DNA of 64,000 nt from Bacteroidetes Order II. bacterium (GTDB lineage Bacteria; Bacteroidota; Rhodothermia; Rhodothermales; UBA2364). This document shows positions 1-64,000 of the stretch, piece after piece. The stretch spans positions 1-64,000 of the forward strand of contig JAEUSQ010000057.1 of assembly GCA_016788705.1 (NCBI GenBank), in the 5' to 3' direction. Each line of letters starts with the position of its first letter. The stretch's first letter is position 1. Made by a program: the position numbers and the translations under genes. The notes beneath the pieces were generated by a model. The model made no database searches. It saw only the letters and a list, made by a program, of their open reading frames with translations, and was not told the origin of the DNA.

Positions 1-272
1 AACCAATCAAAATCAAGAAACATGGAAGACCAGAAAAATCATTATTCGCATATGGCTTAGAATGGGTGGCGCAAGTCTTAATCAATCAATTTAATCACTT
101 GTACCAAAAAATCATTACCCCTTTTTTGTCATGTACTTAGATATTTAAATCAAATAAGTTGGTTACTATGCTTATATAAACTATTTTTGCGTATTAAATT
201 AAAAAATAAATATATTGTTATTTAACCACCGTTGCGCAATCAGCTTCCTTTCAACAATCAACACATAAAGTA
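1..272. other. A+T-rich region with no gene seen
   Basis: This stretch before the first gene is strongly A+T-rich, with several runs of A and T, and I see no open reading frame with a plausible start. It probably holds the promoter of the small exported protein that starts at 273, but I cannot point to a clear promoter box. Confidence 0.4.
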
Positions 273-627
273 ATGAAACAACTCATAACCATTATCCTCG
301 TCGCCTCCTTTGGTCTGGTCTTTATTGCGGCAAAAAAAACACGCCACCGATGATGACGGCATCGTGTCTATTCGCGCAAAGTCCAATGCTGGGAACGTAT
401 CCCTTCAAAAAGAGGGGCTTACCCTAAAAGACATTCAAACAGTGGCCGAAAAAGGCTGTCCTGACGAAAACGCCGTTTGCACCATCACCGTTGTGGCTAT
501 CTTCAAGTCCTCGGAAACGGAATCTTTCAAAAGCCCCCTGTTGGTAGAAAACAAAAACCGCAAAGAAGCCATGGAAGAAGCCCCCACAGGGGTTGTTGAG
601 CTAAAAGACGCCTTGGGCAAAGAATAA
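273..627 (+). pseudogene. Small exported protein split by an A8 frameshift
   Basis: An ATG at 273 opens a typical signal peptide (MKQLITIILVASFG, then a hydrophobic stretch ending in IAA). This frame reaches a stop at about 353. The other frame (open from a TTG at 310 to 627) continues as KKHATDDDG and a soluble domain of about 95 residues. The two join in frame if one A is removed from the eight-A run at 332-339, giving a secreted protein of about 117 aa. I do not recognise the family. The break may be a real mutation, a phase-variable tract or a sequencing error. The mature part has two cysteines near the middle, around residues 60-67, which would suit an exported protein. Because the signal peptide and the domain fit so well, I treat it as one gene. 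Confidence 0.6.
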
Positions 628-650
628 CGCCGGTGTGCCATGTGATCGCT

Positions 651-745
651 GTTTGTGGTGTAGGATGTTCTACGCCAAACAACGTTACGGGCGGATAAAA
701 TATCAGCATGACGGCTATGGGTCTTGGGCGTATGCCCGTTTTTCT
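651..745 (+). terminator. Possible terminator hairpins after the small exported gene
   Basis: Two hairpins follow the stop codon. The first (651-680) pairs GGTGTAG with CTACGCC and GTTT with AAAC, but has no T run. The second (726-737) pairs GGGC with GCCC over a GTAT loop and is followed by GTTTTTC. Either could end the transcript. Both are short, so this is tentative. Confidence 0.3.
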
Positions 746-824
746 TTCTTGGCAATTGGGGTTGAAGGTCTTATCTTTCCGAGACCTGCCGCTGTCGTTT
801 TGAATTAAACAACGCAAGTCCATC

Positions 825-1397
825 GTGCCAAGCGTGCCCATTACACAACTGCTCCAGCATGTACGGGCCGGAGACCCCAGTTCCCACGCACAACTCTTGC
901 CCTTGATCTACGAGGAGTTGCGGCATATTGCACACCGTCAACTTTCGGGAGAACGCGCCCAGACCTTGATGACCACCGATTTGGTGCATGAGGCTTGGCT
1001 ACGCTTGGTGGATGCACCTTTGCAAAACCTAAACGACCGCCTGCACTTCTTTGCGGTGGCCGCACGCGCCATGCGTCAGGTTTTGGTGGATGCAGCGCGA
1101 CGGCGGAATGCAGCCAAACGAGGCGGAAGCCTGCAACCCATGCCGATAGAAGATGCGGCAGACTGGCTCTCCGAGCATAAATCGGAGGCATTGCTTGCGT
1201 TGAACGATGCGTTGGAACAGTTACAAGAAATGGATGAACGCATGGCCAGCATCGTGGAACTCCGCTATTTTGGAGGGTTAACCATTGCAGAAACCGCGAA
1301 ATTATTACAGGTCTCGGATTCTACGGTAAAGCGCGATTGGGAAACCGCCAAGGTCTGGCTTTTTTCCGAATTAAAGGGCATTCCATTAGATCTTTAG
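825..1397 (+). CDS. ECF RNA polymerase sigma factor (TIGR02999-like)
   Basis: This 190-aa protein has the layout of an extracytoplasmic-function sigma factor. Region 2 near residues 15-90 carries the pattern YEELRHIAHRQL and TTDLVHEAWLRL, which is typical of the Sigma70_ECF / TIGR02999 group. Region 4 near 130-180 holds the helix-turn-helix with GGLTIAETAKLLQVSDSTVKRDW. The start is a GTG. In this group the sigma factor often sits next to a PknB-type kinase rather than a classical anti-sigma factor, and here a kinase gene follows about 125 bp downstream on the same strand. That suggests the kinase controls this sigma factor. The target genes are unknown, but the surface-protein genes just downstream are the obvious candidates. 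That last link is inference. Confidence 0.9.
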   Translation: MPSVPITQLLQHVRAGDPSSHAQLLPLIYEELRHIAHRQLSGERAQTLMTTDLVHEAWLRLVDAPLQNLNDRLHFFAVAARAMRQVLVDAARRRNAAKRGGSLQPMPIEDAADWLSEHKSEALLALNDALEQLQEMDERMASIVELRYFGGLTIAETAKLLQVSDSTVKRDWETAKVWLFSELKGIPLDL

Positions 1398-1521
1398 CCC
1401 GCTTCAGGTACTAAAGCATTAGACACCTTTTTGGACTTCGGAGACCTACTCGGATTGTTTTTTGCGCATATACCCATATCGGATTTCTAAATTCGCTCAT
1501 TGCCCCAAGCCAACTTTGCTT

Positions 1522-4248
1522 ATGTATAGTCCTGAACGCTGGAAGCGCATCAAAACGGTATTTGAGCAGGCGCTTGACCTTCCAGTATCCGATCGCCTTG
1601 TTTTTCTGGCTCAAGAAGCCAAAGAAGATGCCGAATTAGAGCAAGAAGTATTGCGCCTTTTGGCTGCAGAGGCAGGCGCGGCCACTTTTTTAGAGAAGCC
1701 TTTGTTGCCACAAATGGTCTCGGAAGGGCAAGATCTTGGCCCCTATCGGTTAGAAAAACGCATCGGACGGGGAGGCATGGGGCAGGTCTTCCTTGCGGTA
1801 CGTCGGGATGGTGCCTTCGACCGGAAGGTTGCCCTAAAGCTCTTGCGGCCCGGTCTGAATACCGATGAGCTGTTGCGCCGCCTACACACCGAACGCCAGA
1901 TTTTGGCCCGTTTGCAGCACCCCCATATTGCCCAGATGCTGGACGGTGGCAGTACGCCTTGGGGCGATCCTTATTTCACGATGGAGTATGTGGACGGGCT
2001 GCCGATTACCCAGTTCTGCGACGCAAACCACAAAGGCGTAAAAGAACGGTTGGCCCTTTTTAGAACCGTTTGCGCCGCCGTCCATTATGCCCACCAAAAT
2101 TTGGTGGTTCACCGCGACCTGAAGCCCTCTAACATCTTGGTTACGGCAGACGGAACGGTAAAATTATTGGATTTTGGTATTGCGAAAGTATTGGCCGAAG
2201 ACGAAAAAGAAGCCCAAACCCAGACCATTTCTCAGGTGATGACCCCCGAATATGCCGCCCCCGAACAAGTCCGTGGCGAAGCCATCACCACCGCCACCGA
2301 TGTCTATGCACTCGGTATCCTTCTCTACGAACTACTCACCGGACAACGGCCTTATGTCCTTCATGAACGCGCTTTACAAGAAGTGGTGCGCATCATCAGC
2401 GATACCGATCCCATGAGGCCCTCCGACCGTGTGACAGATCCGGCTACCTCCCACTCATTGCCCCAATTGAACGACGAGAAGACCCACCACCGGAAGCAAT
2501 TGCAGCGTATGTTGCGTGGTGACTTGGACAATATGGTGATGATGGCCCTACGAAAAGAGCCAATACGGCGGTATGCCTCGGCGGAGGCTTTTTATACAGA
2601 CATTGACCGCTACTTAAAAGGAGAACCCGTAGCAGCACGCCCTAATACCGCAGGATATGTCATCCGCAAATTTGCGCTTCGTCACAAAAAAGGGGTGGGA
2701 ATTGCTGTTGCCATGTTGCTTTTGACGATTGGTTTTGCCTTTTGGCACGATTACCGCATTACACAAGAGCGAAACCATGCGCTTGAAGAAGCTGCCCGTG
2801 CAACTGCTGTTCAAAACTTGTTGGTAGGGCTGTTTGAAAAAGCGGATCCGTCTCAGGCACGAGGATTAGACCTTAGCGCCCGCGAAATCTTAGACATAGG
2901 CGCACGGGTGGCCAACGAGGAGTTAACCGATCAGCCGCATGTCAAAGCCGAGGTGTTGCGGGTACTGGGGCAGGTCTATGCCAAATTGGGCGAAGACGGG
3001 CAAGCAGAAGCCGTCTTGCGTGCGGCATACCGCGTACTAAAACAAAACACCCAAGCCCCACATATCTCGCTGGCAAGGTTCTATTCTACGTGGGGCGAGT
3101 GGAACCAAAACATGGGGTATTATGCCATTGCCGACTCGCTCTACCGTAGCGCCGACGAGATGTTTGCGGCGTTACATACCGAAAACCAGCCGGAGTTTGC
3201 AGACTTGGTACACAGGCGGGCCTACTTAGCACATGATGAAGGCAAAATGGCCGAAGCAGAGCAGTTTTATAAACAGGCCCTCCAATTGCGCCGAAGCCTC
3301 TATCCTTATAAACACCCCAAAGTGGCCCTCTCGCTCAACGATTATGGCGGCTACCTCATGAATATGGGGCGCTACGAGGAGGCCAAACAAATGATTACAG
3401 AAGCACTGCACATCCGACGCGCCGTTTATGGCGAGGCCCCACATCCCGAATTAGCTGAAAGTTTCTACAACATCGGATACCTCTACTTTGAAATGGATGA
3501 ATCCGAAAAAGCCCTGCCCTATTACCGTCAAACCCTTGCCATCGAGGAAAAACTTTATGCCGAAGACCATGTAGAAATTGCCACAACCCTAAACAATTTA
3601 GGCGGGGCACTCTTGATCTGCGACCGATACCAAGACGCTTTCGAGGTGCTAAGCCGCGCACTTCGTATCCAAGAAAAAGCCCTGCCCCCCGATCATGTCA
3701 ATATTGCGGTCACGCGACGAAATTTGGGGTTTACGTTTTTAGGCCAGCAGAAATTGGCCGAAGCCGAACAACAGGTACGCATGGCCGTTGCTGCCAAAGG
3801 AAACCTGAATACCTATTACCAAGGGGTGGATCTCACGCTTTTGGCCCGAATTTTGGTACAGCGGCAACAATTTAATGAAGCACAAACCCAGCTAAAAACC
3901 GCTGAAAAACTCATTCGGGAGTACTTACCACCAGACCACTACCGATTAAGCGATGTATGGATTGTGTGGTCGGAGTGGGCCAATGCACAAGGCCGATTTT
4001 CGGAAGCTGCACATTGGGCAGAACGCGCCATTACCTCCTTGGAAAAACAACCCAAAGAGAACCGCAATTATCTGGCCGATGCCCGTGCTGCATGGGGAGA
4101 AGCCCTAATCGGCCAGCAAAAATTTGCCGAAGCCGAGCGTGCCTTACAGCAAGTGGTGGCCCACTATCAGTCGCCAGACCGCGATGCTCCGATTCGTAAA
4201 CAAAAAGCAATAGCCGCACTTCAAGCGTTTTATCGGAAAAGGGGATAA
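1522..4248 (+). CDS. Membrane Ser/Thr protein kinase with TPR repeats
   Basis: This protein of about 908 aa starts at the ATG at 1522 (MYSPERWKRI); an upstream in-frame start at 1462 adds an unlikely 20-residue leader. The N-terminal 80 residues match the short helical leader of ECF-linked kinases. The kinase domain follows: glycine loop IGRGGMGQVF from residue 81, lysine in VALKLL, catalytic HRDLKPSN from residue 197, DFG at 217-219 and an APE motif. One membrane segment lies near residues 391-408. The rest, about residues 420-900, is a series of tetratricopeptide repeats with pairs such as A-x-x-x-Y and L-x-x-x-G. By topology the kinase is cytoplasmic and the TPR part outside the inner membrane, where it could sense envelope proteins. 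All catalytic residues are present, so it should be active. Confidence 0.93.
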   Translation: MYSPERWKRIKTVFEQALDLPVSDRLVFLAQEAKEDAELEQEVLRLLAAEAGAATFLEKPLLPQMVSEGQDLGPYRLEKRIGRGGMGQVFLAVRRDGAFDRKVALKLLRPGLNTDELLRRLHTERQILARLQHPHIAQMLDGGSTPWGDPYFTMEYVDGLPITQFCDANHKGVKERLALFRTVCAAVHYAHQNLVVHRDLKPSNILVTADGTVKLLDFGIAKVLAEDEKEAQTQTISQVMTPEYAAPEQVRGEAITTATDVYALGILLYELLTGQRPYVLHERALQEVVRIISDTDPMRPSDRVTDPATSHSLPQLNDEKTHHRKQLQRMLRGDLDNMVMMALRKEPIRRYASAEAFYTDIDRYLKGEPVAARPNTAGYVIRKFALRHKKGVGIAVAMLLLTIGFAFWHDYRITQERNHALEEAARATAVQNLLVGLFEKADPSQARGLDLSAREILDIGARVANEELTDQPHVKAEVLRVLGQVYAKLGEDGQAEAVLRAAYRVLKQNTQAPHISLARFYSTWGEWNQNMGYYAIADSLYRSADEMFAALHTENQPEFADLVHRRAYLAHDEGKMAEAEQFYKQALQLRRSLYPYKHPKVALSLNDYGGYLMNMGRYEEAKQMITEALHIRRAVYGEAPHPELAESFYNIGYLYFEMDESEKALPYYRQTLAIEEKLYAEDHVEIATTLNNLGGALLICDRYQDAFEVLSRALRIQEKALPPDHVNIAVTRRNLGFTFLGQQKLAEAEQQVRMAVAAKGNLNTYYQGVDLTLLARILVQRQQFNEAQTQLKTAEKLIREYLPPDHYRLSDVWIVWSEWANAQGRFSEAAHWAERAITSLEKQPKENRNYLADARAAWGEALIGQQKFAEAERALQQVVAHYQSPDRDAPIRKQKAIAALQAFYRKRG

Positions 4249-4323
4249 TTTTTTTATCGGGTATGAACCAAATGGTATTGGGTTTGCGCATGTAAAGACA
4301 ATACACGCAAATCGCAACGCTTT

Positions 4324-6051
4324 ATGAACCGATCATACTTTTTATGGCTCTTATTTTGGTTGTGTGGCCCCCTCTTTTCTTCGGCCCAAACCATCGCCGA
4401 CCTAGAAAGGCAAGCCACTTCGACCAAACGCCCGATCATTTCTCTTAATGGCCAAATGGGCGGTAGTACCGAATTTTTCAGCTCCAACCGCCCCACCAAC
4501 CGATCCCCTTTTATCGGACAAGCATTTGTCAATACCGCGCTTTCTGTAGGAGGCTTCCGGACAGGGATGAACCTACTCTATTCTACCGATAACCAAAATT
4601 TCCGCCAATCGCTGAACCGTATCGGGGTAGAAGGAGGGTGGGCGTGGCTTCAACTGGGTGTGGGGGATACCTATCCGCAATTCTCGGAGTTGAGTCTTGG
4701 TGGCGTATCGCTCCGTGGGGCCTATGCCTTGCTCCAGCCACGTGGTTTCCGACTGGGTTTTGCGACAGGAACCACCCAGCAAGCCATAGAAGGACAACAA
4801 GATACAGGCGTTTCCGCCGATGGATTTTTGCAAGATGGGCAATTCCGACGGAGTTTACTCGCAGCCACATTGGGTCTTCAAGACAAGGTATTTAAACTCT
4901 ATTTGGTAGGGCTCTCGGCCAAAGATGACACGCTATCTATCCGAAATTTTGGTGCTACAAAACCAATGTCGAATCTGAGCATGACCGGTGTATTGGCCCT
5001 AAATACCAAATTCTTCATGTTGGAAGGCGAGGCCACTGGATCAGCCTTGAACTCGGATCTTTTTGCCACCAAAATCAATACCGAAGAAGTCTTAAACGCA
5101 GCCGAGAACCCCATTCCAGAGGTGTTAGACCCTGCTGTACGATGGGCTTTAGATCGTTTTGTACCCACTTTGGGCGCATCGGCCAGTTATGCGATACGCG
5201 CCCGCTCGGTAATCAGGATCCAGCCCGTGAGCCTGACCGGACAATTCCGGTACATTGCACCCGGTTTTCAGTCGCTGGGTTTATACACCACCCGCAACGA
5301 CGTACAATCGTGGCAGGTGCAGCCGATTCTTAATTTGGCCAAAGGGCGCTTTTCGGTTTCTGGTCTTTGGGGATCGGAAGTAAACAATTTGTCTGCCCAA
5401 CGAGCAGCTACCATTAGCCGAGACCTATGGATGGTAAACCTACGGGCACAGCCCGGGACAGTGTTCTCGTTTAATGGCCAAATACAACAAGTAGCGACTA
5501 GCTCGGAGGCAGCGATAGGAATGGCCACCGAAGCACGCCGACAAGTGGTGCAAAACCTAAGCCTTAGCCCAGCCCTTAACTTACCCGGACGCAAAAACCG
5601 AACGCATACGCTCCAGCTGAACGCAGGACTCCAACGGTTCACCAACGAAAACCAAGAACAACCTGCCAGTACCTTCGACAACCGCAATGCGTCACTTTTC
5701 TGGAATAGCCAGTTTCACCGAGATTTTGCGGTCAATCTCCAGACTGGGTACTTAGACAACCGAACAGCCTTTGGCGAAAGCCAGAGTCTGACGGCGCAAA
5801 TCGGTACGAATCGGGCCTTTGGGAAACGCAAATTCCGCTTAGATGCCTCCGCCGGATATACACAAACCGACCAGCAAATACCGGATCAACCCGCTGCCAC
5901 CTTCATTCAGTGGAGTAGCCGCTTGGGTGTCACGCTTCGGATAGATGCCAAAACCCAACTTCAGGCATCTGCAACGGGTACGCTCAATCAAAACGAAAAC
6001 AATACCTTCCGTGAACTAAGAAGCCGTGTACAACTTACCCGTCGTTTTTAA
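4324..6051 (+). CDS. Probable outer-membrane beta-barrel protein, unknown family
   Basis: The 575-aa product starts with a clean signal peptide (MNRSYFLWLLFWL, cleavage after SSAQ). The mature protein is made of many short alternating-polarity strands with aromatic ends (for example RFRLDASAGYTQ and VTLRIDAKTQLQASATG) and ends in QLTRRF, a terminal phenylalanine as in many outer-membrane barrels. I see no TonB box, plug domain or known enzyme motif. It lies 75 bp after the kinase gene and 21 bp before the giant exported protein, so the three are probably co-transcribed. It could be a surface anchor or a dedicated export pore for the giant protein; both are inference. The function is unknown. 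Confidence 0.75.
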   Translation: MNRSYFLWLLFWLCGPLFSSAQTIADLERQATSTKRPIISLNGQMGGSTEFFSSNRPTNRSPFIGQAFVNTALSVGGFRTGMNLLYSTDNQNFRQSLNRIGVEGGWAWLQLGVGDTYPQFSELSLGGVSLRGAYALLQPRGFRLGFATGTTQQAIEGQQDTGVSADGFLQDGQFRRSLLAATLGLQDKVFKLYLVGLSAKDDTLSIRNFGATKPMSNLSMTGVLALNTKFFMLEGEATGSALNSDLFATKINTEEVLNAAENPIPEVLDPAVRWALDRFVPTLGASASYAIRARSVIRIQPVSLTGQFRYIAPGFQSLGLYTTRNDVQSWQVQPILNLAKGRFSVSGLWGSEVNNLSAQRAATISRDLWMVNLRAQPGTVFSFNGQIQQVATSSEAAIGMATEARRQVVQNLSLSPALNLPGRKNRTHTLQLNAGLQRFTNENQEQPASTFDNRNASLFWNSQFHRDFAVNLQTGYLDNRTAFGESQSLTAQIGTNRAFGKRKFRLDASAGYTQTDQQIPDQPAATFIQWSSRLGVTLRIDAKTQLQASATGTLNQNENNTFRELRSRVQLTRRF

Positions 6052-6072
6052 CCACCCTTCAACACCATGCTC

Positions 6073-9000
6073 ATGAAAACAGCCCTTTCTTCCTCCTTCT
6101 TGCGTTTGACGGGATTTTTACTCTTCCTCCTGCCCTTGTCGTTACGCGCACAATCCACAGAATGGTCGGTACTCGTTTCCGGCATCCCGTCCAATCCGCC
6201 CAATACCGTCAGTAGTCTATTAGACTTGTTGGACTCTGGTAAGATCACAGTTTCGGTACGTTATACTGGATCCAGCAGCCCAACGGTTTATGTGAATGTA
6301 TTGGTCACCTCGGACTATACAGGGGCGGCGGGTGTGGCCACCAATGGTCTCGGGACGGCCCTCGACCGTGCAAGGTCTCTCGGTCTGAACACCTCACGGG
6401 TTTTGGCCACAGCCTTTTCGGCAGCCCATACCATGCAAAAAGGCCCCTTCTCCGAAGTCCGAACGTTAAGAAACTGGGCAGACGATTTAAGTTGGCGCAC
6501 GAACTATGATCCCAAACTCCGGAATACCCTCATCCAAACCAATGCGCTTCCAGAAGGGCAGCATGGCCTCTATGTCTGGCTTTCCACCAAATCTGACGGT
6601 CAGGGTGATCTCCTCGCCGAGTACACCTACTCCACCCAATTTAGCAGCCCGGAGCCGCCCATTCTCCTTAGCCCGCAGCATCAGACAACCCTACGGGAAG
6701 CCTATCCGCGGTTTTCGTGGCAGACGGCGACCGCTTCGTATCCAATGGGTGATGTGTTCTACCGCCTCCGGATTGTAGAGGTGCTACCAGGGCAAAGTAA
6801 CGAACAAGCCCTTCGCACCAATGCAGACTATTTTGCAACCAGTATCAAAAATGCCACCCAATTGGCCTATCCTGCCGATGCGCTAAAATTTGAGCATGGC
6901 CGCACTTATGCTTGGGAGGTGGCAGCATTGGATGCCGATAGCCAGCCTATTGCCACAAGATTCCGTAGCGAAGCCTTTACGTTTTCGTATTCCGATCCGC
7001 AAGAACAAGGATATATTATAGCCCTTAAGCCAAGTAAGTCAAATTTTCGAGCAGGCGACCGTTTGCTGGCTCAGGCGCAGTTAGAACCTTCTCCCCAAAA
7101 AGATGCAGGGGCATGGAACGCCTTGGGGGTGGAAAAAGTGGTGATAACCGACGAAAAATTTGATATGGCGGATCTGCAAACCCCCGGCGTTTTTGACCGA
7201 TTGATGCTTTCCGTTTCACCCGGCTTCACGCCCTCACGCGAGGTACTATTACTCCAAAACCAAGCCATACAAAGTACCGAATGGCTCTTAGATGATGTGG
7301 GGCAGTCCTATGTCTTGGCTTGGCGTTTTATGGGAAAGACCGCCAGTGGCAACCAATACAGCACCGTACAATATGTACTGGTTCGGTCATCGGCTCCGGT
7401 ACAGCTACGCCTTGCAGAAGCGGGAGGCCAAACGCCCAAAACCACGAACGATCCCCTGCCATTTTCCTTCACCAAACTGCCCGATACAGGATGGAGTGGC
7501 CTGACGGTCAAAGCACTTCTCTACCCCATTCCAGAAGGAGCCGACGAAAACACGACGGCACAAACCCTTTTCGGACAATTTAGTACCCTATACAACCAGC
7601 CGCCCCCCGGCATACAAACTTGGCAACAGGTATTGGCTGGCGCGACGAATGGTGTCTTATCCCTTCCGGCAAACGATCTGGAAGGCCCTGTATTTGTGGC
7701 ATTCCGTGTAGAAGGCATGGTTAATAACCAGATCGTCCGCTCTGGGGTAGGCTTATATAAGTTAACCCAACCTCCTTCCAATCTTGTATTGCGCCGCATT
7801 GCCGGAATCATTACCAATCTCGCTGGAGACCCGCTGGGTAGTTACGATGTGACCCTACGGTTTACGACGATAATCGGACAAATCCGACGGGCAGTTACCT
7901 TGAACACCCGCACGGACGCCAATGGCGGCTACCGCTTTGAATTGGAATTCCCCAAATTAACGGCTCCTAATGATCGAAGTCCCTTGCCCTTTGAACTGTC
8001 GGTGGATGGTAAAGCCTATTATTTCTCCCAAGTATGGCAAGGTTCTTTGAGAGGGCAGAATATTGAAAATATAGACTTTACCCTCTCTCCGGATCGCCAA
8101 GATTTTGTGTTTATGGGCGATGTGGAAGACGAGGCTGGGTTCAATGTAGAAGATGCGCAGGTTTTTTTCCAAACCCGAAACGCAGGATTGGGCATAGCAG
8201 CAACATGGGAACCCCTCCAGCCCTATACCGCACAGACCATTGGGAATGGCAAGTTCCAAATCCGCTACTCCTTCCCAACCGCGCAGACACCAACCGAGGC
8301 CAATCCAAAAGAATTTCGTTTGCGTATCGTCCCGCCCGCCAACCTGATAGGAAAGCTATTGGAACGCACCTATACGGGTTTTCTGACAGGCCGCGACATT
8401 CTGAATTTTGCGGTAGAACTGCCCGGAGTGGGCGGCCAAATTACCGGGCGCTTGGAACGTATGGAAACTGGCCTGGCTATGACCAATGGCGTAGCAGAAT
8501 TGCGTGACACCAATGGGCAAACCCTTCAACGCAGTGGCTTACGAAGTGGCACTTTTACTTTCCAAAACCTATTGCCGGGTACGTATAACCTATACTTTGT
8601 CAAAAATGGCTATCAGTCGGCTTTACATCCGCACAATCCCATTTTGGCAGGTGGCATACGGGTAAATTGGGCAGACCAAATCAACCTTCAAACCCTTCAG
8701 GCCAAGCCGAATGACAAACCTTTTTATCTGAGCGCCCGTAACCGTGACAACGAGCCTGCCGCCGCTACCATTTTTGCCATGAACACTGCCCAATTCCAGG
8801 CATTTCAGTCTTGGCGGCTCATGAATACATGCGCTTCGGCGATGCCACTTCCAGCACTGTTTACCTATCATTCGGTGGCTGATGCCAATGCGAATGCGCA
8901 GCAACATCTGCACCTCCTCCCGACGTTAGATGGCGACTTTGGGGAAACCCAATACCATTTTGTGTATTTCCTCCCCGGTCATGGCTTCCGGATGCGGACA

Positions 9001-12000
9001 ATTGAAGCCACAACCGATGCACCAGAAACACAGCAGATTCGGCTCACTGCTTGCCCAACTACCATTTCGGGCATTGTGCGTCGGAATGATACAAACGAAC
9101 CTGTTGTGGATGCCTTCGTCCAGATACAATCTGGCGACTTGACGTATTCACAAAACACGAATGCAGACGGTTTATATGTTTTTCAAGGGATTTCAGCAGG
9201 AAATTATACGATCACAGCCCAAAAAACAGGTATTGGTTCCATTCGCGTTGCCGGTATTCAGGTAGATGCTGCTTCGCAACGTCAGGTGGATTTGATGATC
9301 AACCGCGAAACAGGGAGCCTTTCTGGTTTTGTGCGAGATACCAACGGCGTTGGGCGCTATGATGCCCTTGTGACAATCAATGGTTTGGGGCGAAATACCC
9401 GTACCGCCGCAGATGGCAGTTACCGGATAGACCTTGTACCGCTCGGCGAGTATCGCATGACCGCTTCTTCTACAGGACTACGAACGGCCACCTCGCAACC
9501 AACGACGATTTCCGTGAACCGAACCACCACCCTCAACTTCAGTCTGGAGGAAGTGCGGGGCAATGTTCGCTTAACCATTTATGGGCCACAAAATGTGGTC
9601 ATTCCAAATGCAGTCGTAGAAATTCCCGCTACAAACCAGAGTCAGAGAACCGACGGGAATGGGGTCGTCCTATTTGAAGACATACGGGCGGGATCCACAA
9701 CCTTCCGTGTTTCTACCCCAAACGGCCCGTTTACGCCCAAGACCCAAACCCTCAACTTTGCGTTCCTGCTCTCGAACGAAGCAAGGGCTTCTATTTTCTT
9801 AAACGAAGGCATGGTTGTGCGCGGCGTTGTCCGAAGCAACCTTGGAAGGCCACTTTCGGGTGTACGGGTGAGCATGGAAGGCCGCCCCGATCTCACGACC
9901 ACCACCAATGATTTAGGTGAATACCTCTTGCGGGGTATCGCGGGATTCAATGGCGGAACCGTTGCAGGCGTAAATATTCCGGCCTCCACACCGCTGATAT
10001 TGGCCACCAAAACAGGATTTCAAGCAGGTTCCCAAACGGTTACTTTTGCTTCCGGAGAAACCGTATTTGCCGATTTTACCCTACAACCAGCCCCCTTCGA
10101 CCGCTTGTTGGGTTTCCAAATCTTCGTGGAAAACCTGCGGGAAGAAAATGGCCGTCGCTTTGTTTCGGGTGCGTTTACAGCCGTTCCCAATACCCCACTT
10201 CTCACGTTAGCCCCACAAATACAGTTACCCTTCGACGAGCTTGAAATAGATGCCAATAACCGTCCTATTGGTGGCAGCGCCCGGCTTTCGATAGGGAACT
10301 TGTCGCTACGCCTGTTTGGTATCGAAGCAACCTTACGTGGGCCTAATGGCCAACCGCTAGAATTGATCGCACAAGCCAACGGTACAGGCGCTATCCGAGG
10401 GGAAATCCTGCTACAAACAGACCGCCTGCTCTCATTGATTCCGGGGGCATCGGCCACGCCCATCCTCATTCCGCTTCCAGTTTCTTGCAACAATGGCCCG
10501 TGTCTTACAGCAGATGGCCTCTCGGCATTTAATGCAGATATTGTGCTACCTAACTTAGACTGGGAGATCCAGTTATGGGGATATAGCCTTCAAATACAAC
10601 GCCTTACCCTCAATAGAAATGGTATCTGTTTAAATGGTGAAATACCCGTGGCAGGCATACAACCCATTCGGTTTACGGGGCTTTGTATCTCGCCCGAAGG
10701 CCGGGTTACTGGGCCAACCATCCCTGAATTTACCTTCGACATTTCGGCCTTCCACTTCCAACTACGCACCATTCGTTTTGATGCCGGAGGATTGAGCGCC
10801 GCCAGTGGCACCATTGGCATCAACGGCCTGGCCGCAAATGGGGGCCGCCTCTCCATCAACTTCCGAAACCTGCGCATTTCCACACAAGGACAAATTGTGC
10901 GTGCAGACATCGAGGTTCCGAACAATCGGCTGGCCATTCCGGGCTTTCCTATGAATATCACATCCGCCAGCTTCGTAACCTTGGGACAAGACATTGCCCT
11001 ACGCTTTGGGGGGAATATCCCTCTACCGGACCCAATAGGCCGCAGCCTGACTCTACAATCTCTCGAAATTGCACAAAGCGGCGCGGTTTCCGCACTACTT
11101 CCTGCCAACACTCGTTTTGATCTAGCGGGCATTCAGGTCTTGCTCGCTAATATGAACCTACAAGTCAATGGGCCGAATATCCGCTTGGATTTAGGAGCCA
11201 GCTTAGATTTCCCGATTCCCGGAATGCCTGCACCTGCTGCCCAAATGTATTTCAGCCACCGAAACGGCAACCTCAGTTTTGGGGTAAACGAGATCGCTGT
11301 GCCACGATTTAGTCTGGGGCCTGTAAGTTTAGACAACCTACGGTTTGGATACCAAAATCAGACCTTCTCTGGTAGTTTAGATATGGCGATTGCTGGAACA
11401 ATGGAAGTAGGTGGCTCTTTTCGGTATCGGGATGGCCGTAACTATGCCTTCGAGGTGCGGAACCAAACTCCTATTCCACTCGGCCCCATAGAACTGGCAG
11501 GATTTACGGGTGGGATGAGCCGCCAAAACGACAATTGGCGCTTTTATCTGCAAAATGTACAATTGGGCTTCCCCCGTACCCAAGACGCGCTGGCTTTAGT
11601 GGGTGACTTAGACGTGCGCCTATCAAATGGGGGGCCGCGTATCGAAATAGACGGACGTATGACCGCCGCTTCCGGACAACTCACCTTAGGAACAGCCCAC
11701 TTGTTGTTGGATGTACCACGAGGACGTTTTGAAGGCAATACCACCATCGGAAATCCTTTTGGTGAACCGATTCGCTCCGTCGCCAATGCTGAGGGAGCCG
11801 TAGATATTCGGGCAGGATGGCAACCTGGTGGCAACGACCTGCAATACTGGTTTGTAGGCGCACGATTGGATGTGGACTTGTTTAGGGTTATCGAGGCCAG
11901 AGGGCGGATGTTTGCCGGAGCCAATTATCGTCCCTTTGGCGATGTAGATCAACGTTTCCGAGATTATTTCAACCACCATCCCACTACAAATGAGGTACTG

Positions 12001-12369
12001 AATGGGATTTATGTCTCTGGCTATAGTGGAGGAAGTTTAGACTTAGATATTATCGAAGGTGGTGCCAATCAGGCCGTTTACTTTTTGTACGACTGGCGGC
12101 AACGACGCGCCGCCGGTGGGGCTTATGCACGGGTCTATGGTACGTTCGATGTTTACGTGGCTTCGCTCGGTGCTTCTTTCGATGTGAAAGGAGAGGTCAG
12201 TTACAATGGGCGTTGGGATATCCAAGGACGTGCAAACTCAAATCTAAAAGGAACCGTTTGGCCCTGCGATAGCAATTCTTCTTGTTCTCGTTGGTGTGCA
12301 GGGTGCTTGGGCGTAAGCGCCGAGTTAAGCTACCGAAATGGCAAGTTTGATGTGGATGTGGATTGGTAA
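6073..12369 (+). CDS. Giant exported multidomain surface protein
   Basis: This protein of about 2,098 aa has a signal peptide (MKTALSSSF... ending SLRAQ); an ATG two codons earlier (6067) is also possible. After an N-terminal domain (about 30-195) comes an Ig/fibronectin-like segment (about 197-315) with the ILLSPQHQT and YAWEVAALD patterns seen in giant Bacteroidota surface proteins. Residues of about 570-1330 hold at least six carboxypeptidase-regulatory-like (transthyretin-fold) repeats, recognisable by patterns such as GxVxxxxGxPLxGxxV and TDxxGxYxF. Residues of about 1340-2060 are almost all beta strands with repeated amphipathic pieces (LDNLRFGYQ, LQSLEIAQSG), and may form a solenoid or AsmA-like lipid-binding groove. 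The C-terminus has a cluster of four cysteines with spacing C-x5-C-x3-C-x2-C. I see no T9SS sorting domain. The role is unknown; it is likely a surface structural or adhesion protein working with its two neighbours. Confidence 0.75.
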   Translation: MKTALSSSFLRLTGFLLFLLPLSLRAQSTEWSVLVSGIPSNPPNTVSSLLDLLDSGKITVSVRYTGSSSPTVYVNVLVTSDYTGAAGVATNGLGTALDRARSLGLNTSRVLATAFSAAHTMQKGPFSEVRTLRNWADDLSWRTNYDPKLRNTLIQTNALPEGQHGLYVWLSTKSDGQGDLLAEYTYSTQFSSPEPPILLSPQHQTTLREAYPRFSWQTATASYPMGDVFYRLRIVEVLPGQSNEQALRTNADYFATSIKNATQLAYPADALKFEHGRTYAWEVAALDADSQPIATRFRSEAFTFSYSDPQEQGYIIALKPSKSNFRAGDRLLAQAQLEPSPQKDAGAWNALGVEKVVITDEKFDMADLQTPGVFDRLMLSVSPGFTPSREVLLLQNQAIQSTEWLLDDVGQSYVLAWRFMGKTASGNQYSTVQYVLVRSSAPVQLRLAEAGGQTPKTTNDPLPFSFTKLPDTGWSGLTVKALLYPIPEGADENTTAQTLFGQFSTLYNQPPPGIQTWQQVLAGATNGVLSLPANDLEGPVFVAFRVEGMVNNQIVRSGVGLYKLTQPPSNLVLRRIAGIITNLAGDPLGSYDVTLRFTTIIGQIRRAVTLNTRTDANGGYRFELEFPKLTAPNDRSPLPFELSVDGKAYYFSQVWQGSLRGQNIENIDFTLSPDRQDFVFMGDVEDEAGFNVEDAQVFFQTRNAGLGIAATWEPLQPYTAQTIGNGKFQIRYSFPTAQTPTEANPKEFRLRIVPPANLIGKLLERTYTGFLTGRDILNFAVELPGVGGQITGRLERMETGLAMTNGVAELRDTNGQTLQRSGLRSGTFTFQNLLPGTYNLYFVKNGYQSALHPHNPILAGGIRVNWADQINLQTLQAKPNDKPFYLSARNRDNEPAAATIFAMNTAQFQAFQSWRLMNTCASAMPLPALFTYHSVADANANAQQHLHLLPTLDGDFGETQYHFVYFLPGHGFRMRTIEATTDAPETQQIRLTACPTTISGIVRRNDTNEPVVDAFVQIQSGDLTYSQNTNADGLYVFQGISAGNYTITAQKTGIGSIRVAGIQVDAASQRQVDLMINRETGSLSGFVRDTNGVGRYDALVTINGLGRNTRTAADGSYRIDLVPLGEYRMTASSTGLRTATSQPTTISVNRTTTLNFSLEEVRGNVRLTIYGPQNVVIPNAVVEIPATNQSQRTDGNGVVLFEDIRAGSTTFRVSTPNGPFTPKTQTLNFAFLLSNEARASIFLNEGMVVRGVVRSNLGRPLSGVRVSMEGRPDLTTTTNDLGEYLLRGIAGFNGGTVAGVNIPASTPLILATKTGFQAGSQTVTFASGETVFADFTLQPAPFDRLLGFQIFVENLREENGRRFVSGAFTAVPNTPLLTLAPQIQLPFDELEIDANNRPIGGSARLSIGNLSLRLFGIEATLRGPNGQPLELIAQANGTGAIRGEILLQTDRLLSLIPGASATPILIPLPVSCNNGPCLTADGLSAFNADIVLPNLDWEIQLWGYSLQIQRLTLNRNGICLNGEIPVAGIQPIRFTGLCISPEGRVTGPTIPEFTFDISAFHFQLRTIRFDAGGLSAASGTIGINGLAANGGRLSINFRNLRISTQGQIVRADIEVPNNRLAIPGFPMNITSASFVTLGQDIALRFGGNIPLPDPIGRSLTLQSLEIAQSGAVSALLPANTRFDLAGIQVLLANMNLQVNGPNIRLDLGASLDFPIPGMPAPAAQMYFSHRNGNLSFGVNEIAVPRFSLGPVSLDNLRFGYQNQTFSGSLDMAIAGTMEVGGSFRYRDGRNYAFEVRNQTPIPLGPIELAGFTGGMSRQNDNWRFYLQNVQLGFPRTQDALALVGDLDVRLSNGGPRIEIDGRMTAASGQLTLGTAHLLLDVPRGRFEGNTTIGNPFGEPIRSVANAEGAVDIRAGWQPGGNDLQYWFVGARLDVDLFRVIEARGRMFAGANYRPFGDVDQRFRDYFNHHPTTNEVLNGIYVSGYSGGSLDLDIIEGGANQAVYFLYDWRQRRAAGGAYARVYGTFDVYVASLGASFDVKGEVSYNGRWDIQGRANSNLKGTVWPCDSNSSCSRWCAGCLGVSAELSYRNGKFDVDVDW

Positions 12370-12428
12370 TACACCCTACCCCATAATCACCCTCATTTTT
12401 TGTATAAAGTATAAAAAAGCATAGACCT

Positions 12429-14375
12429 ATGAAAAAGTTTTTTTTCTTGCTATTCTGCCTCTGCCTTCACTTAATAGAAAACCATGCAGTAGCACAAGAG
12501 GGCGGTTTTGCCCTGCGCGGTCCCGGCGGTGTAGTCTTGGCATGGGAAGGAGCCGTACTCAACCAAACCAATCCTATTGGTGGCTTTGTCGGATACCATA
12601 TCTATCGCGAATCTCCGGGAAGTGACCCTATTCGCCTGACCGATCAACCGTTGTCCATGCCTGCCAACGAAGCCGAATTGACGCAGAAAGCAGGAGATCG
12701 CGTAATAAAATGGATCAAAGCGGCACGTGCAAAAGATGCCGAAGCCTTGTTGCGCCGTATCCAAACCGAAGACCCACGTACCAAATTATTATTTTTGTAC
12801 GACCCATTTTTTGCCGAAGTCGCGGGAGTACGCTATACAGACCGCACCGCAAAACCACAACAAACTTATACCTATCGCGTAGTTCAGGTTAAAACCGATG
12901 GAACCGAATCTGCCCCTATTGCACGGTTTCAAGTGGCAGCAGGGTTGCCAGAGCCGCCCGCAAAGCCAACAAGCATCCATATCGTACAACAAGGTTTACT
13001 ACCCATTGTACAGTGGTCTCCCAACAAAACCGCCAAAGCGCCCTTTTATCATGTTTATCGTAGCACATCCCCAGACCGAAGCTGGATTCGGGTACACCCC
13101 AATCCGGTCATCATCCTGCCGCGAAGCGACGATCCAGAGCCAATGGGTATTTTTGCCGACTCCACCCTTGCACTCGATGAGACAGTCTATTATGGCGTGC
13201 GGGCAGTAGATCTGGCTGGAAATGAAAGCGAGTTAACCGTTTCGCCAAGTATTCGCCTACACCCCACCCGCCACTACCCGCTTCCAGACAGCATCCACAC
13301 CATTTCAGTGGGCAATACCATACAATTGCGCTGGAAAAACCGTCCCGAAAATGCCGCAAGGGGCTTTGGAATCCTACGGGCCTCCTTAAGCAATCCAAAA
13401 GACCTTCGGTTACTCACGACGCAGCCCCTTGCACCAGAAATGACCGCCTTCTCTGATCCTAATGTACAAGGCGAAGACGCATACCTCTACCGCATCTTGT
13501 TATATGATGAAACAGGCGCAGTGGCGGATACGTCTGCCCAAATTCCAGCCATTTGGGAAAACACCGAAATCTTGCCCGCACCCGAAAACGTGGCCATAAA
13601 GGTACAAGACGAAAAAACTTTGCTTTCATGGGAAGCCGTTTACGGCGCAATCGGATACGAAGTATTCTACTTTGCCGCCGTCGGAGCCGACCCCATCCAA
13701 CTGTCTGCCCGTATTCCTGCCACCGAATCCATGTTTGTATTGCCCGCACACTTACTCCGAAAAGGAGAAGTGGCTGGGTTTTCCGTTCAAGCCATCAATG
13801 CCTCTGGAAAGTCAGGGCAAATCAGTGAACCCACCTTTTACACACCCAACCTTGCACCAAACCCACCAGAAAACATCGAGATAACGCCCGTTCTGGGAGG
13901 TATTCAACTAAACTGGCAAGCCCCCTATAACCAATTCCCAGACCGATACCGCATCTTCCGTAGCACCACAGATGGTCAGTGGGAACAAATTGGAACCGTT
14001 ACATCGGGAGAACCATTGCACTGGTTGGATGAGAATCCGGCTACCGAAACCAGATCATATGCAATTACCGCCGTTTTAGGCCCACAAGAAAGTCCACCAA
14101 CCCAAAGCCGAACTGTCGTCGCCACCTCCACTCCTGCCGCGTCTCTACAAGCGAGTGGAACTTCCAAAGGCATCTTGCTCACATGGACAAATCCAGAACC
14201 ACATACCGTCTATCGCCGTACTGGAAATGGCCTGCTGGAAAAAGTCGCCAATACCATTTCGGATGGCTTATGGCTGGATGCAACGGTTCAAAAAGGGAAA
14301 CGCTATGCCTACGTGATTACCGCCGCTACCAACCCAAACTTGCATTCAGAAGAGGTCTCTATCACCTTCCACTAA
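12429..14375 (+). CDS. Exported fibronectin type III-repeat protein
   Basis: The 648-aa protein begins with a signal peptide (MKKFFFLLFCLCLHL, cleavage near AVAQ). The mature part contains about five fibronectin type III-like domains. Each is marked by a W near the start (VVLAWEG, PIVQWSPN, IQLRWKN, TLLSWEA, IQLNWQA, ILLTWTN) and a Y-x-V/I pair late in the domain (YTYRVVQ, YYGVRAV, YLYRILL, RSYAITAV, YAYVITAA). No catalytic motif or C-terminal sorting signal is visible. It follows the giant protein by 59 bp on the same strand and is probably made with it. It most likely acts in protein-protein or protein-carbohydrate contact at the cell surface. The function is inferred only from the repeats and the location. 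Confidence 0.8.
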   Translation: MKKFFFLLFCLCLHLIENHAVAQEGGFALRGPGGVVLAWEGAVLNQTNPIGGFVGYHIYRESPGSDPIRLTDQPLSMPANEAELTQKAGDRVIKWIKAARAKDAEALLRRIQTEDPRTKLLFLYDPFFAEVAGVRYTDRTAKPQQTYTYRVVQVKTDGTESAPIARFQVAAGLPEPPAKPTSIHIVQQGLLPIVQWSPNKTAKAPFYHVYRSTSPDRSWIRVHPNPVIILPRSDDPEPMGIFADSTLALDETVYYGVRAVDLAGNESELTVSPSIRLHPTRHYPLPDSIHTISVGNTIQLRWKNRPENAARGFGILRASLSNPKDLRLLTTQPLAPEMTAFSDPNVQGEDAYLYRILLYDETGAVADTSAQIPAIWENTEILPAPENVAIKVQDEKTLLSWEAVYGAIGYEVFYFAAVGADPIQLSARIPATESMFVLPAHLLRKGEVAGFSVQAINASGKSGQISEPTFYTPNLAPNPPENIEITPVLGGIQLNWQAPYNQFPDRYRIFRSTTDGQWEQIGTVTSGEPLHWLDENPATETRSYAITAVLGPQESPPTQSRTVVATSTPAASLQASGTSKGILLTWTNPEPHTVYRRTGNGLLEKVANTISDGLWLDATVQKGKRYAYVITAATNPNLHSEEVSITFH

Positions 14376-14533
14376 GCTCCTATTCACCTATTCGCCTGCC
14401 AACTTAAAAAAAGCCTCCTTTTAATCGTTCTGCCATTACCTGCAAAAGCCCTTGCTTTATTGCAGCAACATCTCGTACCTTATACGCTGCAGTACTGGTT
14501 ATTTAATAAGGAAAAGAAGAAAGCCATGAGTCA

Positions 14534-14570
14534 GGTGTAATTTCTTATGCTACATTGCATACATTACACC
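14534..14570. repeat. Nested inverted repeat upstream of the xisH remnant
   Basis: Perfect 8-bp arms GGTGTAAT (14534-14541) and ATTACACC (14563-14570) enclose a smaller inverted repeat ATGC / GCAT (14547-14550 and 14557-14560). There is no T run after it. It lies in the 277-bp gap between the fibronectin-type gene and the xisH remnant, so it could be an operator, a recombination-site relic or a weak terminator. The rest of the gap holds no gene that I can support. Confidence 0.45.
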
Positions 14571-14652
14571 ACTCCTTTGCAACATGCTTGCCATATAAAA
14601 GCCTAGATTTGAGACAAATTAAAAATCTTTAGGGCTTTATCTCTATACAAAC

Positions 14653-14960
14653 ATGGCTGCAAAAGACAAATACCACGAAGCGGTAAAAGTTGCACTGATT
14701 AAAGAAAAATGGATTATCATACACAATCCATACATTTTGCACGTGGACAACAAAGACGATTGGCAAGGAGATTTAGGCGCAGAAAAAATTTTGGCGACAG
14801 AAAAAGGAAGCGGAAAAATTGCAGTAGAAATTAAAACATTTGGAAACCCTTCGCACTATTCCGATTTTCATGTAGCCCTTGGGGCAATACATCAATTACA
14901 AATTTGCCTTACCAATCCAAGAGCCTGAGCGTCGTATCGTTTTGGCGTTTCCAGCGACGG
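14653..14960 (+). pseudogene. xisH: Broken XisH-type protein (fdxN excision controlling factor family)
   Basis: The reading frame from the ATG at 14653 matches the N-terminal two-thirds of XisH: AAKDKYHEAVKVALIKE near the start, a DLGAEK motif near residue 40, and KIAVEIKTF near residue 55-63. XisH proteins are usually about 138 aa and belong to the restriction-nuclease-like fold. At about 14881 the frame must shift: in the original frame it ends at 14928 as LGAIHQLQ, while the next frame continues with the expected GQYINYKFAL and PERRIVLAFP. One extra G in the GGGG run explains the shift. Beyond about 14960 the expected C-terminus is missing, and the next frame runs to 15196 with no similarity I can see. 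The usual partner gene xisI is absent. It is therefore a decayed remnant of a mobile xisHI pair. Confidence 0.8.
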
Positions 14961-15192
14961 TGCAAACTTGGAGTTTTGCGGTTCCCTGTCTGCCAGCAGG
15001 TATTCAAGTGCAGGTTGACAGCTTAGTGCTCCGAATTGAAAATCAGCGAAACGAAACCCCCACAGTGGTAAGCGACAAACCGTTAGAGCCAATGCTAACT
15101 AAGATAACGATGAATGCCTATAGATGTAGGACTTATACGTTTGACATCGTATCATCTGGCATTACGCCTCGAAAAAATAAAAACGCAATTTT

Positions 15193-15639
15193 ATGAATCC
15201 CATACTCAAAAAATTAGGCTATAAAGGCCAATCGTTGGTACTACTACTGGGGGCACCGGAGTCTTTTGCAGCGGTGGCACAAGCATTTGAAACGCCACCA
15301 GAAGTAATACCTAATAAAAAATACACCTTTATCCTTGCTTTTGCAAAAGATCAACAAGCCCTGAACGAATTGACTACGGGCATCACCACCCTTTTAGAAG
15401 GTGATGGACATCTTTGGCTGGCCTATCCCAAGAAAACTTCACGAGCGTACAAATCTGACCTCTCCCGCGAAGTGGTTGGGGCCTGTTTAGGAGGCCAAGA
15501 CTTCGAACCCGTGACACAAATTGCCATTGACGAAGACTGGTCCGCTCTCCGATTTCGGCATGTCGGCAATATTAAAACCATGACCCGCAGTTTTGCCGCC
15601 ACCCAAGAAGGTCAGAGGCGAACAAAGAAGCCTGACTAA
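15193..15639 (+). CDS. DUF3052-like small protein
   Basis: This 148-aa cytoplasmic protein starts with MNPILKKLGYKGQSLVLLLG and contains APESF, a central WLAYPKKTS motif near residue 77 and the end motif IDEDWSALRFRHV. These match the pattern I know for DUF3052-type proteins (start KLGxKxGxxV, APExF, LWxxWPKKxS, DLxRDVV, VDExWSGLxF). Their function is not known. The gene lies between the xisH remnant and recA, and ends about 160 bp before recA. The start ATG overlaps the tail of the decayed frame upstream. The assignment rests on recalled motifs only. Confidence 0.65.
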   Translation: MNPILKKLGYKGQSLVLLLGAPESFAAVAQAFETPPEVIPNKKYTFILAFAKDQQALNELTTGITTLLEGDGHLWLAYPKKTSRAYKSDLSREVVGACLGGQDFEPVTQIAIDEDWSALRFRHVGNIKTMTRSFAATQEGQRRTKKPD

Positions 15640-15660
15640 GGCACTTTTTCACGGGCCTCA

Positions 15661-15692
15661 TTTGCATGTATGAAAGTGGGTGCTTATATTGT
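15661..15692 (+). promoter_or_regulatory. Candidate Bacteroidota-type promoter of recA
   Basis: A TTTG at 15661-15664 resembles the -33 box of Bacteroidota sigma-A promoters. A TATATTGT at 15685-15692, 20 bp further on, partly matches the -7 box TAnnTTTG. Transcription would start near 15699, about 100 bp before the recA start codon at 15800. Confidence 0.4.
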
Positions 15693-15695
15693 TTT

Positions 15696-15741
15696 CACAT
15701 GTAATAAATGTGTGCGTCCGCATGTGACACACTGTTGTCAC
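15696..15741. promoter_or_regulatory. Two inverted repeats in the recA leader, possible operators
   Basis: CACAT (15696-15700) and ATGTG (15708-15712) form one inverted repeat with a 7-bp spacer. GTGACA (15724-15729) and TGTCAC (15736-15741) form a second with a 6-bp spacer. The first sits at the expected transcription start and the second shortly after it, as a repressor site would. Binding by a LexA-type repressor is only a guess, and no lexA gene is in the window. Confidence 0.4.
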
Positions 15742-15799
15742 CCCTTCATGGGTAACTTTCTATCCGTAAAACAGCAACCACAATATAAACCATACGCTC

Positions 15800-16915
15800 A
15801 TGGCAAAGAACTCAATCTCCCGTGCCGAATCTGGCGCATCTACCGAAGACGCAAAACGCAAATCCTTGCTAATGGCCCTTCAGAAAATCGAAAAAGATCA
15901 TGGAAAAGGAACCATCATGCGGCTTGGTGACAGTCCTGCCACCAAAATTGAAGCCATTTCTACAGGCTCTTTGGCCTTAGACTTTGCACTGGGAATTGGC
16001 GGCGTGCCACGGGGACGGATCATTGAGATATATGGGCCGGAGTCTTCGGGGAAAACAACCTTGGCCACCCATGTGGTAGCAGAAGCCCAAAAAGCTGGCG
16101 GGATCTGTGCCATCATTGATGCCGAACACGCTTTTGATCCTACTTATGCCAAAAAATTAGGGGTCAATATAGATGACCTTTTAATTTCCCAGCCGGATAA
16201 TGGTGAACAAGCCCTCGAAATCTGTGACACGCTGGTGCGTTCTGGTGCGATGGATGTTGTGGTGATAGATTCGGTGGCTGCGCTTGTGCCGCGTGCAGAG
16301 ATAGAAGGTGAAATGGGTGACAGTTTTATGGGGGTTCATGCCCGCCTTATGAGTCAGGCTCTACGCAAGTTAACTGGGATGATCAGCCGCACACGCACCG
16401 TCGTAATTTTCATCAACCAATTGCGGGATAAGATTGGGGTCATGTTTGGTAGTCCTGAGACCACCACTGGGGGGCGTGCACTTAAGTTTTACGCCTCGGT
16501 TAGGCTCGACATTCGCCGTATTGCAGCAATTAAAGAAGGCTCTGATGTCGTGGGAAACCGTACAAAGGTGAAAGTGGTCAAAAACAAAGTGGCACCGCCT
16601 TTCAAAGAAGTGGAATTTGACATCATCTATGGCGAAGGCATTTCGGCATTAAGCGAACTGATTGATATTGCACTGGAACATAAAATTATCAGCAAGAGCG
16701 GATCATGGTTCTCTTATGGTGAGATTCGTATCGGGCAAGGACGGGATGCCACAAAAGAATGGTTGCTCAAAAATGACCAGTACCGGAGCGAAATCAAAGA
16801 TAAAATTAAAACCTTGCTCAACAAAGACAGCGAAATAGCACCCGTCACACCGGAAGAACTTGCTGAAGCCAATTTAGATGCCGAAGACGATGATTTGTGG
16901 GACCTTGACGACTAA
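15800..16915 (+). CDS. recA: Recombinase RecA
   Basis: The 371-aa protein is full length for RecA. It has the RecA N-terminal helix ([17 protein letters not shown]), the Walker A motif GPESSGKT at 79-86, the Walker B region [10 protein letters not shown], the loop motif [13 protein letters not shown], and an acidic tail ([12 protein letters not shown]). RecA forms ATP-dependent filaments on single-stranded DNA, carries out strand exchange in homologous recombination, and promotes LexA self-cleavage in the SOS response. The gene appears to be transcribed alone: it has its own candidate promoter and is followed by a strong terminator. No key residue is missing. Confidence 0.98.
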
Positions 16916-16933
16916 TGGATGGATTTTCCTATC

Positions 16934-16970
16934 AAAGAGCCTTTTCCCCGGAAAAGGCTCTTTTTGTTTT
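16934..16970 (+). terminator. Rho-independent terminator of recA
   Basis: The perfect arms AAAGAGCCTTTTCC (16934-16947) and GGAAAAGGCTCTTT (16950-16963) form a long stem followed by a T-rich run to 16970. It begins 19 bp after the recA stop codon. Confidence 0.9.
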
Positions 16971-17026
16971 CCATCGTTTTTCGTTAACTTCCAAATATTA
17001 TTTTTAACAGAAAACCCAAAGCCTCG

Positions 17027-18331
17027 ATGAAAAACCCAGAATTGACGCATATGCGTGGCGAAGATGGTGTGTGGCTACAAGATACACCAGATAATCCCAT
17101 GATCATTAATGCTGTATTGTTGTTCGATCGGTTACGCCTTGCCGATTTTCTAGAGGTCTGGGATAAAAATGTGATGCAAGTAACCGACGAGGCTACTGGA
17201 CAAATGCAATACCATCGGTTTAAGAAAAGGGTGGTATATCAGCAAGGTAAATTTTACTGGCAAGAAGACCCTCATTTCGAAATCAATAATCACATTTTTG
17301 CCGTGCAAGATCCGGAAATACGAAACGAAGAAGATCTTGCGCTTTATCTGGGACGCGAGGCATCTAAGTTGCTGCCCAGAGAACGCTCATTATGGCAACT
17401 GCATTTCTTTGAGGAAATTGGCGATGGATCGGCCTTAGTTGTTCGTATTCATCATTGCATGGGCGACGGGGTAGCGTTGATCCCTATTTTATTCTCTTTG
17501 ATTGACGAGGTTTCTGGAAATACATCCGATTTAGAAAAAGTCTCAAAACCACTCATCCCCGCTTGGGTTCGTTTTGGTTTGGTTCCGCTCACCGCAATTC
17601 CCGTCCTATTGCGCCGTTTGTGCTGGATTCCGGACCGCACTATTTTGCATGGCCCTAAAATGAATGGGGAAAAACGTTTTGGCTGGACAGCCCCACTCCC
17701 CATGAAAGACGTAAAAGCGCTTAAAAATGCGATGGGGGCAACGGTGAATGATGTATTAATGGCTTGTGTCACTGGTGCCTTTCGTCGCTATTTGCAGCAA
17801 AATGGCCAAAACGTTCCAACAAAAGTCCGGACATCTATGCCTGTTAACCTCCGCACAACTGGCGAGCGAATCCGGATGGAAAATCAATTCTCTATTGCAT
17901 TTCTCGAACTACCCTTGCACCCGGCGGATCCAATCATGCGGGCAAAAAAAGTAAAACAAGGATTGGATCGGTTTAAACGGTCTTTACAGCCTTTTATTAT
18001 GCTCAAAGCGGCAGCGATCGTATCCAATATGTTCCCGACCAATGTTGCGCGCTTTGTGCTAAACTTGTTTGCCAACAAAACCACTGCCGTTACAACCAAC
18101 GTGCCTGGACCGCAAGAAGACCTACATTTGGCAGGAAAACGGGTGCGGAGTATGATGTTCTGGGTGCCTACCCGTGCCCGAATTGGGATGGGAATCTCCA
18201 TTCTCAGCATGTCGGGGGCGGTACGTGTGGGTATTATGGGGGATACTGCCGTTCTTTCGGATCCGAAAATGTTCGCAGATGGCTTTATCGAGGAGTTTGA
18301 ATACCTGCGGACACATTATCTAAAAAAATAG
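17027..18331 (+). CDS. Wax ester synthase/diacylglycerol acyltransferase (WS/DGAT)
   Basis: The 434-aa protein belongs to the bacterial WS/DGAT family, which transfers fatty acyl groups from acyl-CoA to alcohols or diacylglycerol to make storage lipids. The acyltransferase motif HHxxxDG is present as HHCMGDG near residues 144-150. Other family features are an ND near residue 240 (TVNDVLMACV), the LRTTGE segment, and NVPGP near the C-terminus. The length is slightly below the usual 450-470 aa. It has no membrane segment and should work at the inner membrane surface or on lipid droplets. The gene is monocistronic, and converges with yicC on the other strand. Several lineages use such enzymes for acylation other than storage, so the product is uncertain. 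Confidence 0.88.
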   Translation: MKNPELTHMRGEDGVWLQDTPDNPMIINAVLLFDRLRLADFLEVWDKNVMQVTDEATGQMQYHRFKKRVVYQQGKFYWQEDPHFEINNHIFAVQDPEIRNEEDLALYLGREASKLLPRERSLWQLHFFEEIGDGSALVVRIHHCMGDGVALIPILFSLIDEVSGNTSDLEKVSKPLIPAWVRFGLVPLTAIPVLLRRLCWIPDRTILHGPKMNGEKRFGWTAPLPMKDVKALKNAMGATVNDVLMACVTGAFRRYLQQNGQNVPTKVRTSMPVNLRTTGERIRMENQFSIAFLELPLHPADPIMRAKKVKQGLDRFKRSLQPFIMLKAAAIVSNMFPTNVARFVLNLFANKTTAVTTNVPGPQEDLHLAGKRVRSMMFWVPTRARIGMGISILSMSGAVRVGIMGDTAVLSDPKMFADGFIEEFEYLRTHYLKK

Positions 18332-18458
18332 ATGTCGTCCATACCGCTACGGCCCGTTCTGGCTTGTCCCCAATGCACCTTGACCTGCCATAGATGCTTC
18401 GAAGGTGATTTTGTGCTGGTGCAATTCCTTTTGACAGTGCAGGATAATTTGGGTTTAA

Positions 18459-18505
18459 TTTGATGCGTCAGTTGTATCCACTTGCTTTAACGCATCAAAA
18501 GCAAG
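18459..18505. repeat. Two overlapping, mutually exclusive inverted repeats
   Basis: The 10-bp arms TTTGATGCGT (18459-18468) and ACGCATCAAA (18490-18499) form one stem. The 8-bp arms CTTGCTTT (18481-18488) and AAAGCAAG (18498-18505) form another. The second stem encloses the right arm of the first and shares bases 18498-18499, so both cannot form at once. They lie just after the yicC stop codon (18510, minus strand) and 128 bp after the WS/DGAT gene. No T run is present, so it is not a standard terminator. Confidence 0.6.
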
Positions 18506-18509
18506 CACA

Positions 18510-19391
18510 TTATACAATATTTTGCACTTGTTCTCTAATCTTCTCCAGTTCTTCCTTCATCTTAATTACGGCCTGTGTAATAGGGGCGTCATTTGCTTTT
18601 GAGCCGATCGTATTAATCTCGCGATTGAGTTCCTGAACCAAAAAATTAAGCTTTCTGCCAGAGGGTTCGTGGGCATCCAATGCAGCATCAAACACCGCAA
18701 AATGAGATCTTAACCGCACCATTTCTTCCGTAATGTCCATTTTATCCACCATGATTGCCACTTCTAACTCTAACCGTTCGCGATCAATTCTTTCATCCGC
18801 CAGAATTTGGTTAATGCGGTCATGAATGCGCTGACGGGCCTCAATGGCGCGTGCTGGTGCGCGTACTTCTACCTCGTCTAACAGCAAAGCAATTTGTGAC
18901 CTCCTGAATTGAAAATCTTCGCGCAGGGCCTGACCTTCCGTTTTGCGCATGGCTGTTAGTGACTGAAGGGCAGACTGGGTTGCCCGCTCAATGCACCGCC
19001 AAGTACGTTGGGCATCTTCTTCCGATGTTTCTTTCGCCGCAAAAATCTCGGGCAAACGAACTAGGTGTTCCAACCGGACTTCCTCAATAATGCCTGTAAT
19101 GTCTTTTAGTTCGGCAAAGCGCGACATATACGCCCGGACAGCACCCGGATCTAATGGCGGAACCGATAAGTCTCCGGAAATATCTTCTAACTGAAGGCTC
19201 GCATTGATCTTGCCACGATCAAGTACTTTCTTGATCAAATTCTGAAAAGCAGGTTCATATACCGAAATAGAACGGGGAATTCTGCTGTAAACCTCACAAT
19301 ATCGGCTGTTAACCGAACTGATTTCAACCGAAATCCGAATGTGCTTTTCTTCGGCTACCCCTCGGCCAAAGCCTGTCATGCTTATAATCAT
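18510..19391 (-). CDS. yicC: YicC-family endoribonuclease
   Basis: The 293-aa protein starts with MIISMTGFGRGVAEE, the hallmark N-terminus of the YicC family, and ends with the conserved block LNFLVQELNREINTIGSKAND and IKxELEKIREQVQNI. In E. coli YicC is an endoribonuclease involved in degrading a small RNA. The arrangement of acidic and basic residues in the C-terminal half (EVAIMVDKMDITEEMVRLRSH) is typical. The length fits (about 290 aa). It lies downstream of a tRNA-Ser gene and its terminator on the same strand. Confidence 0.93.
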   Translation of the reverse strand: MIISMTGFGRGVAEEKHIRISVEISSVNSRYCEVYSRIPRSISVYEPAFQNLIKKVLDRGKINASLQLEDISGDLSVPPLDPGAVRAYMSRFAELKDITGIIEEVRLEHLVRLPEIFAAKETSEEDAQRTWRCIERATQSALQSLTAMRKTEGQALREDFQFRRSQIALLLDEVEVRAPARAIEARQRIHDRINQILADERIDRERLELEVAIMVDKMDITEEMVRLRSHFAVFDAALDAHEPSGRKLNFLVQELNREINTIGSKANDAPITQAVIKMKEELEKIREQVQNIV

Positions 19392-19430
19392 ATTGGTCGT
19401 GGAATGGTGAAATCCTTACATTTACCCCAT

Positions 19431-19459
19431 AAAAAAAGCCGGACATGATGTTCCGGCTT
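19431..19459 (-). terminator. Terminator downstream of tRNA-Ser
   Basis: On the minus strand the arms AGCCGGA and TCCGGCT (19452-19458 and 19437-19443) form a hairpin followed by seven T. It sits just 3' of the tRNA-Ser gene and separates it from yicC. Confidence 0.85.
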
Positions 19460-19462
19460 GTG

Positions 19463-19553
19463 CGGAGAGAGAGGGATTCGAACCCTCGGTACGCGTTTTT
19501 GCACGTACACCCGCTTTCCAGGCGAGCTCCTTCAACCACTCGGACACCTCTCC
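19463..19553 (-). tRNA. tRNA-Ser (anticodon GGA)
   Basis: The minus strand folds as a class II tRNA of 91 nt. The acceptor GGAGAGG pairs with TCTCTCC, the anticodon stem-loop contains CTGGAAA with anticodon GGA, there is a long variable arm (GTACGTG...CGCGTAC), and the T-arm is GAGGG-TTCGAAT-CCCTC. The long variable arm and GGA anticodon identify serine. CCA is not encoded. Confidence 0.95.
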
Positions 19554-19630
19554 TTGTTCGCCTACTTGCACGCAAAATGCACGAAGGACAACTAAAATAC
19601 AAAATGGAATTCTTGGTCGCAATTAAAAAA

Positions 19631-20200
19631 TCAGACCTTCATAATTTCCGCTTCTTTGTGATGCAACATCTCATCAATTTTCTTGATACTTAGGTCTGTC
19701 TGACGCTGGATTTGGTCTTCAGCCTCAAACTTCATGTCTTCCGAAAGTTTAAGTTCTGCGACTGTTTTTTTGACCTCTTGATTGGCATCACGGCGCAAAT
19801 TGCGAATTGCCACCCGTGCTTCTTCTGCTTTGTGTTTGGCCAACTTCACCATGTCGCGTCGGCGTTCTTCAGAAAGCGGTGGGATTGGAATGCGGATGAC
19901 AACGCCGTCATTCGAGGGATTAAGCCCCAAATGGCCATTCCGAATGGCTTTTTCGATAGGTTGGAGCGAACTTTTGTCCCAAGGCTGTACCAATAATAAA
20001 TCAGGAGCTGGGGCATTTACATTCGCCAACTGGTTCAGCGGCATCAGAGAGCCATAAACTTCCACCCGAACAGATTCGAGCATTACCGGATTGGCTCGAC
20101 CTGCACGGATGGTATTAAACTCTCCGGTCAGGTGTTTAATCGCGGTCCCCATATCATCATGGGCCACACTTACGATCATATCTAAGTCTTCAGAAAGCAT
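19631..20200 (-). CDS. frr: Ribosome recycling factor
   Basis: The 189-aa protein matches RRF along its whole length: the early helix with FNTIRAGRANPVMLE, the central VxVYGSLMPLNQLANV, the DKSSLQPIEKAI segment, the NDGVVIRIPIPPLSEERRRDMVK hinge, and the C-terminal long helix with KKIDEMLHHKEAEI. RRF, together with EF-G, splits the ribosome after termination. The first Met (20200) gives a leader slightly longer than usual; a start a few codons later is possible. It is the last gene of the rpsB-tsf-pyrH-frr cluster, 58 bp after pyrH. Confidence 0.97.
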   Translation of the reverse strand: MLSEDLDMIVSVAHDDMGTAIKHLTGEFNTIRAGRANPVMLESVRVEVYGSLMPLNQLANVNAPAPDLLLVQPWDKSSLQPIEKAIRNGHLGLNPSNDGVVIRIPIPPLSEERRRDMVKLAKHKAEEARVAIRNLRRDANQEVKKTVAELKLSEDMKFEAEDQIQRQTDLSIKKIDEMLHHKEAEIMKV

Positions 20201-20258
20201 ATCAATAACAGTTTATACAGGCAACAATACAACACAGGATTCTTCAAGGCTGGAATGA

Positions 20259-20981
20259 TCACCAATATACGGTGGTTCCGATGCTACTATCCTTTAAGAC
20301 CCGTGTCAGATTGCCCTTTTGGTTCATATCGAATACAATGATGGGAATTTTGGAGTCTTTCAGCAAGGTAATGGCTGTTAGGTCCATCACTTTCAGGTTG
20401 CGCTCAATCACATCCATGCCATAAATCCGCTCAAATCGTGTTGCTGTTGGGTCTTTCAGTGGGTCTGCGGTATAGACCCCGTCCACACGAGTTCCTTTGA
20501 GCACCACTTCTGCACCAATCTCGGCAGCACGTAGAGAGGCTGCGGTATCGGTCGTGAAATAAGGATTTCCGGTCCCAGCTCCAAAAATGACCACGCGCCC
20601 TTTTTCTAAATGACGGACAGCACGGCGGCGGATAAAAGGCTCCGCAATTTCTTCCATATTAATGGCAGATTGCAAGCGGGTGTAAACCCCAATTTCCTCT
20701 AATGCCGCCTGAAGCGCCATGGCATTGATCATTGTGGCCAACATACCCATGTAGTCTGCGTGTGCACGGGTCATCTCCGAACCCAAATCCGATACCCCTC
20801 TAAAGATATTCCCGCCTCCGATGACGATCGCCAATTCGATGCCCGCACCAACCGCTTCCTGAATATCAATGGCATACGCCCGCAGAATGTTTTTATCAAT
20901 ACCAAACGCCCGTTCGCCCATCAAGGCTTCACCGCTTAGTTTTAGCAATACTCGTTTGTATTGGGGTGCTGACGTTTCCAT
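20259..20981 (-). CDS. pyrH: Uridylate kinase (UMP kinase)
   Basis: The 240-aa protein starts at [21 protein letters not shown] longer frame opens at 21032, but its first codons lie inside a terminator hairpin, so the start at 20981 is better. It is an amino acid kinase-fold UMP kinase with [10 protein letters not shown] near the start, [10 protein letters not shown], the [17 protein letters not shown] uridine-binding region, and [13 protein letters not shown]. It phosphorylates UMP to UDP with ATP in pyrimidine nucleotide synthesis and is usually allosterically regulated. The position between tsf and frr is the common one. Confidence 0.97.
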
Positions 20982-21005
20982 AACCAACCTCAGATTGAAA
21001 ATTTT

Positions 21006-21040
21006 AAAAAGGGTCCATGACTTGGACTTCATGAACCCTT
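21006..21040 (-). terminator. Hairpin terminator or attenuator between tsf and pyrH
   Basis: On the minus strand AAGGGTTCATGA pairs with TCATGGACCCTT (one mismatch) and is followed by TTTTTAAAATT. It begins 8 bp after the tsf stop codon and lies 25 bp before the pyrH start. It should lower read-through from the ribosomal-protein genes into pyrH and frr. Confidence 0.75.
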
Positions 21041-21047
21041 ATCTGTT

Positions 21048-21866
21048 TTAGCCGCCCAAAACAAAGCGAACAAATTTAACCACGTCCACATTTGCTTTCT
21101 TCAGCACCTGTGCAACCGTTTGCTTTGGATCTTTTACAAACGGTTGGTCTAATAGAACCCGCTCTTTAAAGAAGGAATTTAAAGCACCTTGTGCGATCCG
21201 ATCTACAATATTTTCTGGCTTGCCTTCATTGATTGCACGATCACGGGCAATGGTCATTTCACGCTGTTTGATTTCTTCCGAAACCTGATCCGCATTTAGG
21301 GTAATTGGGTCTAAGGCTGCAACCTGCATCGCAACGTCGCGGCCTACCTCTTCATTTTCTGCCGTTAGCTCCACCAAAACGCCCAAACGTGCGCCTGGAT
21401 GAATATAACTCACCACCGATCCTGTAGCAACGGCTTTCTCGAAGCGGCGGACATCAATCTTTTCACCGATTTTTCCGGTCATTTCATTCAGTTTCTCGGC
21501 CAGCGTGATGTCTCCCATAGGAGTAGTCAAAAGGGTCTCCATATTATCGGGCTGGGTGGCAAGCACCAAATCCGCTACCGCTTGTGCAAAGGCCTGAAAT
21601 TCTTCATTTCGTGCCACAAAGTCGGTTTCGCAGTTTACCTCTGTAATGACCGCCATTTTTTTATCGCCCGTGATTGCCGTAGCAATGACCCCTTCTTTGG
21701 CCTCACGGTCTGCCCGTTTTTCGGAAACCTTCTGGCCTTTTTTACGGAGGATGGCAATGGCTTCATCAAAGTTGCCTTCGGCCTCTACAAGGGCCTTTTT
21801 ACAGTCCATCATACCCGCGCCAGTGGCCTGACGCAATTTGTTCACTTCTTTTGCAGAGATGTTCAT
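21048..21866 (-). CDS. tsf: Elongation factor Ts
   Basis: The protein (about 272 aa) starts at MNISAKEVNKLRQATGAGMM, with the typical N-terminal UBA-like domain and the motif TGAGMMDCKKAL. The nucleotide-exchange core has EVNCETDFVARNEEF, and the C-terminal dimerisation part ends with VAQVLKKANVDVVKFVRFVLG. A TTG two codons upstream (21872) is a less likely start. EF-Ts renews EF-Tu by swapping GDP for GTP. The gene follows rpsB by 138 bp, which holds no gene and only a weak 7-bp inverted repeat (21938-21973). Confidence 0.97.
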   Translation of the reverse strand: MNISAKEVNKLRQATGAGMMDCKKALVEAEGNFDEAIAILRKKGQKVSEKRADREAKEGVIATAITGDKKMAVITEVNCETDFVARNEEFQAFAQAVADLVLATQPDNMETLLTTPMGDITLAEKLNEMTGKIGEKIDVRRFEKAVATGSVVSYIHPGARLGVLVELTAENEEVGRDVAMQVAALDPITLNADQVSEEIKQREMTIARDRAINEGKPENIVDRIAQGALNSFFKERVLLDQPFVKDPKQTVAQVLKKANVDVVKFVRFVLGG

Positions 21867-22004
21867 AATCAACCTCTATAATATTTTAATGTTGTTATTG
21901 ACCTGATAAAGTACCCACAAGGGGTAGGCATGGAAAAGGCGCAACCAGAAAGCTTAAAAAGTCCGATTGCGCCGCTTTCCGACAAAGAAACTTTATGGAG
22001 AGGG

Positions 22005-22853
22005 TTAGCCTTCGGCCTCGGGAGAAGCGGCAGGTGCCTCGGATGCAGGAACTTCTTCTTTCCGTTCGCTCGTTCTCCGACGACGCGTACCACCACCTTG
22101 ACGGGCCTCTTTTTCAGCTTGTGCAGATTCGCGTTTTTCCTTCTCGGCGGATTTGGTGGCCTGATCAAACTCACGCGCTTTTTTGCCTTCTAGAATTGCG
22201 TCTGCAATGGCTGCCGTAATCAAGTGAATAGACTTAATGGCGTCATCATTCGCCGGAATGGGGAAGTTAACCGGGTCGGGATCGCAGTTCGTATCACAGA
22301 TGGCAAAAATTGGAATGCCCAAGCGTTGTGCTTCTTGAACAGCAATGTGTTCGCGTTTGGTGTCCACAATAAAAATAGCTCCTGGCAACTTGCCCATTTT
22401 GGAAATCCCCATTAGGGTGCGTTCTAATTTTTCGCGCTCACGGGATTTCATAAGGCGCTCTTTTTTCTTGAACTTATCCATTGTGCCGTCCTGTTCCATT
22501 TTGATCAGGCCGTCCATCCGCTTGATGGAATTACGAATGGTTTGAAAGTTCGTTAACATCCCTCCCAACCAACGGTCAGAAACATAGGGCATGCCACAAC
22601 GCTCCGCTTCCTGCTTCATGATTTCCTGGGCTTGTTTTTTAGTCCCAATGAACAGGATATTGCGGCCTTGTTTAGCAATATTTCCGGCAGCACCAGCCGC
22701 ATCTTCGAGCATTTGCTGGGTTTTTGTCAGATCAATGATGTGTACACCATTCCGCTCCATGAAGATATAAGGTTGCATCTTCGGGTTGCGGCGGCTGGTC
22801 AGGTGACCAAAGTGTGATCCTGCTTTAAGCAGGTCTTCTACCGATACGCGCAT
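22005..22853 (-). CDS. rpsB: 30S ribosomal protein S2
   Basis: This 282-aa S2 protein has the standard motifs: [19 protein letters not shown] at the N-terminus, [35 protein letters not shown], and [25 protein letters not shown]. After residue 225 it has a charged low-complexity tail ([20 protein letters not shown], then [11 protein letters not shown] and an acidic alanine-rich end). Such tails are common in this lineage and add about 40-50 residues to the usual length. S2 is a late-binding component of the small ribosomal subunit. It starts the rpsB-tsf-pyrH-frr cluster. Confidence 0.98.
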
Positions 22854-22982
22854 GATATTTAGTATTGTTTTGGGTTATTCCGCTACCGCTGGCGAGTATC
22901 TCCGAAATTCAGTTTAAATGACCGAACACCCATCGGAGGCAACCAGAAGTATGTGGTTTATTTACGTTAAAGCACGACAACA

Positions 22983-23005
22983 GCGGTAAGGGAAACCCAT
23001 ACCGC
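22983..23005 (-). other. Hairpin between rpsI and rpsB
   Basis: GCGGTA (22983-22988) and TACCGC (23000-23005), with an inner GGG/CCC, form a compact stem 30 bp after the rpsI stop codon. No T run follows, so it may stabilise the rpsI 3' end or belong to the rpsB leader rather than stop transcription. Confidence 0.4.
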
Positions 23006-23035
23006 CGTGCCTCTATATTTACAACCAAGCCGATA

Positions 23036-23431
23036 TTAGCGCTTGGAGAACTGGAATCTTTTACGGGCTTTGGGCTTACCATACTTCTTCCGCTCAACCG
23101 CACGCGGGTCGCGGGTTAGAAATCCCGCATCACGCAATGGTTTCTTTAAGTCTTCGTTAAACTTCACCAATGCACGGGAAATACCCAGACGAATGGCTTC
23201 GGATTGGCCTTTGGTGCCACCGCCTTTGGTATTGACCACCACATCAAATTGGCCTTCTAAGGCGGCTACTTTGAGCGGCATTTGCACCACCATTTGGTTG
23301 ATGCGAACAGGGAAATAGTTTTGGAGATCGCGTTTATTGATCGTCATGTTACCTGTTCCCGGACGGAGGTACACACGAGCGACCGAGGTTTTGCGACGAC
23401 CAACAGCAATATATTGCACAGGGCTTGCCAT
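23036..23431 (-). CDS. rpsI: 30S ribosomal protein S9
   Basis: This 131-aa protein starts with MASPVQYIAVGRRKTSVARV and contains the standard S9 elements: GTGNMTINKRDLQNYFP, the VNTKGGGTKGQSEAIRLGISRAL segment (given here in part) and the C-terminal tail ending FQFSKR. The basic tail reaches the P-site of the ribosome and contacts tRNA. The length is normal. It lies 19 bp after rplM on the same strand, the usual L13-S9 pair. Confidence 0.98.
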   Translation of the reverse strand: MASPVQYIAVGRRKTSVARVYLRPGTGNMTINKRDLQNYFPVRINQMVVQMPLKVAALEGQFDVVVNTKGGGTKGQSEAIRLGISRALVKFNEDLKKPLRDAGFLTRDPRAVERKKYGKPKARKRFQFSKR

Positions 23432-23450
23432 ACGTTTGATTATCTATGTA

Positions 23451-23894
23451 TTACAACGTGATTACTTCGGGTTGTTGCGCTTGATGTTCGTGCTCCGGCC
23501 CGATGACCACTTTGAGCTTACCGAACATTTTACGGCCGAGGCTATTCTTGGGTAACATTCCTTTAACGGCATGTTCCAAAATTTGCTGTGGCTTCTTGAC
23601 TCGTGCTTCGGCGGGCGTGCGATGCCGCAACCCACCGGGATAACCAGTATAACGCAGGTATTGTTTTACGTTTTCTTTCTTGCCCGTAAAACGAACTTTG
23701 TCTGCGTTGATGACGATTACGAAATCGCCGGTATCTACGTGGGGCGTGTAGGAGGGCTTGTGCTTTCCGCGCAGGATGGCGGCAATTTTTGAAGCAACAC
23801 GGCCCACAACCTGATTCTCGGCATCTACAACGTACCACTTGCGCTGTACATTTTCCGTTTTTTCCGAGAACGTCTTGAAGCTATTGGCGTCCAT
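23451..23894 (-). CDS. rplM: 50S ribosomal protein L13
   Basis: This 147-aa L13 protein shows [19 protein letters not shown] near residues 20-38, the [18 protein letters not shown] core, YRYTGYPGG-like [16 protein letters not shown], and the motif [20 protein letters not shown]13 is an early assembly protein of the large subunit. The gene leads the rplM-rpsI pair. The 171-bp region before it (to purL) holds a stable hairpin that may be an autoregulatory leader. Confidence 0.98.
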
Positions 23895-23959
23895 GACTTT
23901 TGTAAACAGTTGAGACGAGCTTTCAACTCGTGCGTTCTATAAAACAGTATATCTTATTT

Positions 23960-23984
23960 CCTTAAATAGCTTCATAAGCTAAGG
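23960..23984 (-). promoter_or_regulatory. Hairpin in the rplM leader, possible L13 leader element
   Basis: TAGCTT (23967-23972) and AAGCTA (23976-23981) form a perfect stem over a 3-base loop, with a second outer pairing CCTTA/TAAGG (23960-23964 and 23980-23984) competing for the same bases. It lies 66 bp upstream of the rplM start. Ribosomal protein leaders upstream of L13 genes are known in Bacteroidota. I cannot match this one to the known consensus by eye. Confidence 0.35.
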
Positions 23985-24042
23985 ACTTTATTTATACAAT
24001 CCCACAAACGTCCACATTCTTTACGTATTCTTTTATTTTATA

Positions 24043-24074
24043 GCCTGTTCAAAGATCTTTTTTCTTTAAACAGC
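24043..24074 (-). terminator. Hairpin overlapping the purL stop codon
   Basis: On the minus strand GCTGTTTAAAG pairs with CTTTGAACAGGC across a 9-base A-rich loop. The left arm includes the purL stop codon. The sequence after it is A+T-rich (TATAAAATAAAAG) but without a real T run, so termination is likely but weak. Confidence 0.5.
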
Positions 24075-26327
24075 CGTCGCTTCCATCAAATGAGGCAACG
24101 CATTCTCATATGCATGTCGTAGTTCATCGGAATAAAGATCGAACATTTCCGCACCATTCACCAATAGACGGAACGAATTCCCGGTTACAGTCCCGATTCG
24201 GGTGGCCTGTGCACCGCTGGTTTTTGCGGTTTTTCGAATCTCTTGCACATATTTGGCAGGAACAGCAACCACCACGCGGCTTTGTGCTTCACCAAAAAGC
24301 AAGGCGTCCAGACGGATATGATCGGTGTTTTCGAGCTGAATATCGGCGCCATAATGCTCAGAAAAAATGACCATCTCTGCCACACATACGGCCAATCCGC
24401 CATCCGAGACATCATGTGCGCTATGCACCAATCCCTTATGAATCATTTGTAACACCGCATCTTGGACTGCTTTTTCCTCTTTTAGCTCAAAATGAGGTGC
24501 ATCCCCCAGGGTTTTTTGGTGCACCCAAGCCAAATACTCCGAACCATCAATATTATCGCGGTGTATCCAATGTGCAGGCGACACCAACATTAGCACGTCT
24601 CCAGCATGTTTGAGGGTTGGGGTTGTGGTTTGGGTATGTACGTCTTCAATCAGCCCCAGCATCCCTATTGTGGGGGTTGGAAAAACGGCACTATCCGGAT
24701 TTTCGTTATAAAAGGAGACATTCCCCCCTGTAACGGGAGTATTTAAAGCCCGGCAAGCATCGCCCATTCCACCGACGGACTCCTTAAAAACCCAATAGAC
24801 TTCTGGCTTATAGGGATTGCCATAATTCAGACAATTTGTAATGGCAAGCGGTTTTCCACCAGTACACACCACATTTCGGGCGGCTTCAGCGACAGCCATT
24901 TGGCCACCTTTTCGGGGATTGAGATATACATAACGGCCATTACAATCGGTTTTGAGAACCAAGGCTTTTTTTGTTCCTTTTATGCGAACCACTGCGGCAT
25001 CGCTTGGCCCCGGGCCAACAACCGTATTGGTCCGTACTTGGTGGTCATATTGTTGCCAAACCCATCGCTTGGAGGCGATATTGGGCGCGGAGAGCATGTT
25101 CAGTAACAGTGATTCACTTTCATCCGATTGAATATCTGGGAGGTCTTGGCTGTTAAAAGCCAAGGTTTGCGCCAAATAAGCTGGTTTTTGGGTTTCGCGG
25201 TCGTATTGTGGCGCTCCTCCGCCGAGCGAAAGATGGTCTGGCGGGACATCGGCCACCAATTCTCCCTGCCAATAGATTTTCACACGCGGATCGTCGGTGA
25301 CTTGTCCGATATGGGCCACATGGAGGTCCCACTTTTGGAAGAGGGCTTCCACCTCGGCCTCTCTTCCTTGTTGTACGACCAGGAGCATACGTTCTTGGCT
25401 TTCCGAAAGCATAATTTCGTAAGGGGTCATACCTGACTCTCGAACAGGAACTTTTTCTAAATGCAAAGTCATACCGGATGCCCCTTTGGCGCTCATTTCG
25501 CAACTTGAACACGTGATTCCAGCTGCCCCCATGTCTTGAATTCCCACCAATGCACCACTTTTGATGGCCTCTAAGGTGGCTTCAAGCAATAACTTCTCGG
25601 TGAACGGATCGCCTACTTGCACACTGGGCCGTTTGGCTTCGCTGGCTTCACTGATTTCTTCTGAGGCAAAGGTTGCACCATGTATGCCATCTCTTCCGGT
25701 AGATGCCCCGACAATATAGACTGGATTTCCTTCTCCTTTGGCAATTGCAGAGGCCGTTTCTCCTACTTTTACCACGCCTACACTCATCGCATTGACCAAA
25801 GGGTTGCCTTCGTAGGCTGGATCAAAATATATTTCACCTGCAACCGTAGGTACACCAAAGGCATTGCCATAGCCCGCAATACCGCGCACCACACCATTTA
25901 GTAACCAACGAACTTTGGCCTTACGGGGGTCTCCAAAGCGAAGTGAATTAAGCGACGCAAGAGGGCGTGCGCCCATTGTAAAAATATCGCGTTGAATCCC
26001 GCCTACCCCTGTTGCAGCCCCTTGATACGGCTCCACCGCAGAAGGGTGGTTATGCGACTCAATTTTGAAAGCCACCGCAAGCCCATCGCCCACATCTACC
26101 AATCCAGCATTTTCCTCACCCGCACCCACCAGCAAGGCTTCTCCGTTGCGGGGAAGGGTTTTCAGCACTTTAATGGAGTTTTTATACGAACAATGCTCGC
26201 TCCACATGACGGAATAAATGCCCAGTTCCACAATGGTGGGAATACGGCCCAATTTTTCCAAAATCCAGCCATATTCGGCTTCGGTAAGGCCATGATCGAG
26301 GGCCATTTGAAGGTCAACAGTTTGCAT
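24066..26327 (-). CDS. purL: Phosphoribosylformylglycinamidine synthase subunit PurL
   Basis: This protein of about 753 aa is the small, stand-alone PurL type (as in Bacillus), which needs PurQ and PurS partners; neither is in the window. It catalyses ATP-dependent conversion of FGAR to FGAM in purine synthesis. Key segments are [14 protein letters not shown] with the conserved histidine, [53 protein letters not shown] and [15 protein letters not shown]. The likely start is [10 protein letters not shown] at 26327; an ATG at 26348 adds seven residues. It runs on the minus strand between zapA and rplM, and no operon partner of the purine pathway is adjacent. Confidence 0.97.
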
Positions 26328-26446
26328 GACGAATGGGGGAATTAACATAGAACCGTGTCAAAATACGCTCCAGTTCATCCACTGCTTGCGAAGTGTGGTT
26401 GGATTTTGCATACGAAGGGTTTATTCATGAACGGGCTTACACCTAA

Positions 26447-26782
26447 TTATTCTGTACGACGTTTAGAGCGACGTGTTGGCGGCGTTTTGACGGCCTCCAT
26501 TGGTATGGATGCGATAGGCTCTTGTGCGGGCAAGGTTTGGGGCTTCAAATCCGTTTGGCTCAGTGCAAGTTGTACATGGTACAGTTCCTCGGCCAATGCA
26601 ATACAGGCGAGGGTCATCGTTGTCAGATCGGTTTCGGTTGGCAAATTTGCACGTACTTGGGCTAAACGGTCATTGACCATTCCGACAATTTCGTGCATGA
26701 TCCGTTCGTGATCGTGTTGTACACGAAGAGCGATATCCCGTCCGAGGACTTTAAACACAACCTTCCGTTCGCGCTGATTCAT
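26447..26782 (-). CDS. zapA: Cell division protein ZapA
   Basis: This 111-aa protein has the ZapA pattern: a short N-terminal beta-hairpin (KVVFKVLGRDIALRV), then HERIMHEIVGMVNDRLAQV, and a long coiled-coil helix (TTMTLACIALAEELYHVQL). ZapA bundles FtsZ filaments at the division ring. The C-terminal 25 residues are basic and not conserved. Its ATG overlaps the stop codon of the upstream coiled-coil gene (ATGA), so the two are translationally coupled. In Bacteroidota zapA commonly follows pheT. Confidence 0.9.
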   Translation of the reverse strand: MNQRERKVVFKVLGRDIALRVQHDHERIMHEIVGMVNDRLAQVRANLPTETDLTTMTLACIALAEELYHVQLALSQTDLKPQTLPAQEPIASIPMEAVKTPPTRRSKRRTE

Positions 26783-27213
26783 GAGCCATTCACGTCAGGA
26801 GGAGGTGGGATTTCGGACTCGGAGGCCACATAAGCATCCAATGCCCCTACAAAAAGTTCGATTCTATCTTTTACGAAAGAAGATTCTTCTTCCAAAAGAG
26901 CTGGTAGCGAGAGACGGCTTTGGGGTATTTCATTTCCCAAAGTTCGGATTCGTTCAGACAATGTGACGTTTTCTGCACGCAGTTTTTCCATTTCCAGAAC
27001 GGCCAATTGCAGATTGATCCGCAGTTGTTCGAGGCTTGCTGTACTTTGCAGAACCGCAGGTGCAGTCGAGGAAGGCAATAACGTCGGTTTTTGCGTGGGG
27101 GATGAGGCCTCTGGATTTTCGGAAACAGCAATCGTGCGTTCCTTGTCTCGGTCTCGGTTACGGTTGCGGTCGTTAGGCCGATGGCGATGATGATGTGGTC
27201 GGTTCTGGGCCAT
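26779..27213 (-). CDS. Coiled-coil protein coupled to zapA, unknown
   Basis: This 144-aa protein begins with a very basic His/Arg/Asn-rich head (MAQNRPHHHRHRPNDRNRNR). A Ser/Thr/Pro-rich linker follows, then one amphipathic helix of about 60 residues (LRINLQLAVLEMEKLRAEN, VTLSERIRTL) that should form a coiled coil. I do not recognise the family. It overlaps zapA by four bases and follows pheT by about 90 bp. A coiled-coil gene between pheT and zapA is a known arrangement in Bacteroidota, and a division role like that of ZapB is possible. The basic head could bind nucleic acid. Both ideas are inference. Confidence 0.65.
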   Translation of the reverse strand: MAQNRPHHHRHRPNDRNRNRDRDKERTIAVSENPEASSPTQKPTLLPSSTAPAVLQSTASLEQLRINLQLAVLEMEKLRAENVTLSERIRTLGNEIPQSRLSLPALLEEESSFVKDRIELFVGALDAYVASESEIPPPPDVNGS

Positions 27214-27305
27214 TGAATAATTGGCTGATGAAAGAAATTTGACAATAAAAACAATAATATAAGCCTTCGTTTAGGGATTAACCAAGCTCACTATCTTTCA
27301 TGGGT

Positions 27306-29798
27306 TTAGGTACGCAGAACCGCCTGATGACGATCTGCCAGTTGTTTAACAATACGAGCAACCAGGGTTTCCACTTCTTTATCCACCAACGTCCGGTCGG
27401 GAGCACCAAGACGCAGGGAAAATGCGATGCTTTTGGTATCTGGTGCAATTTTATCGCCCTCATAGAGGTCAAACACACGGACTTCTTGAAGGAGCTTTCC
27501 ACCCGTTCGGCGGATGGTTTCGAGTAATGCGCCGGCTGCTTCGTTTTTGGAGACCGTAACGGCCAAATCGCGCTCCACAATCGGGTAGCGGCTAATTTCC
27601 TGATATGCGCGTCTGTTTTTTATCCCAATTAATTTGGATAAGGCTGTCCAATTCAAGGAGGCGAAAAAGACTTCTTGCTTAACATCGAAATGTTTGGCCG
27701 TTTCATCGGCAAGGCGAGCCACAACCCCCAGTACTTGATGCCCGGATTGGATTTTTATTTGGTATGATGTTAGTGCAGAGGGTTCATTTTCCGGAACAAA
27801 CTGAACCTGCTGTACTAAGCCATAACGCCGGATGAGCGACTCGGCAACACCTTTAACGTCAAAAATGGTCACTTTTTCTTCACGCACATTCCATCCGGCT
27901 GCATTCACTGTGCCCGTCATAATAAATAAAGCCTCTTCATATTCATCGTAGCCTTTTACGGGTACACGTGGGCTTTCTGAACGACGATATACGGCACTAA
28001 CCTCCATCAGGCGAAGGCTTTTGCGCCCGTGATTTAGGTTATGCACCACTACAGGAAGTGCAGAGAGCAGCAAGTTAGGCCGGAGGGCGCCCATCTCGCT
28101 CGAAATAGGATTTAGGGTTTCCACGATCCCCGTTTCCTCGGCAAAAAACTGGGCCCATTCCGCTTTCACCATGCTATTGGTGTACATTTCCCGGAAACCC
28201 ATGCCCATACCAAACTGGAGCAACGAACGCCGCAAGTCGTCGGTTGGATTGGCGGCTGGCGGCTGGTTTGGCGTGGCCGAGTGTGTAGGCAAGGGAATGT
28301 TGTCGTAGCCATAGAGCCGTGCAATTTCTTCGATGATGTCTATTTCCCGCCCTACGTCTGGACGGAAAGTGGGCACAGAACATGCAAACCCTTCAGGTAA
28401 TACCGAGACTTTAAACCCGATGGCCGTTAACAGGCGGCTCATTTCTTCATCTGGAATATCGGCACCAATAACTGCCCGCGCCCGCGTTGGACGCAGGGTG
28501 AGTACCAAAGGAATGTCCGGAATGGGGTTTGCATCCACCATACCGGGAACCACTTGTCCACCAGAGAGTTCGGCGATGAGTGCCGCCGCCCTTGCCGCCG
28601 CCCACACTTGTCCGTTGGGATCTACGCCCCGCTCAAAACGATAAGACGCATCCGTAGAAAGGCGTCCTTCTTCTTTCCCCGCTTCACGAATATTCTTCGC
28701 TGCTTTGCGTATCGCTGTTGGATCGAACCAAGCCGATTCCAACAAGACATTTACTGTAGCGTCTGTTACTTCCGAGTTTTCGCCGCCCATAATCCCCCCT
28801 ATCGCAACCTCGCGCACGCCATCGCATATCATTATTGTGCCCTTGGGCAAGATGCGTGGCTTGCTGTCTAAGGTGGTAAAAGGCAACTCACCTTCGGATT
28901 GGCGCACCACAATTTTATGTCCCGCAATTTGATCAAAATCGAAGGCGTGTAGCGGTTGCCCACATTCATACATCACATAGTTGGTTATATCCACTATATT
29001 GTTCCGTGGACGGAGCCCGATGGCTTCGAGGCGTTGCTGCACCCACTTGGGTGAGGGACCAACCTTTACCCCCTCAATCAACATACCCACATACCGATGA
29101 CAGACATCGGGGCATTCGATCTCTACCGTGAATTTATGGGCCGCTTCACCGCCATGTTCTGGCAGATCCACAGCAGGCAGTTGTACTGGGATACCCGTCA
29201 CAGCACTAAGATCACGGGCAATCCCCAGATAGCTGATGGCATCCGGACGATTCGGAGTGATGTTCACATCCGTCACCGTGTCGCTCTCGGAAGTACCTTG
29301 CTGGTCTAGGTAGGTTGCAAAGGTTTGGCCTGTCACCGCCGTTTGTGTCAAGACCATGATCCCACTATGGTCATCCGAGAGTCCCAGTTCCATCTCCGAA
29401 CAAATCATGCCATTAGATTCTTCGCCCCGGATTTTCCCTTTTTTGATGGTTAACTCGGCTTTTGGCGCATCGGGATTGTGCTTATCGGTCGGCAGCATCA
29501 ATTTTGTTCCGATCGTTGCCACCACCACTTTTTGTCCGGCAGCCACATTGGGCGCACCACAAACAATTTTAACCCCCTTTCCGCTGCCGTCCAAGTCCAC
29601 ATGACACACCGAGAGTTTATCGGCATTGGGGTGTTGTTCGCGGGTCAGGACATAACCCACTATTAGTCCGGGAAACGTATTACCCACCGTCCATGATTCT
29701 TCTTCTTCCAGCCCCAGCATGGTGAGGGTATCGGCTACTTCCTTCGGCGTAAGATCATGCAAAATGTAATCCTTAAGCCAATTATGCGAGATGTTCAT
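27306..29798 (-). CDS. pheT: Phenylalanine-tRNA ligase beta subunit
   Basis: This 830-aa protein is a full-length PheT. The N-terminal EMAP/tRNA-binding domain has HPNADKLSVCHVD and VVCGAPN (here KIVCGAPNVAAGQKV). The B3/B4 editing region follows with NITPNRPDAISYLGIARDL and the B5 domain with VLTLRPTRARAVIG. The C-terminal anticodon-binding FDX-ACB domain has PIVERDLAVTVSKN and KSIAFSLRLGAPDRTL. It forms a heterotetramer with PheS to charge tRNA-Phe, and hydrolyses mischarged Tyr-tRNA. It follows pheS by 55 bp. Confidence 0.97.
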   Translation of the reverse strand: MNISHNWLKDYILHDLTPKEVADTLTMLGLEEEESWTVGNTFPGLIVGYVLTREQHPNADKLSVCHVDLDGSGKGVKIVCGAPNVAAGQKVVVATIGTKLMLPTDKHNPDAPKAELTIKKGKIRGEESNGMICSEMELGLSDDHSGIMVLTQTAVTGQTFATYLDQQGTSESDTVTDVNITPNRPDAISYLGIARDLSAVTGIPVQLPAVDLPEHGGEAAHKFTVEIECPDVCHRYVGMLIEGVKVGPSPKWVQQRLEAIGLRPRNNIVDITNYVMYECGQPLHAFDFDQIAGHKIVVRQSEGELPFTTLDSKPRILPKGTIMICDGVREVAIGGIMGGENSEVTDATVNVLLESAWFDPTAIRKAAKNIREAGKEEGRLSTDASYRFERGVDPNGQVWAAARAAALIAELSGGQVVPGMVDANPIPDIPLVLTLRPTRARAVIGADIPDEEMSRLLTAIGFKVSVLPEGFACSVPTFRPDVGREIDIIEEIARLYGYDNIPLPTHSATPNQPPAANPTDDLRRSLLQFGMGMGFREMYTNSMVKAEWAQFFAEETGIVETLNPISSEMGALRPNLLLSALPVVVHNLNHGRKSLRLMEVSAVYRRSESPRVPVKGYDEYEEALFIMTGTVNAAGWNVREEKVTIFDVKGVAESLIRRYGLVQQVQFVPENEPSALTSYQIKIQSGHQVLGVVARLADETAKHFDVKQEVFFASLNWTALSKLIGIKNRRAYQEISRYPIVERDLAVTVSKNEAAGALLETIRRTGGKLLQEVRVFDLYEGDKIAPDTKSIAFSLRLGAPDRTLVDKEVETLVARIVKQLADRHQAVLRT

Positions 29799-29853
29799 GT
29801 TCTATAATAACGTAATTATTTTTTAAAAAATCCGAAAGACCATAATAAGGTAC

Positions 29854-30861
29854 TTAGAATTGTTCTAAGAACCGCAAGTCATTTTCGTACAACACGCGGA
29901 TGTCGGTAATACCATGCCGCAACATTGCGATGCGCTCCACCCCCATGCCAAAGGCATAACCTGTGTATTTTTCGGAATCTATCCCGCAGTTTTCTAAGAC
30001 GTTCGGATCCACCATGCCACACCCCAGAATTTCCAACCAACGTCCAGAGCCATCTTCGTTCTGCCACCAAATGTCCACCTCGGCACTTGGCTCGGTAAAA
30101 GGGAAGAAACTGGGACGAAACCGCATTTTCACTCCCGCGCCAAAGGCTGCTTCGGCAAACATCCGGAGGACTTGTTTCAGGTCTGCAAAGGTCACCTGTT
30201 GATCCACATAAAGCCCCTCTACTTGATGAAAAAGGCAATACGATTTATAGGTAATGGTCTCGTTCCGATACACACGCCCCGGAGCGATGATGCGGATGGG
30301 CGGATGGGTGCTCTGCATGGTACGCACTTGTACTGGCGAAGTATGGGTACGCAGTACTACGCCACCATTTTCATTATTGGGCGACTCCACGAAGAACGTA
30401 TCCTGCATATCGCGGGCGGGATGATCGGGCGGAAAGTTAAGCGCGGAAAAATTGTACCAGTCTTCCTCGATCTCTGGCCCCTCGGCTACCCCAAATCCAA
30501 AGCTGAGAAAAATCCGCTTAATCTCTTCCATTGTTTGGCGAATGGGATGTAGCCCTCCAACGGGTTGCATCCGCCCTGGTAGTGTAAGGTCTATAGTCTG
30601 GGCCACCGCCTGTTTCTGTGCAGCCTCCACAAGCGCCTGCGCCGCTGCAAGACGGGCCTCCACTTGTTGTTTTAAGGTATTGACAGCAGCTCCATAGGTC
30701 TTGCGTTCCTCCGGGGCAATCTTCCCGATCTGGCCAAACAAATCGGTGAGAAGGCCATTTTTACGGCCTAGGTACTTAATACGAAAGGCTTCTACCGAGG
30801 CAGCATCGTGCAGGTCTTCTGCCTGAATTTGCGACTCCAGCGCGGCTAAGGAAGAAATCAT
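29854..30861 (-). CDS. pheS: Phenylalanine-tRNA ligase alpha subunit
   Basis: The 335-aa protein has a normal N-terminal coiled-coil arm followed by the class II catalytic core: motif 1 region [36 protein letters not shown], motif 2 [21 protein letters not shown] (shown in part), [18 protein letters not shown], and motif 3 [14 protein letters not shown]. It charges tRNA-Phe together with PheT. It is the first gene of the pheS-pheT unit, and the 244 bp before it hold a candidate promoter and no gene. Confidence 0.98.
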
Positions 30862-31004
30862 AACAACGGTTTTGGTATCAAGTTTTGTAATCCGTTAAAT
30901 TATATCGTACCTGACCAAGCCGATAAAGGATTCTTGGCGAAAGCGGCAATAAAATAACCGGATTTGTGTATTGTTTTTTGGAAAAACGTTTTCATTTCCT
31001 TTGC

Positions 31005-31040
31005 CAAAGATAGACCACCTTTCGCGTAAGGGACTCCAAG
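31005..31040 (-). promoter_or_regulatory. Candidate Bacteroidota-type promoter of pheST
   Basis: On the minus strand TATCTTTG (31012-31005) is an exact match to the Bacteroidota -7 box TAnnTTTG. A CTTGG (TTG core, 31039-31037) lies about 24 bp upstream in the place of the -33 box. The predicted transcript would start about 140 bp before the pheS start codon. Confidence 0.45.
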
Positions 31041-31105
31041 ACGCTTAAATGAGGACGACGATGAAAACGGGACTGGCCCATTTCAACATGAATTGCTAAT
31101 ACGCC

Positions 31106-33319
31106 TCAACAGCGGGCAATCACCGCCACATTCCGGGCATTGATAGAAAGTTGCCAGCCCGGTTCCAGTACCACGGTTGCATTTTGACTTGCCAGAAGCG
31201 CCGGGCCATTGAATGTTGCACCGGAACTTAGGTCTTCCCACTGGTAAACCTTAGCAGCAAACCACGTCTTTTGTACCAAAAAGAAGGTACTTCGGAGGGC
31301 AGGCGGAACATAGGGGGGTGTTGTCTCTGTCAAGGTTTCGGGTGGAACGCGGTTACGACCCCTCGTTTGTACGGAAACACACTCAATGGCACGACCAGCA
31401 ATCCAATGGCCATACATACGTTCATAAGCACGCTTGAATACACGGATTAATTCACGCCGATTTTCCTGCATGGGCACCTCGATCCAAGTTTCTTGGCCGG
31501 AAAGCCGAAGTTGCACGGTTTGTGCAACGATTTCTTGTGCGGCTTCGGGAATACCCTCTTCGGATAATTGTGCCCGAACCTGTGTTCCCAATTGCCGGAA
31601 GTATTGGCGTAGGCGTGGGATGGAAGGCAGTTTCGTAAGTACTTCTTGGTGCGCAAACCGTTCGATGGCCGCATGTCCAATACCATAAGCACTGAGTAAC
31701 CCTGCTTGATAGGGGATAAGAATTTTTTGGATCCCCAGTGTATCGGCCAATGCACATACATGCTGTCCACCCGCTCCTCCAAAGCCGAGAAGGCTATATC
31801 TTGCCGGGTTTACCCCTTTTGACAACGAAATTTTACGGATGGCATCAGCCATTTTTTCGTTTGCAATCTGGATAAAACCCGCAAGTACGGCTGTTTCCGA
31901 AAAGTTTTTCCCGGTGTTTTCATGGATACGCTGCCGGATTTCCGCAAGGCGGTTCTTTGCGGTTACCGTTTCAATGGGCAGACCAAAGGAGGGTACATCT
32001 AATCGCCCTGAAAGAAGGTTTACATCCGTTATCGTTAATGGACCACCCGCTCCATAACAGGCCGGGCCTGGGTATGCCCCGGCACTTTCTGGCCCCACCG
32101 TCAGCCTGAACCCATCAAACCCACAGACGGACCCACCTCCCGCAGCCACAGTTTCGATGGCGAGTGAAGGAGAAAGTAATCGTACCTCTCCAATTTGGGT
32201 TTCCATCCGATAATCAAACCCATTGTCGTAGCGCGAAACATCGGTACTGGTGCCCCCCATGTCGAAGGTGAGGATGCGGTTTTCGCCGCAAAGCCGAGCA
32301 ATACGGGCAGAACCGATGACCCCGCCGGCTGGCCCAGAAAGGAGGCTATCTTTTGCAGCAAATAAATCCGATCGGACCAAATGTCCGGCACTGGTCATCA
32401 CCCTAAAGTTGGGTATAATATCACAAGAAAGTTTACTCGAAATTCCTGATAAATACGTCTGTATGATAGGATCTAAATAGGCATTTATGAGTGTAGTTTC
32501 GGTTCTAAACAATAGTTTTATGTGGGGCGCAAGGGCTGATGAGACCGATACAAAGCGGAAGCCTGCTTCCCGAAAAGCTGCTTCTAAAAGCTGTTCGTGT
32601 ATGGGGTTTTGGTAGCTATGAAGTAGGGCAATAGCGATAGAATCAAAGTTGCCTTGCTGGACCGCTTTTACCAATGTCTGAACAGTTTGTTCAGACAGAT
32701 TCTTCAAAACACTTCCATCCGCTGCAAGCCTTTCTGGCACCTCGAATACGCCCTCGTACAGTGGTAGTGGTTTACGGATTTCGAGTGCAAACAGTTCAGG
32801 CCGGGCTTGTGTTCCGATGAGCGGTAAATCCCGAAATCCCTGTGTAATGAGCAACGCTACCCGTGCGCCCTTTCGTTCCAAGAGCGCATTTGTGCCCCGT
32901 GTAGAGCCTAATTTTAGTGTAATGGGCGGAAAGGCTGTGCCTAATGACGTTTGTGTGACCAAGCGTGCAGCTAAGATCGGAGGTTCCTCGAACGCGGTTA
33001 GTTCAAAGGTACCCAAGTCTAAGGCTGGAGAAGGGCTTTGTAGGACAATTCGCCGGGCCGAAACATCCACCGTTTCCACGAAAAGGGGAGGACTATCAGG
33101 CAAAATCCGAAAAGCATAACCGTCAAAAATGGATACTTGGATGGGCCACTGGGCCTCGAAGTACAGCGTTCTCCTGTCTTCCCAGCGGTTAATGCGTCCA
33201 CGCAATGCCCCATTACTCAGGATTTTGAACGAACGGACCTTTCCGTTTGGCAGCCGTGCCAGACAGTCTGTAAATGTTCCACCCGTATCCATCCAAAGTT
33301 CATAGGGTAATGCTTCCAT
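31106..33319 (-). CDS. Hydantoinase/oxoprolinase, HyuA-type ATP-dependent subunit
   Basis: Starting at MEALPYELWMDTGGTFTDCL (33319; longer starts up to 33526 run into the RNase T2 gene) the protein has about 737 aa. The N-terminal domain has DTGGTFTD, LKLGSTRGTNALLERKGA and LLITQGFRDLPLIG. The main hydantoinase_A domain has GPAGGVIGSARIA, LTFDMGGTSTDVSRYD, GGGSVCGFDG, GPESAGAYPGPACYG and GFGGAGGQHVCALAD. These are characteristic of HyuA / 5-oxoprolinase A, which use ATP to open lactam or hydantoin rings. HyuA normally works with a HyuB subunit (about 520-570 aa), which is absent here. The gene lies 16 bp after RNase T2. The substrate is unknown. Confidence 0.9.
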   Translation of the reverse strand: MEALPYELWMDTGGTFTDCLARLPNGKVRSFKILSNGALRGRINRWEDRRTLYFEAQWPIQVSIFDGYAFRILPDSPPLFVETVDVSARRIVLQSPSPALDLGTFELTAFEEPPILAARLVTQTSLGTAFPPITLKLGSTRGTNALLERKGARVALLITQGFRDLPLIGTQARPELFALEIRKPLPLYEGVFEVPERLAADGSVLKNLSEQTVQTLVKAVQQGNFDSIAIALLHSYQNPIHEQLLEAAFREAGFRFVSVSSALAPHIKLLFRTETTLINAYLDPIIQTYLSGISSKLSCDIIPNFRVMTSAGHLVRSDLFAAKDSLLSGPAGGVIGSARIARLCGENRILTFDMGGTSTDVSRYDNGFDYRMETQIGEVRLLSPSLAIETVAAGGGSVCGFDGFRLTVGPESAGAYPGPACYGAGGPLTITDVNLLSGRLDVPSFGLPIETVTAKNRLAEIRQRIHENTGKNFSETAVLAGFIQIANEKMADAIRKISLSKGVNPARYSLLGFGGAGGQHVCALADTLGIQKILIPYQAGLLSAYGIGHAAIERFAHQEVLTKLPSIPRLRQYFRQLGTQVRAQLSEEGIPEAAQEIVAQTVQLRLSGQETWIEVPMQENRRELIRVFKRAYERMYGHWIAGRAIECVSVQTRGRNRVPPETLTETTPPYVPPALRSTFFLVQKTWFAAKVYQWEDLSSGATFNGPALLASQNATVVLEPGWQLSINARNVAVIARC

Positions 33320-33335
33320 ATCATTTTCTCTTTTG

Positions 33336-34004
33336 TCATCGCACACTGCGCACCAAAAAATCCGGTTGCCCACAAGATCGTTTGGAAACCCGTAATACCT
33401 CATCCGAACACCCTGTGGGGAAGCCATTTTTATTAAAACAAACCCGGAGTTCTTGAAAAAACCTTCCACCACCGGAACAAATCGGGGCCAGACCATCTGC
33501 TTTAAGGGTGGTATTTTCTCGTACAAAGGCTTGTTTCAGGGCATCGGTGGTGGTCCTAAATGGCTGGGAAGGCCGTTGATAAGCCGCCGGAATCCGGAGG
33601 CCGTCTTTAAGTTTTTTGGAAAGATTCAGGTATCCCTGTTGCGAAAGGCCAGAGCAAGTCCCGTGCTTTTTCCATTCGTGGCGTGCCAGTTTTTCGCTCG
33701 GAAAGAGGTCGGGAAACAGGGCTAATGTACGGTCTTTTAATGCTTCTTGGGTACAATTTTGCGGCCATCCTTTGGTGTTTTGCGGCCAAAGACCATGCAG
33801 GACAAACCCTAATTGTTTACCAATACCGCATTGCTGCGGGTCATTCTGTCCTTTCTCGGCGCAATAAGTGGGCGACCAAGAAAGGGCAAGGAGGTAATAA
33901 TCAAACTGACCGGGTTTACTTTTCTGGGCCAGAATTTCAGTAGCAAAAAACATATAAAGGCACCCAAAGGCCAGTGTAATCGCTAAAAATCGGTAATGGT
34001 TCAT
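33336..34004 (-). CDS. Secreted ribonuclease T2
   Basis: This 222-aa protein has an N-terminal signal peptide (MNHYRFLAITLAFGC, cleavage near ILAQ). The two T2 family catalytic segments are intact: CAS I as FVLHGLWPQ and CAS II as HEWKKHGTCSG, which supply the two key histidines and a glutamate. Cysteines in SPTYCAEKG, QNCTQE, TCSG and PICSGG probably form the usual disulfides. It cleaves RNA by a cyclic phosphate intermediate, without strong base preference, in the periplasm or outside the cell. It lies between a DinB/YfiT gene and hyuA, with 16-21 bp gaps, and is part of a three-gene unit. Confidence 0.93.
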   Translation of the reverse strand: MNHYRFLAITLAFGCLYMFFATEILAQKSKPGQFDYYLLALSWSPTYCAEKGQNDPQQCGIGKQLGFVLHGLWPQNTKGWPQNCTQEALKDRTLALFPDLFPSEKLARHEWKKHGTCSGLSQQGYLNLSKKLKDGLRIPAAYQRPSQPFRTTTDALKQAFVRENTTLKADGLAPICSGGGRFFQELRVCFNKNGFPTGCSDEVLRVSKRSCGQPDFLVRSVR

Positions 34005-34025
34005 ACTTCAAAAAGGCTGAGTTTA

Positions 34026-34496
34026 TTAAATCCAGTTCATGCGTTGGCGGAGTCCTGTAATTTGCGCGACATGGATTTCTCCATGCGCGACATAGGAATC
34101 CAAGAGTTCTTCTAGAAATGAGGGGCCATTGTCCGGATGAAAAACAGGGCGTTTCCAATCTGCCTCGGTTACGGCTGTCAGGGCGTCTGCCCATCGGGCA
34201 TGTAAGGCGCGAAGGATGGCCAACGAGTGGTCTATTGGAGCTGTTCGACCGTCCGGAAGTTCAGCCCATGCATTTTGGTTATAAGGACGAATGGTTGGGT
34301 TTTCCTCGGTAAGGGTCAGCTTGCAGCGGATATAAGCATTCATGTGCGAATCCGCCAAATGGTGTACTACCTGCCGGATAGTCCAGCCCAGTGGCCGATA
34401 GGGCGTATCAAGTTGTGCGTCTTCAAGGCCATAAAGTGCGTTTTCTAACAGATGGGGGAGTACCCGAAGCCGATTAATTTTTTCAGAATGTAGCAT
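34026..34496 (-). CDS. DinB/YfiT-family putative metal-dependent transferase
   Basis: This 156-aa protein is a four-helix DinB-fold protein of the YfiT / bacillithiol transferase group. Three metal-binding histidines are visible: RQVVHHLADSH near residue 48, and YVAHGEIHVAQI near residue 140. The end GLRQRMNW also fits this family. YfiT proteins transfer thiols (bacillithiol) or other groups in detoxification, but the substrate here is unknown. Members are normally about 165-175 aa, so this one is a little short at the N-terminus. It is the first gene of the unit with RNase T2 and hyuA. Confidence 0.8.
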   Translation of the reverse strand: MLHSEKINRLRVLPHLLENALYGLEDAQLDTPYRPLGWTIRQVVHHLADSHMNAYIRCKLTLTEENPTIRPYNQNAWAELPDGRTAPIDHSLAILRALHARWADALTAVTEADWKRPVFHPDNGPSFLEELLDSYVAHGEIHVAQITGLRQRMNWI

Positions 34497-34695
34497 TTAT
34501 TTAAAAGATACTGGAGCGTAAGAAAACCCCAATTTACGAGAACCAGATTTGATAATAGCCCGTTCGTGTAGTAGTTTGCAAGTGCTGGATACAACAGACG
34601 CCTAAAAAAGTAGGAACAAATGAAACCGTCTATCGGTCATCCCGTCCAAGCATTCTGTTTTATTGACTTATCAAACCCTTAACGACCAAGAAATC

Positions 34696-36477
34696 ATGGC
34701 AAAAAAAAGCGCTCCAACGGGCTTTGCAGCAGTGGAACAATACATCGCCTATTACCCCGAATGGGCAAAGGAATTGGCCCGAAAGTATTTTACCAAAACC
34801 CTGAATCAATTTATTCTCTATGGGAATGTCCGGAACTTGGTTCCATCATTGGATGATAACGACAATCCTACCTATATATCGTTACGGGAATTTTTAATTC
34901 AGGATCTTTTTGCAGGACGTGATATCATCCTGTTTTATGACCGTTCTGCTGGAATTCAGTTTGGGAATGCAGAATCCCAGAAGGATTTTAACCGCGCATT
35001 ATCTGGTTATGATACCATTTTTGGAACCGATTACGCGCAAAAAGTCCCAAAGGATCCGGTACGTGTTTTTGCTGTGTTAGAAAATTATTTCCGGCTTCGA
35101 TTAGCAGATGGGAAAAGAGTGGCCGTCATTATGGATTATGCCGAGACGCTTATTCCAATGTCGGAAGCAGGTAGCCTTTCTACGGAAGACCGGAATGCCT
35201 TGGTCTTTTTGCAACGTTGGGCACACGATCCGCTCTTTCTAAACCGTGATTTTACCCTTTGTTTGGTTGCGGAAAGTCTGACTGCACTCAACCAACAGTT
35301 GGTACAAAGTCCTTATACAGCAGAAATAAAAATTCAGATTCCTGAAGAACCGCAGCGTCATACCTTTATTAAATGGTATATCGGAAAAAGAACTGCGGAC
35401 TTCAAGAAACTATCGGAAGTAACCCCCGAAACCTTGGCACAAAATACGGCGGGCCTCAATTACATCCAACTCCGCACCATTTTGGCCGATGTCCTTGAAA
35501 ACCAACATCCGCTCACCTTTGATTTTTTGATCAACCGGAAAAAAGAACTCATCGAAGCAGAAGCATTTGGCATGCTTGAGTTTGTCGAAACAGATTATAA
35601 TTTAGACATGGTTGCCGGACACCGCGAGGTTAAAAAACATTTGCGCGAGGCAGCCATTGCCCTTAAAAGTGGTCGTCCGGATGTCATGCCGATGGGGTAT
35701 TTGGTCAATGGACCAGTAGGCACAGGAAAAACCTTTATCATCACTTGTTTTGCCGGAGAAATTGGCGTGCCAATGGTGAAGCTGAAGAACTTCCGGTCAC
35801 AATGGCAGGGCCAAACCGAAGCCAACTTAGAGCGGATTTTGGCACTCTTGCAAGCCATGACCCCTGTTGCCGTGATGATTGATGAAGCCGATGCTATGCT
35901 TGGCGACCGTAACAACCAAGGTGATTCTGGGGTTTCTAACCGTGTTTTTGGCCAAATTGCGAGTTTTATGAGCAACTCCAAGAACCGGGGAAAAATCCTC
36001 TGGTTCCTCCTAACCGCTCGTCCAGACCTAATGCCTATTGACTTAAAGCGGCAAGGCCGTGCCGAGGAACACTTGGCCCTGTTTTACCCCTCTACACGCG
36101 AAGATCGGGAAGAATTACTGACCGTAACCATGAAGAAGACCAAGACGGCCCTTTCGATGGAGGAAGTCCCCGAAACGTTCCTAAATGGAGACGCCACCTT
36201 TTCTGGCGCCGATATGGAGGCCATTTTTACGCGTGCAAAATTTCGCGCTGTTTCCCGTTCCGAGAAAGCAGCAGATGCCAAAATAACGAAAGAAATCCTG
36301 CAAGAAACGATTGATGATTTTATCCCTCCTACGTATCCAATGGAGGTGGAACTACAGAATTTGGCGGCGGTGATGGAATGTACCAGCAAACAATTATTAC
36401 CCGAAAAATACCGAAGCATGAAGCGCGAAGAAATCCTGCAACGTATTGAGCAAATCAAGCGCTTAATGGGCATTTAA
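34696..36477 (+). CDS. AAA+ ATPase, Ycf46-like
   Basis: The protein (593 aa from the ATG at 34696, MAKKSAPTGF) has two parts. Residues of about 20-290 form a degenerate P-loop-like domain with a Walker B-like VAVIMDYAETLIP but no Walker A. Residues of about 310-530 are a canonical AAA+ module: Walker A GPVGTGKT at 339-346, Walker B VAVMIDE at 391-397, sensor 1 region WFLLTARPDLMP and an arginine-rich LKRQGRAEEH. This dead-plus-live pairing is that of the Ycf46 ATPases of cyanobacteria and some other bacteria, whose role (linked to CO2 response in one case) is not settled. It is transcribed alone, divergent from the yfiT unit. The motifs are clear; the family match is by architecture. Confidence 0.8.
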   Translation: MAKKSAPTGFAAVEQYIAYYPEWAKELARKYFTKTLNQFILYGNVRNLVPSLDDNDNPTYISLREFLIQDLFAGRDIILFYDRSAGIQFGNAESQKDFNRALSGYDTIFGTDYAQKVPKDPVRVFAVLENYFRLRLADGKRVAVIMDYAETLIPMSEAGSLSTEDRNALVFLQRWAHDPLFLNRDFTLCLVAESLTALNQQLVQSPYTAEIKIQIPEEPQRHTFIKWYIGKRTADFKKLSEVTPETLAQNTAGLNYIQLRTILADVLENQHPLTFDFLINRKKELIEAEAFGMLEFVETDYNLDMVAGHREVKKHLREAAIALKSGRPDVMPMGYLVNGPVGTGKTFIITCFAGEIGVPMVKLKNFRSQWQGQTEANLERILALLQAMTPVAVMIDEADAMLGDRNNQGDSGVSNRVFGQIASFMSNSKNRGKILWFLLTARPDLMPIDLKRQGRAEEHLALFYPSTREDREELLTVTMKKTKTALSMEEVPETFLNGDATFSGADMEAIFTRAKFRAVSRSEKAADAKITKEILQETIDDFIPPTYPMEVELQNLAAVMECTSKQLLPEKYRSMKREEILQRIEQIKRLMGI

Positions 36478-36497
36478 GCACAAGGGTCGCTAAAAAC

Positions 36498-36533
36498 AAA
36501 GAGCGGATTTGGAGAAACAAACCCGCTCTTTTG
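36498..36533. terminator. Bidirectional terminator between convergent genes
   Basis: The arms AAAGAGCGG (36498-36506) and CCGCTCTTT (36523-36531) form a stem with T-rich flanks on both strands. It serves both the AAA+ gene on the plus strand and the small Phd-like gene on the minus strand. Confidence 0.8.
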
Positions 36534-36552
36534 CATTTAGCATTGGGACCAA

Positions 36553-36780
36553 TTAACCTTCGGCTACATCGGCATTTTTACGCGGACGACCACGACGGCC
36601 TGTGCTCACTTTTTTGGCGCCAATCAACTTGTTATAGGCCTGGCGGCTAATCACCACAACACCTGCATCATCTACTAAAACGGCATCGTTTGAATTGACC
36701 ACTTCTTTTACAATAAGATCAGTCTGGTTTTTGAGATCTTCAAGGGAGGCAATGCCTACAATTCCTTTAGTGCTAAGCAT
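36553..36780 (-). CDS. Small Phd/YefM-like protein with AT-hook tail
   Basis: This 75-aa protein has an N-terminal part that fits the Phd/YefM antitoxin fold: IASLEDLKNQTDLIVKEV, a hydrophobic turn DAVLVDDAGVVVISR, and AYNKLIG. The C-terminus is a strongly basic GRRGRPRKN, the core of an AT-hook, which binds the minor groove of A+T-rich DNA. Phd-type antitoxins bind their own promoter and normally lie next to a toxin of the Doc or RelE/YoeB type; no such gene is adjacent. It might be an orphan antitoxin or a nucleoid-associated or regulatory protein. The fold call is by sequence pattern and is moderate. Confidence 0.6.
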   Translation of the reverse strand: MLSTKGIVGIASLEDLKNQTDLIVKEVVNSNDAVLVDDAGVVVISRQAYNKLIGAKKVSTGRRGRPRKNADVAEG

Positions 36781-37110
36781 GTTTTTAAGAATTTATATGA
36801 GGTTAGAAAACTGGCTTATATTGACAGTGAATAAGCCAAAATCGAATAAGTGCGGAGAATATAAGCATATAGACTGATCATAAACAACCCAAATCCTGTT
36901 TTTTTTTCAATTATCTGATTTCTTTACGGATCATTAATAAATTTATGCGTTCTTTTTTCCAATCAAAAGTACAATAATTTTATTCAAGCCTAAATAAGGT
37001 TATTTATTGGAGATTAATATTGAGGGATCACCTTACACCGATCACATTTTGTGAGAGGGGTTGGTGATTCATGTGTCTTTGCATTAACTTCAATCAAACC
37101 CCAAGAAGTT
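36781..37110. other. A+T-rich intergenic region with a direct repeat
   Basis: No gene is visible in these 330 bp between the divergent Phd-like and GH127 genes. The central part is very A+T-rich and should hold the promoters of both. A direct repeat GATCAC occurs at 37026-37031 and 37040-37045, about 65 bp before the GH127 start, and could be a regulator site. Confidence 0.4.
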
Positions 37111-39459
37111 ATGTCCATAAAATCTTATTTCCTCCTGCTGTCGCTCTGTAGCCTATGTGCTTGTCAGCACGCGCCTGTTCCTGATGATTACCCCATTGTA
37201 GCTGTCCCATATCATCGGGTGGTTCTGGAAGATGAATTTTGGCGGCCCCGTTTAGAAACCAACCGTCGGATCACCATTCCACATAACTTTGACCAGATGG
37301 AAACACAAGGCACGTTGCACAATTTCCGGCTTGCTGCAAAGGCCGATACGGGCGTGCATAGGGGGATCTACCCGTTTTACGACTCCGATGCCTACAAAAA
37401 CATTGAAGCAGCAGCCTACAGCCTAAAAACTCACCCAGATACGGCCCTTGTCAAACGTGTGGCAGGGCTTATCGGCCAGATAGACCGTGCGCAAGAAGAG
37501 GATGGGTATTTATACACCCCCCGCACCAATCGTGCAGCCCGACTCGAAGCCTGGGCGGGCCTCAGCAAATGGGAAAAATTAGAAGGCAGCCACGAGTTAT
37601 ATTGTGCTGGACACTTATACGAGGCGGGCATTGCCCATCAAGAGGCAACGGGAAGCGATCGGCTCATGCGGATTGCCCTAAAAAATGCAGATCTTGTTGC
37701 CCGCACGTTTGGGCCTGATCGTTTGCATATGCCCCCCGGACATCAGGAAGTGGAATTGGCCCTCGCAAAAATGTATCGCACCACCCAAGATGCACATTAC
37801 CTGAAAACCGCCAAATTCTTTTTGGACGCCAGAGGCCAGTTGGGGGACCGGAATAAACTTTGGGATTTTTATGCACAGGACCACGCCCCCATCAAACAAC
37901 AAACCGAAGCCGTGGGCCATGCTGTCCGATTTGTCTATATGAACATGGGCATCATGGATGTCGCTGCATTAACGGGCGATCGGGCATACGAAACCACCAG
38001 CCTACACTTATGGAACAATGTCACCAGTAAAAAAATGTACCTTACCGGAGGTATTGGGTCGGTGGGTTTTGGTGAAGGATTTACGGACAACTACGACCTA
38101 CCCAATATGACAGCCTATTCCGAAACCTGTTCTTCAATTGGCAATGCCTTCTGGAATCATCGGCTGTTCCTGAAAACGGGCAATGCTCGATATGCCGATG
38201 TGATGGAGCGCATCCTCTACAATGCCTTTTTATCTGGCGTTGGTTTATCTGGAAATGTGTTTTTTTATGACAATCCATTGGCTTCTAAAGGCCAACACGC
38301 CCGTTCCAGATGGTTTATTTGTGCCTGTTGCCCCCCAAATGTGGCGCGGTTTCTCCCTCAAGTGCCCGGTTTGATGTATGGGATACGGGGTGAAGACCTT
38401 TATGTGAACCTGTTTGCGACCAGCACCGCAGATTTGGTTGTGAATAACCATGCTTTCCGCCTGAAACAAGAAACGCAATATCCTTGGAATGGCCGCATTC
38501 GCCTCACGGTACAATCCGGGTCAGGTCAGGCCACTTTCCGCCTCCGGATTCCCGGCTGGGTGGGAGATCGAGTATTGCCCAGCGACCTATATCGCTTTAT
38601 GGAACCCCCAACAGCTACACCACACCTCAAAATCAATGGTCAAATACAACCTTTTACATCCGAGCATGGGTATGCTGTCATCCGTAGAATGTGGAAGCAA
38701 GATGATGTGCTGGAATGGTCTTTGCCTATGACGGTTCGGCGGGTGAGCGCACACGAAAAAGTAATTCAAAATAAGGACCGAATGGCATTACAACATGGCC
38801 CCATTGTTTTTGCTATCGAAGGAGCGGATTATCCGGACGGGCGGGTACACCATTTGTATGTACCAGATACCCACAAGCTGAAGTTTCAATACGATGCAAA
38901 CCTATTCAAAGGTATTGGAACCTTGGTTGGACAAGCCCAGGCTGTTTATAAGGATGTTCACAACAACATCAAGGTCCGAAAAGTTAACTTTAAGGCAATT
39001 CCATACTTTGCTTGGTCTCACCGAGGCAGAACCGAGATGGCTGTCTGGATACCCCACTCTTCGGGACCTGCCACAGCGGTCTTCTCGCCTCCACTTCCTA
39101 CACAAAGCCTCCTTAAAACCTCTGGTGGCGGAAATGCCGAAGTGTTACGGGATGGAAAAACCAACACCCCCTTTGTTTGGAACGCATCCGGTGGTAAATT
39201 ATGGGTTCAATACGACTTTCCCGCTACAGAGGAGGTTTCGCAGGTGGAGGTATTTTGGGATACCCCGCCCAAATCATGGTCGGTTTTCGCGATGTATGAG
39301 GGACGCTGGCACCGAATCTGGAACCCCTCCGAGAGATGGGGCGTCCAGAAGGGATGGAACAAGGTGATCTTAGAAACCGCCCGAACCCAACAAATTCGCT
39401 TGGAAGTGGAACCTGATGGAACCCAACTTCCTGCCCTATCCGAATGGAAGGTGTACTAA
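37111..39459 (+). CDS. Lipoprotein GH127-family glycosidase (beta-L-arabinofuranosidase-like)
   Basis: From the ATG at 37111 the protein has 782 aa, with a lipoprotein signal peptide (lipobox LCAC). The N-terminal half is an (alpha/alpha)6 barrel of the GH127 / DUF1680 family. The zinc/nucleophile residues can be seen: E338 and C340 in YSETCSS, and the pair C406-C407 in ICACCPPN. In characterised GH127 enzymes one of these cysteines is the nucleophile for beta-L-arabinofuranose removal. A beta-sandwich domain follows, and the last 110 residues look like an F5/8 type C carbohydrate-binding domain (VWVQYDFP-like WVQYDFPA, IRLEVEPDG). It should work on arabinose-containing plant or algal glycans from the periplasm. 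It is four bases upstream of a VKOR gene. No SusCD pair is near. Confidence 0.9.
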   Translation: MSIKSYFLLLSLCSLCACQHAPVPDDYPIVAVPYHRVVLEDEFWRPRLETNRRITIPHNFDQMETQGTLHNFRLAAKADTGVHRGIYPFYDSDAYKNIEAAAYSLKTHPDTALVKRVAGLIGQIDRAQEEDGYLYTPRTNRAARLEAWAGLSKWEKLEGSHELYCAGHLYEAGIAHQEATGSDRLMRIALKNADLVARTFGPDRLHMPPGHQEVELALAKMYRTTQDAHYLKTAKFFLDARGQLGDRNKLWDFYAQDHAPIKQQTEAVGHAVRFVYMNMGIMDVAALTGDRAYETTSLHLWNNVTSKKMYLTGGIGSVGFGEGFTDNYDLPNMTAYSETCSSIGNAFWNHRLFLKTGNARYADVMERILYNAFLSGVGLSGNVFFYDNPLASKGQHARSRWFICACCPPNVARFLPQVPGLMYGIRGEDLYVNLFATSTADLVVNNHAFRLKQETQYPWNGRIRLTVQSGSGQATFRLRIPGWVGDRVLPSDLYRFMEPPTATPHLKINGQIQPFTSEHGYAVIRRMWKQDDVLEWSLPMTVRRVSAHEKVIQNKDRMALQHGPIVFAIEGADYPDGRVHHLYVPDTHKLKFQYDANLFKGIGTLVGQAQAVYKDVHNNIKVRKVNFKAIPYFAWSHRGRTEMAVWIPHSSGPATAVFSPPLPTQSLLKTSGGGNAEVLRDGKTNTPFVWNASGGKLWVQYDFPATEEVSQVEVFWDTPPKSWSVFAMYEGRWHRIWNPSERWGVQKGWNKVILETARTQQIRLEVEPDGTQLPALSEWKVY

Positions 39460-39463
39460 ACCA

Positions 39464-40057
39464 ATGGATATGCCGCTGACTGCCCAGACAAAACCCTTAG
39501 CTCCCATTTACTACTGGGCCGAACGGGTATTTTGGATGCTGATGTTCTTGATCCTCCTGAACACGGGTTGGCTTACGTGGCGCTTTACGGCTTTAGAGGC
39601 GGGTCTGGCAACTCCCGGAACAGGTTTTTGCTCATTGTCGGCACGGGTAGATTGCGACAAGGTACTCCAATCTGCCGAGGCACGGTATTTTGGACTACCC
39701 AATGCGTATTTGGGGTTTGGTTTTTTTGTATGGGTAACGGTCTGGTTTGCGCTTTTTCCTAAGCTGGGACTGGTCTATCGTCGGTGGGCATACAATGTAC
39801 TGGCATTGGGTTTTTTGGCTGCTGTGCCATTTACCTTGCTTTTTTTGGGTTTGTTGGCGAACATGCCTGTTCTGTGCCCTATTTGTCCCATCAATCATTT
39901 GCTAACTTGGTTTGCCTTCGATCGCTTGCTCCGGATCCGGCGATTTGCCCCCATTCCAGATTTCCCCCCACCGCTTAAACCCTTTCTCCAATGGCTGAGT
40001 ATCTCACTGATCCCAACACTTGTCCTTTGGTATGGCTGGTGGATGTTGAGGGGATGA
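39464..40057 (+). CDS. VKOR-family membrane thiol oxidoreductase
   Basis: The protein has 197 aa from the ATG at 39464 and four or more hydrophobic segments. It fits bacterial vitamin K epoxide reductase proteins: loop cysteines in FCSLSARVDCDKVLQS, the following GLPNAYLGFGFF, and the active-site CxxC in LCPICPINHLLTW. VKOR proteins reduce quinones and oxidise partner thioredoxin-like proteins to form disulfide bonds in the periplasm. No thioredoxin domain is fused here, unlike many bacterial members. It begins four bases after the GH127 gene, so the two are co-transcribed. A role in folding Cys-containing exported proteins is likely; a direct link to GH127 is inference. Confidence 0.85.
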   Translation: MDMPLTAQTKPLAPIYYWAERVFWMLMFLILLNTGWLTWRFTALEAGLATPGTGFCSLSARVDCDKVLQSAEARYFGLPNAYLGFGFFVWVTVWFALFPKLGLVYRRWAYNVLALGFLAAVPFTLLFLGLLANMPVLCPICPINHLLTWFAFDRLLRIRRFAPIPDFPPPLKPFLQWLSISLIPTLVLWYGWWMLRG

Positions 40058-40330
40058 GACGGGCTTTTTTAATCCTATAAATACGGTCTTGTGATAAAAA
40101 AACAACCGAAAACAAAGGCACAAACGAAGACGTTTTCTCCGACATGTTCGACATACCACTTACCCCAATCATATTTGAGTGCATCGTCATAGGTCAGAGA
40201 TAAACAATGAATAACAAAAATCTTCCCAAGAACAATCTAATAACAAATTAAAGAATTGTTTTTACATGTTTTATAACAAACGAAAACTTGTGCTTTCGCG
40301 TAAAAAACTGTATGCTGTTTTTAATGTCCA
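40058..40330. other. Intergenic region at the left edge of the A+T-rich island
   Basis: The base composition becomes clearly A+T-rich from here. On the minus strand, bases 40238 to 40078 hold a coding-like frame of about 50 codons (with YDDALKYDWGKWYVEHVGE) but no ATG, which may be a gene fragment. No other gene is seen. Confidence 0.3.
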
Positions 40331-41044
40331 TTACCAACTGACCTGTACCCCGTCTCTAAAAAACTTACCTGTCGGTGAAGGGTCTGGCAAAGTTGCAGCC
40401 CATACAATTCCTTGTGCTCCTTCTGAAACTGGTCTCGCTCCCCATTGTTCTGTTCCTAGATAAGTGGCGACAAAACCAGGGCAAACTGAATTGACCGTTA
40501 CTTTTGTGTCTTTCAATTCTCTTGCCAACTTGACGGTCAGGCCGTTCAAAGCAAGTTTGGTAATGGCATATACAGGTGTATTACCCTGATGATTCTCTAA
40601 ACCGAATATGGGGTCGGTAAATGAACCCGCACCGCTTGAAACATTTACGACTCTTCCACTGTCCGACTTTTGTAGGAGCCACTGAAACGCTTTTATCATT
40701 CGCCAAGCACCCAAAAGATTGGTATCAATTGCCTCTTTGATAAACAATATATCGGCATTTAATGCTTGTCTGCCTTGGTCAAAGTATGCCGCTGCGTTAT
40801 TAATCAGTACATCCAATTTACCAAATTCAGTTTCAACATCTTTTGCCAATTGATTTACTGATTGGTCGTTTGTAATGTCTAATTGCCGTGCAGAAACATC
40901 AATCTTTTCAGCCAATTCAGATACCTTGTGTAGGTCTCTTGCTGCAATAAGAACCTTAAATCCAAGTTCTTTTAATTGCCGTGCAGTCTCGTACCCAAGT
41001 CCCATTTCTCGGCTTACTCCTGTAATAAGCGCTACTTTGTTCAT
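40331..41044 (-). CDS. Short-chain dehydrogenase/reductase (SDR)
   Basis: This 237-aa protein is a classical SDR starting at MNKVALITGVSREMGLGYET. It has the nucleotide-binding TGxxxGxG-like TGVSREMGLG, the NNAA motif (VLINNAAAYFD), an S in VVNVSSGAGSF, and the catalytic YxxxK (YAITKLALNG). It also has the usual CPGFV (VCPGFVATYLG). The substrate is unknown; the sequence resembles carbonyl-reductase-like members. An upstream ATG at 41134 would add 30 residues without motif. It is the last gene of the SDR-DUF1572-WG run on the minus strand, in the A+T-rich island. Confidence 0.88.
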   Translation of the reverse strand: MNKVALITGVSREMGLGYETARQLKELGFKVLIAARDLHKVSELAEKIDVSARQLDITNDQSVNQLAKDVETEFGKLDVLINNAAAYFDQGRQALNADILFIKEAIDTNLLGAWRMIKAFQWLLQKSDSGRVVNVSSGAGSFTDPIFGLENHQGNTPVYAITKLALNGLTVKLARELKDTKVTVNSVCPGFVATYLGTEQWGARPVSEGAQGIVWAATLPDPSPTGKFFRDGVQVSW

Positions 41045-41268
41045 TGTCTTTATGTTTGACTTTACTGTTATGGCCTGTCTTTGAGGATGGGGCAGAGCAA
41101 AAAAATCCTGTACAGCTGGCTTAGTTTCGCTCATTTTCACTTCCGAGCTGCCTACACTGAACTGGAGGAAATAAAACACAGAGTTTCAACTTTACGTGCG
41201 GCCTACCGAGTTTGCTTGCCGTACCACCCCAGCAGACACAGAATCCGTATTGGCGGTTCGATTTTAGG

Positions 41269-41838
41269 CTATTTTTTATCATTTATAAATTCGTCGGTAA
41301 AGTGTTCTCGTTGTTTTGGTTTTGAGAATTTATCTTTGTTGAATAGCTGAGAATTTCCTTTTGGAATTGACAGCGAAGCCCAACCGTTTTCAGCAAGCAT
41401 CTTCCCTAAAAATACAATTTGCCCAATATGATATGGATAATGTGCAAGTTGTCGGTTAATAGCCTCAATTACAGTATGTCCTTGATTACGTATGTAAATA
41501 ATTTTGTCAAGATCGTCTGCCGTTAATGAGTTGATTGTGTTGAAAAGGCAAGTCCAACCCTCGTTCCATTTGTCTAAAAGCTCTTCTCTGCTTTGTATGT
41601 CGTTTTCAAATTCAGCGTCTCTATCCCGAAAATCTTTTTCTCCGTCCGAAGTCAAAAAGTCTGTCCAACGTGAAAGCATATTGCCCCAAAGGTGTTTTAC
41701 GATTGTCGAAATACTGTTGCTTTCGTCATTGTATTGCCAAAACAATTTATCGTCTTGCACTTGCGAAAACGTTTGGTCCCCAAGCATTTTGTAATACGCA
41801 AATTGTTTTCTTGCGCTATCCAAATAGTCATTTGTCAT
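41269..41838 (-). CDS. DUF1572 (DinB-like) protein
   Basis: The 189-aa protein begins with DYLDSARKQFAYYKMLGDQTF and has HLWGNMLSRWTDFLTSDGEK and HYPYHIGQIVFLGKML. These match the DUF1572 family, a DinB-superfamily group frequent in Flavobacteriia and relatives. The likely metal-binding histidines are in VKHLWGNM and HYPYHIGQ. The function is unknown; DinB-fold proteins are usually metal-dependent enzymes in thiol or small-molecule chemistry. The start at 41838 overlaps the end of the WG-repeat gene by a few bases. The gene is more A+T-rich than the core genes around. Confidence 0.85.
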   Translation of the reverse strand: MTNDYLDSARKQFAYYKMLGDQTFSQVQDDKLFWQYNDESNSISTIVKHLWGNMLSRWTDFLTSDGEKDFRDRDAEFENDIQSREELLDKWNEGWTCLFNTINSLTADDLDKIIYIRNQGHTVIEAINRQLAHYPYHIGQIVFLGKMLAENGWASLSIPKGNSQLFNKDKFSKPKQREHFTDEFINDKK

Positions 41839-42823
41839 AATTTATTTTTCTGGTTAGTGGTGGTTTTGTGCTTCTTATGATTGCAAATGCTCTATTGAAA
41901 GAGAAAGGCGTAAGTTCGTCCCAATCGGTGTTTGAAAATATTATTTCTCCTTTTGTATTGATTGCTCCCTTATAATCATAACGATTCTTTGGAGACCATA
42001 GCTTAACAGTATCAGGATCAACAGAATATATTTCAATAATCGCAATATCTTGATGAAAATTATCATTACCGTAGTCGAGTTTCCATTTTTTTGACGGGAT
42101 AGTAAATTTATACTTCCCCATGTCATCTATTATTCCTTCGTAGTCATAATATCCTTTCTGGTTTTCAACAATTAATTTAACGCGTGCATAGCCATTATTA
42201 AACTCTCCAATATCTTTGTATTTCCCATATTGAACTCTCCATTTTCCAAATGTATCTATTACGCCTTTTTCATAAACACCTTTCTCAATGCTGTCATTTG
42301 AATCGGAGTTGTGATTTAAGCCTGTTACAACAGAAATACCATTATTGAAAGCAGTCATTTGTTTGAATAGTGTATCTACTACCAACTTTCCTGCCTTATT
42401 AATTACTCCGCATTTGCCTGTTTGTGTAACAATTATCCCAAATGAGTTACTAATAAATTATGAAATTTTTTTGTAGTTATAGTTAAAAAAAATACTTCCC
42501 TTTTTGTTAATAAAAAAAGGTTTTCCGTCAATAAAAACTTTTGCAAGCCCGTTATACAAAGACAATCCTAAATCAAACTTGGGCGAAATGATGAATTTTC
42601 CCTTGGTGTTAATATATCCATAAGTTCCATTCAGTCTAACAGGAGCAAGACCTTCTGAAAATTCCCCTGCTGATAAGAACTGCGGTTTTATTATTGTTTT
42701 TCCTGTTTTGTCAATGTAGCTATATAAGTTGTTGTCCTTAATGGTATAAAGTCGGTCCGTACTTTGCCCCAATGTCTTCAAGCAAAATGTTGTCAGTATA
42801 ATTATTAGAAATATTCTCTTCAT
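41828..42823 (-). pseudogene. WG-repeat exported protein interrupted by an in-frame stop
   Basis: The reading frame starts at 42823 with a signal peptide (MKRIFLIIILTTFCL, cleavage near LGQ) and WG-type repeats (YIDKTGKTIIKPQF, YGYINTKGKFIISPKF, PFFINKKGSIFFNY). It meets a TAA at 42458-42460. Downstream in the same frame, without any indel, the repeats continue: IVTQTGKCGVINKAGKLVVD, then further degenerate units to 41828. Upstream and downstream parts together would make a protein of about 330 aa. So it is one gene with a nonsense codon in the middle of a repeat, not two genes. A frame restart at 42385 is possible but lacks a signal peptide. The function of WG-repeat proteins is unknown; they are often cell-envelope proteins. 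Confidence 0.8.
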
Positions 42824-42913
42824 GTCTCTGCCTGTTTTAATAAAGGCGGTCTTCCACCTACAATTCTAGAAATGATTTAAGTTCAATAAAAATAAACAAA
42901 TAAAAAAGATTAC

Positions 42914-42969
42914 TGGGATATCTAAAGTAGTTTTTAGGTTTAAACAAAAACTACCAAGATATAGCAATC
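42914..42969. repeat. Long imperfect inverted repeat
   Basis: GTAGTTTTT (42927-42935) and AAAAACTAC (42946-42954) are perfect arms. Outside them TATCT and AGATA match (42919-42923 and 42957-42961), and further out GATT and AATC partly match. With a 10-bp loop this gives a hairpin of about 20 bp per arm. It is placed upstream of both the WG gene and the TSUP gene, so it is not a terminator of either. Confidence 0.5.
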
Positions 42970-43096
42970 CTTCTCCGACAAAATACGTCAATTAATTTTT
43001 GGCGTCAAGCTCCTGCTTCACCTTTCGACATTAAAGACCTTTACCGATATTTTGAGCGCCCTTTGTTAATGTGGTAAAGTGAGACTACCAGCCATT

Positions 43097-43153
43097 GCGG
43101 CGGCGATCTCAAACGCGGTTGAGACGGCTTCAAACGAGCAAAGACTCCGCCGC
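43097..43153. other. Possible structured RNA or folded DNA element
   Basis: GCGGCGG (43097-43103) and CCGCCGC (43147-43153) are perfect distant arms. Inside them TCTCAA (43107-43112) and TTGAGA (43119-43124) form a second stem. This nested layout in a gene-free, locally G+C-richer patch suggests a small structured element, but I cannot name a family. Confidence 0.35.
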
Positions 43154-43767
43154 TTCTTTAGTTCTGCCACGTTGCGACACAAAGACTTCGTTAAATTTTG
43201 CTATCAGTTGATGCTTGGCTTTTGTCCAGACTCCGACAACAGTGGATGATGTGAACCTTCTTCAAGAACAGTCTAATCATGTCTTATCTCCTTGTTTATG
43301 AATAGTTTAGACAAAGTGCGGAGGGAGTGGCCTGGCACACAAAGGGCGCTATTGGTAATGGAACGAAGTCTTCGTAAATTGGTCGGGCTAATCGTATCTG
43401 ATTGTAGAAACGATAGCAGTGATGCTGTAAACTGCATGGGTGATTGTTTGGTAGTATAAAACTACTAATGGGTACATGCGGTTTATGGCTTCACGTAACC
43501 AACCCCTTCTCAAAGAACTAATTTTTGGCCAACATATAGTAATAAATTTTTAAAGGAATTGGGACTATCATCAATATAACAAGATGAATTGCCAACGCGA
43601 TCTGCAAGTATATTGCCAAATCTAACGCATGATAAAATTGTTTTTAAAAGATCCCGATCCTTGAAGAAATCAAACGACTCTGGACTAAAATTTTATAATT
43701 TGAAATCAAAAAATAAACTTACAAAATGATTATCATGTTAATAGTTCAATATTCATATTTAAAATAA

Positions 43768-44540
43768 ATGGAAATAATCATTATATCATTATCAGCACTC
43801 ATAGTTTCTATACTTACTTTTTTTCGGGTTTTGGTTTGGGAACAATCCTTACGCCTGTTTTTATGATTTTCTTTCCTGTGGAGTTGGCAATTGCATTAAC
43901 AGGAGTGGTTCATTTCTTTAATAACATTTTCAAATTGTTTTTGGTCGGTAACAATGCTAACAAAGAAGTTTTGTTGCGCTTTGGTGTTCCTGCTGTAATT
44001 TCCGCTATGCTAGGTTCATGGATGTTATTAAACATAACCGACTTACAACCTTTGTTTTCTTATTACGCATTTGGAAAATATTTTGAAGTTTACCCTGTGA
44101 ATTCTATTATTTCAGTTTTGCTTATTATTTTTGCAATTATTGATCTTATTCCTTATTTTAGCACTTTACAATTTGAAAAAGATAAGTTACCAATTGGCGG
44201 AATGTTAAGTGGCTTTTTTGGCGGACTTTCAGGAAACCAAGGTGCTTTTAGGAGTGCTTTTTTAATTAAGTCAGGACTTTCAAAAGAAGCATTTGTTGCC
44301 ACTTCCGTAGTGGTTTCAACTTTTGTGGACTTCACTCGCCTAAGTATTTATGCGACAAGGTTTACTAAATCAGGACTGACAGACAACATAGTATTAGTAA
44401 TTTGTGCTACACTCGCAGGAATTGCAGGAGCATATTTTGGTAATAAACTTTTGAAGAAAGTAACTTTAAGATTTCTGCAAATAACCATAGCAATAATGTT
44501 AATAATCATTTCACTCGCATTGGGTGCGGGAATAATTTAA
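43768..44540 (+). pseudogene. TSUP (TauE/SafE) transporter broken in a T tract
   Basis: An ATG at 43768 gives MEIIIISLSALIVSILTFF, the first helix of a TSUP protein. The frame then breaks in the T run at 43818-43824. One added T restores SGFGLGTILTPVFMIFFP and the rest of the transporter (to 44540), about 258 aa in all. The rest includes GNNANKEVLLRFGVPAVISA, the second-half repeat FFGGLSGNQGAFRSAFLIKSG and a final GAYFGNKLLKKV. TSUP proteins are eight-helix transporters of sulfite, sulfoacetate or sulfur compounds. A shorter protein from an internal GTG/ATG at 43836 would lack the first helix, so function is doubtful. It lies with DsrE and MFS relics. Confidence 0.8.
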
Positions 44541-44549
44541 AATAGAAAA

Positions 44550-45266
44550 ATGAACTTAAAGATGACACTTATTGGATTGGCAATGTTGATCTTAACAAAT
44601 TGCACGACCAAAGCACAACAAACGACTAACGAGGTAAAAATCGTTGGGGAGATGAAAAATGTAATGTGGAAAGGACAGCTTTACGGAAATGTTAACCTTC
44701 GCACTATTGCAAACAAGACAAATTTGTACGGACTTGGGCCTGTTGAGTATTTAGCAGGTGAAATCTTAATTATTGATGGTAGGTCATATAAATCAACCGT
44801 GTCTTCTGACTCAATAATGAAAGTCGAAGAAACTTACGACATAAAAGCTCCATTTTTTGGTTATGCAAACATTCCAATGTGGACTGAACAATCTTTGCCC
44901 GACAGCATTCAGACCGTTCAACAACTTGAAGAACATCTTGATAAGTTGACTATATCTTCACCAAGGCCATTTATGTTTAAACTTTCTGGAACGGTTGAAC
45001 AGGCGATAATTCATGTTGTAAACTTGCCCAAAGGCGCAAAAGTGCATTCGCCAGCCGAAGCGCATCAAGGACAGGTGAATTACGAGATTCAAAACAAACA
45101 AGCAGACATTATTGGCTTCTTCTCAACAGAACACAAGGCCATTTTTACGCACCACGACACCTATCTTCACATGCATCTAATAACGACCGACAGGCAAAAA
45201 ATGGGGCATTTAGATGAGGTTTTGCTCAAGAAAGGAACAATGAAACTTTATTTGCCAAAATATTAA
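44550..45266 (+). CDS. Lipoprotein acetolactate decarboxylase
   Basis: This intact 238-aa protein has a lipoprotein signal peptide (MNLKMTLIGLAMLILTNC, lipobox LTNC), so the enzyme should be anchored on the cell envelope. The body matches the acetolactate decarboxylase (AlsD/BudA) family: YGLGPVEYLAGEILIIDGR, PFMFKLSG, VHSPAEAHQGQVNY, and the zinc-site HHDTYLHMHLITTDRQKMGHLDE. AlsD turns 2-acetolactate into acetoin, normally in the cytoplasm. The three zinc-binding histidines (HxH and a later H) are present. An exported form with no adjacent alsS is unusual, but similar lipoprotein forms exist in Flavobacteriia. It starts 9 bp after the broken TSUP gene. Confidence 0.85.
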   Translation: MNLKMTLIGLAMLILTNCTTKAQQTTNEVKIVGEMKNVMWKGQLYGNVNLRTIANKTNLYGLGPVEYLAGEILIIDGRSYKSTVSSDSIMKVEETYDIKAPFFGYANIPMWTEQSLPDSIQTVQQLEEHLDKLTISSPRPFMFKLSGTVEQAIIHVVNLPKGAKVHSPAEAHQGQVNYEIQNKQADIIGFFSTEHKAIFTHHDTYLHMHLITTDRQKMGHLDEVLLKKGTMKLYLPKY

Positions 45267-45269
45267 GAT

Positions 45270-45613
45270 ATGAAAACGTTGATCATTATCAATGATGCAC
45301 CATATGGCATAGAGGAGACATTTAATGCTTTAAGAATTGCTAATCAACTCAATAAAAACTTTCCGTAGTAATCGTTTTAATGGCCGGTGGTGTAAATTGT
45401 GCTATTCCAAACCAAAACACCCCAAGAGATAATTACCACATTGAGCGAATGTTGTAATTATCCACCAATAAAGGAACTCGACTCTTACTTTGTGGAAGTT
45501 GTCTTGAAGCAAGGGGACTTAAAAATATAGAACTTGTTGAAAAGGCAGAAATTAGCACAATGGCAGAACGAACCAAGTAGATTATTGAAAGTGAAAAAGT
45601 TTTGACCTTATAA
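45270..45613 (+). pseudogene. DsrE-family protein remnant
   Basis: From the ATG at 45270 the frame gives MKTLIIINDAPYGIEETFNA, the start of a DsrE/TusD-like sulfur carrier, then stops. One missing base near 45366 moves to the frame VVIVLMAGGVNCAIPNQNTP, then NYHIERML ends at a TAA. After that the frame continues as LLLCGSCLEARGLKNIE and STMAERTK, followed by a TAG and IIESEKVLTL. The cysteines expected of this family (VNCA and CGSC) are still there. With one frameshift and two nonsense codons the gene is dead. DsrE-like proteins carry persulfide sulfur, consistent with the sulfur-linked TSUP gene nearby. Confidence 0.88.
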
Positions 45614-45639
45614 TGATGTAACGAAAGGCACAAATTATC

Positions 45640-46055
45640 CTAATTTAAAATACAAAACTCGGATTGAAAGAAAATTGCAAGTAGTTTACCATTTTGCTAC
45701 TTGTAAATGCATTTGTGGGCAAAATGATTGGAATAGAGCAAACTATCTTTAACCAATTTGCAGAATTAGAATTTGGAGTGACATCAACAACGGCTATACT
45801 TTCTTTCATACAGCTTTCGGCACTAGAAAGACAATAGTAAACTATTATACAAGATAACTTGCCAATAAATTTAGATATATAAGTTTACTTCTATTTGACT
45901 CATTTCTTCCAATACCAATTTCCCTTATGCCCATATATACTGTTAATTGGAGGTGGGTAATTTTTCCCAATGCGCTTTTAGGTATCAGTCAAGGACTCAC
46001 TTGGGGTAGCACTGTTGTTATGAAAATAGACCTTGCTGGAGAAAAAGACTGCTGA
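45640..46055 (+). pseudogene. Truncated MFS transporter remnant
   Basis: Three frames carry pieces of one major facilitator family transporter: KTRIERKLQVV, then LLLVNAFVGKMIGIEQTIF and FGVTSTTAILSFI, then (next frame) FGTRKTIVNYYTR, a TAA, and NWRWVIFPNALLGISQGLTW plus VVMKIDLAGEKD. The reading is broken by at least two frameshifts and one stop codon, and only the first third of a normal 400-aa transporter remains. After 46055 another frame (46038-46091) ends with ADGVYAKLLDGIK, which may be the tail of another deleted gene. This suggests a deletion joined two gene relics. Confidence 0.82.
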
Positions 46056-46214
46056 CGGGGTTTATGCAAAACTTTTAGACGGCATTAAATAAACCTTTTT
46101 TATACAAAATCATACAACGGCCCTCTGTCTCTGTTACAGTGGTCCTTTTTGTTTTATCCGGTTCGTTTAAGCATACAATAGACTCCCCAAAGGGGACTTA
46201 TTTAAAAATAAGAC

Positions 46215-46240
46215 GGGTTGCTTCCATAGAGAAACAACCC
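46215..46240 (-). terminator. Candidate terminator of acnA
   Basis: GGGTTG (46215-46220) and CAACCC (46235-46240) form a 6-bp stem 32 bp after the acnA stop codon, with TTATTTTTAAA further on along the minus strand. The T run is 8 bp away, so the call is moderate. Confidence 0.5.
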
Positions 46241-46271
46241 ATTTTACTTGACTTCAAACCTTGAGTTCACC

Positions 46272-48998
46272 TCACGCCGCGACGGCTGCTTGGTTCAGGA
46301 ATTCACGAAGGACGTAGTTTAAGATACCGCCATTTCGATAGTAATCTACATCAATCGGTGTGTCTAAACGGCAAATGGCTTGGAATTGCACCTGTGTACC
46401 ATCTGCTTTGGTTGCCGTTACCGTGATTTCTTGACGGGGCGTTACATCGTCCGTGACAGGAATATCAAAGGACTCGGTTCCGTCTAAGCCCAACGTCTCG
46501 GCGGTTTCTCCCGCTTTATATACCAATGGTAGAACGCCCATCCCCACCAAATTGGAGCGATGAATCCGTTCAAAACTTTCGGCAATTACTGCTTTTACGC
46601 CCAGAAGCATGGTTCCTTTGGCGGCCCAGTCGCGGGAGGAGCCCATTCCATAGTCTTTTCCACCCAAGACCACCAACGGCATACCGGCCTCTTGGTATCG
46701 CATGGAAGCGTCATAGACACTTGTCACTTCGCCCGTTGGAAAATAAGTGGTCCAGCCGCCTTCGGTTCCCGGAGCCACTTGATTCCTGATGCGAATATTG
46801 GCAAACGTACCGCGCATCATCACTTCGTGTGCGCCCCGACGCGAGCCATAGCTATTGAAGTCTTTGGGTTCAATGCCATTTTCCAGCAAGTATTTCCCGG
46901 CGGGTGTGTCTTTTTTGAACGAGCCAGCGGGCGAGATGTGGTCCGTGGTAACAGAATCACCCAGTTTAAGCAGCACCTTTGCACCAGAGATGGGTTCAAT
47001 CGCCGAGACCTCGCGGGTGAGCGTGGTGAAAAAGGGTGGTTCTTGCACATATGTCGAAACCGCATTCCATTCATAAAGCGCGCCTTCGGCCACCGGAATG
47101 GCGTTCCAGTCTTCATTGGAGGTTTCCACACCATGGTATTCCTTCAGGAACATAGATGCCGTCACATATTTTGAGACCAATTCGTTAACCTCGGCAGCGG
47201 TTGGCCAGAGGTCTTTTAGGTAAATTGCTTGGCCCAAGTCGTTGGTACCGATGGGGTCGCTCATGAGGTCCAAGTCCACTGTTCCGGCCAAGGCATAAGA
47301 AACGACCAACATCGGTGAGGCCAGATAATTGGCTTTCACCAAGGGATGAACACGGCCTTCGAAGTTGCGGTTTCCGGAAAGAACGCCCGCTACCACCAAG
47401 TCGCCATCGGTAATGGCTTTGTTGACAGGTTCCCGAAGTGGTCCTGAATTTCCGATACAAGTGGTACAGCCATATCCCACCACATTAAACCCGATTTGAT
47501 TTAGATAGGGTAGAAGACCGGCTTCGCGTAGATATTCCGTTACCACGCGGCTACCGGGAGCAAGCGAAGTTTTGACATAAGGCTTCACCTTGAGGCCATG
47601 TTCTATGGCTCTTTTGGCGATCAGCCCTGCACCCATCAAAACAAAGGGGTTCGAGGTATTGGTACAAGACGTGATAGCGGCAATCACCACATCGCCATTC
47701 TTCATGGTAAGTTTTTGTTTTCCATCGTCGTAGGTGGATAAAGCAGCCACTTTTTCCGGTACAAGTCCAAAGCCGGCTGGCCCGATTGGCGCGGTAAGGG
47801 CTGATTGAAATTCCTTGCCCACGTCGGGTACAAAAATGCGGTCTTGCGGACGTTTGGGCCCGGCAACGCTTGGCACGACATCGGCCAAGTTTAGGCTGAG
47901 TGTATCGGTAAAGACCGGATCGGACGTTTCGTCGGTGCGGAAAAGCCCTTGTTCTTTGGTATAGCGCTCTACCATCGTCACCAGCGCTTCGTCGCGGCCC
48001 GTACGACGCAAGTAATTCAATGCCTCGTCGTCAATCGGGAAAAACCCGATGGTTGCGCCATATTCTGGGGCCATATTGGCGATCATGGCGCGGTCTGCGA
48101 GACCAATACTGGAGATGCCTGGACCATAAAATTCCACGAATTTATCCACTACGCCTTTTTTACGGAGCATCTGCGTAATCGTGAGCGTAAGGTCTGTTGG
48201 TGTAACCCCTTCGCGGAGTTTACCTTCGAGCTTAAAGCCAATGACCTGCGGAATGAGCATGTAAATCGGCTGACCAAGCATGACCGCCTCGGCCTCGATA
48301 CCACCCACACCCCAACCTACAATCCCGAGGCCATTGATCATCGTGGTATGGCTATCTGTTCCGACCAATGAATCTGGATAGATCACATCCAAACCCTCTT
48401 CTTCTGGTCGTCGCCAAGCGGCTTTAGCAAGGTATTCGAGGTTGATCTGGTGGACAATTCCGCGGGCGGGGGGAACCACCCCAAAGTTGTCTAAGGCTTG
48501 TTGTCCCCAGCGCAAGAACTCGTAGCGTTCGCGGTTGCGTTCAAATTCCAACTGGTTATTGATGAGCATTGCGGCTTCCGAGCCATACTCATCCACCTGC
48601 ACAGAGTGGTCTATCACCAAATCTACAGGAACACGCGGATTGATCACATCTGGGTTTCCGCCGAGGCGTTGCATGGCCGAACGCATGGCGGCCAAGTCCA
48701 CCACACAAGGCACACCCGTAAAGTCTTGTAAAATAACGCGTGCGGGCAAGAAAGGGATTTCCTCGGCCACTGGATTGGCGGGATCGTAGGCAGCTAATCG
48801 CTCGATGGCCGTTTTCGGTACCACGTAATCATCACAATTCCGTAGGGCCGATTCTAACAGCACTTTGATGGAGAATGGGAGGCGGCTTACTTGCCCGAAT
48901 CCATCCTGCTCTAATTTGTCCAAACGGTAGAGGTAGGCTTGTCCAGAGCCCGTATCAAATAGTTGTCGTGCTCCAAAAAGGTTTTTCTTTTCGCTCAT
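46272..48998 (-). CDS. acnA: Aconitate hydratase A
   Basis: The protein of about 908 aa starts at [20 protein letters not shown] (48998). It is full length for the AcnA/IRP1 type. The [4Fe-4S] cysteines are in [15 protein letters not shown] and [12 protein letters not shown]. Other conserved segments are [38 protein letters not shown], and in the swivel domain [36 protein letters not shown] and [16 protein letters not shown]. It interconverts citrate and isocitrate in the TCA cycle. A longer frame starts at 49046 but lacks conservation. The gene is transcribed alone and marks the right border of the decayed island. Confidence 0.98.
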
Positions 48999-49107
48999 GT
49001 GCGTAACGTGTTTGCTGTTGAAAGGATGGCGCGCAGGGGCCTTCACAATCTACAACGTGTTGAGAGAGACTGGGATGAAATTTTCCAGACAATCGGCGGA
49101 AAATGAT

Positions 49108-49142
49108 GAAAAATGGCCCGTCTTCAACGACAAACAGGCCAT
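49108..49142 (-). terminator. Candidate terminator downstream of the YqaA-like gene
   Basis: On the minus strand ATGGCC (49142-49137) and GGCCAT (49118-49113) form a stem followed by TTTTTC. It lies about 90 bp after the YqaA-like gene and about 110 bp before the acnA start. Confidence 0.55.
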
Positions 49143-49229
49143 ATACGAGGTTCCGCGCTGATGCTCCCTCTTCCGAAAGGGTTTTATGAGGTGTCCCTCA
49201 CCATGATGTATCCCCACGCTCGGTACTCA

Positions 49230-49886
49230 TTAGCTAAGCCAACGAATTACCAAGAACCCACCTACCAATAAGAGCACAAACAAAACACTCAGGATTTCTA
49301 AATATTTGTCTATAAAAGCTTTTATAGCTCGGCCAAAGAAATAAAATAACGCTCCAATAAGAAAGAAGCGTAACGCACGACTGGCTATTGAGGCCAACAT
49401 AAAGACCACAAAATTTAAATCAAAAACCCCTGCCGTGATTGTGGCTACTTTGTAGGGAACAGGAGTGAGACCGGCCACCATCACTGCCCAAAAGTCGTAC
49501 TCGCGGTAAAGCGCTCCCGCACGTTCAAAAACTTCGGTGGTGAACCCCGGAATATGGTCGAAGAAAAACTGTGCAAATCCACTAAATGCGCCCGCCGCAT
49601 CATACCAAAGAAAATGTCCGATCCCATACCCAAACACACCACCCACAACGGAGCCAATGGTACAAACCAGCGCAAACCAAAGGGAACGCTTAGGCAAACC
49701 TACACAAAGCGCCATGAGCAAAACGTCTGGTGGAATGGGGAAAAAGATAGACTCAGAGAAGGCAAGCAGTGCAAGTGCTGGAACTCCATACGGCTTGCTG
49801 GCCAAAGATTCCACCCAGTCTTTGATCCGGTGTATCCATCCAAAAAGGCCGCTGTATCGGTCTTTCTCGGTTGTGCTGTGCGTCAT
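49230..49886 (-). CDS. YqaA-type (DedA superfamily) membrane protein
   Basis: The 218-aa protein has about five membrane segments and the YqaA/SNARE-associated (VTT) pattern: YGVPALALLAFSESIFFPIPPDVLLM, GGVFGYGIGHFLWYDA (shown in part), AVMVAGLTPVPYKVATITAG and RALRFFLIGALFYFFG. The acidic and basic residues typical of the re-entrant DedA core (FSES, PIPPDV, GLTPVPYK) are present. DedA-like proteins are thought to move lipids or polyprenyl phosphates across the membrane. The exact role of YqaA members is unknown. It is monocistronic, and a bidirectional terminator lies upstream of it. Confidence 0.85.
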   Translation of the reverse strand: MTHSTTEKDRYSGLFGWIHRIKDWVESLASKPYGVPALALLAFSESIFFPIPPDVLLMALCVGLPKRSLWFALVCTIGSVVGGVFGYGIGHFLWYDAAGAFSGFAQFFFDHIPGFTTEVFERAGALYREYDFWAVMVAGLTPVPYKVATITAGVFDLNFVVFMLASIASRALRFFLIGALFYFFGRAIKAFIDKYLEILSVLFVLLLVGGFLVIRWLS

Positions 49887-50275
49887 TAGGAGGTTGTTTT
49901 AAATTTAATTGGACAGGAGAAAAGGCAGAATCGCATTTATCATCCATACAGTTCCCCAAAAAGACCAAATAAGTCTTTTTTTAACAGATCAAATAGGCGC
50001 TCGTTGTTTTTAGCGTGGGCAGGATAAGCCTGGTAGAATTAACTCCCAAAATCGCGTTGGAGTTACGGTGTAAACCTAGATACATACAACCAGGTTCACA
50101 AGACCGCCACTATTTAAAGGTACGTGCTCTATTTGCCCCCAACGATACAACTGGCGACGATGGTTCAGGCGACGGATTGGACTGAGCCACTTCATGCAGG
50201 ATTGCCAACAAAAAACAAATGCCCAACAAAAGAACACGCAAGTTCTTAACCATTTTACAGGCTTCCTCTTTCGCA
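49887..50275. other. Intergenic region with a bidirectional hairpin
   Basis: Only one weak small ORF (50076-50276, listed apart) and a terminator hairpin (49958-49980) are visible. The remainder should hold the promoter of the YqaA-like gene. Confidence 0.4.
49958..49982. terminator. Bidirectional terminator hairpin
   Basis: The perfect arms AAAAAGAC (49958-49965) and GTCTTTTT (49973-49980) enclose a 7-base loop and give a T-rich end on both strands. It would end the transcript of the S9 peptidase and the small ORF on the minus strand. Confidence 0.7.
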
Positions 50276-50276
50276 T
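50076..50276 (-). CDS. Possible small membrane-anchored protein
   Basis: An ATG at 50276 gives MRKRKPVKWLRTCVFFCWAF, a basic head followed by a hydrophobic stretch, as in a signal anchor, and a total of about 66 aa. It follows the S9 peptidase stop codon by about 50 bp on the same strand. There is no recognisable family, and the hydrophobic stretch could be chance. Support is weak. Confidence 0.3.
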   Translation of the reverse strand: MRKRKPVKWLRTCVFFCWAFVFCWQSCMKWLSPIRRLNHRRQLYRWGQIEHVPLNSGGLVNLVVCI

Positions 50277-50323
50277 AGAGGCATCGCCAAACAACTTAGC
50301 CCTTACCAATTGAGGGTGGCGGC

Positions 50324-52573
50324 TTATCGTGCGCCCGCTTCTAAATTCGAGAGCAAGTAGCGGGTAAGAAGTTCATACAAATGACGGCTCGTGTTTTTTC
50401 CTTCATAAATGCCATGTGCCCGATTGGGATAGGCCATCATGGTGAAGGGCTTATTGGCCTCAATCAGGGCATTAATCAGGCGCTCGGTCCCTTGGTAATG
50501 CACATTGTCGTCGCCTGTGCCATGCACCACCAACAAATTCCCCTTCAGTTGGTGGGCAAACGTGAGCGGGGATCCAATGCGGTAACCCTCTGGATTGTCC
50601 TGTGGTGTGTCCATGTAACGTTCTTGATAAATGGTATCATACAACCGTTGGTCAGGCACGGGTGCAACCGACATGCCCGTTTTGTACCAATCGGACGAGC
50701 GGAAAAGCAGGTTAAGCGTCATAGAGCCTCCCCCGCTCCATCCCCAAACACCTACCCGTGTGGAGTCTATCCAAGACCACTTTTGGGCCATATTGCGCGA
50801 GGCGGTTACTTGCTCCTGCGAGGCCAAAACACCAATTTGGCCGTAGATGATCTTCCTCCAATCACGACCCCGTAAAGATGGGGTTCCTTGGTTGTCTAAA
50901 CTGGCCACGATATAGCCTTTTTGGGTCAGCATGGTATGCCACAGAAAATTCCGACCGCCCCAAGAGTCCATAACGGTTTGTCCAGCGGGTTCGCCATACA
51001 CATGATAGAGGATCGGATATTTTTTGCTGGGATCAAAGTCAGCAGGTTTCATGATCCAGCCATCCAATTGCACGCCATTTCCAGCGTCAATCCGGAAAAA
51101 CTCGGATTTTGCTGCGCGAACGGCTGCCACACGCTCTTTTAGACGGGTATTGGGCACGGGTATGCGGAGTGTTTCATGTGCTGGCAGGCGGATAATCTCG
51201 GTTGTGGGTGGTGTCCCAAATGCAGACCACGTGTGCAAGGCAAATTGGCCGTTCGGAGAAACATTGTATTGATGAACACCTGCTTGTGATTTTGGTGTCA
51301 GACGCTCATTTCCCGTACCGTCCAATCGGATACGATACAAATAACGTTGAGTAGGATTTTCTGGCGAGGCGATATAATAGACCCATCCGGAGGCAGGATC
51401 TATCTGAAGCACCCGCGCCACATCAAAATCGCCTTTGGTAATGGCCTCAATTCGGCTGCCATCTCTTTGTATTTTATAGAGTTTACGCCAACCATCGCGT
51501 TCACTGACCCATGTAAATGCCTTTTCGCTGTCTGTCCAAATCAAGTCATCTACCACATCTACCCACGCCTTGGGATCCGCATCGGTGAAGACGGTACGAG
51601 TACGTCCGGTTTTTACATCACACAGCATCACTTGATTTGTGTTTTGCTTACGATTCATGCGTTGAATAACCAATTCGTGTGCATTTCCGGCCCACTCCAT
51701 ACGGGCAATGTAGTTATTCCGAAGGTCTCCCGGTACATTCATCCACTTGGTAAGACCACCCGTAGCCGGAACCACCCCCACCCGCGCCGCCGAGTTGGTG
51801 GTTCCGGCTTTGGGATACTGAATCGGGATTACATAGGAATAGAGCGAGTCCGTATTATTAATTAACAGAAAATCTCGGACACCTTTTGCATCCAACTGCC
51901 AATAGGCAATGCTTTTGCTATCGGGGCTCCACCGGAACCCATCTTGGAGACCAAACTCTTCCTCATACACCCAATCGAACGTGCCGTTGATGGTGGTTCT
52001 ATTGCCATCACGGGTGAGTTGCAGGATTCGGCCCGTCGTCAGGTTTTCGGTATATATATTGTTTTGACGTACATAGGCCACTTGTTTTCCATCCGGAGAG
52101 AACTTCGCAAACATCAGCGTGGAGGCCGGGGCTTTTCCGCCCAATTTCCAAAGTTTTCCAGAAGCCACCTCCAGCACCCAATAATCGCCACGTGTATTGG
52201 TGCGCCAAACACGTTCTGAATTTGTAAAAAGAAGCATTTGCTTATGATCCGGCGACCACTCATAATCTTCTATCTCGATCGCTTTTTCACTGCCTTTGGG
52301 GGTGAACGTTTTGGCCGGAATTAAGATGCGCCGCACACCCGTAGCCGTATCATAGGCAACCAAGTCTTGCCCCACACTACCATTGGCAGGACGTTCTAAG
52401 GTCGTATAAGACGCTCCGCCATCCATCCACCGAACGGGACCGAAGCCCTCAGCACCAAAATGCCCGCTAAATAATTGATCGAACGTAAGCATTCCGGATG
52501 CTGGATTTTGGGCGAAGAGCCATCCACTTCCGGCGAGCATTACAAAAAGACAAAAGCGCAAATAGGATCTCAT
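50324..52573 (-). CDS. Secreted S9 (DPP IV-type) prolyl peptidase
   Basis: The 749-aa protein has a signal peptide (MRSYLRFCLFVMLAGSGW, cleavage near LFAQ). A beta-propeller spans about residues 40-500, with repeats such as WSPDHKQMLL, FSPDGKQVAYVRQNN and RWSPDSKSIAYW. The alpha/beta hydrolase domain has the nucleophile Ser613 in GWSGGGS, the acid in GTGDDNVHYQG and the His in NRAHGIY. The propeller EE motif (VYEEEFGLQDGF) that binds the substrate N-terminus in DPP IV is present. So it should remove dipeptides or tripeptides from X-Pro N-termini, for protein or peptide use in the periplasm. It appears monocistronic, perhaps with the small ORF after it. Confidence 0.95.
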   Translation of the reverse strand: MRSYLRFCLFVMLAGSGWLFAQNPASGMLTFDQLFSGHFGAEGFGPVRWMDGGASYTTLERPANGSVGQDLVAYDTATGVRRILIPAKTFTPKGSEKAIEIEDYEWSPDHKQMLLFTNSERVWRTNTRGDYWVLEVASGKLWKLGGKAPASTLMFAKFSPDGKQVAYVRQNNIYTENLTTGRILQLTRDGNRTTINGTFDWVYEEEFGLQDGFRWSPDSKSIAYWQLDAKGVRDFLLINNTDSLYSYVIPIQYPKAGTTNSAARVGVVPATGGLTKWMNVPGDLRNNYIARMEWAGNAHELVIQRMNRKQNTNQVMLCDVKTGRTRTVFTDADPKAWVDVVDDLIWTDSEKAFTWVSERDGWRKLYKIQRDGSRIEAITKGDFDVARVLQIDPASGWVYYIASPENPTQRYLYRIRLDGTGNERLTPKSQAGVHQYNVSPNGQFALHTWSAFGTPPTTEIIRLPAHETLRIPVPNTRLKERVAAVRAAKSEFFRIDAGNGVQLDGWIMKPADFDPSKKYPILYHVYGEPAGQTVMDSWGGRNFLWHTMLTQKGYIVASLDNQGTPSLRGRDWRKIIYGQIGVLASQEQVTASRNMAQKWSWIDSTRVGVWGWSGGGSMTLNLLFRSSDWYKTGMSVAPVPDQRLYDTIYQERYMDTPQDNPEGYRIGSPLTFAHQLKGNLLVVHGTGDDNVHYQGTERLINALIEANKPFTMMAYPNRAHGIYEGKNTSRHLYELLTRYLLSNLEAGAR

Positions 52574-52897
52574 GGAATTTTCGTTTGGATCGTAATGATA
52601 AAAGATAATAGTAATCTACAAAAGAACCCGGCAAAGCAACAGAATTATTTTTCTCAGGGTAACAATCGGCAAGCATGAAGGACGATGATCACCAAAGAAC
52701 AAATACACAATCTTATTGTATCAGACAAAAATGATCCTATGAAATATAGTAAAACATCGCATTTGGTCTATTAAGGCTTGTGTGGTACAATATAGAAAGG
52801 CCAAGGTAAAGCAACCACAATGCCGCACCATTAAAGAAGGCGGGCATTGCCTTTGAAAAAGTGATTAGTGGCAATATGTGGATAAAAAAGGCAATTT
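52574..52897. other. Intergenic region, no gene seen
   Basis: These 324 bp are A+T-rich near the S9 peptidase gene and less so towards the kinase/RapZ gene. I see no gene and no strong hairpin. They should hold the promoter of the S9 peptidase. Confidence 0.4.
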
Positions 52898-54388
52898 TTA
52901 TCCATTCTGCCAATTTTTTCGCTCCTGTTCCACGTGTGTCAGTAAAACCGTGACACCATATTTTTCTTCGAGGTGTTGTGCCATGCGGTCGGCGCAATAA
53001 ACCGACCGATGCTGTCCACCCGTACAACCAAAATTGATCATCAGATTCGTAAAACCTCGTGAAAGGTACTTTTCCACCTGCATGTTCACGAGATGGTAAC
53101 AGCCCTCCAGAAAGTATAACACGTCACTCTCGGCCAGCAAAAAGTCCTTAACCGCCTGGTCTCGGCCTGTCAGCCGCTTATAGGGTTCATACTTTCCGGG
53201 ATTATGGATAGCGCGGCAATCAAAGACAAACCCCCCACCGTTGCCAGACCGGTCTTCGGGGATCCCTTTCTTGTAGGAAAAACTCGTTACGATCACTTGT
53301 AAGTGTTTGTTTTCTTGGCGCTTAGGCGTATTTTCTGGCTTGACAGGTTCGGATTTTTGCGGCGCTGAAATGGCCCCCACTTCCCTCAGTTCGGGATTTT
53401 CTACCATCTGCTGGATAACCCCCAATAGCGCTGGTAGGGCAACGGGGAGGTCTGCTTTTTCCATCCACCATGCTAAGTTTTCTATGGCCGGGGGCAGGCT
53501 CTGCAGAAAATGAGGTCGGTGTTCAATCCAGCCTCGAAAGCCATATGCACCAATGGTTTGAAGCGTCCGAATCAACACAAATCCCATAAAAAAGTCCCAA
53601 AACTCTTTTCGGTTTACCGCCGTTCGGGTTTCCAATACATCTAAATAGTGGTTGACCAATTCGGTGCGGATTTCATGCGGGATGCGTGCCTTTGCCTGAA
53701 AGAGGAGCGAAACAAGATCGTAGTGCAGTGGTCCTCGGCGCCCCCCCTGAAAATCAATAAAAAAGGGTGCGTCGTTTACGAGCAGAATATTTCGTGCCTG
53801 AAAATCTCGGTACATAAAATAATCTGCCCGCGCCGATCCCAAGTAGCCAGACAAACGATTAAAATCATCCTCTAATGCCTGCTCATCAAATCGGGTTTTG
53901 AGTTTCGCTACATAATATTTAAAGTAGTTCAGGTCCCAAGCCATAGACTGCTTGTCGAAATCCGAACGCGGGTAACACACCGAATAGTCCAATCCTTCAC
54001 CTCCGTCTATCTGGAACCGCACCAATTCCGTAAGGGCCTTTTGGTAAGTCGTTACCGGAAAAGGCTTGTCTTTGCATTCTTTGAGCAGATGGTCTAACAA
54101 GGACCGGTCGCCCAAGTCGCCCACAAGATACAGATGCCCCGCTTCATGTTCCCCCAAAACGGGTGCAACATGCAAGCCCTTGGCATGAAAATGACGGGCA
54201 AATGTCAGAAAAGCACGGTTCTCGGCCAAATTGGGGCCATATGCACCGATAGCACTGTGGGTGTCGTTGAATAACCGGTAATACCGACGCTCCGAGCCAG
54301 AAGGGGGAATTTCGGTAATACGGACTTCGGAACTACCTGCCCACTGGCAGAACAAGTCGGATAAAATTTCGCGGTTTGGGTCAAACAC
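52898..54388 (-). CDS. Fusion of APH-type sugar kinase and RapZ C-terminal domain
   Basis: The protein (about 496 aa from a GTG at 54388; a TTG at 54421 is the alternative) has two parts. Residues of about 15-335 are an aminoglycoside-phosphotransferase-fold kinase like AmgK: RRYYRLF, LVGDLGDRSLLDHL, the catalytic YRDFQARNILL (family variant of HxDxxxxN) and FIDFQGGRRGP for the metal. A linker with lysine and proline follows. The last 135 residues are the RapZ C-terminal domain: TSFSYKKGIPED, GGFVFDCRAIHNPG, YKRLTGRDQAV and INFGCTGGQHRSVYCADRMA. In RapZ this domain binds glucosamine-6-phosphate. AmgK-like enzymes phosphorylate MurNAc or GlcNAc at the anomeric position in wall recycling. This fusion exists in several Bacteroidota; its exact substrate is not known. 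Confidence 0.88.
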   Translation of the reverse strand: MFDPNREILSDLFCQWAGSSEVRITEIPPSGSERRYYRLFNDTHSAIGAYGPNLAENRAFLTFARHFHAKGLHVAPVLGEHEAGHLYLVGDLGDRSLLDHLLKECKDKPFPVTTYQKALTELVRFQIDGGEGLDYSVCYPRSDFDKQSMAWDLNYFKYYVAKLKTRFDEQALEDDFNRLSGYLGSARADYFMYRDFQARNILLVNDAPFFIDFQGGRRGPLHYDLVSLLFQAKARIPHEIRTELVNHYLDVLETRTAVNRKEFWDFFMGFVLIRTLQTIGAYGFRGWIEHRPHFLQSLPPAIENLAWWMEKADLPVALPALLGVIQQMVENPELREVGAISAPQKSEPVKPENTPKRQENKHLQVIVTSFSYKKGIPEDRSGNGGGFVFDCRAIHNPGKYEPYKRLTGRDQAVKDFLLAESDVLYFLEGCYHLVNMQVEKYLSRGFTNLMINFGCTGGQHRSVYCADRMAQHLEEKYGVTVLLTHVEQERKNWQNG

Positions 54389-54430
54389 AACAAGACAAAA
54401 TTGAGGCGTGGGAAGAAACAAGCAATAGCT

Positions 54431-54473
54431 AAAAAGAGAAAAGACGTTCCAAACCAGATTAGAACGCCTCTTT
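54431..54473 (-). terminator. Terminator of the menC-tRNA transcript
   Basis: On the minus strand AAAGAGGCGTTC (54473-54462) pairs with GAACGTCTTTT (54449-54439) with one G-U pair, followed by CTCTTTTT. It is just 3' of the tRNA gene and just upstream of the kinase/RapZ gene. Confidence 0.75.
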
Positions 54474-54480
54474 CAGGGGG

Positions 54481-54554
<74 letters not shown>

Positions 54555-54666
54555 CAAGTCTTGTAAAATACGGTAGCAGTCCCCAAAAAACAAAGGGATT
54601 TTCTTTAAGCCGTCGTAAAAACGTATTTTTTTCATCTCTTGTAAGCCCTAAAACGAACCCAATGGT

Positions 54667-55698
54667 TTAGCCTAAGTGGAAGAGTTCCAATTTTTCGACC
54701 TCCACGCAATGTGAGCGATCCAAAGACTCCTCTAAGTCCACTACAGGAGCATCCAGCGAAAGCCTTGGGCGTAAAACATCCTCCCGAAGCCAATTGTACG
54801 TATCCAACCCGATCGGGGTATCGGGCGAGCCAATATAGGAGGCGAGGGCCAACAAGGCTTGTATGCCCACTCCACTTTCAAACGAAGAAGAAAGTACGAC
54901 CGGAAGACCACTTTCCAAATACCACGAGGCGGGGCGTACCGAGAGCATAGGTTTATAGATGAGGACTGCCGGACGGAAAGAGGTTTGTTGTAGTTTGTCC
55001 CATGCGCGGTCGCGTAAACTCTCGTCTAATGCAATGGGCATTCCCGTCAAACGTGCAAATTCCGGTAGATGTCGGCTGCTCTTGAGTGGCTCTTCGATGT
55101 ACTCGATGGGGACACCGTGCAGTTGTTCCGCAAACAATAGGGCCTCTTTTAAAGTCCAGGCACGGTTGGCATCCAAGCGTAAAGCACATCCTTCGCCCAT
55201 GATTGCTGCCACCCGACGTACCAAGGCCGCATCTTGTGCTGGTTTTCCGATCCCTACTTTTACCTTTACCGCTTGGTACCCTTGTTCTGCGGCTTGTTCC
55301 GCACGATGCACACACGCCTCCGGCAACCCGGTCAAAAGCATCGTGAGTCGTACTGTTTTTCGTGCGGTATTATAACGAGGAAGGCCATTTTTTTGGGATT
55401 GAAGGTCTGAGAAAGCGGTATCCAGCCCAAACTTGACGGAAGGATACCAGTTTTTAAACGGAAGCGGCGGTGGATTGAGCCTGTTCTTTGTACGCAAATG
55501 CCCCAATTGCAACACGATTTCCGGAATGGTCTCGTGGCTGAATCCAGGCAGAGGGGCTGCCTCCCCCCAGCCTTCAAAGCCATCTGCATCGGTCAAGCGA
55601 AGCAACAAGCCTGTACGGGTTATTTGTAGTTGCCCGCCCATCCGAATCGGGGATGTGAACGGTATTTGGTAGCGAAACAGGGATAATTCTTGGAGCAT
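54667..55698 (-). CDS. menC: o-Succinylbenzoate synthase
   Basis: The 343-aa protein is an enolase-superfamily enzyme: RYQIPFTSPIRMGG at the start, the catalytic lysine in AVKVKVGIGKP, metal ligands LRLDANRAW, VPIEYIEEPLK, IALDESLRD, and the second base lysine in LIYKPML. MenC dehydrates SHCHC to o-succinylbenzoate in menaquinone synthesis. It comes 21 bp after menA on the same strand, which supports this function over the related racemases. Downstream lies tRNA-Ile2. Confidence 0.92.
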   Translation of the reverse strand: MLQELSLFRYQIPFTSPIRMGGQLQITRTGLLLRLTDADGFEGWGEAAPLPGFSHETIPEIVLQLGHLRTKNRLNPPPLPFKNWYPSVKFGLDTAFSDLQSQKNGLPRYNTARKTVRLTMLLTGLPEACVHRAEQAAEQGYQAVKVKVGIGKPAQDAALVRRVAAIMGEGCALRLDANRAWTLKEALLFAEQLHGVPIEYIEEPLKSSRHLPEFARLTGMPIALDESLRDRAWDKLQQTSFRPAVLIYKPMLSVRPASWYLESGLPVVLSSSFESGVGIQALLALASYIGSPDTPIGLDTYNWLREDVLRPRLSLDAPVVDLEESLDRSHCVEVEKLELFHLG

Positions 55699-55719
55699 AG
55701 GTATTGGATTTTGCAGAAT

Positions 55720-56598
55720 TTAACGCAAAGCCCATCCAATACAAAACAGTAGGCTATATATAAGCAACAAACGGGCAGTAGCACCCAACCGTGGATTGAG
55801 CGCCACGCCATCTTCCCGAAACAGGGCGAGAATCAACGGGGTCGCTGGGATCAAAATCAGTAGTTCCAATAAAACAAACGGATGCTTTCCCTCGATCAGG
55901 TAAAGAACAATAGGCATGAGTATGGCAGTGACCACGCAGAGGGTGTACCATATATTTCCAAATGTGCGGCCAAAACGTACAATGAGGGTTTTTTTGTCGG
56001 CCTTGGCATCTTCGAGCATGTCTCGTCGGTTATTCACTACCAAAATTGCAACGGAAAGCAGACCTGGTCCTAAGCCCGCCAAAATGGGCCACAATGGCAG
56101 AACGAGTGCCTGCACGTAGTAGGTTCCCCCCACGGCTACCGGGCCAAAGAATACCAGTACAAAAAAATCTGCCAGTCCTGTATAGGCAAGGGCATAACGG
56201 CCTACCGTATAAGTGATTCCAGAAAAAATAGCGACAATGCCTAAAAGTAAAATGGGCCAACCGCCGCGATACACCAGATAAAGTCCCAAGAAGAAGGCCA
56301 GTGAAAAGGCCAAGATGGCGCCATTCCGAACGGCATTCGCGGATAAAAGTCCGGCTTGGGTGGCGCGCCTCGGACCTTTGCGTTCTGCGGTATCAGCCCC
56401 CTTAAAAAAATCAGCATAGTCGTTGGTCAGATTTGTCCCAATTTGGATCAAGACGGCACCGAGTGCTGCCACTATTGCGGAAGGGGCATGAAATAAACCA
56501 TCAGACCATGCCATTGTCGTACCAATGAGTACGGGTGCCAAGGCAGCTGGAAGGGTTTTGGGGCGTATGGCTTCCCACCAAATATGGATAGGCGACAT
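55720..56598 (-). CDS. menA: 1,4-dihydroxy-2-naphthoate polyprenyltransferase
   Basis: This 292-aa membrane protein has about eight hydrophobic helices. The prenyltransferase motif NDYADFFKGADTAER (an N/DxxxD-type site) is near residues 55-70 and NNRRDMLEDAKADKKT forms the second site near residue 190. The N-terminus IHIWWEAIRPKTLPAALAPV is typical of MenA. It joins the polyprenyl chain to DHNA and gives demethylmenaquinone. It forms a unit with menC downstream; the other men genes are not in this window. Confidence 0.95.
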   Translation of the reverse strand: MSPIHIWWEAIRPKTLPAALAPVLIGTTMAWSDGLFHAPSAIVAALGAVLIQIGTNLTNDYADFFKGADTAERKGPRRATQAGLLSANAVRNGAILAFSLAFFLGLYLVYRGGWPILLLGIVAIFSGITYTVGRYALAYTGLADFFVLVFFGPVAVGGTYYVQALVLPLWPILAGLGPGLLSVAILVVNNRRDMLEDAKADKKTLIVRFGRTFGNIWYTLCVVTAILMPIVLYLIEGKHPFVLLELLILIPATPLILALFREDGVALNPRLGATARLLLIYSLLFCIGWALR

Positions 56599-56622
56599 GT
56601 TTTTTTGGTTTAGGTCTATGGT

Positions 56623-57276
56623 TTACCAAAGGACCGCTCCGGCACGACGATCCATTTTATACAAGCCATACAGCTCTTCGCTGAGTGGCTCAAGGGGGGC
56701 TTTTTGATATATCCCGCCTTTTATCGGTTGCTTGGTCAGCAAGTGATTCCACGTTCGAATATAAAAGCGTATGGGTATTTCGGAGGCCTCTATATGTTCT
56801 TTTATCCGAACGTGTTTGGGCTGGGTAGCTTCATAAGCGGCATCAGCGGGTGCTGTTTCATAGACAACACCTGTTGGGCCTGCGCCCGATACCCTTATGG
56901 TCAACGCCTCTACATCGGCAACAGCTCCATAAAAAGCCCACCGCCACGCACGATAACAAAAGTCCACCAAGGCGATTGGATGGGTTTCGTCTTGCCAAAC
57001 CGGGTGGTACGTAAAATAATACTGTCCTTTTTGTGCCTGTACCTGATACCAAACGGCCAAGAGCGGCTCGGTTGGCTTTTCTTTGGCCACATATATTTCA
57101 GGACGAAAGTTGGCAGCCCAAGCCGCTGCCGACTGTGTGCGCCCCATCAGATGAAGCGCCGCATCCGGTGCAACAACCGGAAAGGTGCGTGACCTTCCAC
57201 CTGTAACGCGGGCAAGAACCCAAATACCAAATACCAAGAAAATACATACTCCTACAACCCAACGAAGCATACGCAT
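56623..57276 (-). CDS. Membrane-anchored protein of unknown function
   Basis: This 217-aa protein has one N-terminal membrane helix (WVVGVCIFLVFGIWVLA) and an exported or cytoplasmic domain of about 190 residues. The domain is rich in aromatics (WYQVQAQKGQYYFTYHPVWQDE, RAWRWAFYGAV in part) and has no motif I recognise. It lies between thiL and menA with gaps of 9-24 bp, so it belongs to the same operon. The product may act at the membrane, near menaquinone synthesis; that is inference from the position alone. I do not recognise the family. Confidence 0.7.
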   Translation of the reverse strand: MRMLRWVVGVCIFLVFGIWVLARVTGGRSRTFPVVAPDAALHLMGRTQSAAAWAANFRPEIYVAKEKPTEPLLAVWYQVQAQKGQYYFTYHPVWQDETHPIALVDFCYRAWRWAFYGAVADVEALTIRVSGAGPTGVVYETAPADAAYEATQPKHVRIKEHIEASEIPIRFYIRTWNHLLTKQPIKGGIYQKAPLEPLSEELYGLYKMDRRAGAVLW

Positions 57277-57285
57277 AAGGATCGC

Positions 57286-58314
57286 TTAAAAATGTCGGAA
57301 GCCATTTGATGCGATGGGCATGGTACTACCGTCTTGTAATTCCAGATGGAGACCTTCCTCTGGATGGGTGATGGTTCCAATTACCGTAAAAAGAGTTTCG
57401 TCCAACAAGACGGCTTCATCCGGTGTTACCGTAAAGAGTACCTCGTAGTCATCCCCGCCGTAAAGGGCAAACGTTTCCGGATCTTCACCAAACTGCTCGG
57501 CCACTTCACGGGTCAGGATTTCGATGGGGACTTTTGCCATTTGTAGCAAAGCCCCCACGTTAGACCGCTCACAAAGATGGTTGATCTCGGAGGCAAGGCC
57601 ATCAGAAACATCTATCGCAGCGGAAGGCACAATTTGATTTTCACGCCAGTTTCGAACCATATCCAAACGTGCTGTTGGAGAAAGCGATCGTTGAATTACG
57701 TAATCAAAAGCACTTAGATCAGGTGAATGACCCTCTCCTTTTGCCGCCTCAAACCGTTTTTTCTCTTCCAGCAATATCCGCAATCCAGCATAGGCTGCAC
57801 CGACATCCCCAGTCACACACACCAAATCACCCGGACGTGCCCCGCTCCGATACGCTACTTGCGACGCTTCGGCCTCGCCAATCGCCGTAATAGAAATCAC
57901 CAATTGTCTGGAAGCAGTGGTATCGCCACCAATCAGGTCCATTCCATACAAGGCACACGCCCGCTCCACCCCCTGATACAGGTCTTCCACCATCTCCACC
58001 GACATGTTGTGCGGAACCCCCAACGACATCGTGGCATACTGCGGTAGGGCATTCATTGCACAAACATCACTCGCATTTACCGATATGGCTTTGAAACCCA
58101 GATACCGTAATGGGTGGAACATGCGGTCAAAGTGAACATTTTCGATCAGCATATCGGAGGTCACCACGTGTACCCGCGAATCTGTAACCGGATACACAGC
58201 CGCGTCGTCACCGATGCCTTTCAGCAATGGGTTACGTGGCTTGCCCAGCAGTTCGCCAATGCGCTGTATAAGGCCAAATTCGCCCAAATCCGAAATAGGG
58301 GTGAAGTGCTGCAT
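57286..58314 (-). CDS. thiL: Thiamine-monophosphate kinase
   Basis: The protein (342 aa, from MQHFTPISDLGEFGL at 58314; a TTG at 58332 is less likely) matches ThiL: the N-terminal GIGDDAAVYPV, DMLIENVHFDR, SLGVPHNMSVEMVEDLYQG (shown in part), DLIGGDTTASRQLVIS, GDVGAAYAGLRILLE, AAIDVSDGLASEINHLC and LYGGDDYEVLFTV. It phosphorylates thiamine phosphate to the active diphosphate with ATP. It is the first gene of a unit with the unknown membrane protein, menA and menC. That mix of thiamine and menaquinone genes is not obviously functional: MenD, which needs thiamine diphosphate, would be the link. Confidence 0.96.
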   Translation of the reverse strand: MQHFTPISDLGEFGLIQRIGELLGKPRNPLLKGIGDDAAVYPVTDSRVHVVTSDMLIENVHFDRMFHPLRYLGFKAISVNASDVCAMNALPQYATMSLGVPHNMSVEMVEDLYQGVERACALYGMDLIGGDTTASRQLVISITAIGEAEASQVAYRSGARPGDLVCVTGDVGAAYAGLRILLEEKKRFEAAKGEGHSPDLSAFDYVIQRSLSPTARLDMVRNWRENQIVPSAAIDVSDGLASEINHLCERSNVGALLQMAKVPIEILTREVAEQFGEDPETFALYGGDDYEVLFTVTPDEAVLLDETLFTVIGTITHPEEGLHLELQDGSTMPIASNGFRHF

Positions 58315-58581
58315 CTGTTTTATACTTTCCAAGGAGTTAACAAAGTTTGTAAAGTACGGTATTTAACGGCGTTGCGAGGTGAAATGACGTTGAGGTGCAG
58401 GACCATGTTCAAGGCGCCAATGGGGTGAATACTATAGTTCTGTGAGATCGTATCTATTATATCGTTTATAAACATAAAAACTATATTAACAAATACTTAT
58501 ATGATAAACTTTATTTCGATTATGCACTGATGTGCGCTTAAAATAATAAAATTTGCCGTGCTGGATATACATTCTTATGTT

Positions 58582-58599
58582 TGTAGTCAAATGACTTCA
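58582..58599. promoter_or_regulatory. Palindromic operator upstream of the ArsR-family gene
   Basis: TGTAGTCA-AA-TGACTTCA at 58582-58599 is an 18-bp palindrome with one mismatched pair. It ends 25 bp before the regulator's start codon. ArsR-family repressors bind such sites in their own promoters, so this is the likely autoregulatory operator. Confidence 0.6.
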
Positions 58600-58624
58600 C
58601 AATAAACTTAACAACGTCTTCATA

Positions 58625-58948
58625 ATGAACTTAAGACGTGACGTATTCCAAGCTTTAGCAGACCCGACCAGAAGGGCTATCCTTTTGTTGCTCGGCTCGC
58701 AATCTATGACCGCAGGCGTAATTGCTTCCAACTTCGATACTGCAAGGCCGACCGTTTCAAAACACCTGCAAATTCTGACAGAGTACGAACTTCTGATACA
58801 AGAACAACAAGGACGGCAAATCTATTATCACCTAAATGCTAACAAAATGAAAGAAATTGCCGATTTCATAGAGCCGTTCAGAAAAATGTGGGATGATAGA
58901 TTTGATAAATTGGAAAAAGTCATGAAGTCGCATCATGCAGCAAAATAA
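58625..58948 (+). CDS. ArsR-family winged-helix repressor
   Basis: The 107-aa protein is a small winged helix of the ArsR/SmtB superfamily: [20 protein letters not shown], then the recognition helix region [18 protein letters not shown] and the wing [13 protein letters not shown]. No metal-binding cysteine pair is present, so it is of the metal-free kind (as in SdpR). It is the first gene of a four-gene operon. A palindrome just upstream is its probable operator. The region is markedly A+T-rich, suggesting transfer. Confidence 0.9.
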
Positions 58949-58952
58949 CATA

Positions 58953-59420
58953 ATGGAACAAAAAACAAAAATAAAGGCAGAAGACGGTAAACAAGAACTT
59001 TTGATAACCAGAATTTTTGATTTGCCCTTAGACCTCCTTTTTAAAGCTTTTACGGAACCTGAATTGATTGAGCAGTGGATGGGTAATAAAGTTTTAAAAA
59101 TGGAAAATAAAGCCCATGGAAACTATCAGTTTGAAACCAAGGATACAAAAGGAAATATTGTATCTCGTGCGAATGGTAGCATTCACAAAATCATTCATAA
59201 TCAAAATATAATACGTACCTTTGAAATGGAAAGCATGAATTTTCCCGTCCAACTTGAATTTCTAGATTTTAAATCAATAAATGATAAATTAAGTAAATTA
59301 GACATGAAAATCATTTTTAAATCAGTATCAGACAGAGATAACCTGCTAAAACTTCCTTTTGAAAAAGGGATCAACATGGCACACAATCAACTTGAAAAAG
59401 CAATCAAAAGAATCAAATAA
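58953..59420 (+). CDS. AHSA1/SRPBCC-domain protein
   Basis: The start at MEQKTKIKAEDGKQELLITR (58953) is preferred, as it is the usual start of this family in Bacteroidota; an ATG at 58935 overlaps arsR by 14 bp. The protein of about 155 aa has the AHSA1-type pattern: RIFDLPLDLLFKAFTEPELIEQWMG, IRTFEMESMNFPVQLEFL (in part), IIFKSVSDRDNLLKLPFEKG. This helix-grip fold binds a hydrophobic ligand, usually unknown. It is co-transcribed with arsR, DoxX-like and YdeI-like genes, a common operon. Confidence 0.9.
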   Translation: MEQKTKIKAEDGKQELLITRIFDLPLDLLFKAFTEPELIEQWMGNKVLKMENKAHGNYQFETKDTKGNIVSRANGSIHKIIHNQNIIRTFEMESMNFPVQLEFLDFKSINDKLSKLDMKIIFKSVSDRDNLLKLPFEKGINMAHNQLEKAIKRIK

Positions 59421-59422
59421 TC

Positions 59423-59830
59423 ATGAGAAATAAAAATGTAATAATATATTGGGTAGCAACGATTTGGCTAAGTTTAGGCATGACGGTCACGGGTATTACA
59501 CAACTATTTCAAATGGAAGAGGTCGTTCAAAACATGAACTCCTTGGGCTACCCCCCTTATTTTCTTACCATCATTGGTAGCTGGAAAATTGCGGGTATTA
59601 TCGCCATTCTTATGCCTAAGTTTCTGTTGGTAAAAGAATGGGCGTATGCTGGCTTTTTTTTCTTGATGTCTGGAGCGATCTTTTCCCATCTCGCTATGGG
59701 AGATCCACTCACCGAGTATTTTGGGCCAGTACTTTTGCTAACCCTAACCATTATTTCTTGGTACTGGAGACCAAGTCACAAAAAAATACAATTAATCGAG
59801 GATGAAAATGACAACAAATCCACTCGTTGA
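59423..59830 (+). CDS. DoxX-like small membrane protein
   Basis: This 135-aa protein has four hydrophobic helices and the DoxX-like pattern (TIWLSLGMTVTGITQLFQ, LGYPPYFLTIIGSWKIAGI, LTEYFGPVLLLTL), with FLLVKEWAYAGFFFLMSG in between. DoxX-like proteins are often paired with stress or thiol redox genes, and their exact role is not known. The C-terminus is a short charged tail. It overlaps the next gene by about 29 bp, which shows translational coupling. Confidence 0.85.
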   Translation: MRNKNVIIYWVATIWLSLGMTVTGITQLFQMEEVVQNMNSLGYPPYFLTIIGSWKIAGIIAILMPKFLLVKEWAYAGFFFLMSGAIFSHLAMGDPLTEYFGPVLLLTLTIISWYWRPSHKKIQLIEDENDNKSTR

Positions 59831-60440
59831 CAAATACATTGTTGACGGCTGTATGCAGTGCAAACTTGGTGCTACACCAGCTTGTAAAATTAACCATTGG
59901 CAAGAAGAAATAAAATTCTTAAGAAGCCTTATTCTTGGGTGCGGCTTGGTTGAAGATTTTAAATGGATGCACCCATGTTATACTTATCAAAATAAAAATA
60001 TTGTTCTCTTGCATGTATTTAACAAGTATTGCGCCTTGTTATTTCCAAAGGGTGTGCTTTTAAGAGACGAAAGATCTATTTTGGTACAACAAACAGAAAA
60101 TAGCCAAACTGCAAGGCAATTAAGATTCTCAGCTATTGAAGACATAAGAGAACTTGAAACTACTATCCGAGAGTACGTTTTAGAAGCAATCGAATTAGAG
60201 AAGGCAGGTATAAAACCTCAACTAAAAACAACAAACGATTTTGAAATAATAGATGAACTTAAAGATAAGTTTAATGAATTACCTGATTTTAAGAAAGCAT
60301 TTTATACACTTACTCCAGGCAGACAAAGAGGATACTTGCTTTATTTTTCTCAACCTAAAAAAACAGCAACCCGGATATATAGGATTGAAAACCATATTGA
60401 CAAAATACTTGATGGAAAAGGGTTAAATGATTTATTTTAG
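59802..60440 (+). CDS. YdeI/OmdA-family protein with DUF1801-like domain
   Basis: The protein of 212 aa (or 210 aa from the ATG at 59808) starts with NPLVDKYIVDGCMQCKLG. It has FKWMHPCYTYQNKNIVLLHVFNKY (in part), ALLFPKGVLL, and an end block LTPGRQRGYLLYFSQPKKTATR with RIENHIDKILDGKG. These match the YdeI / OmpD-associated family with an N-terminal DUF1801-like domain. The function is unknown. It overlaps the DoxX-like gene and closes the operon. Confidence 0.88.
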   Translation: MKMTTNPLVDKYIVDGCMQCKLGATPACKINHWQEEIKFLRSLILGCGLVEDFKWMHPCYTYQNKNIVLLHVFNKYCALLFPKGVLLRDERSILVQQTENSQTARQLRFSAIEDIRELETTIREYVLEAIELEKAGIKPQLKTTNDFEIIDELKDKFNELPDFKKAFYTLTPGRQRGYLLYFSQPKKTATRIYRIENHIDKILDGKGLNDLF

Positions 60441-60540
60441 TATAAGCCTCTTGAAGGATTTTTTGTTGCGAAATGCGTCTAAAAAGTCAGCAGGGGATGA
60501 GCGCTCTCTTTGACAATGTGCCAACCCAAATTATGCCGTT

Positions 60541-61446
60541 TCAAAACGTGCGATCCAGTTCTTGGTCGTGCCAAGACGTTTCGTCTTCCAATGATTCTAA
60601 GTGGGTAAAGACCGTTACGGTTCCCAGTGCGCTGCGAACATCGGCCTCGATACGTTCCAAAAGTTGATGGCCGCGATGTACCGTCCACTCACCTGGTACG
60701 AGCACATGTACCGATACAAAGCGCCGCACACCGGATTGTCGGGTACGGAGGGCATGATATTGCGCGCCTTCATTTTTATAACGGTCTAAAATATCACAAA
60801 CCATTCTTCGTTCGGCTTCGGGTAAGGCCGTATCCATCAGCCCAAGTGCCGCCCCGCGCACCAGTTGGTAGCCTGTCCAAAGGATATGCAGGGCCATGAT
60901 CAGGCCAAGTACCGGATCCCACCAAACCTGTCCAGTTAGTTGCATCGCCAGTAAACCTACTATAACGCCCACCGTTGTCCATACGTCCGTAAGCAAGTGT
61001 TCACCATTTGCCTGAAGGGAGACCGACTCGTTTAGGCGGCCTACCCGAATGAGCCAAAGCCCCATTGCCAAATTGAGTGCCGTTGCGACTCCTGATAGTA
61101 AAAGCCCCAACGGAATGCTTTGAATGGGGTGTGGATAAACAAGGCGGTTCACCGATTCCCACAGGATGCTGAGGGCAGCCCCCATAATGAGCAAGCCCTC
61201 GGCACCACTAGAAAAGTATTCGGCCTTAAAGTGTCCATAGGCGTGGTCTTCATCTGGCGGTTTGGCTGCAAGAGCAATCATCCAAAGGGCAAGAGCAGCC
61301 CCAACGACATTGACCACGGACTCCAACGCATCAGAGAGCAGGCCCACCGATCCAGTCATAAGGTATGCCGTCAGTTTGAGCAAAATGGTCAGAACGGCAA
61401 CGCCCAATGACCACCAGGCATAACGGGTGAGCGTGGTAGCAGCCAT
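60541..61446 (-). CDS. Cation diffusion facilitator (zinc/divalent metal exporter)
   Basis: The protein (301 aa) starts at MAATTLTRYAWWSLGVAVLT (61446), 5 bp after the channel gene's stop codon. It is a CDF transporter with six membrane helices. The metal site motif HxxxD appears as LLSDALESVVNV (first) and HLLTDVWTTVGVIVG (second, HxxxD), and the DEDHAYGHFKAEYFSSG loop is typical. The C-terminal cytoplasmic domain binds metal (HVLVPGEWTVHRGHQLLERI in part). It exports divalent metals such as zinc or iron by proton exchange. It is co-transcribed with the CASTOR-like channel. Confidence 0.93.
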   Translation of the reverse strand: MAATTLTRYAWWSLGVAVLTILLKLTAYLMTGSVGLLSDALESVVNVVGAALALWMIALAAKPPDEDHAYGHFKAEYFSSGAEGLLIMGAALSILWESVNRLVYPHPIQSIPLGLLLSGVATALNLAMGLWLIRVGRLNESVSLQANGEHLLTDVWTTVGVIVGLLAMQLTGQVWWDPVLGLIMALHILWTGYQLVRGAALGLMDTALPEAERRMVCDILDRYKNEGAQYHALRTRQSGVRRFVSVHVLVPGEWTVHRGHQLLERIEADVRSALGTVTVFTHLESLEDETSWHDQELDRTF

Positions 61447-61451
61447 CTGGA

Positions 61452-63329
61452 TCAATGATTCGCCAGCACGATCAGGGCGTCGTCTGGTTTTAGGTTAAGC
61501 CGTACCGTTTTCGGCGGATTCAACTGTATGCCAAATCCACGCGCTCGTTTTTCGGCATCCGCTTGTTTGCGCCAACCGATTGCAATTTCATTACGTGCTT
61601 TTGCGGCTTCTACTATAGTATAAAACGAAAGGTCTTTTTGGATCTCGACATACTCGGAGGCTGGTTTTAAATACAGTTCTGCACCGTCTGCATCAAAAAG
61701 GTCTTCAAATACCGCAGCAAGGGCTTTGTTTTCCGAAACCTGCGCAAGTACCAAGCTCACCAACTGATCGCTGATGATAAAATCGTCCACTTGGGTACTA
61801 TCTGCCAGGCGTTGGTTCCGAACATCGCCCATTTCCGAGACAATAGCAAAGTTCTTCCCATGTTGTATGGCCAATTCGCGGAGGTGTAACAAAACTACAA
61901 GAGTACGGGCATCTGCTTCCTGAATGTCCATTTGGGTATCGCGCAAGACAAGGATATGATCAAAGACTTCGGGATGGATATTGTCCAGCACGGCCCGGTC
62001 GGTTGGGTCTGCCAGTACGCTTTGGACGACCTGTTTTGCAAGAGGCGGCAACGCGGGCAAAGGCTCACGATGTACTACGGTTGTATGTGATCCATCGCAA
62101 ACATAAGCATCCAACTCTTTCATCGTTGCTTCAGCACGTTCATTCCAGCCCAAAATCAGGGTTTTTTCCGGTGTGGCTGGCACAGGTGTAAGTGGCCGAA
62201 TCATTTCTGGTTGTATAAAGGGGTCACCGCTTTTCCGGATGGTGTCATCATCCAACGAGATGGCCACCAGTTCATCATTGGGTTGTATGATGGTCTTCAT
62301 GTCGGGCAGTAGCCTCACTTTGCCATCTTGTTTTAGCCCAATAAGCGAAGATTTTTCAAAGAGTTGTAGCGCATCCCCGAAGGTAGATCCGGCGACGTGG
62401 TCCGCCCTTGAAAAATAAATTTCATCTCCGCCAAAATTCAGCAGATCCGTCAACACACTGGAAAGTCCCGTTTGCCGACAAGTTTGAACCGAGATACGCG
62501 TAACCAAGTCATCAAAAACCACCGTCTCGATTTCGTCGCCGCCCACCATTTCCAGAATGGTTCTATTGCGACGTTGCCGGAGTTCTGCAACAACATGATA
62601 GGGTTCTTTTTTGCGCTCCGGGTTGTTCAGAAGGGCCAAAACAGTTTTAATGACGTGTGCGTCGGGGTCATTGGCTTCATGAGGGGCAAGAATAATGATA
62701 GACCGTGCAGCATCCGGATTGACGATGCGTACATCGTCAAAATCAATCGGGCTTCCACTACGGCACACGATACGTGTATTCGCCACTTCTGGAACCCGCG
62801 CCCGTATTTCGTCTTCCATTTCCACCTTGTCGCGGTCCGACAAAATCACAATTGTCGGTTTTTTACGGTTTTTATTGGCCTCCACCAATTCCGTGATAAT
62901 GGGAAAAATCAACGAGGACCAACCGTAGATAATGGTGTGTTCGTTTTCTACCACAAAAGAACGACCCTTCCTCAGATCCTCTAATTTGGATTCTAAACCA
63001 CTGTTTAGCACCCCAATGAGGGCACTGAAGATAAAAATCCCTCCCAAGGTCACAAAGAGCATGAGAAACATCGCTGGCCAAGACCCCGTATCTCCTCCCA
63101 TCGTCCCTGCGTCTATGGTGCGCATGAGGTTTTGCCAGATAATATGTGCCCAACCCATCCCTTCTTCGGCGGCCCACTCCGGACGGATGCCCAGAACGAC
63201 AATGAGCGATGCGATTAGAATCATTACGGCAGAAAGTACACCAAGCCAAGCAATCAATGACCAAGCCCCTTTAGACATGGTGTTGTCAAACCAATATCGA
63301 AGTCTTTGTTTTACCGTTATTTTTGGCAT
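61452..63329 (-). CDS. CASTOR/POLLUX-like ion channel with RCK domains
   Basis: The 625-aa protein has about two N-terminal membrane helices (SLIAWLGVLSAVMILIASL and FLMLFVTLGGIFIFSALIGVL), then a pore-like WQNLMRTIDAGTMGGDTGSW region between them. The cytoplasmic part holds two RCK/TrkA-N-like domains, with HTIIYGWSSLIFPIITELVE (near 120), ARSIIILAPHEANDPDAHVIK, and later KTLILGWNERAEATMKELDAY. This fits the bacterial relatives of plant CASTOR and POLLUX channels, which pass K+ or Ca2+. The exact ion is unknown. It lies upstream of the CDF gene with a 5-bp gap, an unusual partnership. Confidence 0.88.
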   Translation of the reverse strand: MPKITVKQRLRYWFDNTMSKGAWSLIAWLGVLSAVMILIASLIVVLGIRPEWAAEEGMGWAHIIWQNLMRTIDAGTMGGDTGSWPAMFLMLFVTLGGIFIFSALIGVLNSGLESKLEDLRKGRSFVVENEHTIIYGWSSLIFPIITELVEANKNRKKPTIVILSDRDKVEMEDEIRARVPEVANTRIVCRSGSPIDFDDVRIVNPDAARSIIILAPHEANDPDAHVIKTVLALLNNPERKKEPYHVVAELRQRRNRTILEMVGGDEIETVVFDDLVTRISVQTCRQTGLSSVLTDLLNFGGDEIYFSRADHVAGSTFGDALQLFEKSSLIGLKQDGKVRLLPDMKTIIQPNDELVAISLDDDTIRKSGDPFIQPEMIRPLTPVPATPEKTLILGWNERAEATMKELDAYVCDGSHTTVVHREPLPALPPLAKQVVQSVLADPTDRAVLDNIHPEVFDHILVLRDTQMDIQEADARTLVVLLHLRELAIQHGKNFAIVSEMGDVRNQRLADSTQVDDFIISDQLVSLVLAQVSENKALAAVFEDLFDADGAELYLKPASEYVEIQKDLSFYTIVEAAKARNEIAIGWRKQADAEKRARGFGIQLNPPKTVRLNLKPDDALIVLANH

Positions 63330-63476
63330 GGGGTTAGGGGTAAAAAGATGAAACGATTCATGTACCGATAAACAGGCAGCGAGCTATAGTGTATAGACCA
63401 GCATGGCTTTAAAAGATGCTTTTACGGATAAAAAAAGTCCCCCTTCCGGAACCTGATACCTTTATTGGCTTCCTTG

Positions 63477-64000
63477 CTAACGGCCAAAGGAATCATAAAA
63501 TTCCGCATTATACTTTTCATATTGTTTGAGCAAGGATTCGTTCTTTTTCTCGGTCTCGGTCAATAAGCCCCGAACATCGGTATTCCAAGGCATGTACCAT
63601 TCTTGTTCGTCGAAGTGTGAACGCATATCTTTCATTTTGAAATTATAGCCATGTCGGGCATATATTTCGTTCCGCATGATACGCAATTCATCGGGCGGAC
63701 GGTTTTCTACATCGGCTTGTTTTAAGATACGGGCCGATGTTTCCGGATAATTTCCGGCAGTTGCCACATAGGTGAACGTGCGTCGGGTGAGTTCATAAGT
63801 TTTGGCGGTTCCGCGCTTAAAGGGCGTCCATGTTCCAGTAATTTTATCGGGTGTGGTAGGATCTATCTTAAATTTAAAGATACCGTCATTGGGGTCGTCT
63901 CCGGGTTCACGACCTTCAAACTGGTACTCTTCCCCGATCTTGATCATGGTTCCGGAGAATGGACGATCGTTTCCGGCCACAATGCTGCGGCCTTTAAATT
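63477..64000 (-). CDS. YARHG-domain protein, cut by the window edge
   Basis: The frame is open from 63477 to the end of the window and continues upstream of the first GTG/ATG (63980), so the gene is 5' truncated here. The visible part has a beta-sandwich like region (TMIKIGEEYQFEGREPGDDP) and a YARHG domain near the C-terminus (LRIMRNEIYARHGYNFKMKD, RSHFDEQEWYMP). YARHG domains occur in exported bacterial proteins; their function is unknown. The end of the protein has a charged helix (ETEKKNESLLKQYEKYN). Confidence 0.8.
   Translation of the reverse strand, partial: FKGRSIVAGNDRPFSGTMIKIGEEYQFEGREPGDDPNDGIFKFKIDPTTPDKITGTWTPFKRGTAKTYELTRRTFTYVATAGNYPETSARILKQADVENRPPDELRIMRNEIYARHGYNFKMKDMRSHFDEQEWYMPWNTDVRGLLTETEKKNESLLKQYEKYNAEFYDSFGR

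Follow-up and report, generated by a model that had tools for sequence, protein, structure and literature searches.

A barrel–giant–FnIII gene module of Bacteroidota and its association with an ECF43-like sigma factor and kinase

Our analysis of a 64,000-nucleotide stretch of DNA from Bacteroidetes Order II. bacterium (hereafter the window; contig C57, starting at contig base 1, in a genome of 4.28 Mb) revealed a locus of five genes in which two parts can be told apart by comparison of gene neighbourhoods: a separate module of barrel, giant and FnIII genes, found across Bacteroidota, and a pair of sigma factor and kinase genes that was probably attached to such modules repeatedly. The strongest regularity is the near-obligate partnership of the barrel with the giant, which the original prediction, made from the sequence of the window, had missed. 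The five-gene set is not a product of chance, since it recurs in part or as a whole in dozens of genomes. We favour the explanation, on balance a likely one, that a three-gene surface module (barrel, giant and FnIII protein) stands here under the control of a local sigma-kinase switch.

Gene content of the locus

Five ORFs, all on the plus strand and separated by short gaps, were recovered by an ORF check of the window (Table 1), as had been predicted, and the proposed identities of four of the products were confirmed by Pfam and NCBIfam. The first gene encodes an ECF sigma factor (TIGR02999, E 4e-67; PF07638, E 1e-54). The second encodes a kinase (PF00069, E 1e-45) with seven TPR_12 stretches and a single transmembrane (TM) helix N-terminal to them; the motifs HRDLKP and DFG are present, so that by sequence the kinase motifs are intact. 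The ORF is open from TTG 1462, which had been listed as the start; orthologues start at ATG 1522, and the listed start is probably wrong and the latter the true one. The giant has a signal peptide, CarboxypepD_reg stretches (E 2e-44) and a C-terminal half left unclassified by Pfam, and its start may be ATG 6073 rather than 6067. The FnIII protein gave a weak fn3 match (E 5e-6, above the Pfam cut-off), and fn3 was also matched by 17 of 24 relatives. The barrel matched no Pfam or NCBIfam family, and its assignment came from structure prediction (see below). Over the giant, the nearest named relative, Bacteroidetes bacterium UBA2364 (Bacteroidota Order II), shows ~89% identity.

Table 1. Features of the locus, in coordinates of the window
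Feature	Coordinates	Strand	Description
ECF sigma factor	825..1397	+	TIGR02999 / ECF43-like; region 2.2 MTTDLVHEAW
Candidate regulatory element, kinase side	1461..1472	+	TTTGCGCATATA, upstream of kinase; kept in G237
Hanks-type Ser/Thr kinase	1522..4248	+	908 aa; one TM helix, extracytoplasmic TPR domain
Candidate regulatory element, barrel side	4283..4294	+	TTTGCGCATGTA, copy of the kinase-side element; kept in three species
Outer-membrane barrel (predicted)	4324..6051	+	~26 predicted strands; without Pfam family; partner of N-domain giants
Giant exported protein	6067..12369	+	2,100 aa; signal peptide, N-domain, CarboxypepD_reg repeats, all-beta C-terminal region
N-domain of giant	6265..7023	+	conserved, ~240 aa, N-terminal; Ig-like end; candidate barrel-recognition domain
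C-terminal region of giant	10054..12366	+	conserved in short-type giants; faint DUF6603 resemblance in relatives only
Exported FnIII-repeat protein	12429..14375	+	third gene of the module; without T9SS tail

The barrel and its giant partner

Within the class, 64 of 245 genomes contain the barrel; in a phylum-wide sample of 392 genomes, its profile matched 176, and weak matches there may include other barrels. About 85 neighbourhoods of barrel genes were read. In the class, the barrel gene is directly followed by the giant gene, usually at a distance of no more than 40 bp, and very often then by the FnIII gene; in other classes, the gene order of the module varies. The shortest giant has 1,351 aa and the longest have over 6,000, and while their bodies vary, the N-domain of ~240 residues just after the signal peptide is kept, being present in all 65 giants longer than 1,300 aa. 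A class-wide search with the N-domain profile (245 genomes) found 58 genomes with both partners, none with a clear barrel only and three with the N-domain only, two of which have weaker matches in the class barrel search. A barrel lies within 2 kb and on the same strand for 80 of the 99 strong N-domains, several of the others being at contig ends. In three genomes of the window's genus, barrels and giants number four each; a single barrel and a single giant are unlinked in every one of these genomes, so that the numbers still agree. As far as gene content tells, such near-obligate co-occurrence is the pattern of dedicated partners.

Several neighbourhoods had a particular composition. At G000:C39:354309-373459 (L052/L053), a ~6,400-aa N-domain giant followed by an FnIII gene occurs with no barrel, and on another contig (C50, L054) a barrel occurs without a giant. 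At L048 and L089, divergent genes 5' of the barrel encode GHL10 glycosyl-hydrolase-like proteins that have a T9SS tail.

An AlphaFold model of the barrel, built with an alignment of 33 members, had a mean pLDDT of 83 and ~26 long strands, with the chain ending in RF, and an outer-membrane barrel is therefore the likely fold, in agreement with the original prediction. The structure check that had also been suggested for the giant was uninformative in its C-terminal region (pLDDT 56, fold matches with TM 0.14). Membership of the giant in DUF6603 was rejected, as four of 16 relatives matched at E 0.005 or worse and the window giant did not; a literature search found no paper on DUF6603 or on the present gene set. 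The Foldseek matches of the barrel were generic (MtrB, the ushers FimD/PapC, porins; TM-scores 0.3-0.47, poor rmsd), and its profile had no match among PDB sequences. Relationships to SprA and to FimD were rejected (hhalign probabilities of 0.2 and 0.3). Among the 33 members, Pfam gave no Omp85/POTRA match at E <= 1, no TonB-dependent receptor or plug domain and no match to the usher family PF00577; this lack of POTRA, plug or other known translocation features counts against our preferred explanation, as does the weakness of the fold matches.

The module shares features with several known systems. In two-partner secretion (type Vb, TpsB/TpsA), a barrel gene likewise stands beside the gene for an exported protein of very large size, whose N-terminal domain is conserved and whose body varies (PMC5422565). 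However, TpsB is an Omp85 barrel of 16 strands with POTRA domains (PMC5422565), whereas ~26 strands are predicted for the window barrel, which has no POTRA/Omp85 match; the N-domain gave weak Ig-like matches and none to a TPS domain. Chaperone-usher barrels and MtrB, as the top fold matches, are similar in being large barrels, but the results with PF00577 and FimD do not place the window barrel among fimbrial ushers. The type IX secretion system (T9SS), a Bacteroidota route for large surface proteins, is present in the genome (SprA and 83 sorting tails), but the sorting tail (TIGR04183 / PF18962) is absent from the window proteins and from the 24 FnIII relatives, and the barrel profile is unrelated to SprA. 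Since the tail is absent and the barrel is a partner, export or anchoring of the giant via the barrel would be the simplest proposal. Finally, SusC/SusD-type loci also combine an envelope barrel with exported partners and often adjoin ECF sigma factors; here, by contrast, there is no TonB plug or receptor domain, SusD or anti-sigma factor, and the regulator is a kinase.

Some of these data could be read differently. The FnIII proteins match accessory domains of carbohydrate enzymes, with RGI_lyase beta domains matched by five of 24, the giant has CarboxypepD_reg repeats, and porins are among the Foldseek matches of the barrel; thus, the barrel could be a porin or an anchor, and the giant and FnIII protein could capture polysaccharides at the surface or in the periplasm, as an uptake set for which the sigma-kinase control is incidental. 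We regard this as unlikely, because the barrel is devoid of TonB/SusC features, variable bodies with one N-domain and co-occurrence with a barrel in 58 of 58 genomes fit partner recognition better than uptake, and no catalytic domain was detected by Pfam in the giant or the FnIII protein of the window.

Exported TPR proteins (~680 aa) adjoin the module at L059, L073, L080, L112, L119, L130-L132, L137 and L144, where the sigma-kinase pair is absent. Together with those at L061 and L093, by their resemblance to TPR_Slam, and with a SlipAM match of one barrel relative, they speak for a barrel family that would form a TPR-plus-barrel export machine (cf. Slam/T11SS and exopolysaccharide export) with a substrate other than the giant, the TPRs of the kinase being unrelated to it. 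Such a machine is improbable: most modules of the class have no TPR gene nearby, the SlipAM match is sub-threshold (E 0.015, one of 33 members), and exopolysaccharide synthesis genes were not identified at the window locus. Type XI/Slam proteins join TPRs and a 14-strand SlipAM barrel in one protein, unlike the window barrel with its ~26 strands and no TPRs. A barrel dedicated to the giant is the reading that we retain.

The sigma-kinase pair and its link to the module

Canonical ECF factors have an acidic DAED motif in region 2.2 (PMC13147305). At this site the close paralogues of the window sigma factor have NTTALVHEAY and the window protein MTTDLVHEAW; the acids are mostly replaced and Thr is conserved, as in the ECF43 factors EcfP (STTA) and EcfK (QATE), the latter being comparable to MTTD in retaining one acid. 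The genome has eight sigma factors of the TIGR02999 type, and all or nearly all of them adjoin a kinase gene. The same arrangement, a sigma factor beside a TM Hanks kinase, is found in EcfP/PknT of Vibrio parahaemolyticus, where PknT phosphorylates the second Thr of STTA, and in EcfK/PknS of Xanthomonas citri, where the TM kinase PknS phosphorylates EcfK and carries TPRs on its periplasmic side (PMC8999054, PMC13147305); TPRs outside the cytoplasm are also predicted for the window kinase. Family match, motif and kinase neighbour support an ECF43-like, phosphorylation-regulated type of sigma factor. As MTTD retains one acidic residue, the sigma factor may act without phosphorylation, which counts against our preferred explanation.

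Linkage was counted in the 63 loci of the class with at least 1.5 kb upstream, a sigma factor being scored within 4.5 kb. It stands beside the barrel in 16 loci, and 47 are without the pair; three further loci (L050, L056 and L111) have the sigma factor or the kinase alone within the fetched stretch. The pair is absent from all 20 loci of other classes, and two-component regulators (LytTR, LuxR and NtrC types) occur near some of them. In a congener (genome G238), the sigma factor gene lies behind an mnmA-like gene on a separate contig, and kinase, barrel, giant and FnIII genes are together elsewhere; this rearrangement (L178 and L056) parts sigma factor from kinase, both genes being kept. Since these 47 and 20 loci carry barrel and giant, often with the FnIII gene, and lack the pair, the surface genes are widespread without it, the very situation that the original prediction had named as contrary to itself. 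A fixed system of all five genes is not supported. That most modules are without the pair, and that the G238 sigma factor is unlinked, also weighs against our preferred explanation. What stands of the predicted regulated system is the type of the sigma factor, the intact kinase, adjacency far above chance, the changes in the sigma tree and a shared upstream element.

In 13 genomes with counted sigma factors, partly picked for having the pair and including relatives that are not independent, 10 of 26 barrels adjoin a sigma factor versus 0.35 expected. The sigma tree answers the point of non-independence: the barrel label needs at least four changes even when only well-supported branches are considered, versus a mean of 14.5 after shuffling. 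Of the groups of barrel-linked sigma factors, two belong to the window's genus and two to a genus from a different order; in the latter genus, so far as can be judged from the fetched stretches, one sigma clade is associated with short giants and another with long giants. Given adjacency far above chance and the number of changes in the tree, repeated attachment of pairs to the module is probable; and as most modules are without the pair and the G238 sigma factor is unlinked, the module is common and the switch optional.

A 12-bp sequence, TTTGCGCATRTA, chosen after inspection of upstream regions, has three copies in the genome, two of them in the window locus and the third inside a coding region. 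The kinase-side copy ends 49 bp 5' of the kinase ATG (1522), and the barrel-side copy ends 29 bp 5' of the barrel ATG (4324). G237 keeps both sites, and G238 keeps the barrel site; the G238 kinase is without the element, contrary to our preferred explanation. In a shuffle control, two of 300 shuffle pairs shared an equally good match. The TTTGC core is similar to the -7 box that ordinary promoters of Bacteroidota carry; for this reason, and because it was found by inspection, the element is suggestive of co-regulation of kinase and barrel and goes no further. A search for a motif shared upstream of 4324, 6073 and 12429 had been suggested; the element was found at the barrel, and also at the kinase, and no similar motif was found 5' of the giant (6067) or the FnIII gene (12429), as would be expected if barrel, giant and FnIII genes form one operon that begins 5' of 4324. 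The gaps of 15 bp (barrel-giant) and 59 bp (giant-FnIII) are consistent with a single operon. Among other candidates, TTNCGCATNTA was not adopted as a consensus common to the sigma-linked loci, being good only in L103 and borderline in L106, L113, L116, L120 and L121; that the element gave no clear consensus in divergent loci of other genera counts against our preferred explanation. The related dyad TTTGCGCA-N12-15-CACG, which occurs in the window as well as at some loci from another order, was rejected, as genome-wide it is not enriched versus a reversed control; this, too, counts against it.

The absence of the pair from most modules, the unlinked G238 sigma factor and the element with only two copies at the locus and a third in a coding region would also suit a pair that controls genes elsewhere, its place beside the barrel being an accident of this genus; we give this little probability, since sigma factors adjoin barrels far more often than by chance in several genomes and the sigma tree needs four or more label changes.

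Proposed working of the locus

According to our preferred explanation, the periplasmic TPR domain of the kinase would sense an envelope signal, and the kinase would phosphorylate the sigma factor at the Thr that is conserved in region 2.2, and possibly at further residues. The activated sigma factor could then bring RNA polymerase to the elements 5' of the kinase and of the barrel-giant-FnIII operon. The barrel would serve as a dedicated outer-membrane partner that recognises the N-domain of the giant and translocates or anchors the protein, and the FnIII protein would be displayed together with it. In favour of this explanation are the ECF43-type motif, the adjoining kinases, the adjacency of barrel and sigma factor, the sigma tree, the N-domain partnership, the upstream element and the absence of a T9SS tail. 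The genes with their domains, kinase motifs and synteny are observed; that the sigma factor is phosphorylated and uses these promoters, that the barrel translocates the giant, and that the proteins lie at the surface and bind a ligand is inferred.

It is possible, and we propose it only tentatively, that barrels and N-domain giants represent a pathway of Bacteroidota, so far undescribed, for secretion or display at the outer membrane, in which a large non-Omp85 barrel exports giants with interchangeable bodies by recognition of the common N-domain, under the control of locally attached signalling pairs (the ECF43 sigma-kinase pair here, two-component systems beside some other modules). Barrel and N-domain are without a Pfam family although barrel relatives occur in 176 of the 392 sampled genomes, so an envelope system that is common in the phylum may have been overlooked. 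The barrel-giant pair offers a direct test case for the surface route of tail-less Bacteroidota giants. Few targets of ECF43 sigma-kinase switches are known (polymyxin resistance and a T6SS), and a barrel-giant-FnIII module in Bacteroidota to which such pairs were repeatedly attached would be a new and testable class of target.

Two minor observations concern the flanks of the locus. The ORF at 14653-15196, which we take to resemble the fdxN excision factor XisH, is apparently split over two frames and is therefore a pseudogene or an assembly error. The reading frame of a small protein that looks exported (273-627) opens at ATG 273 and is continued in another frame after a run of eight A, a possible homopolymer frameshift.
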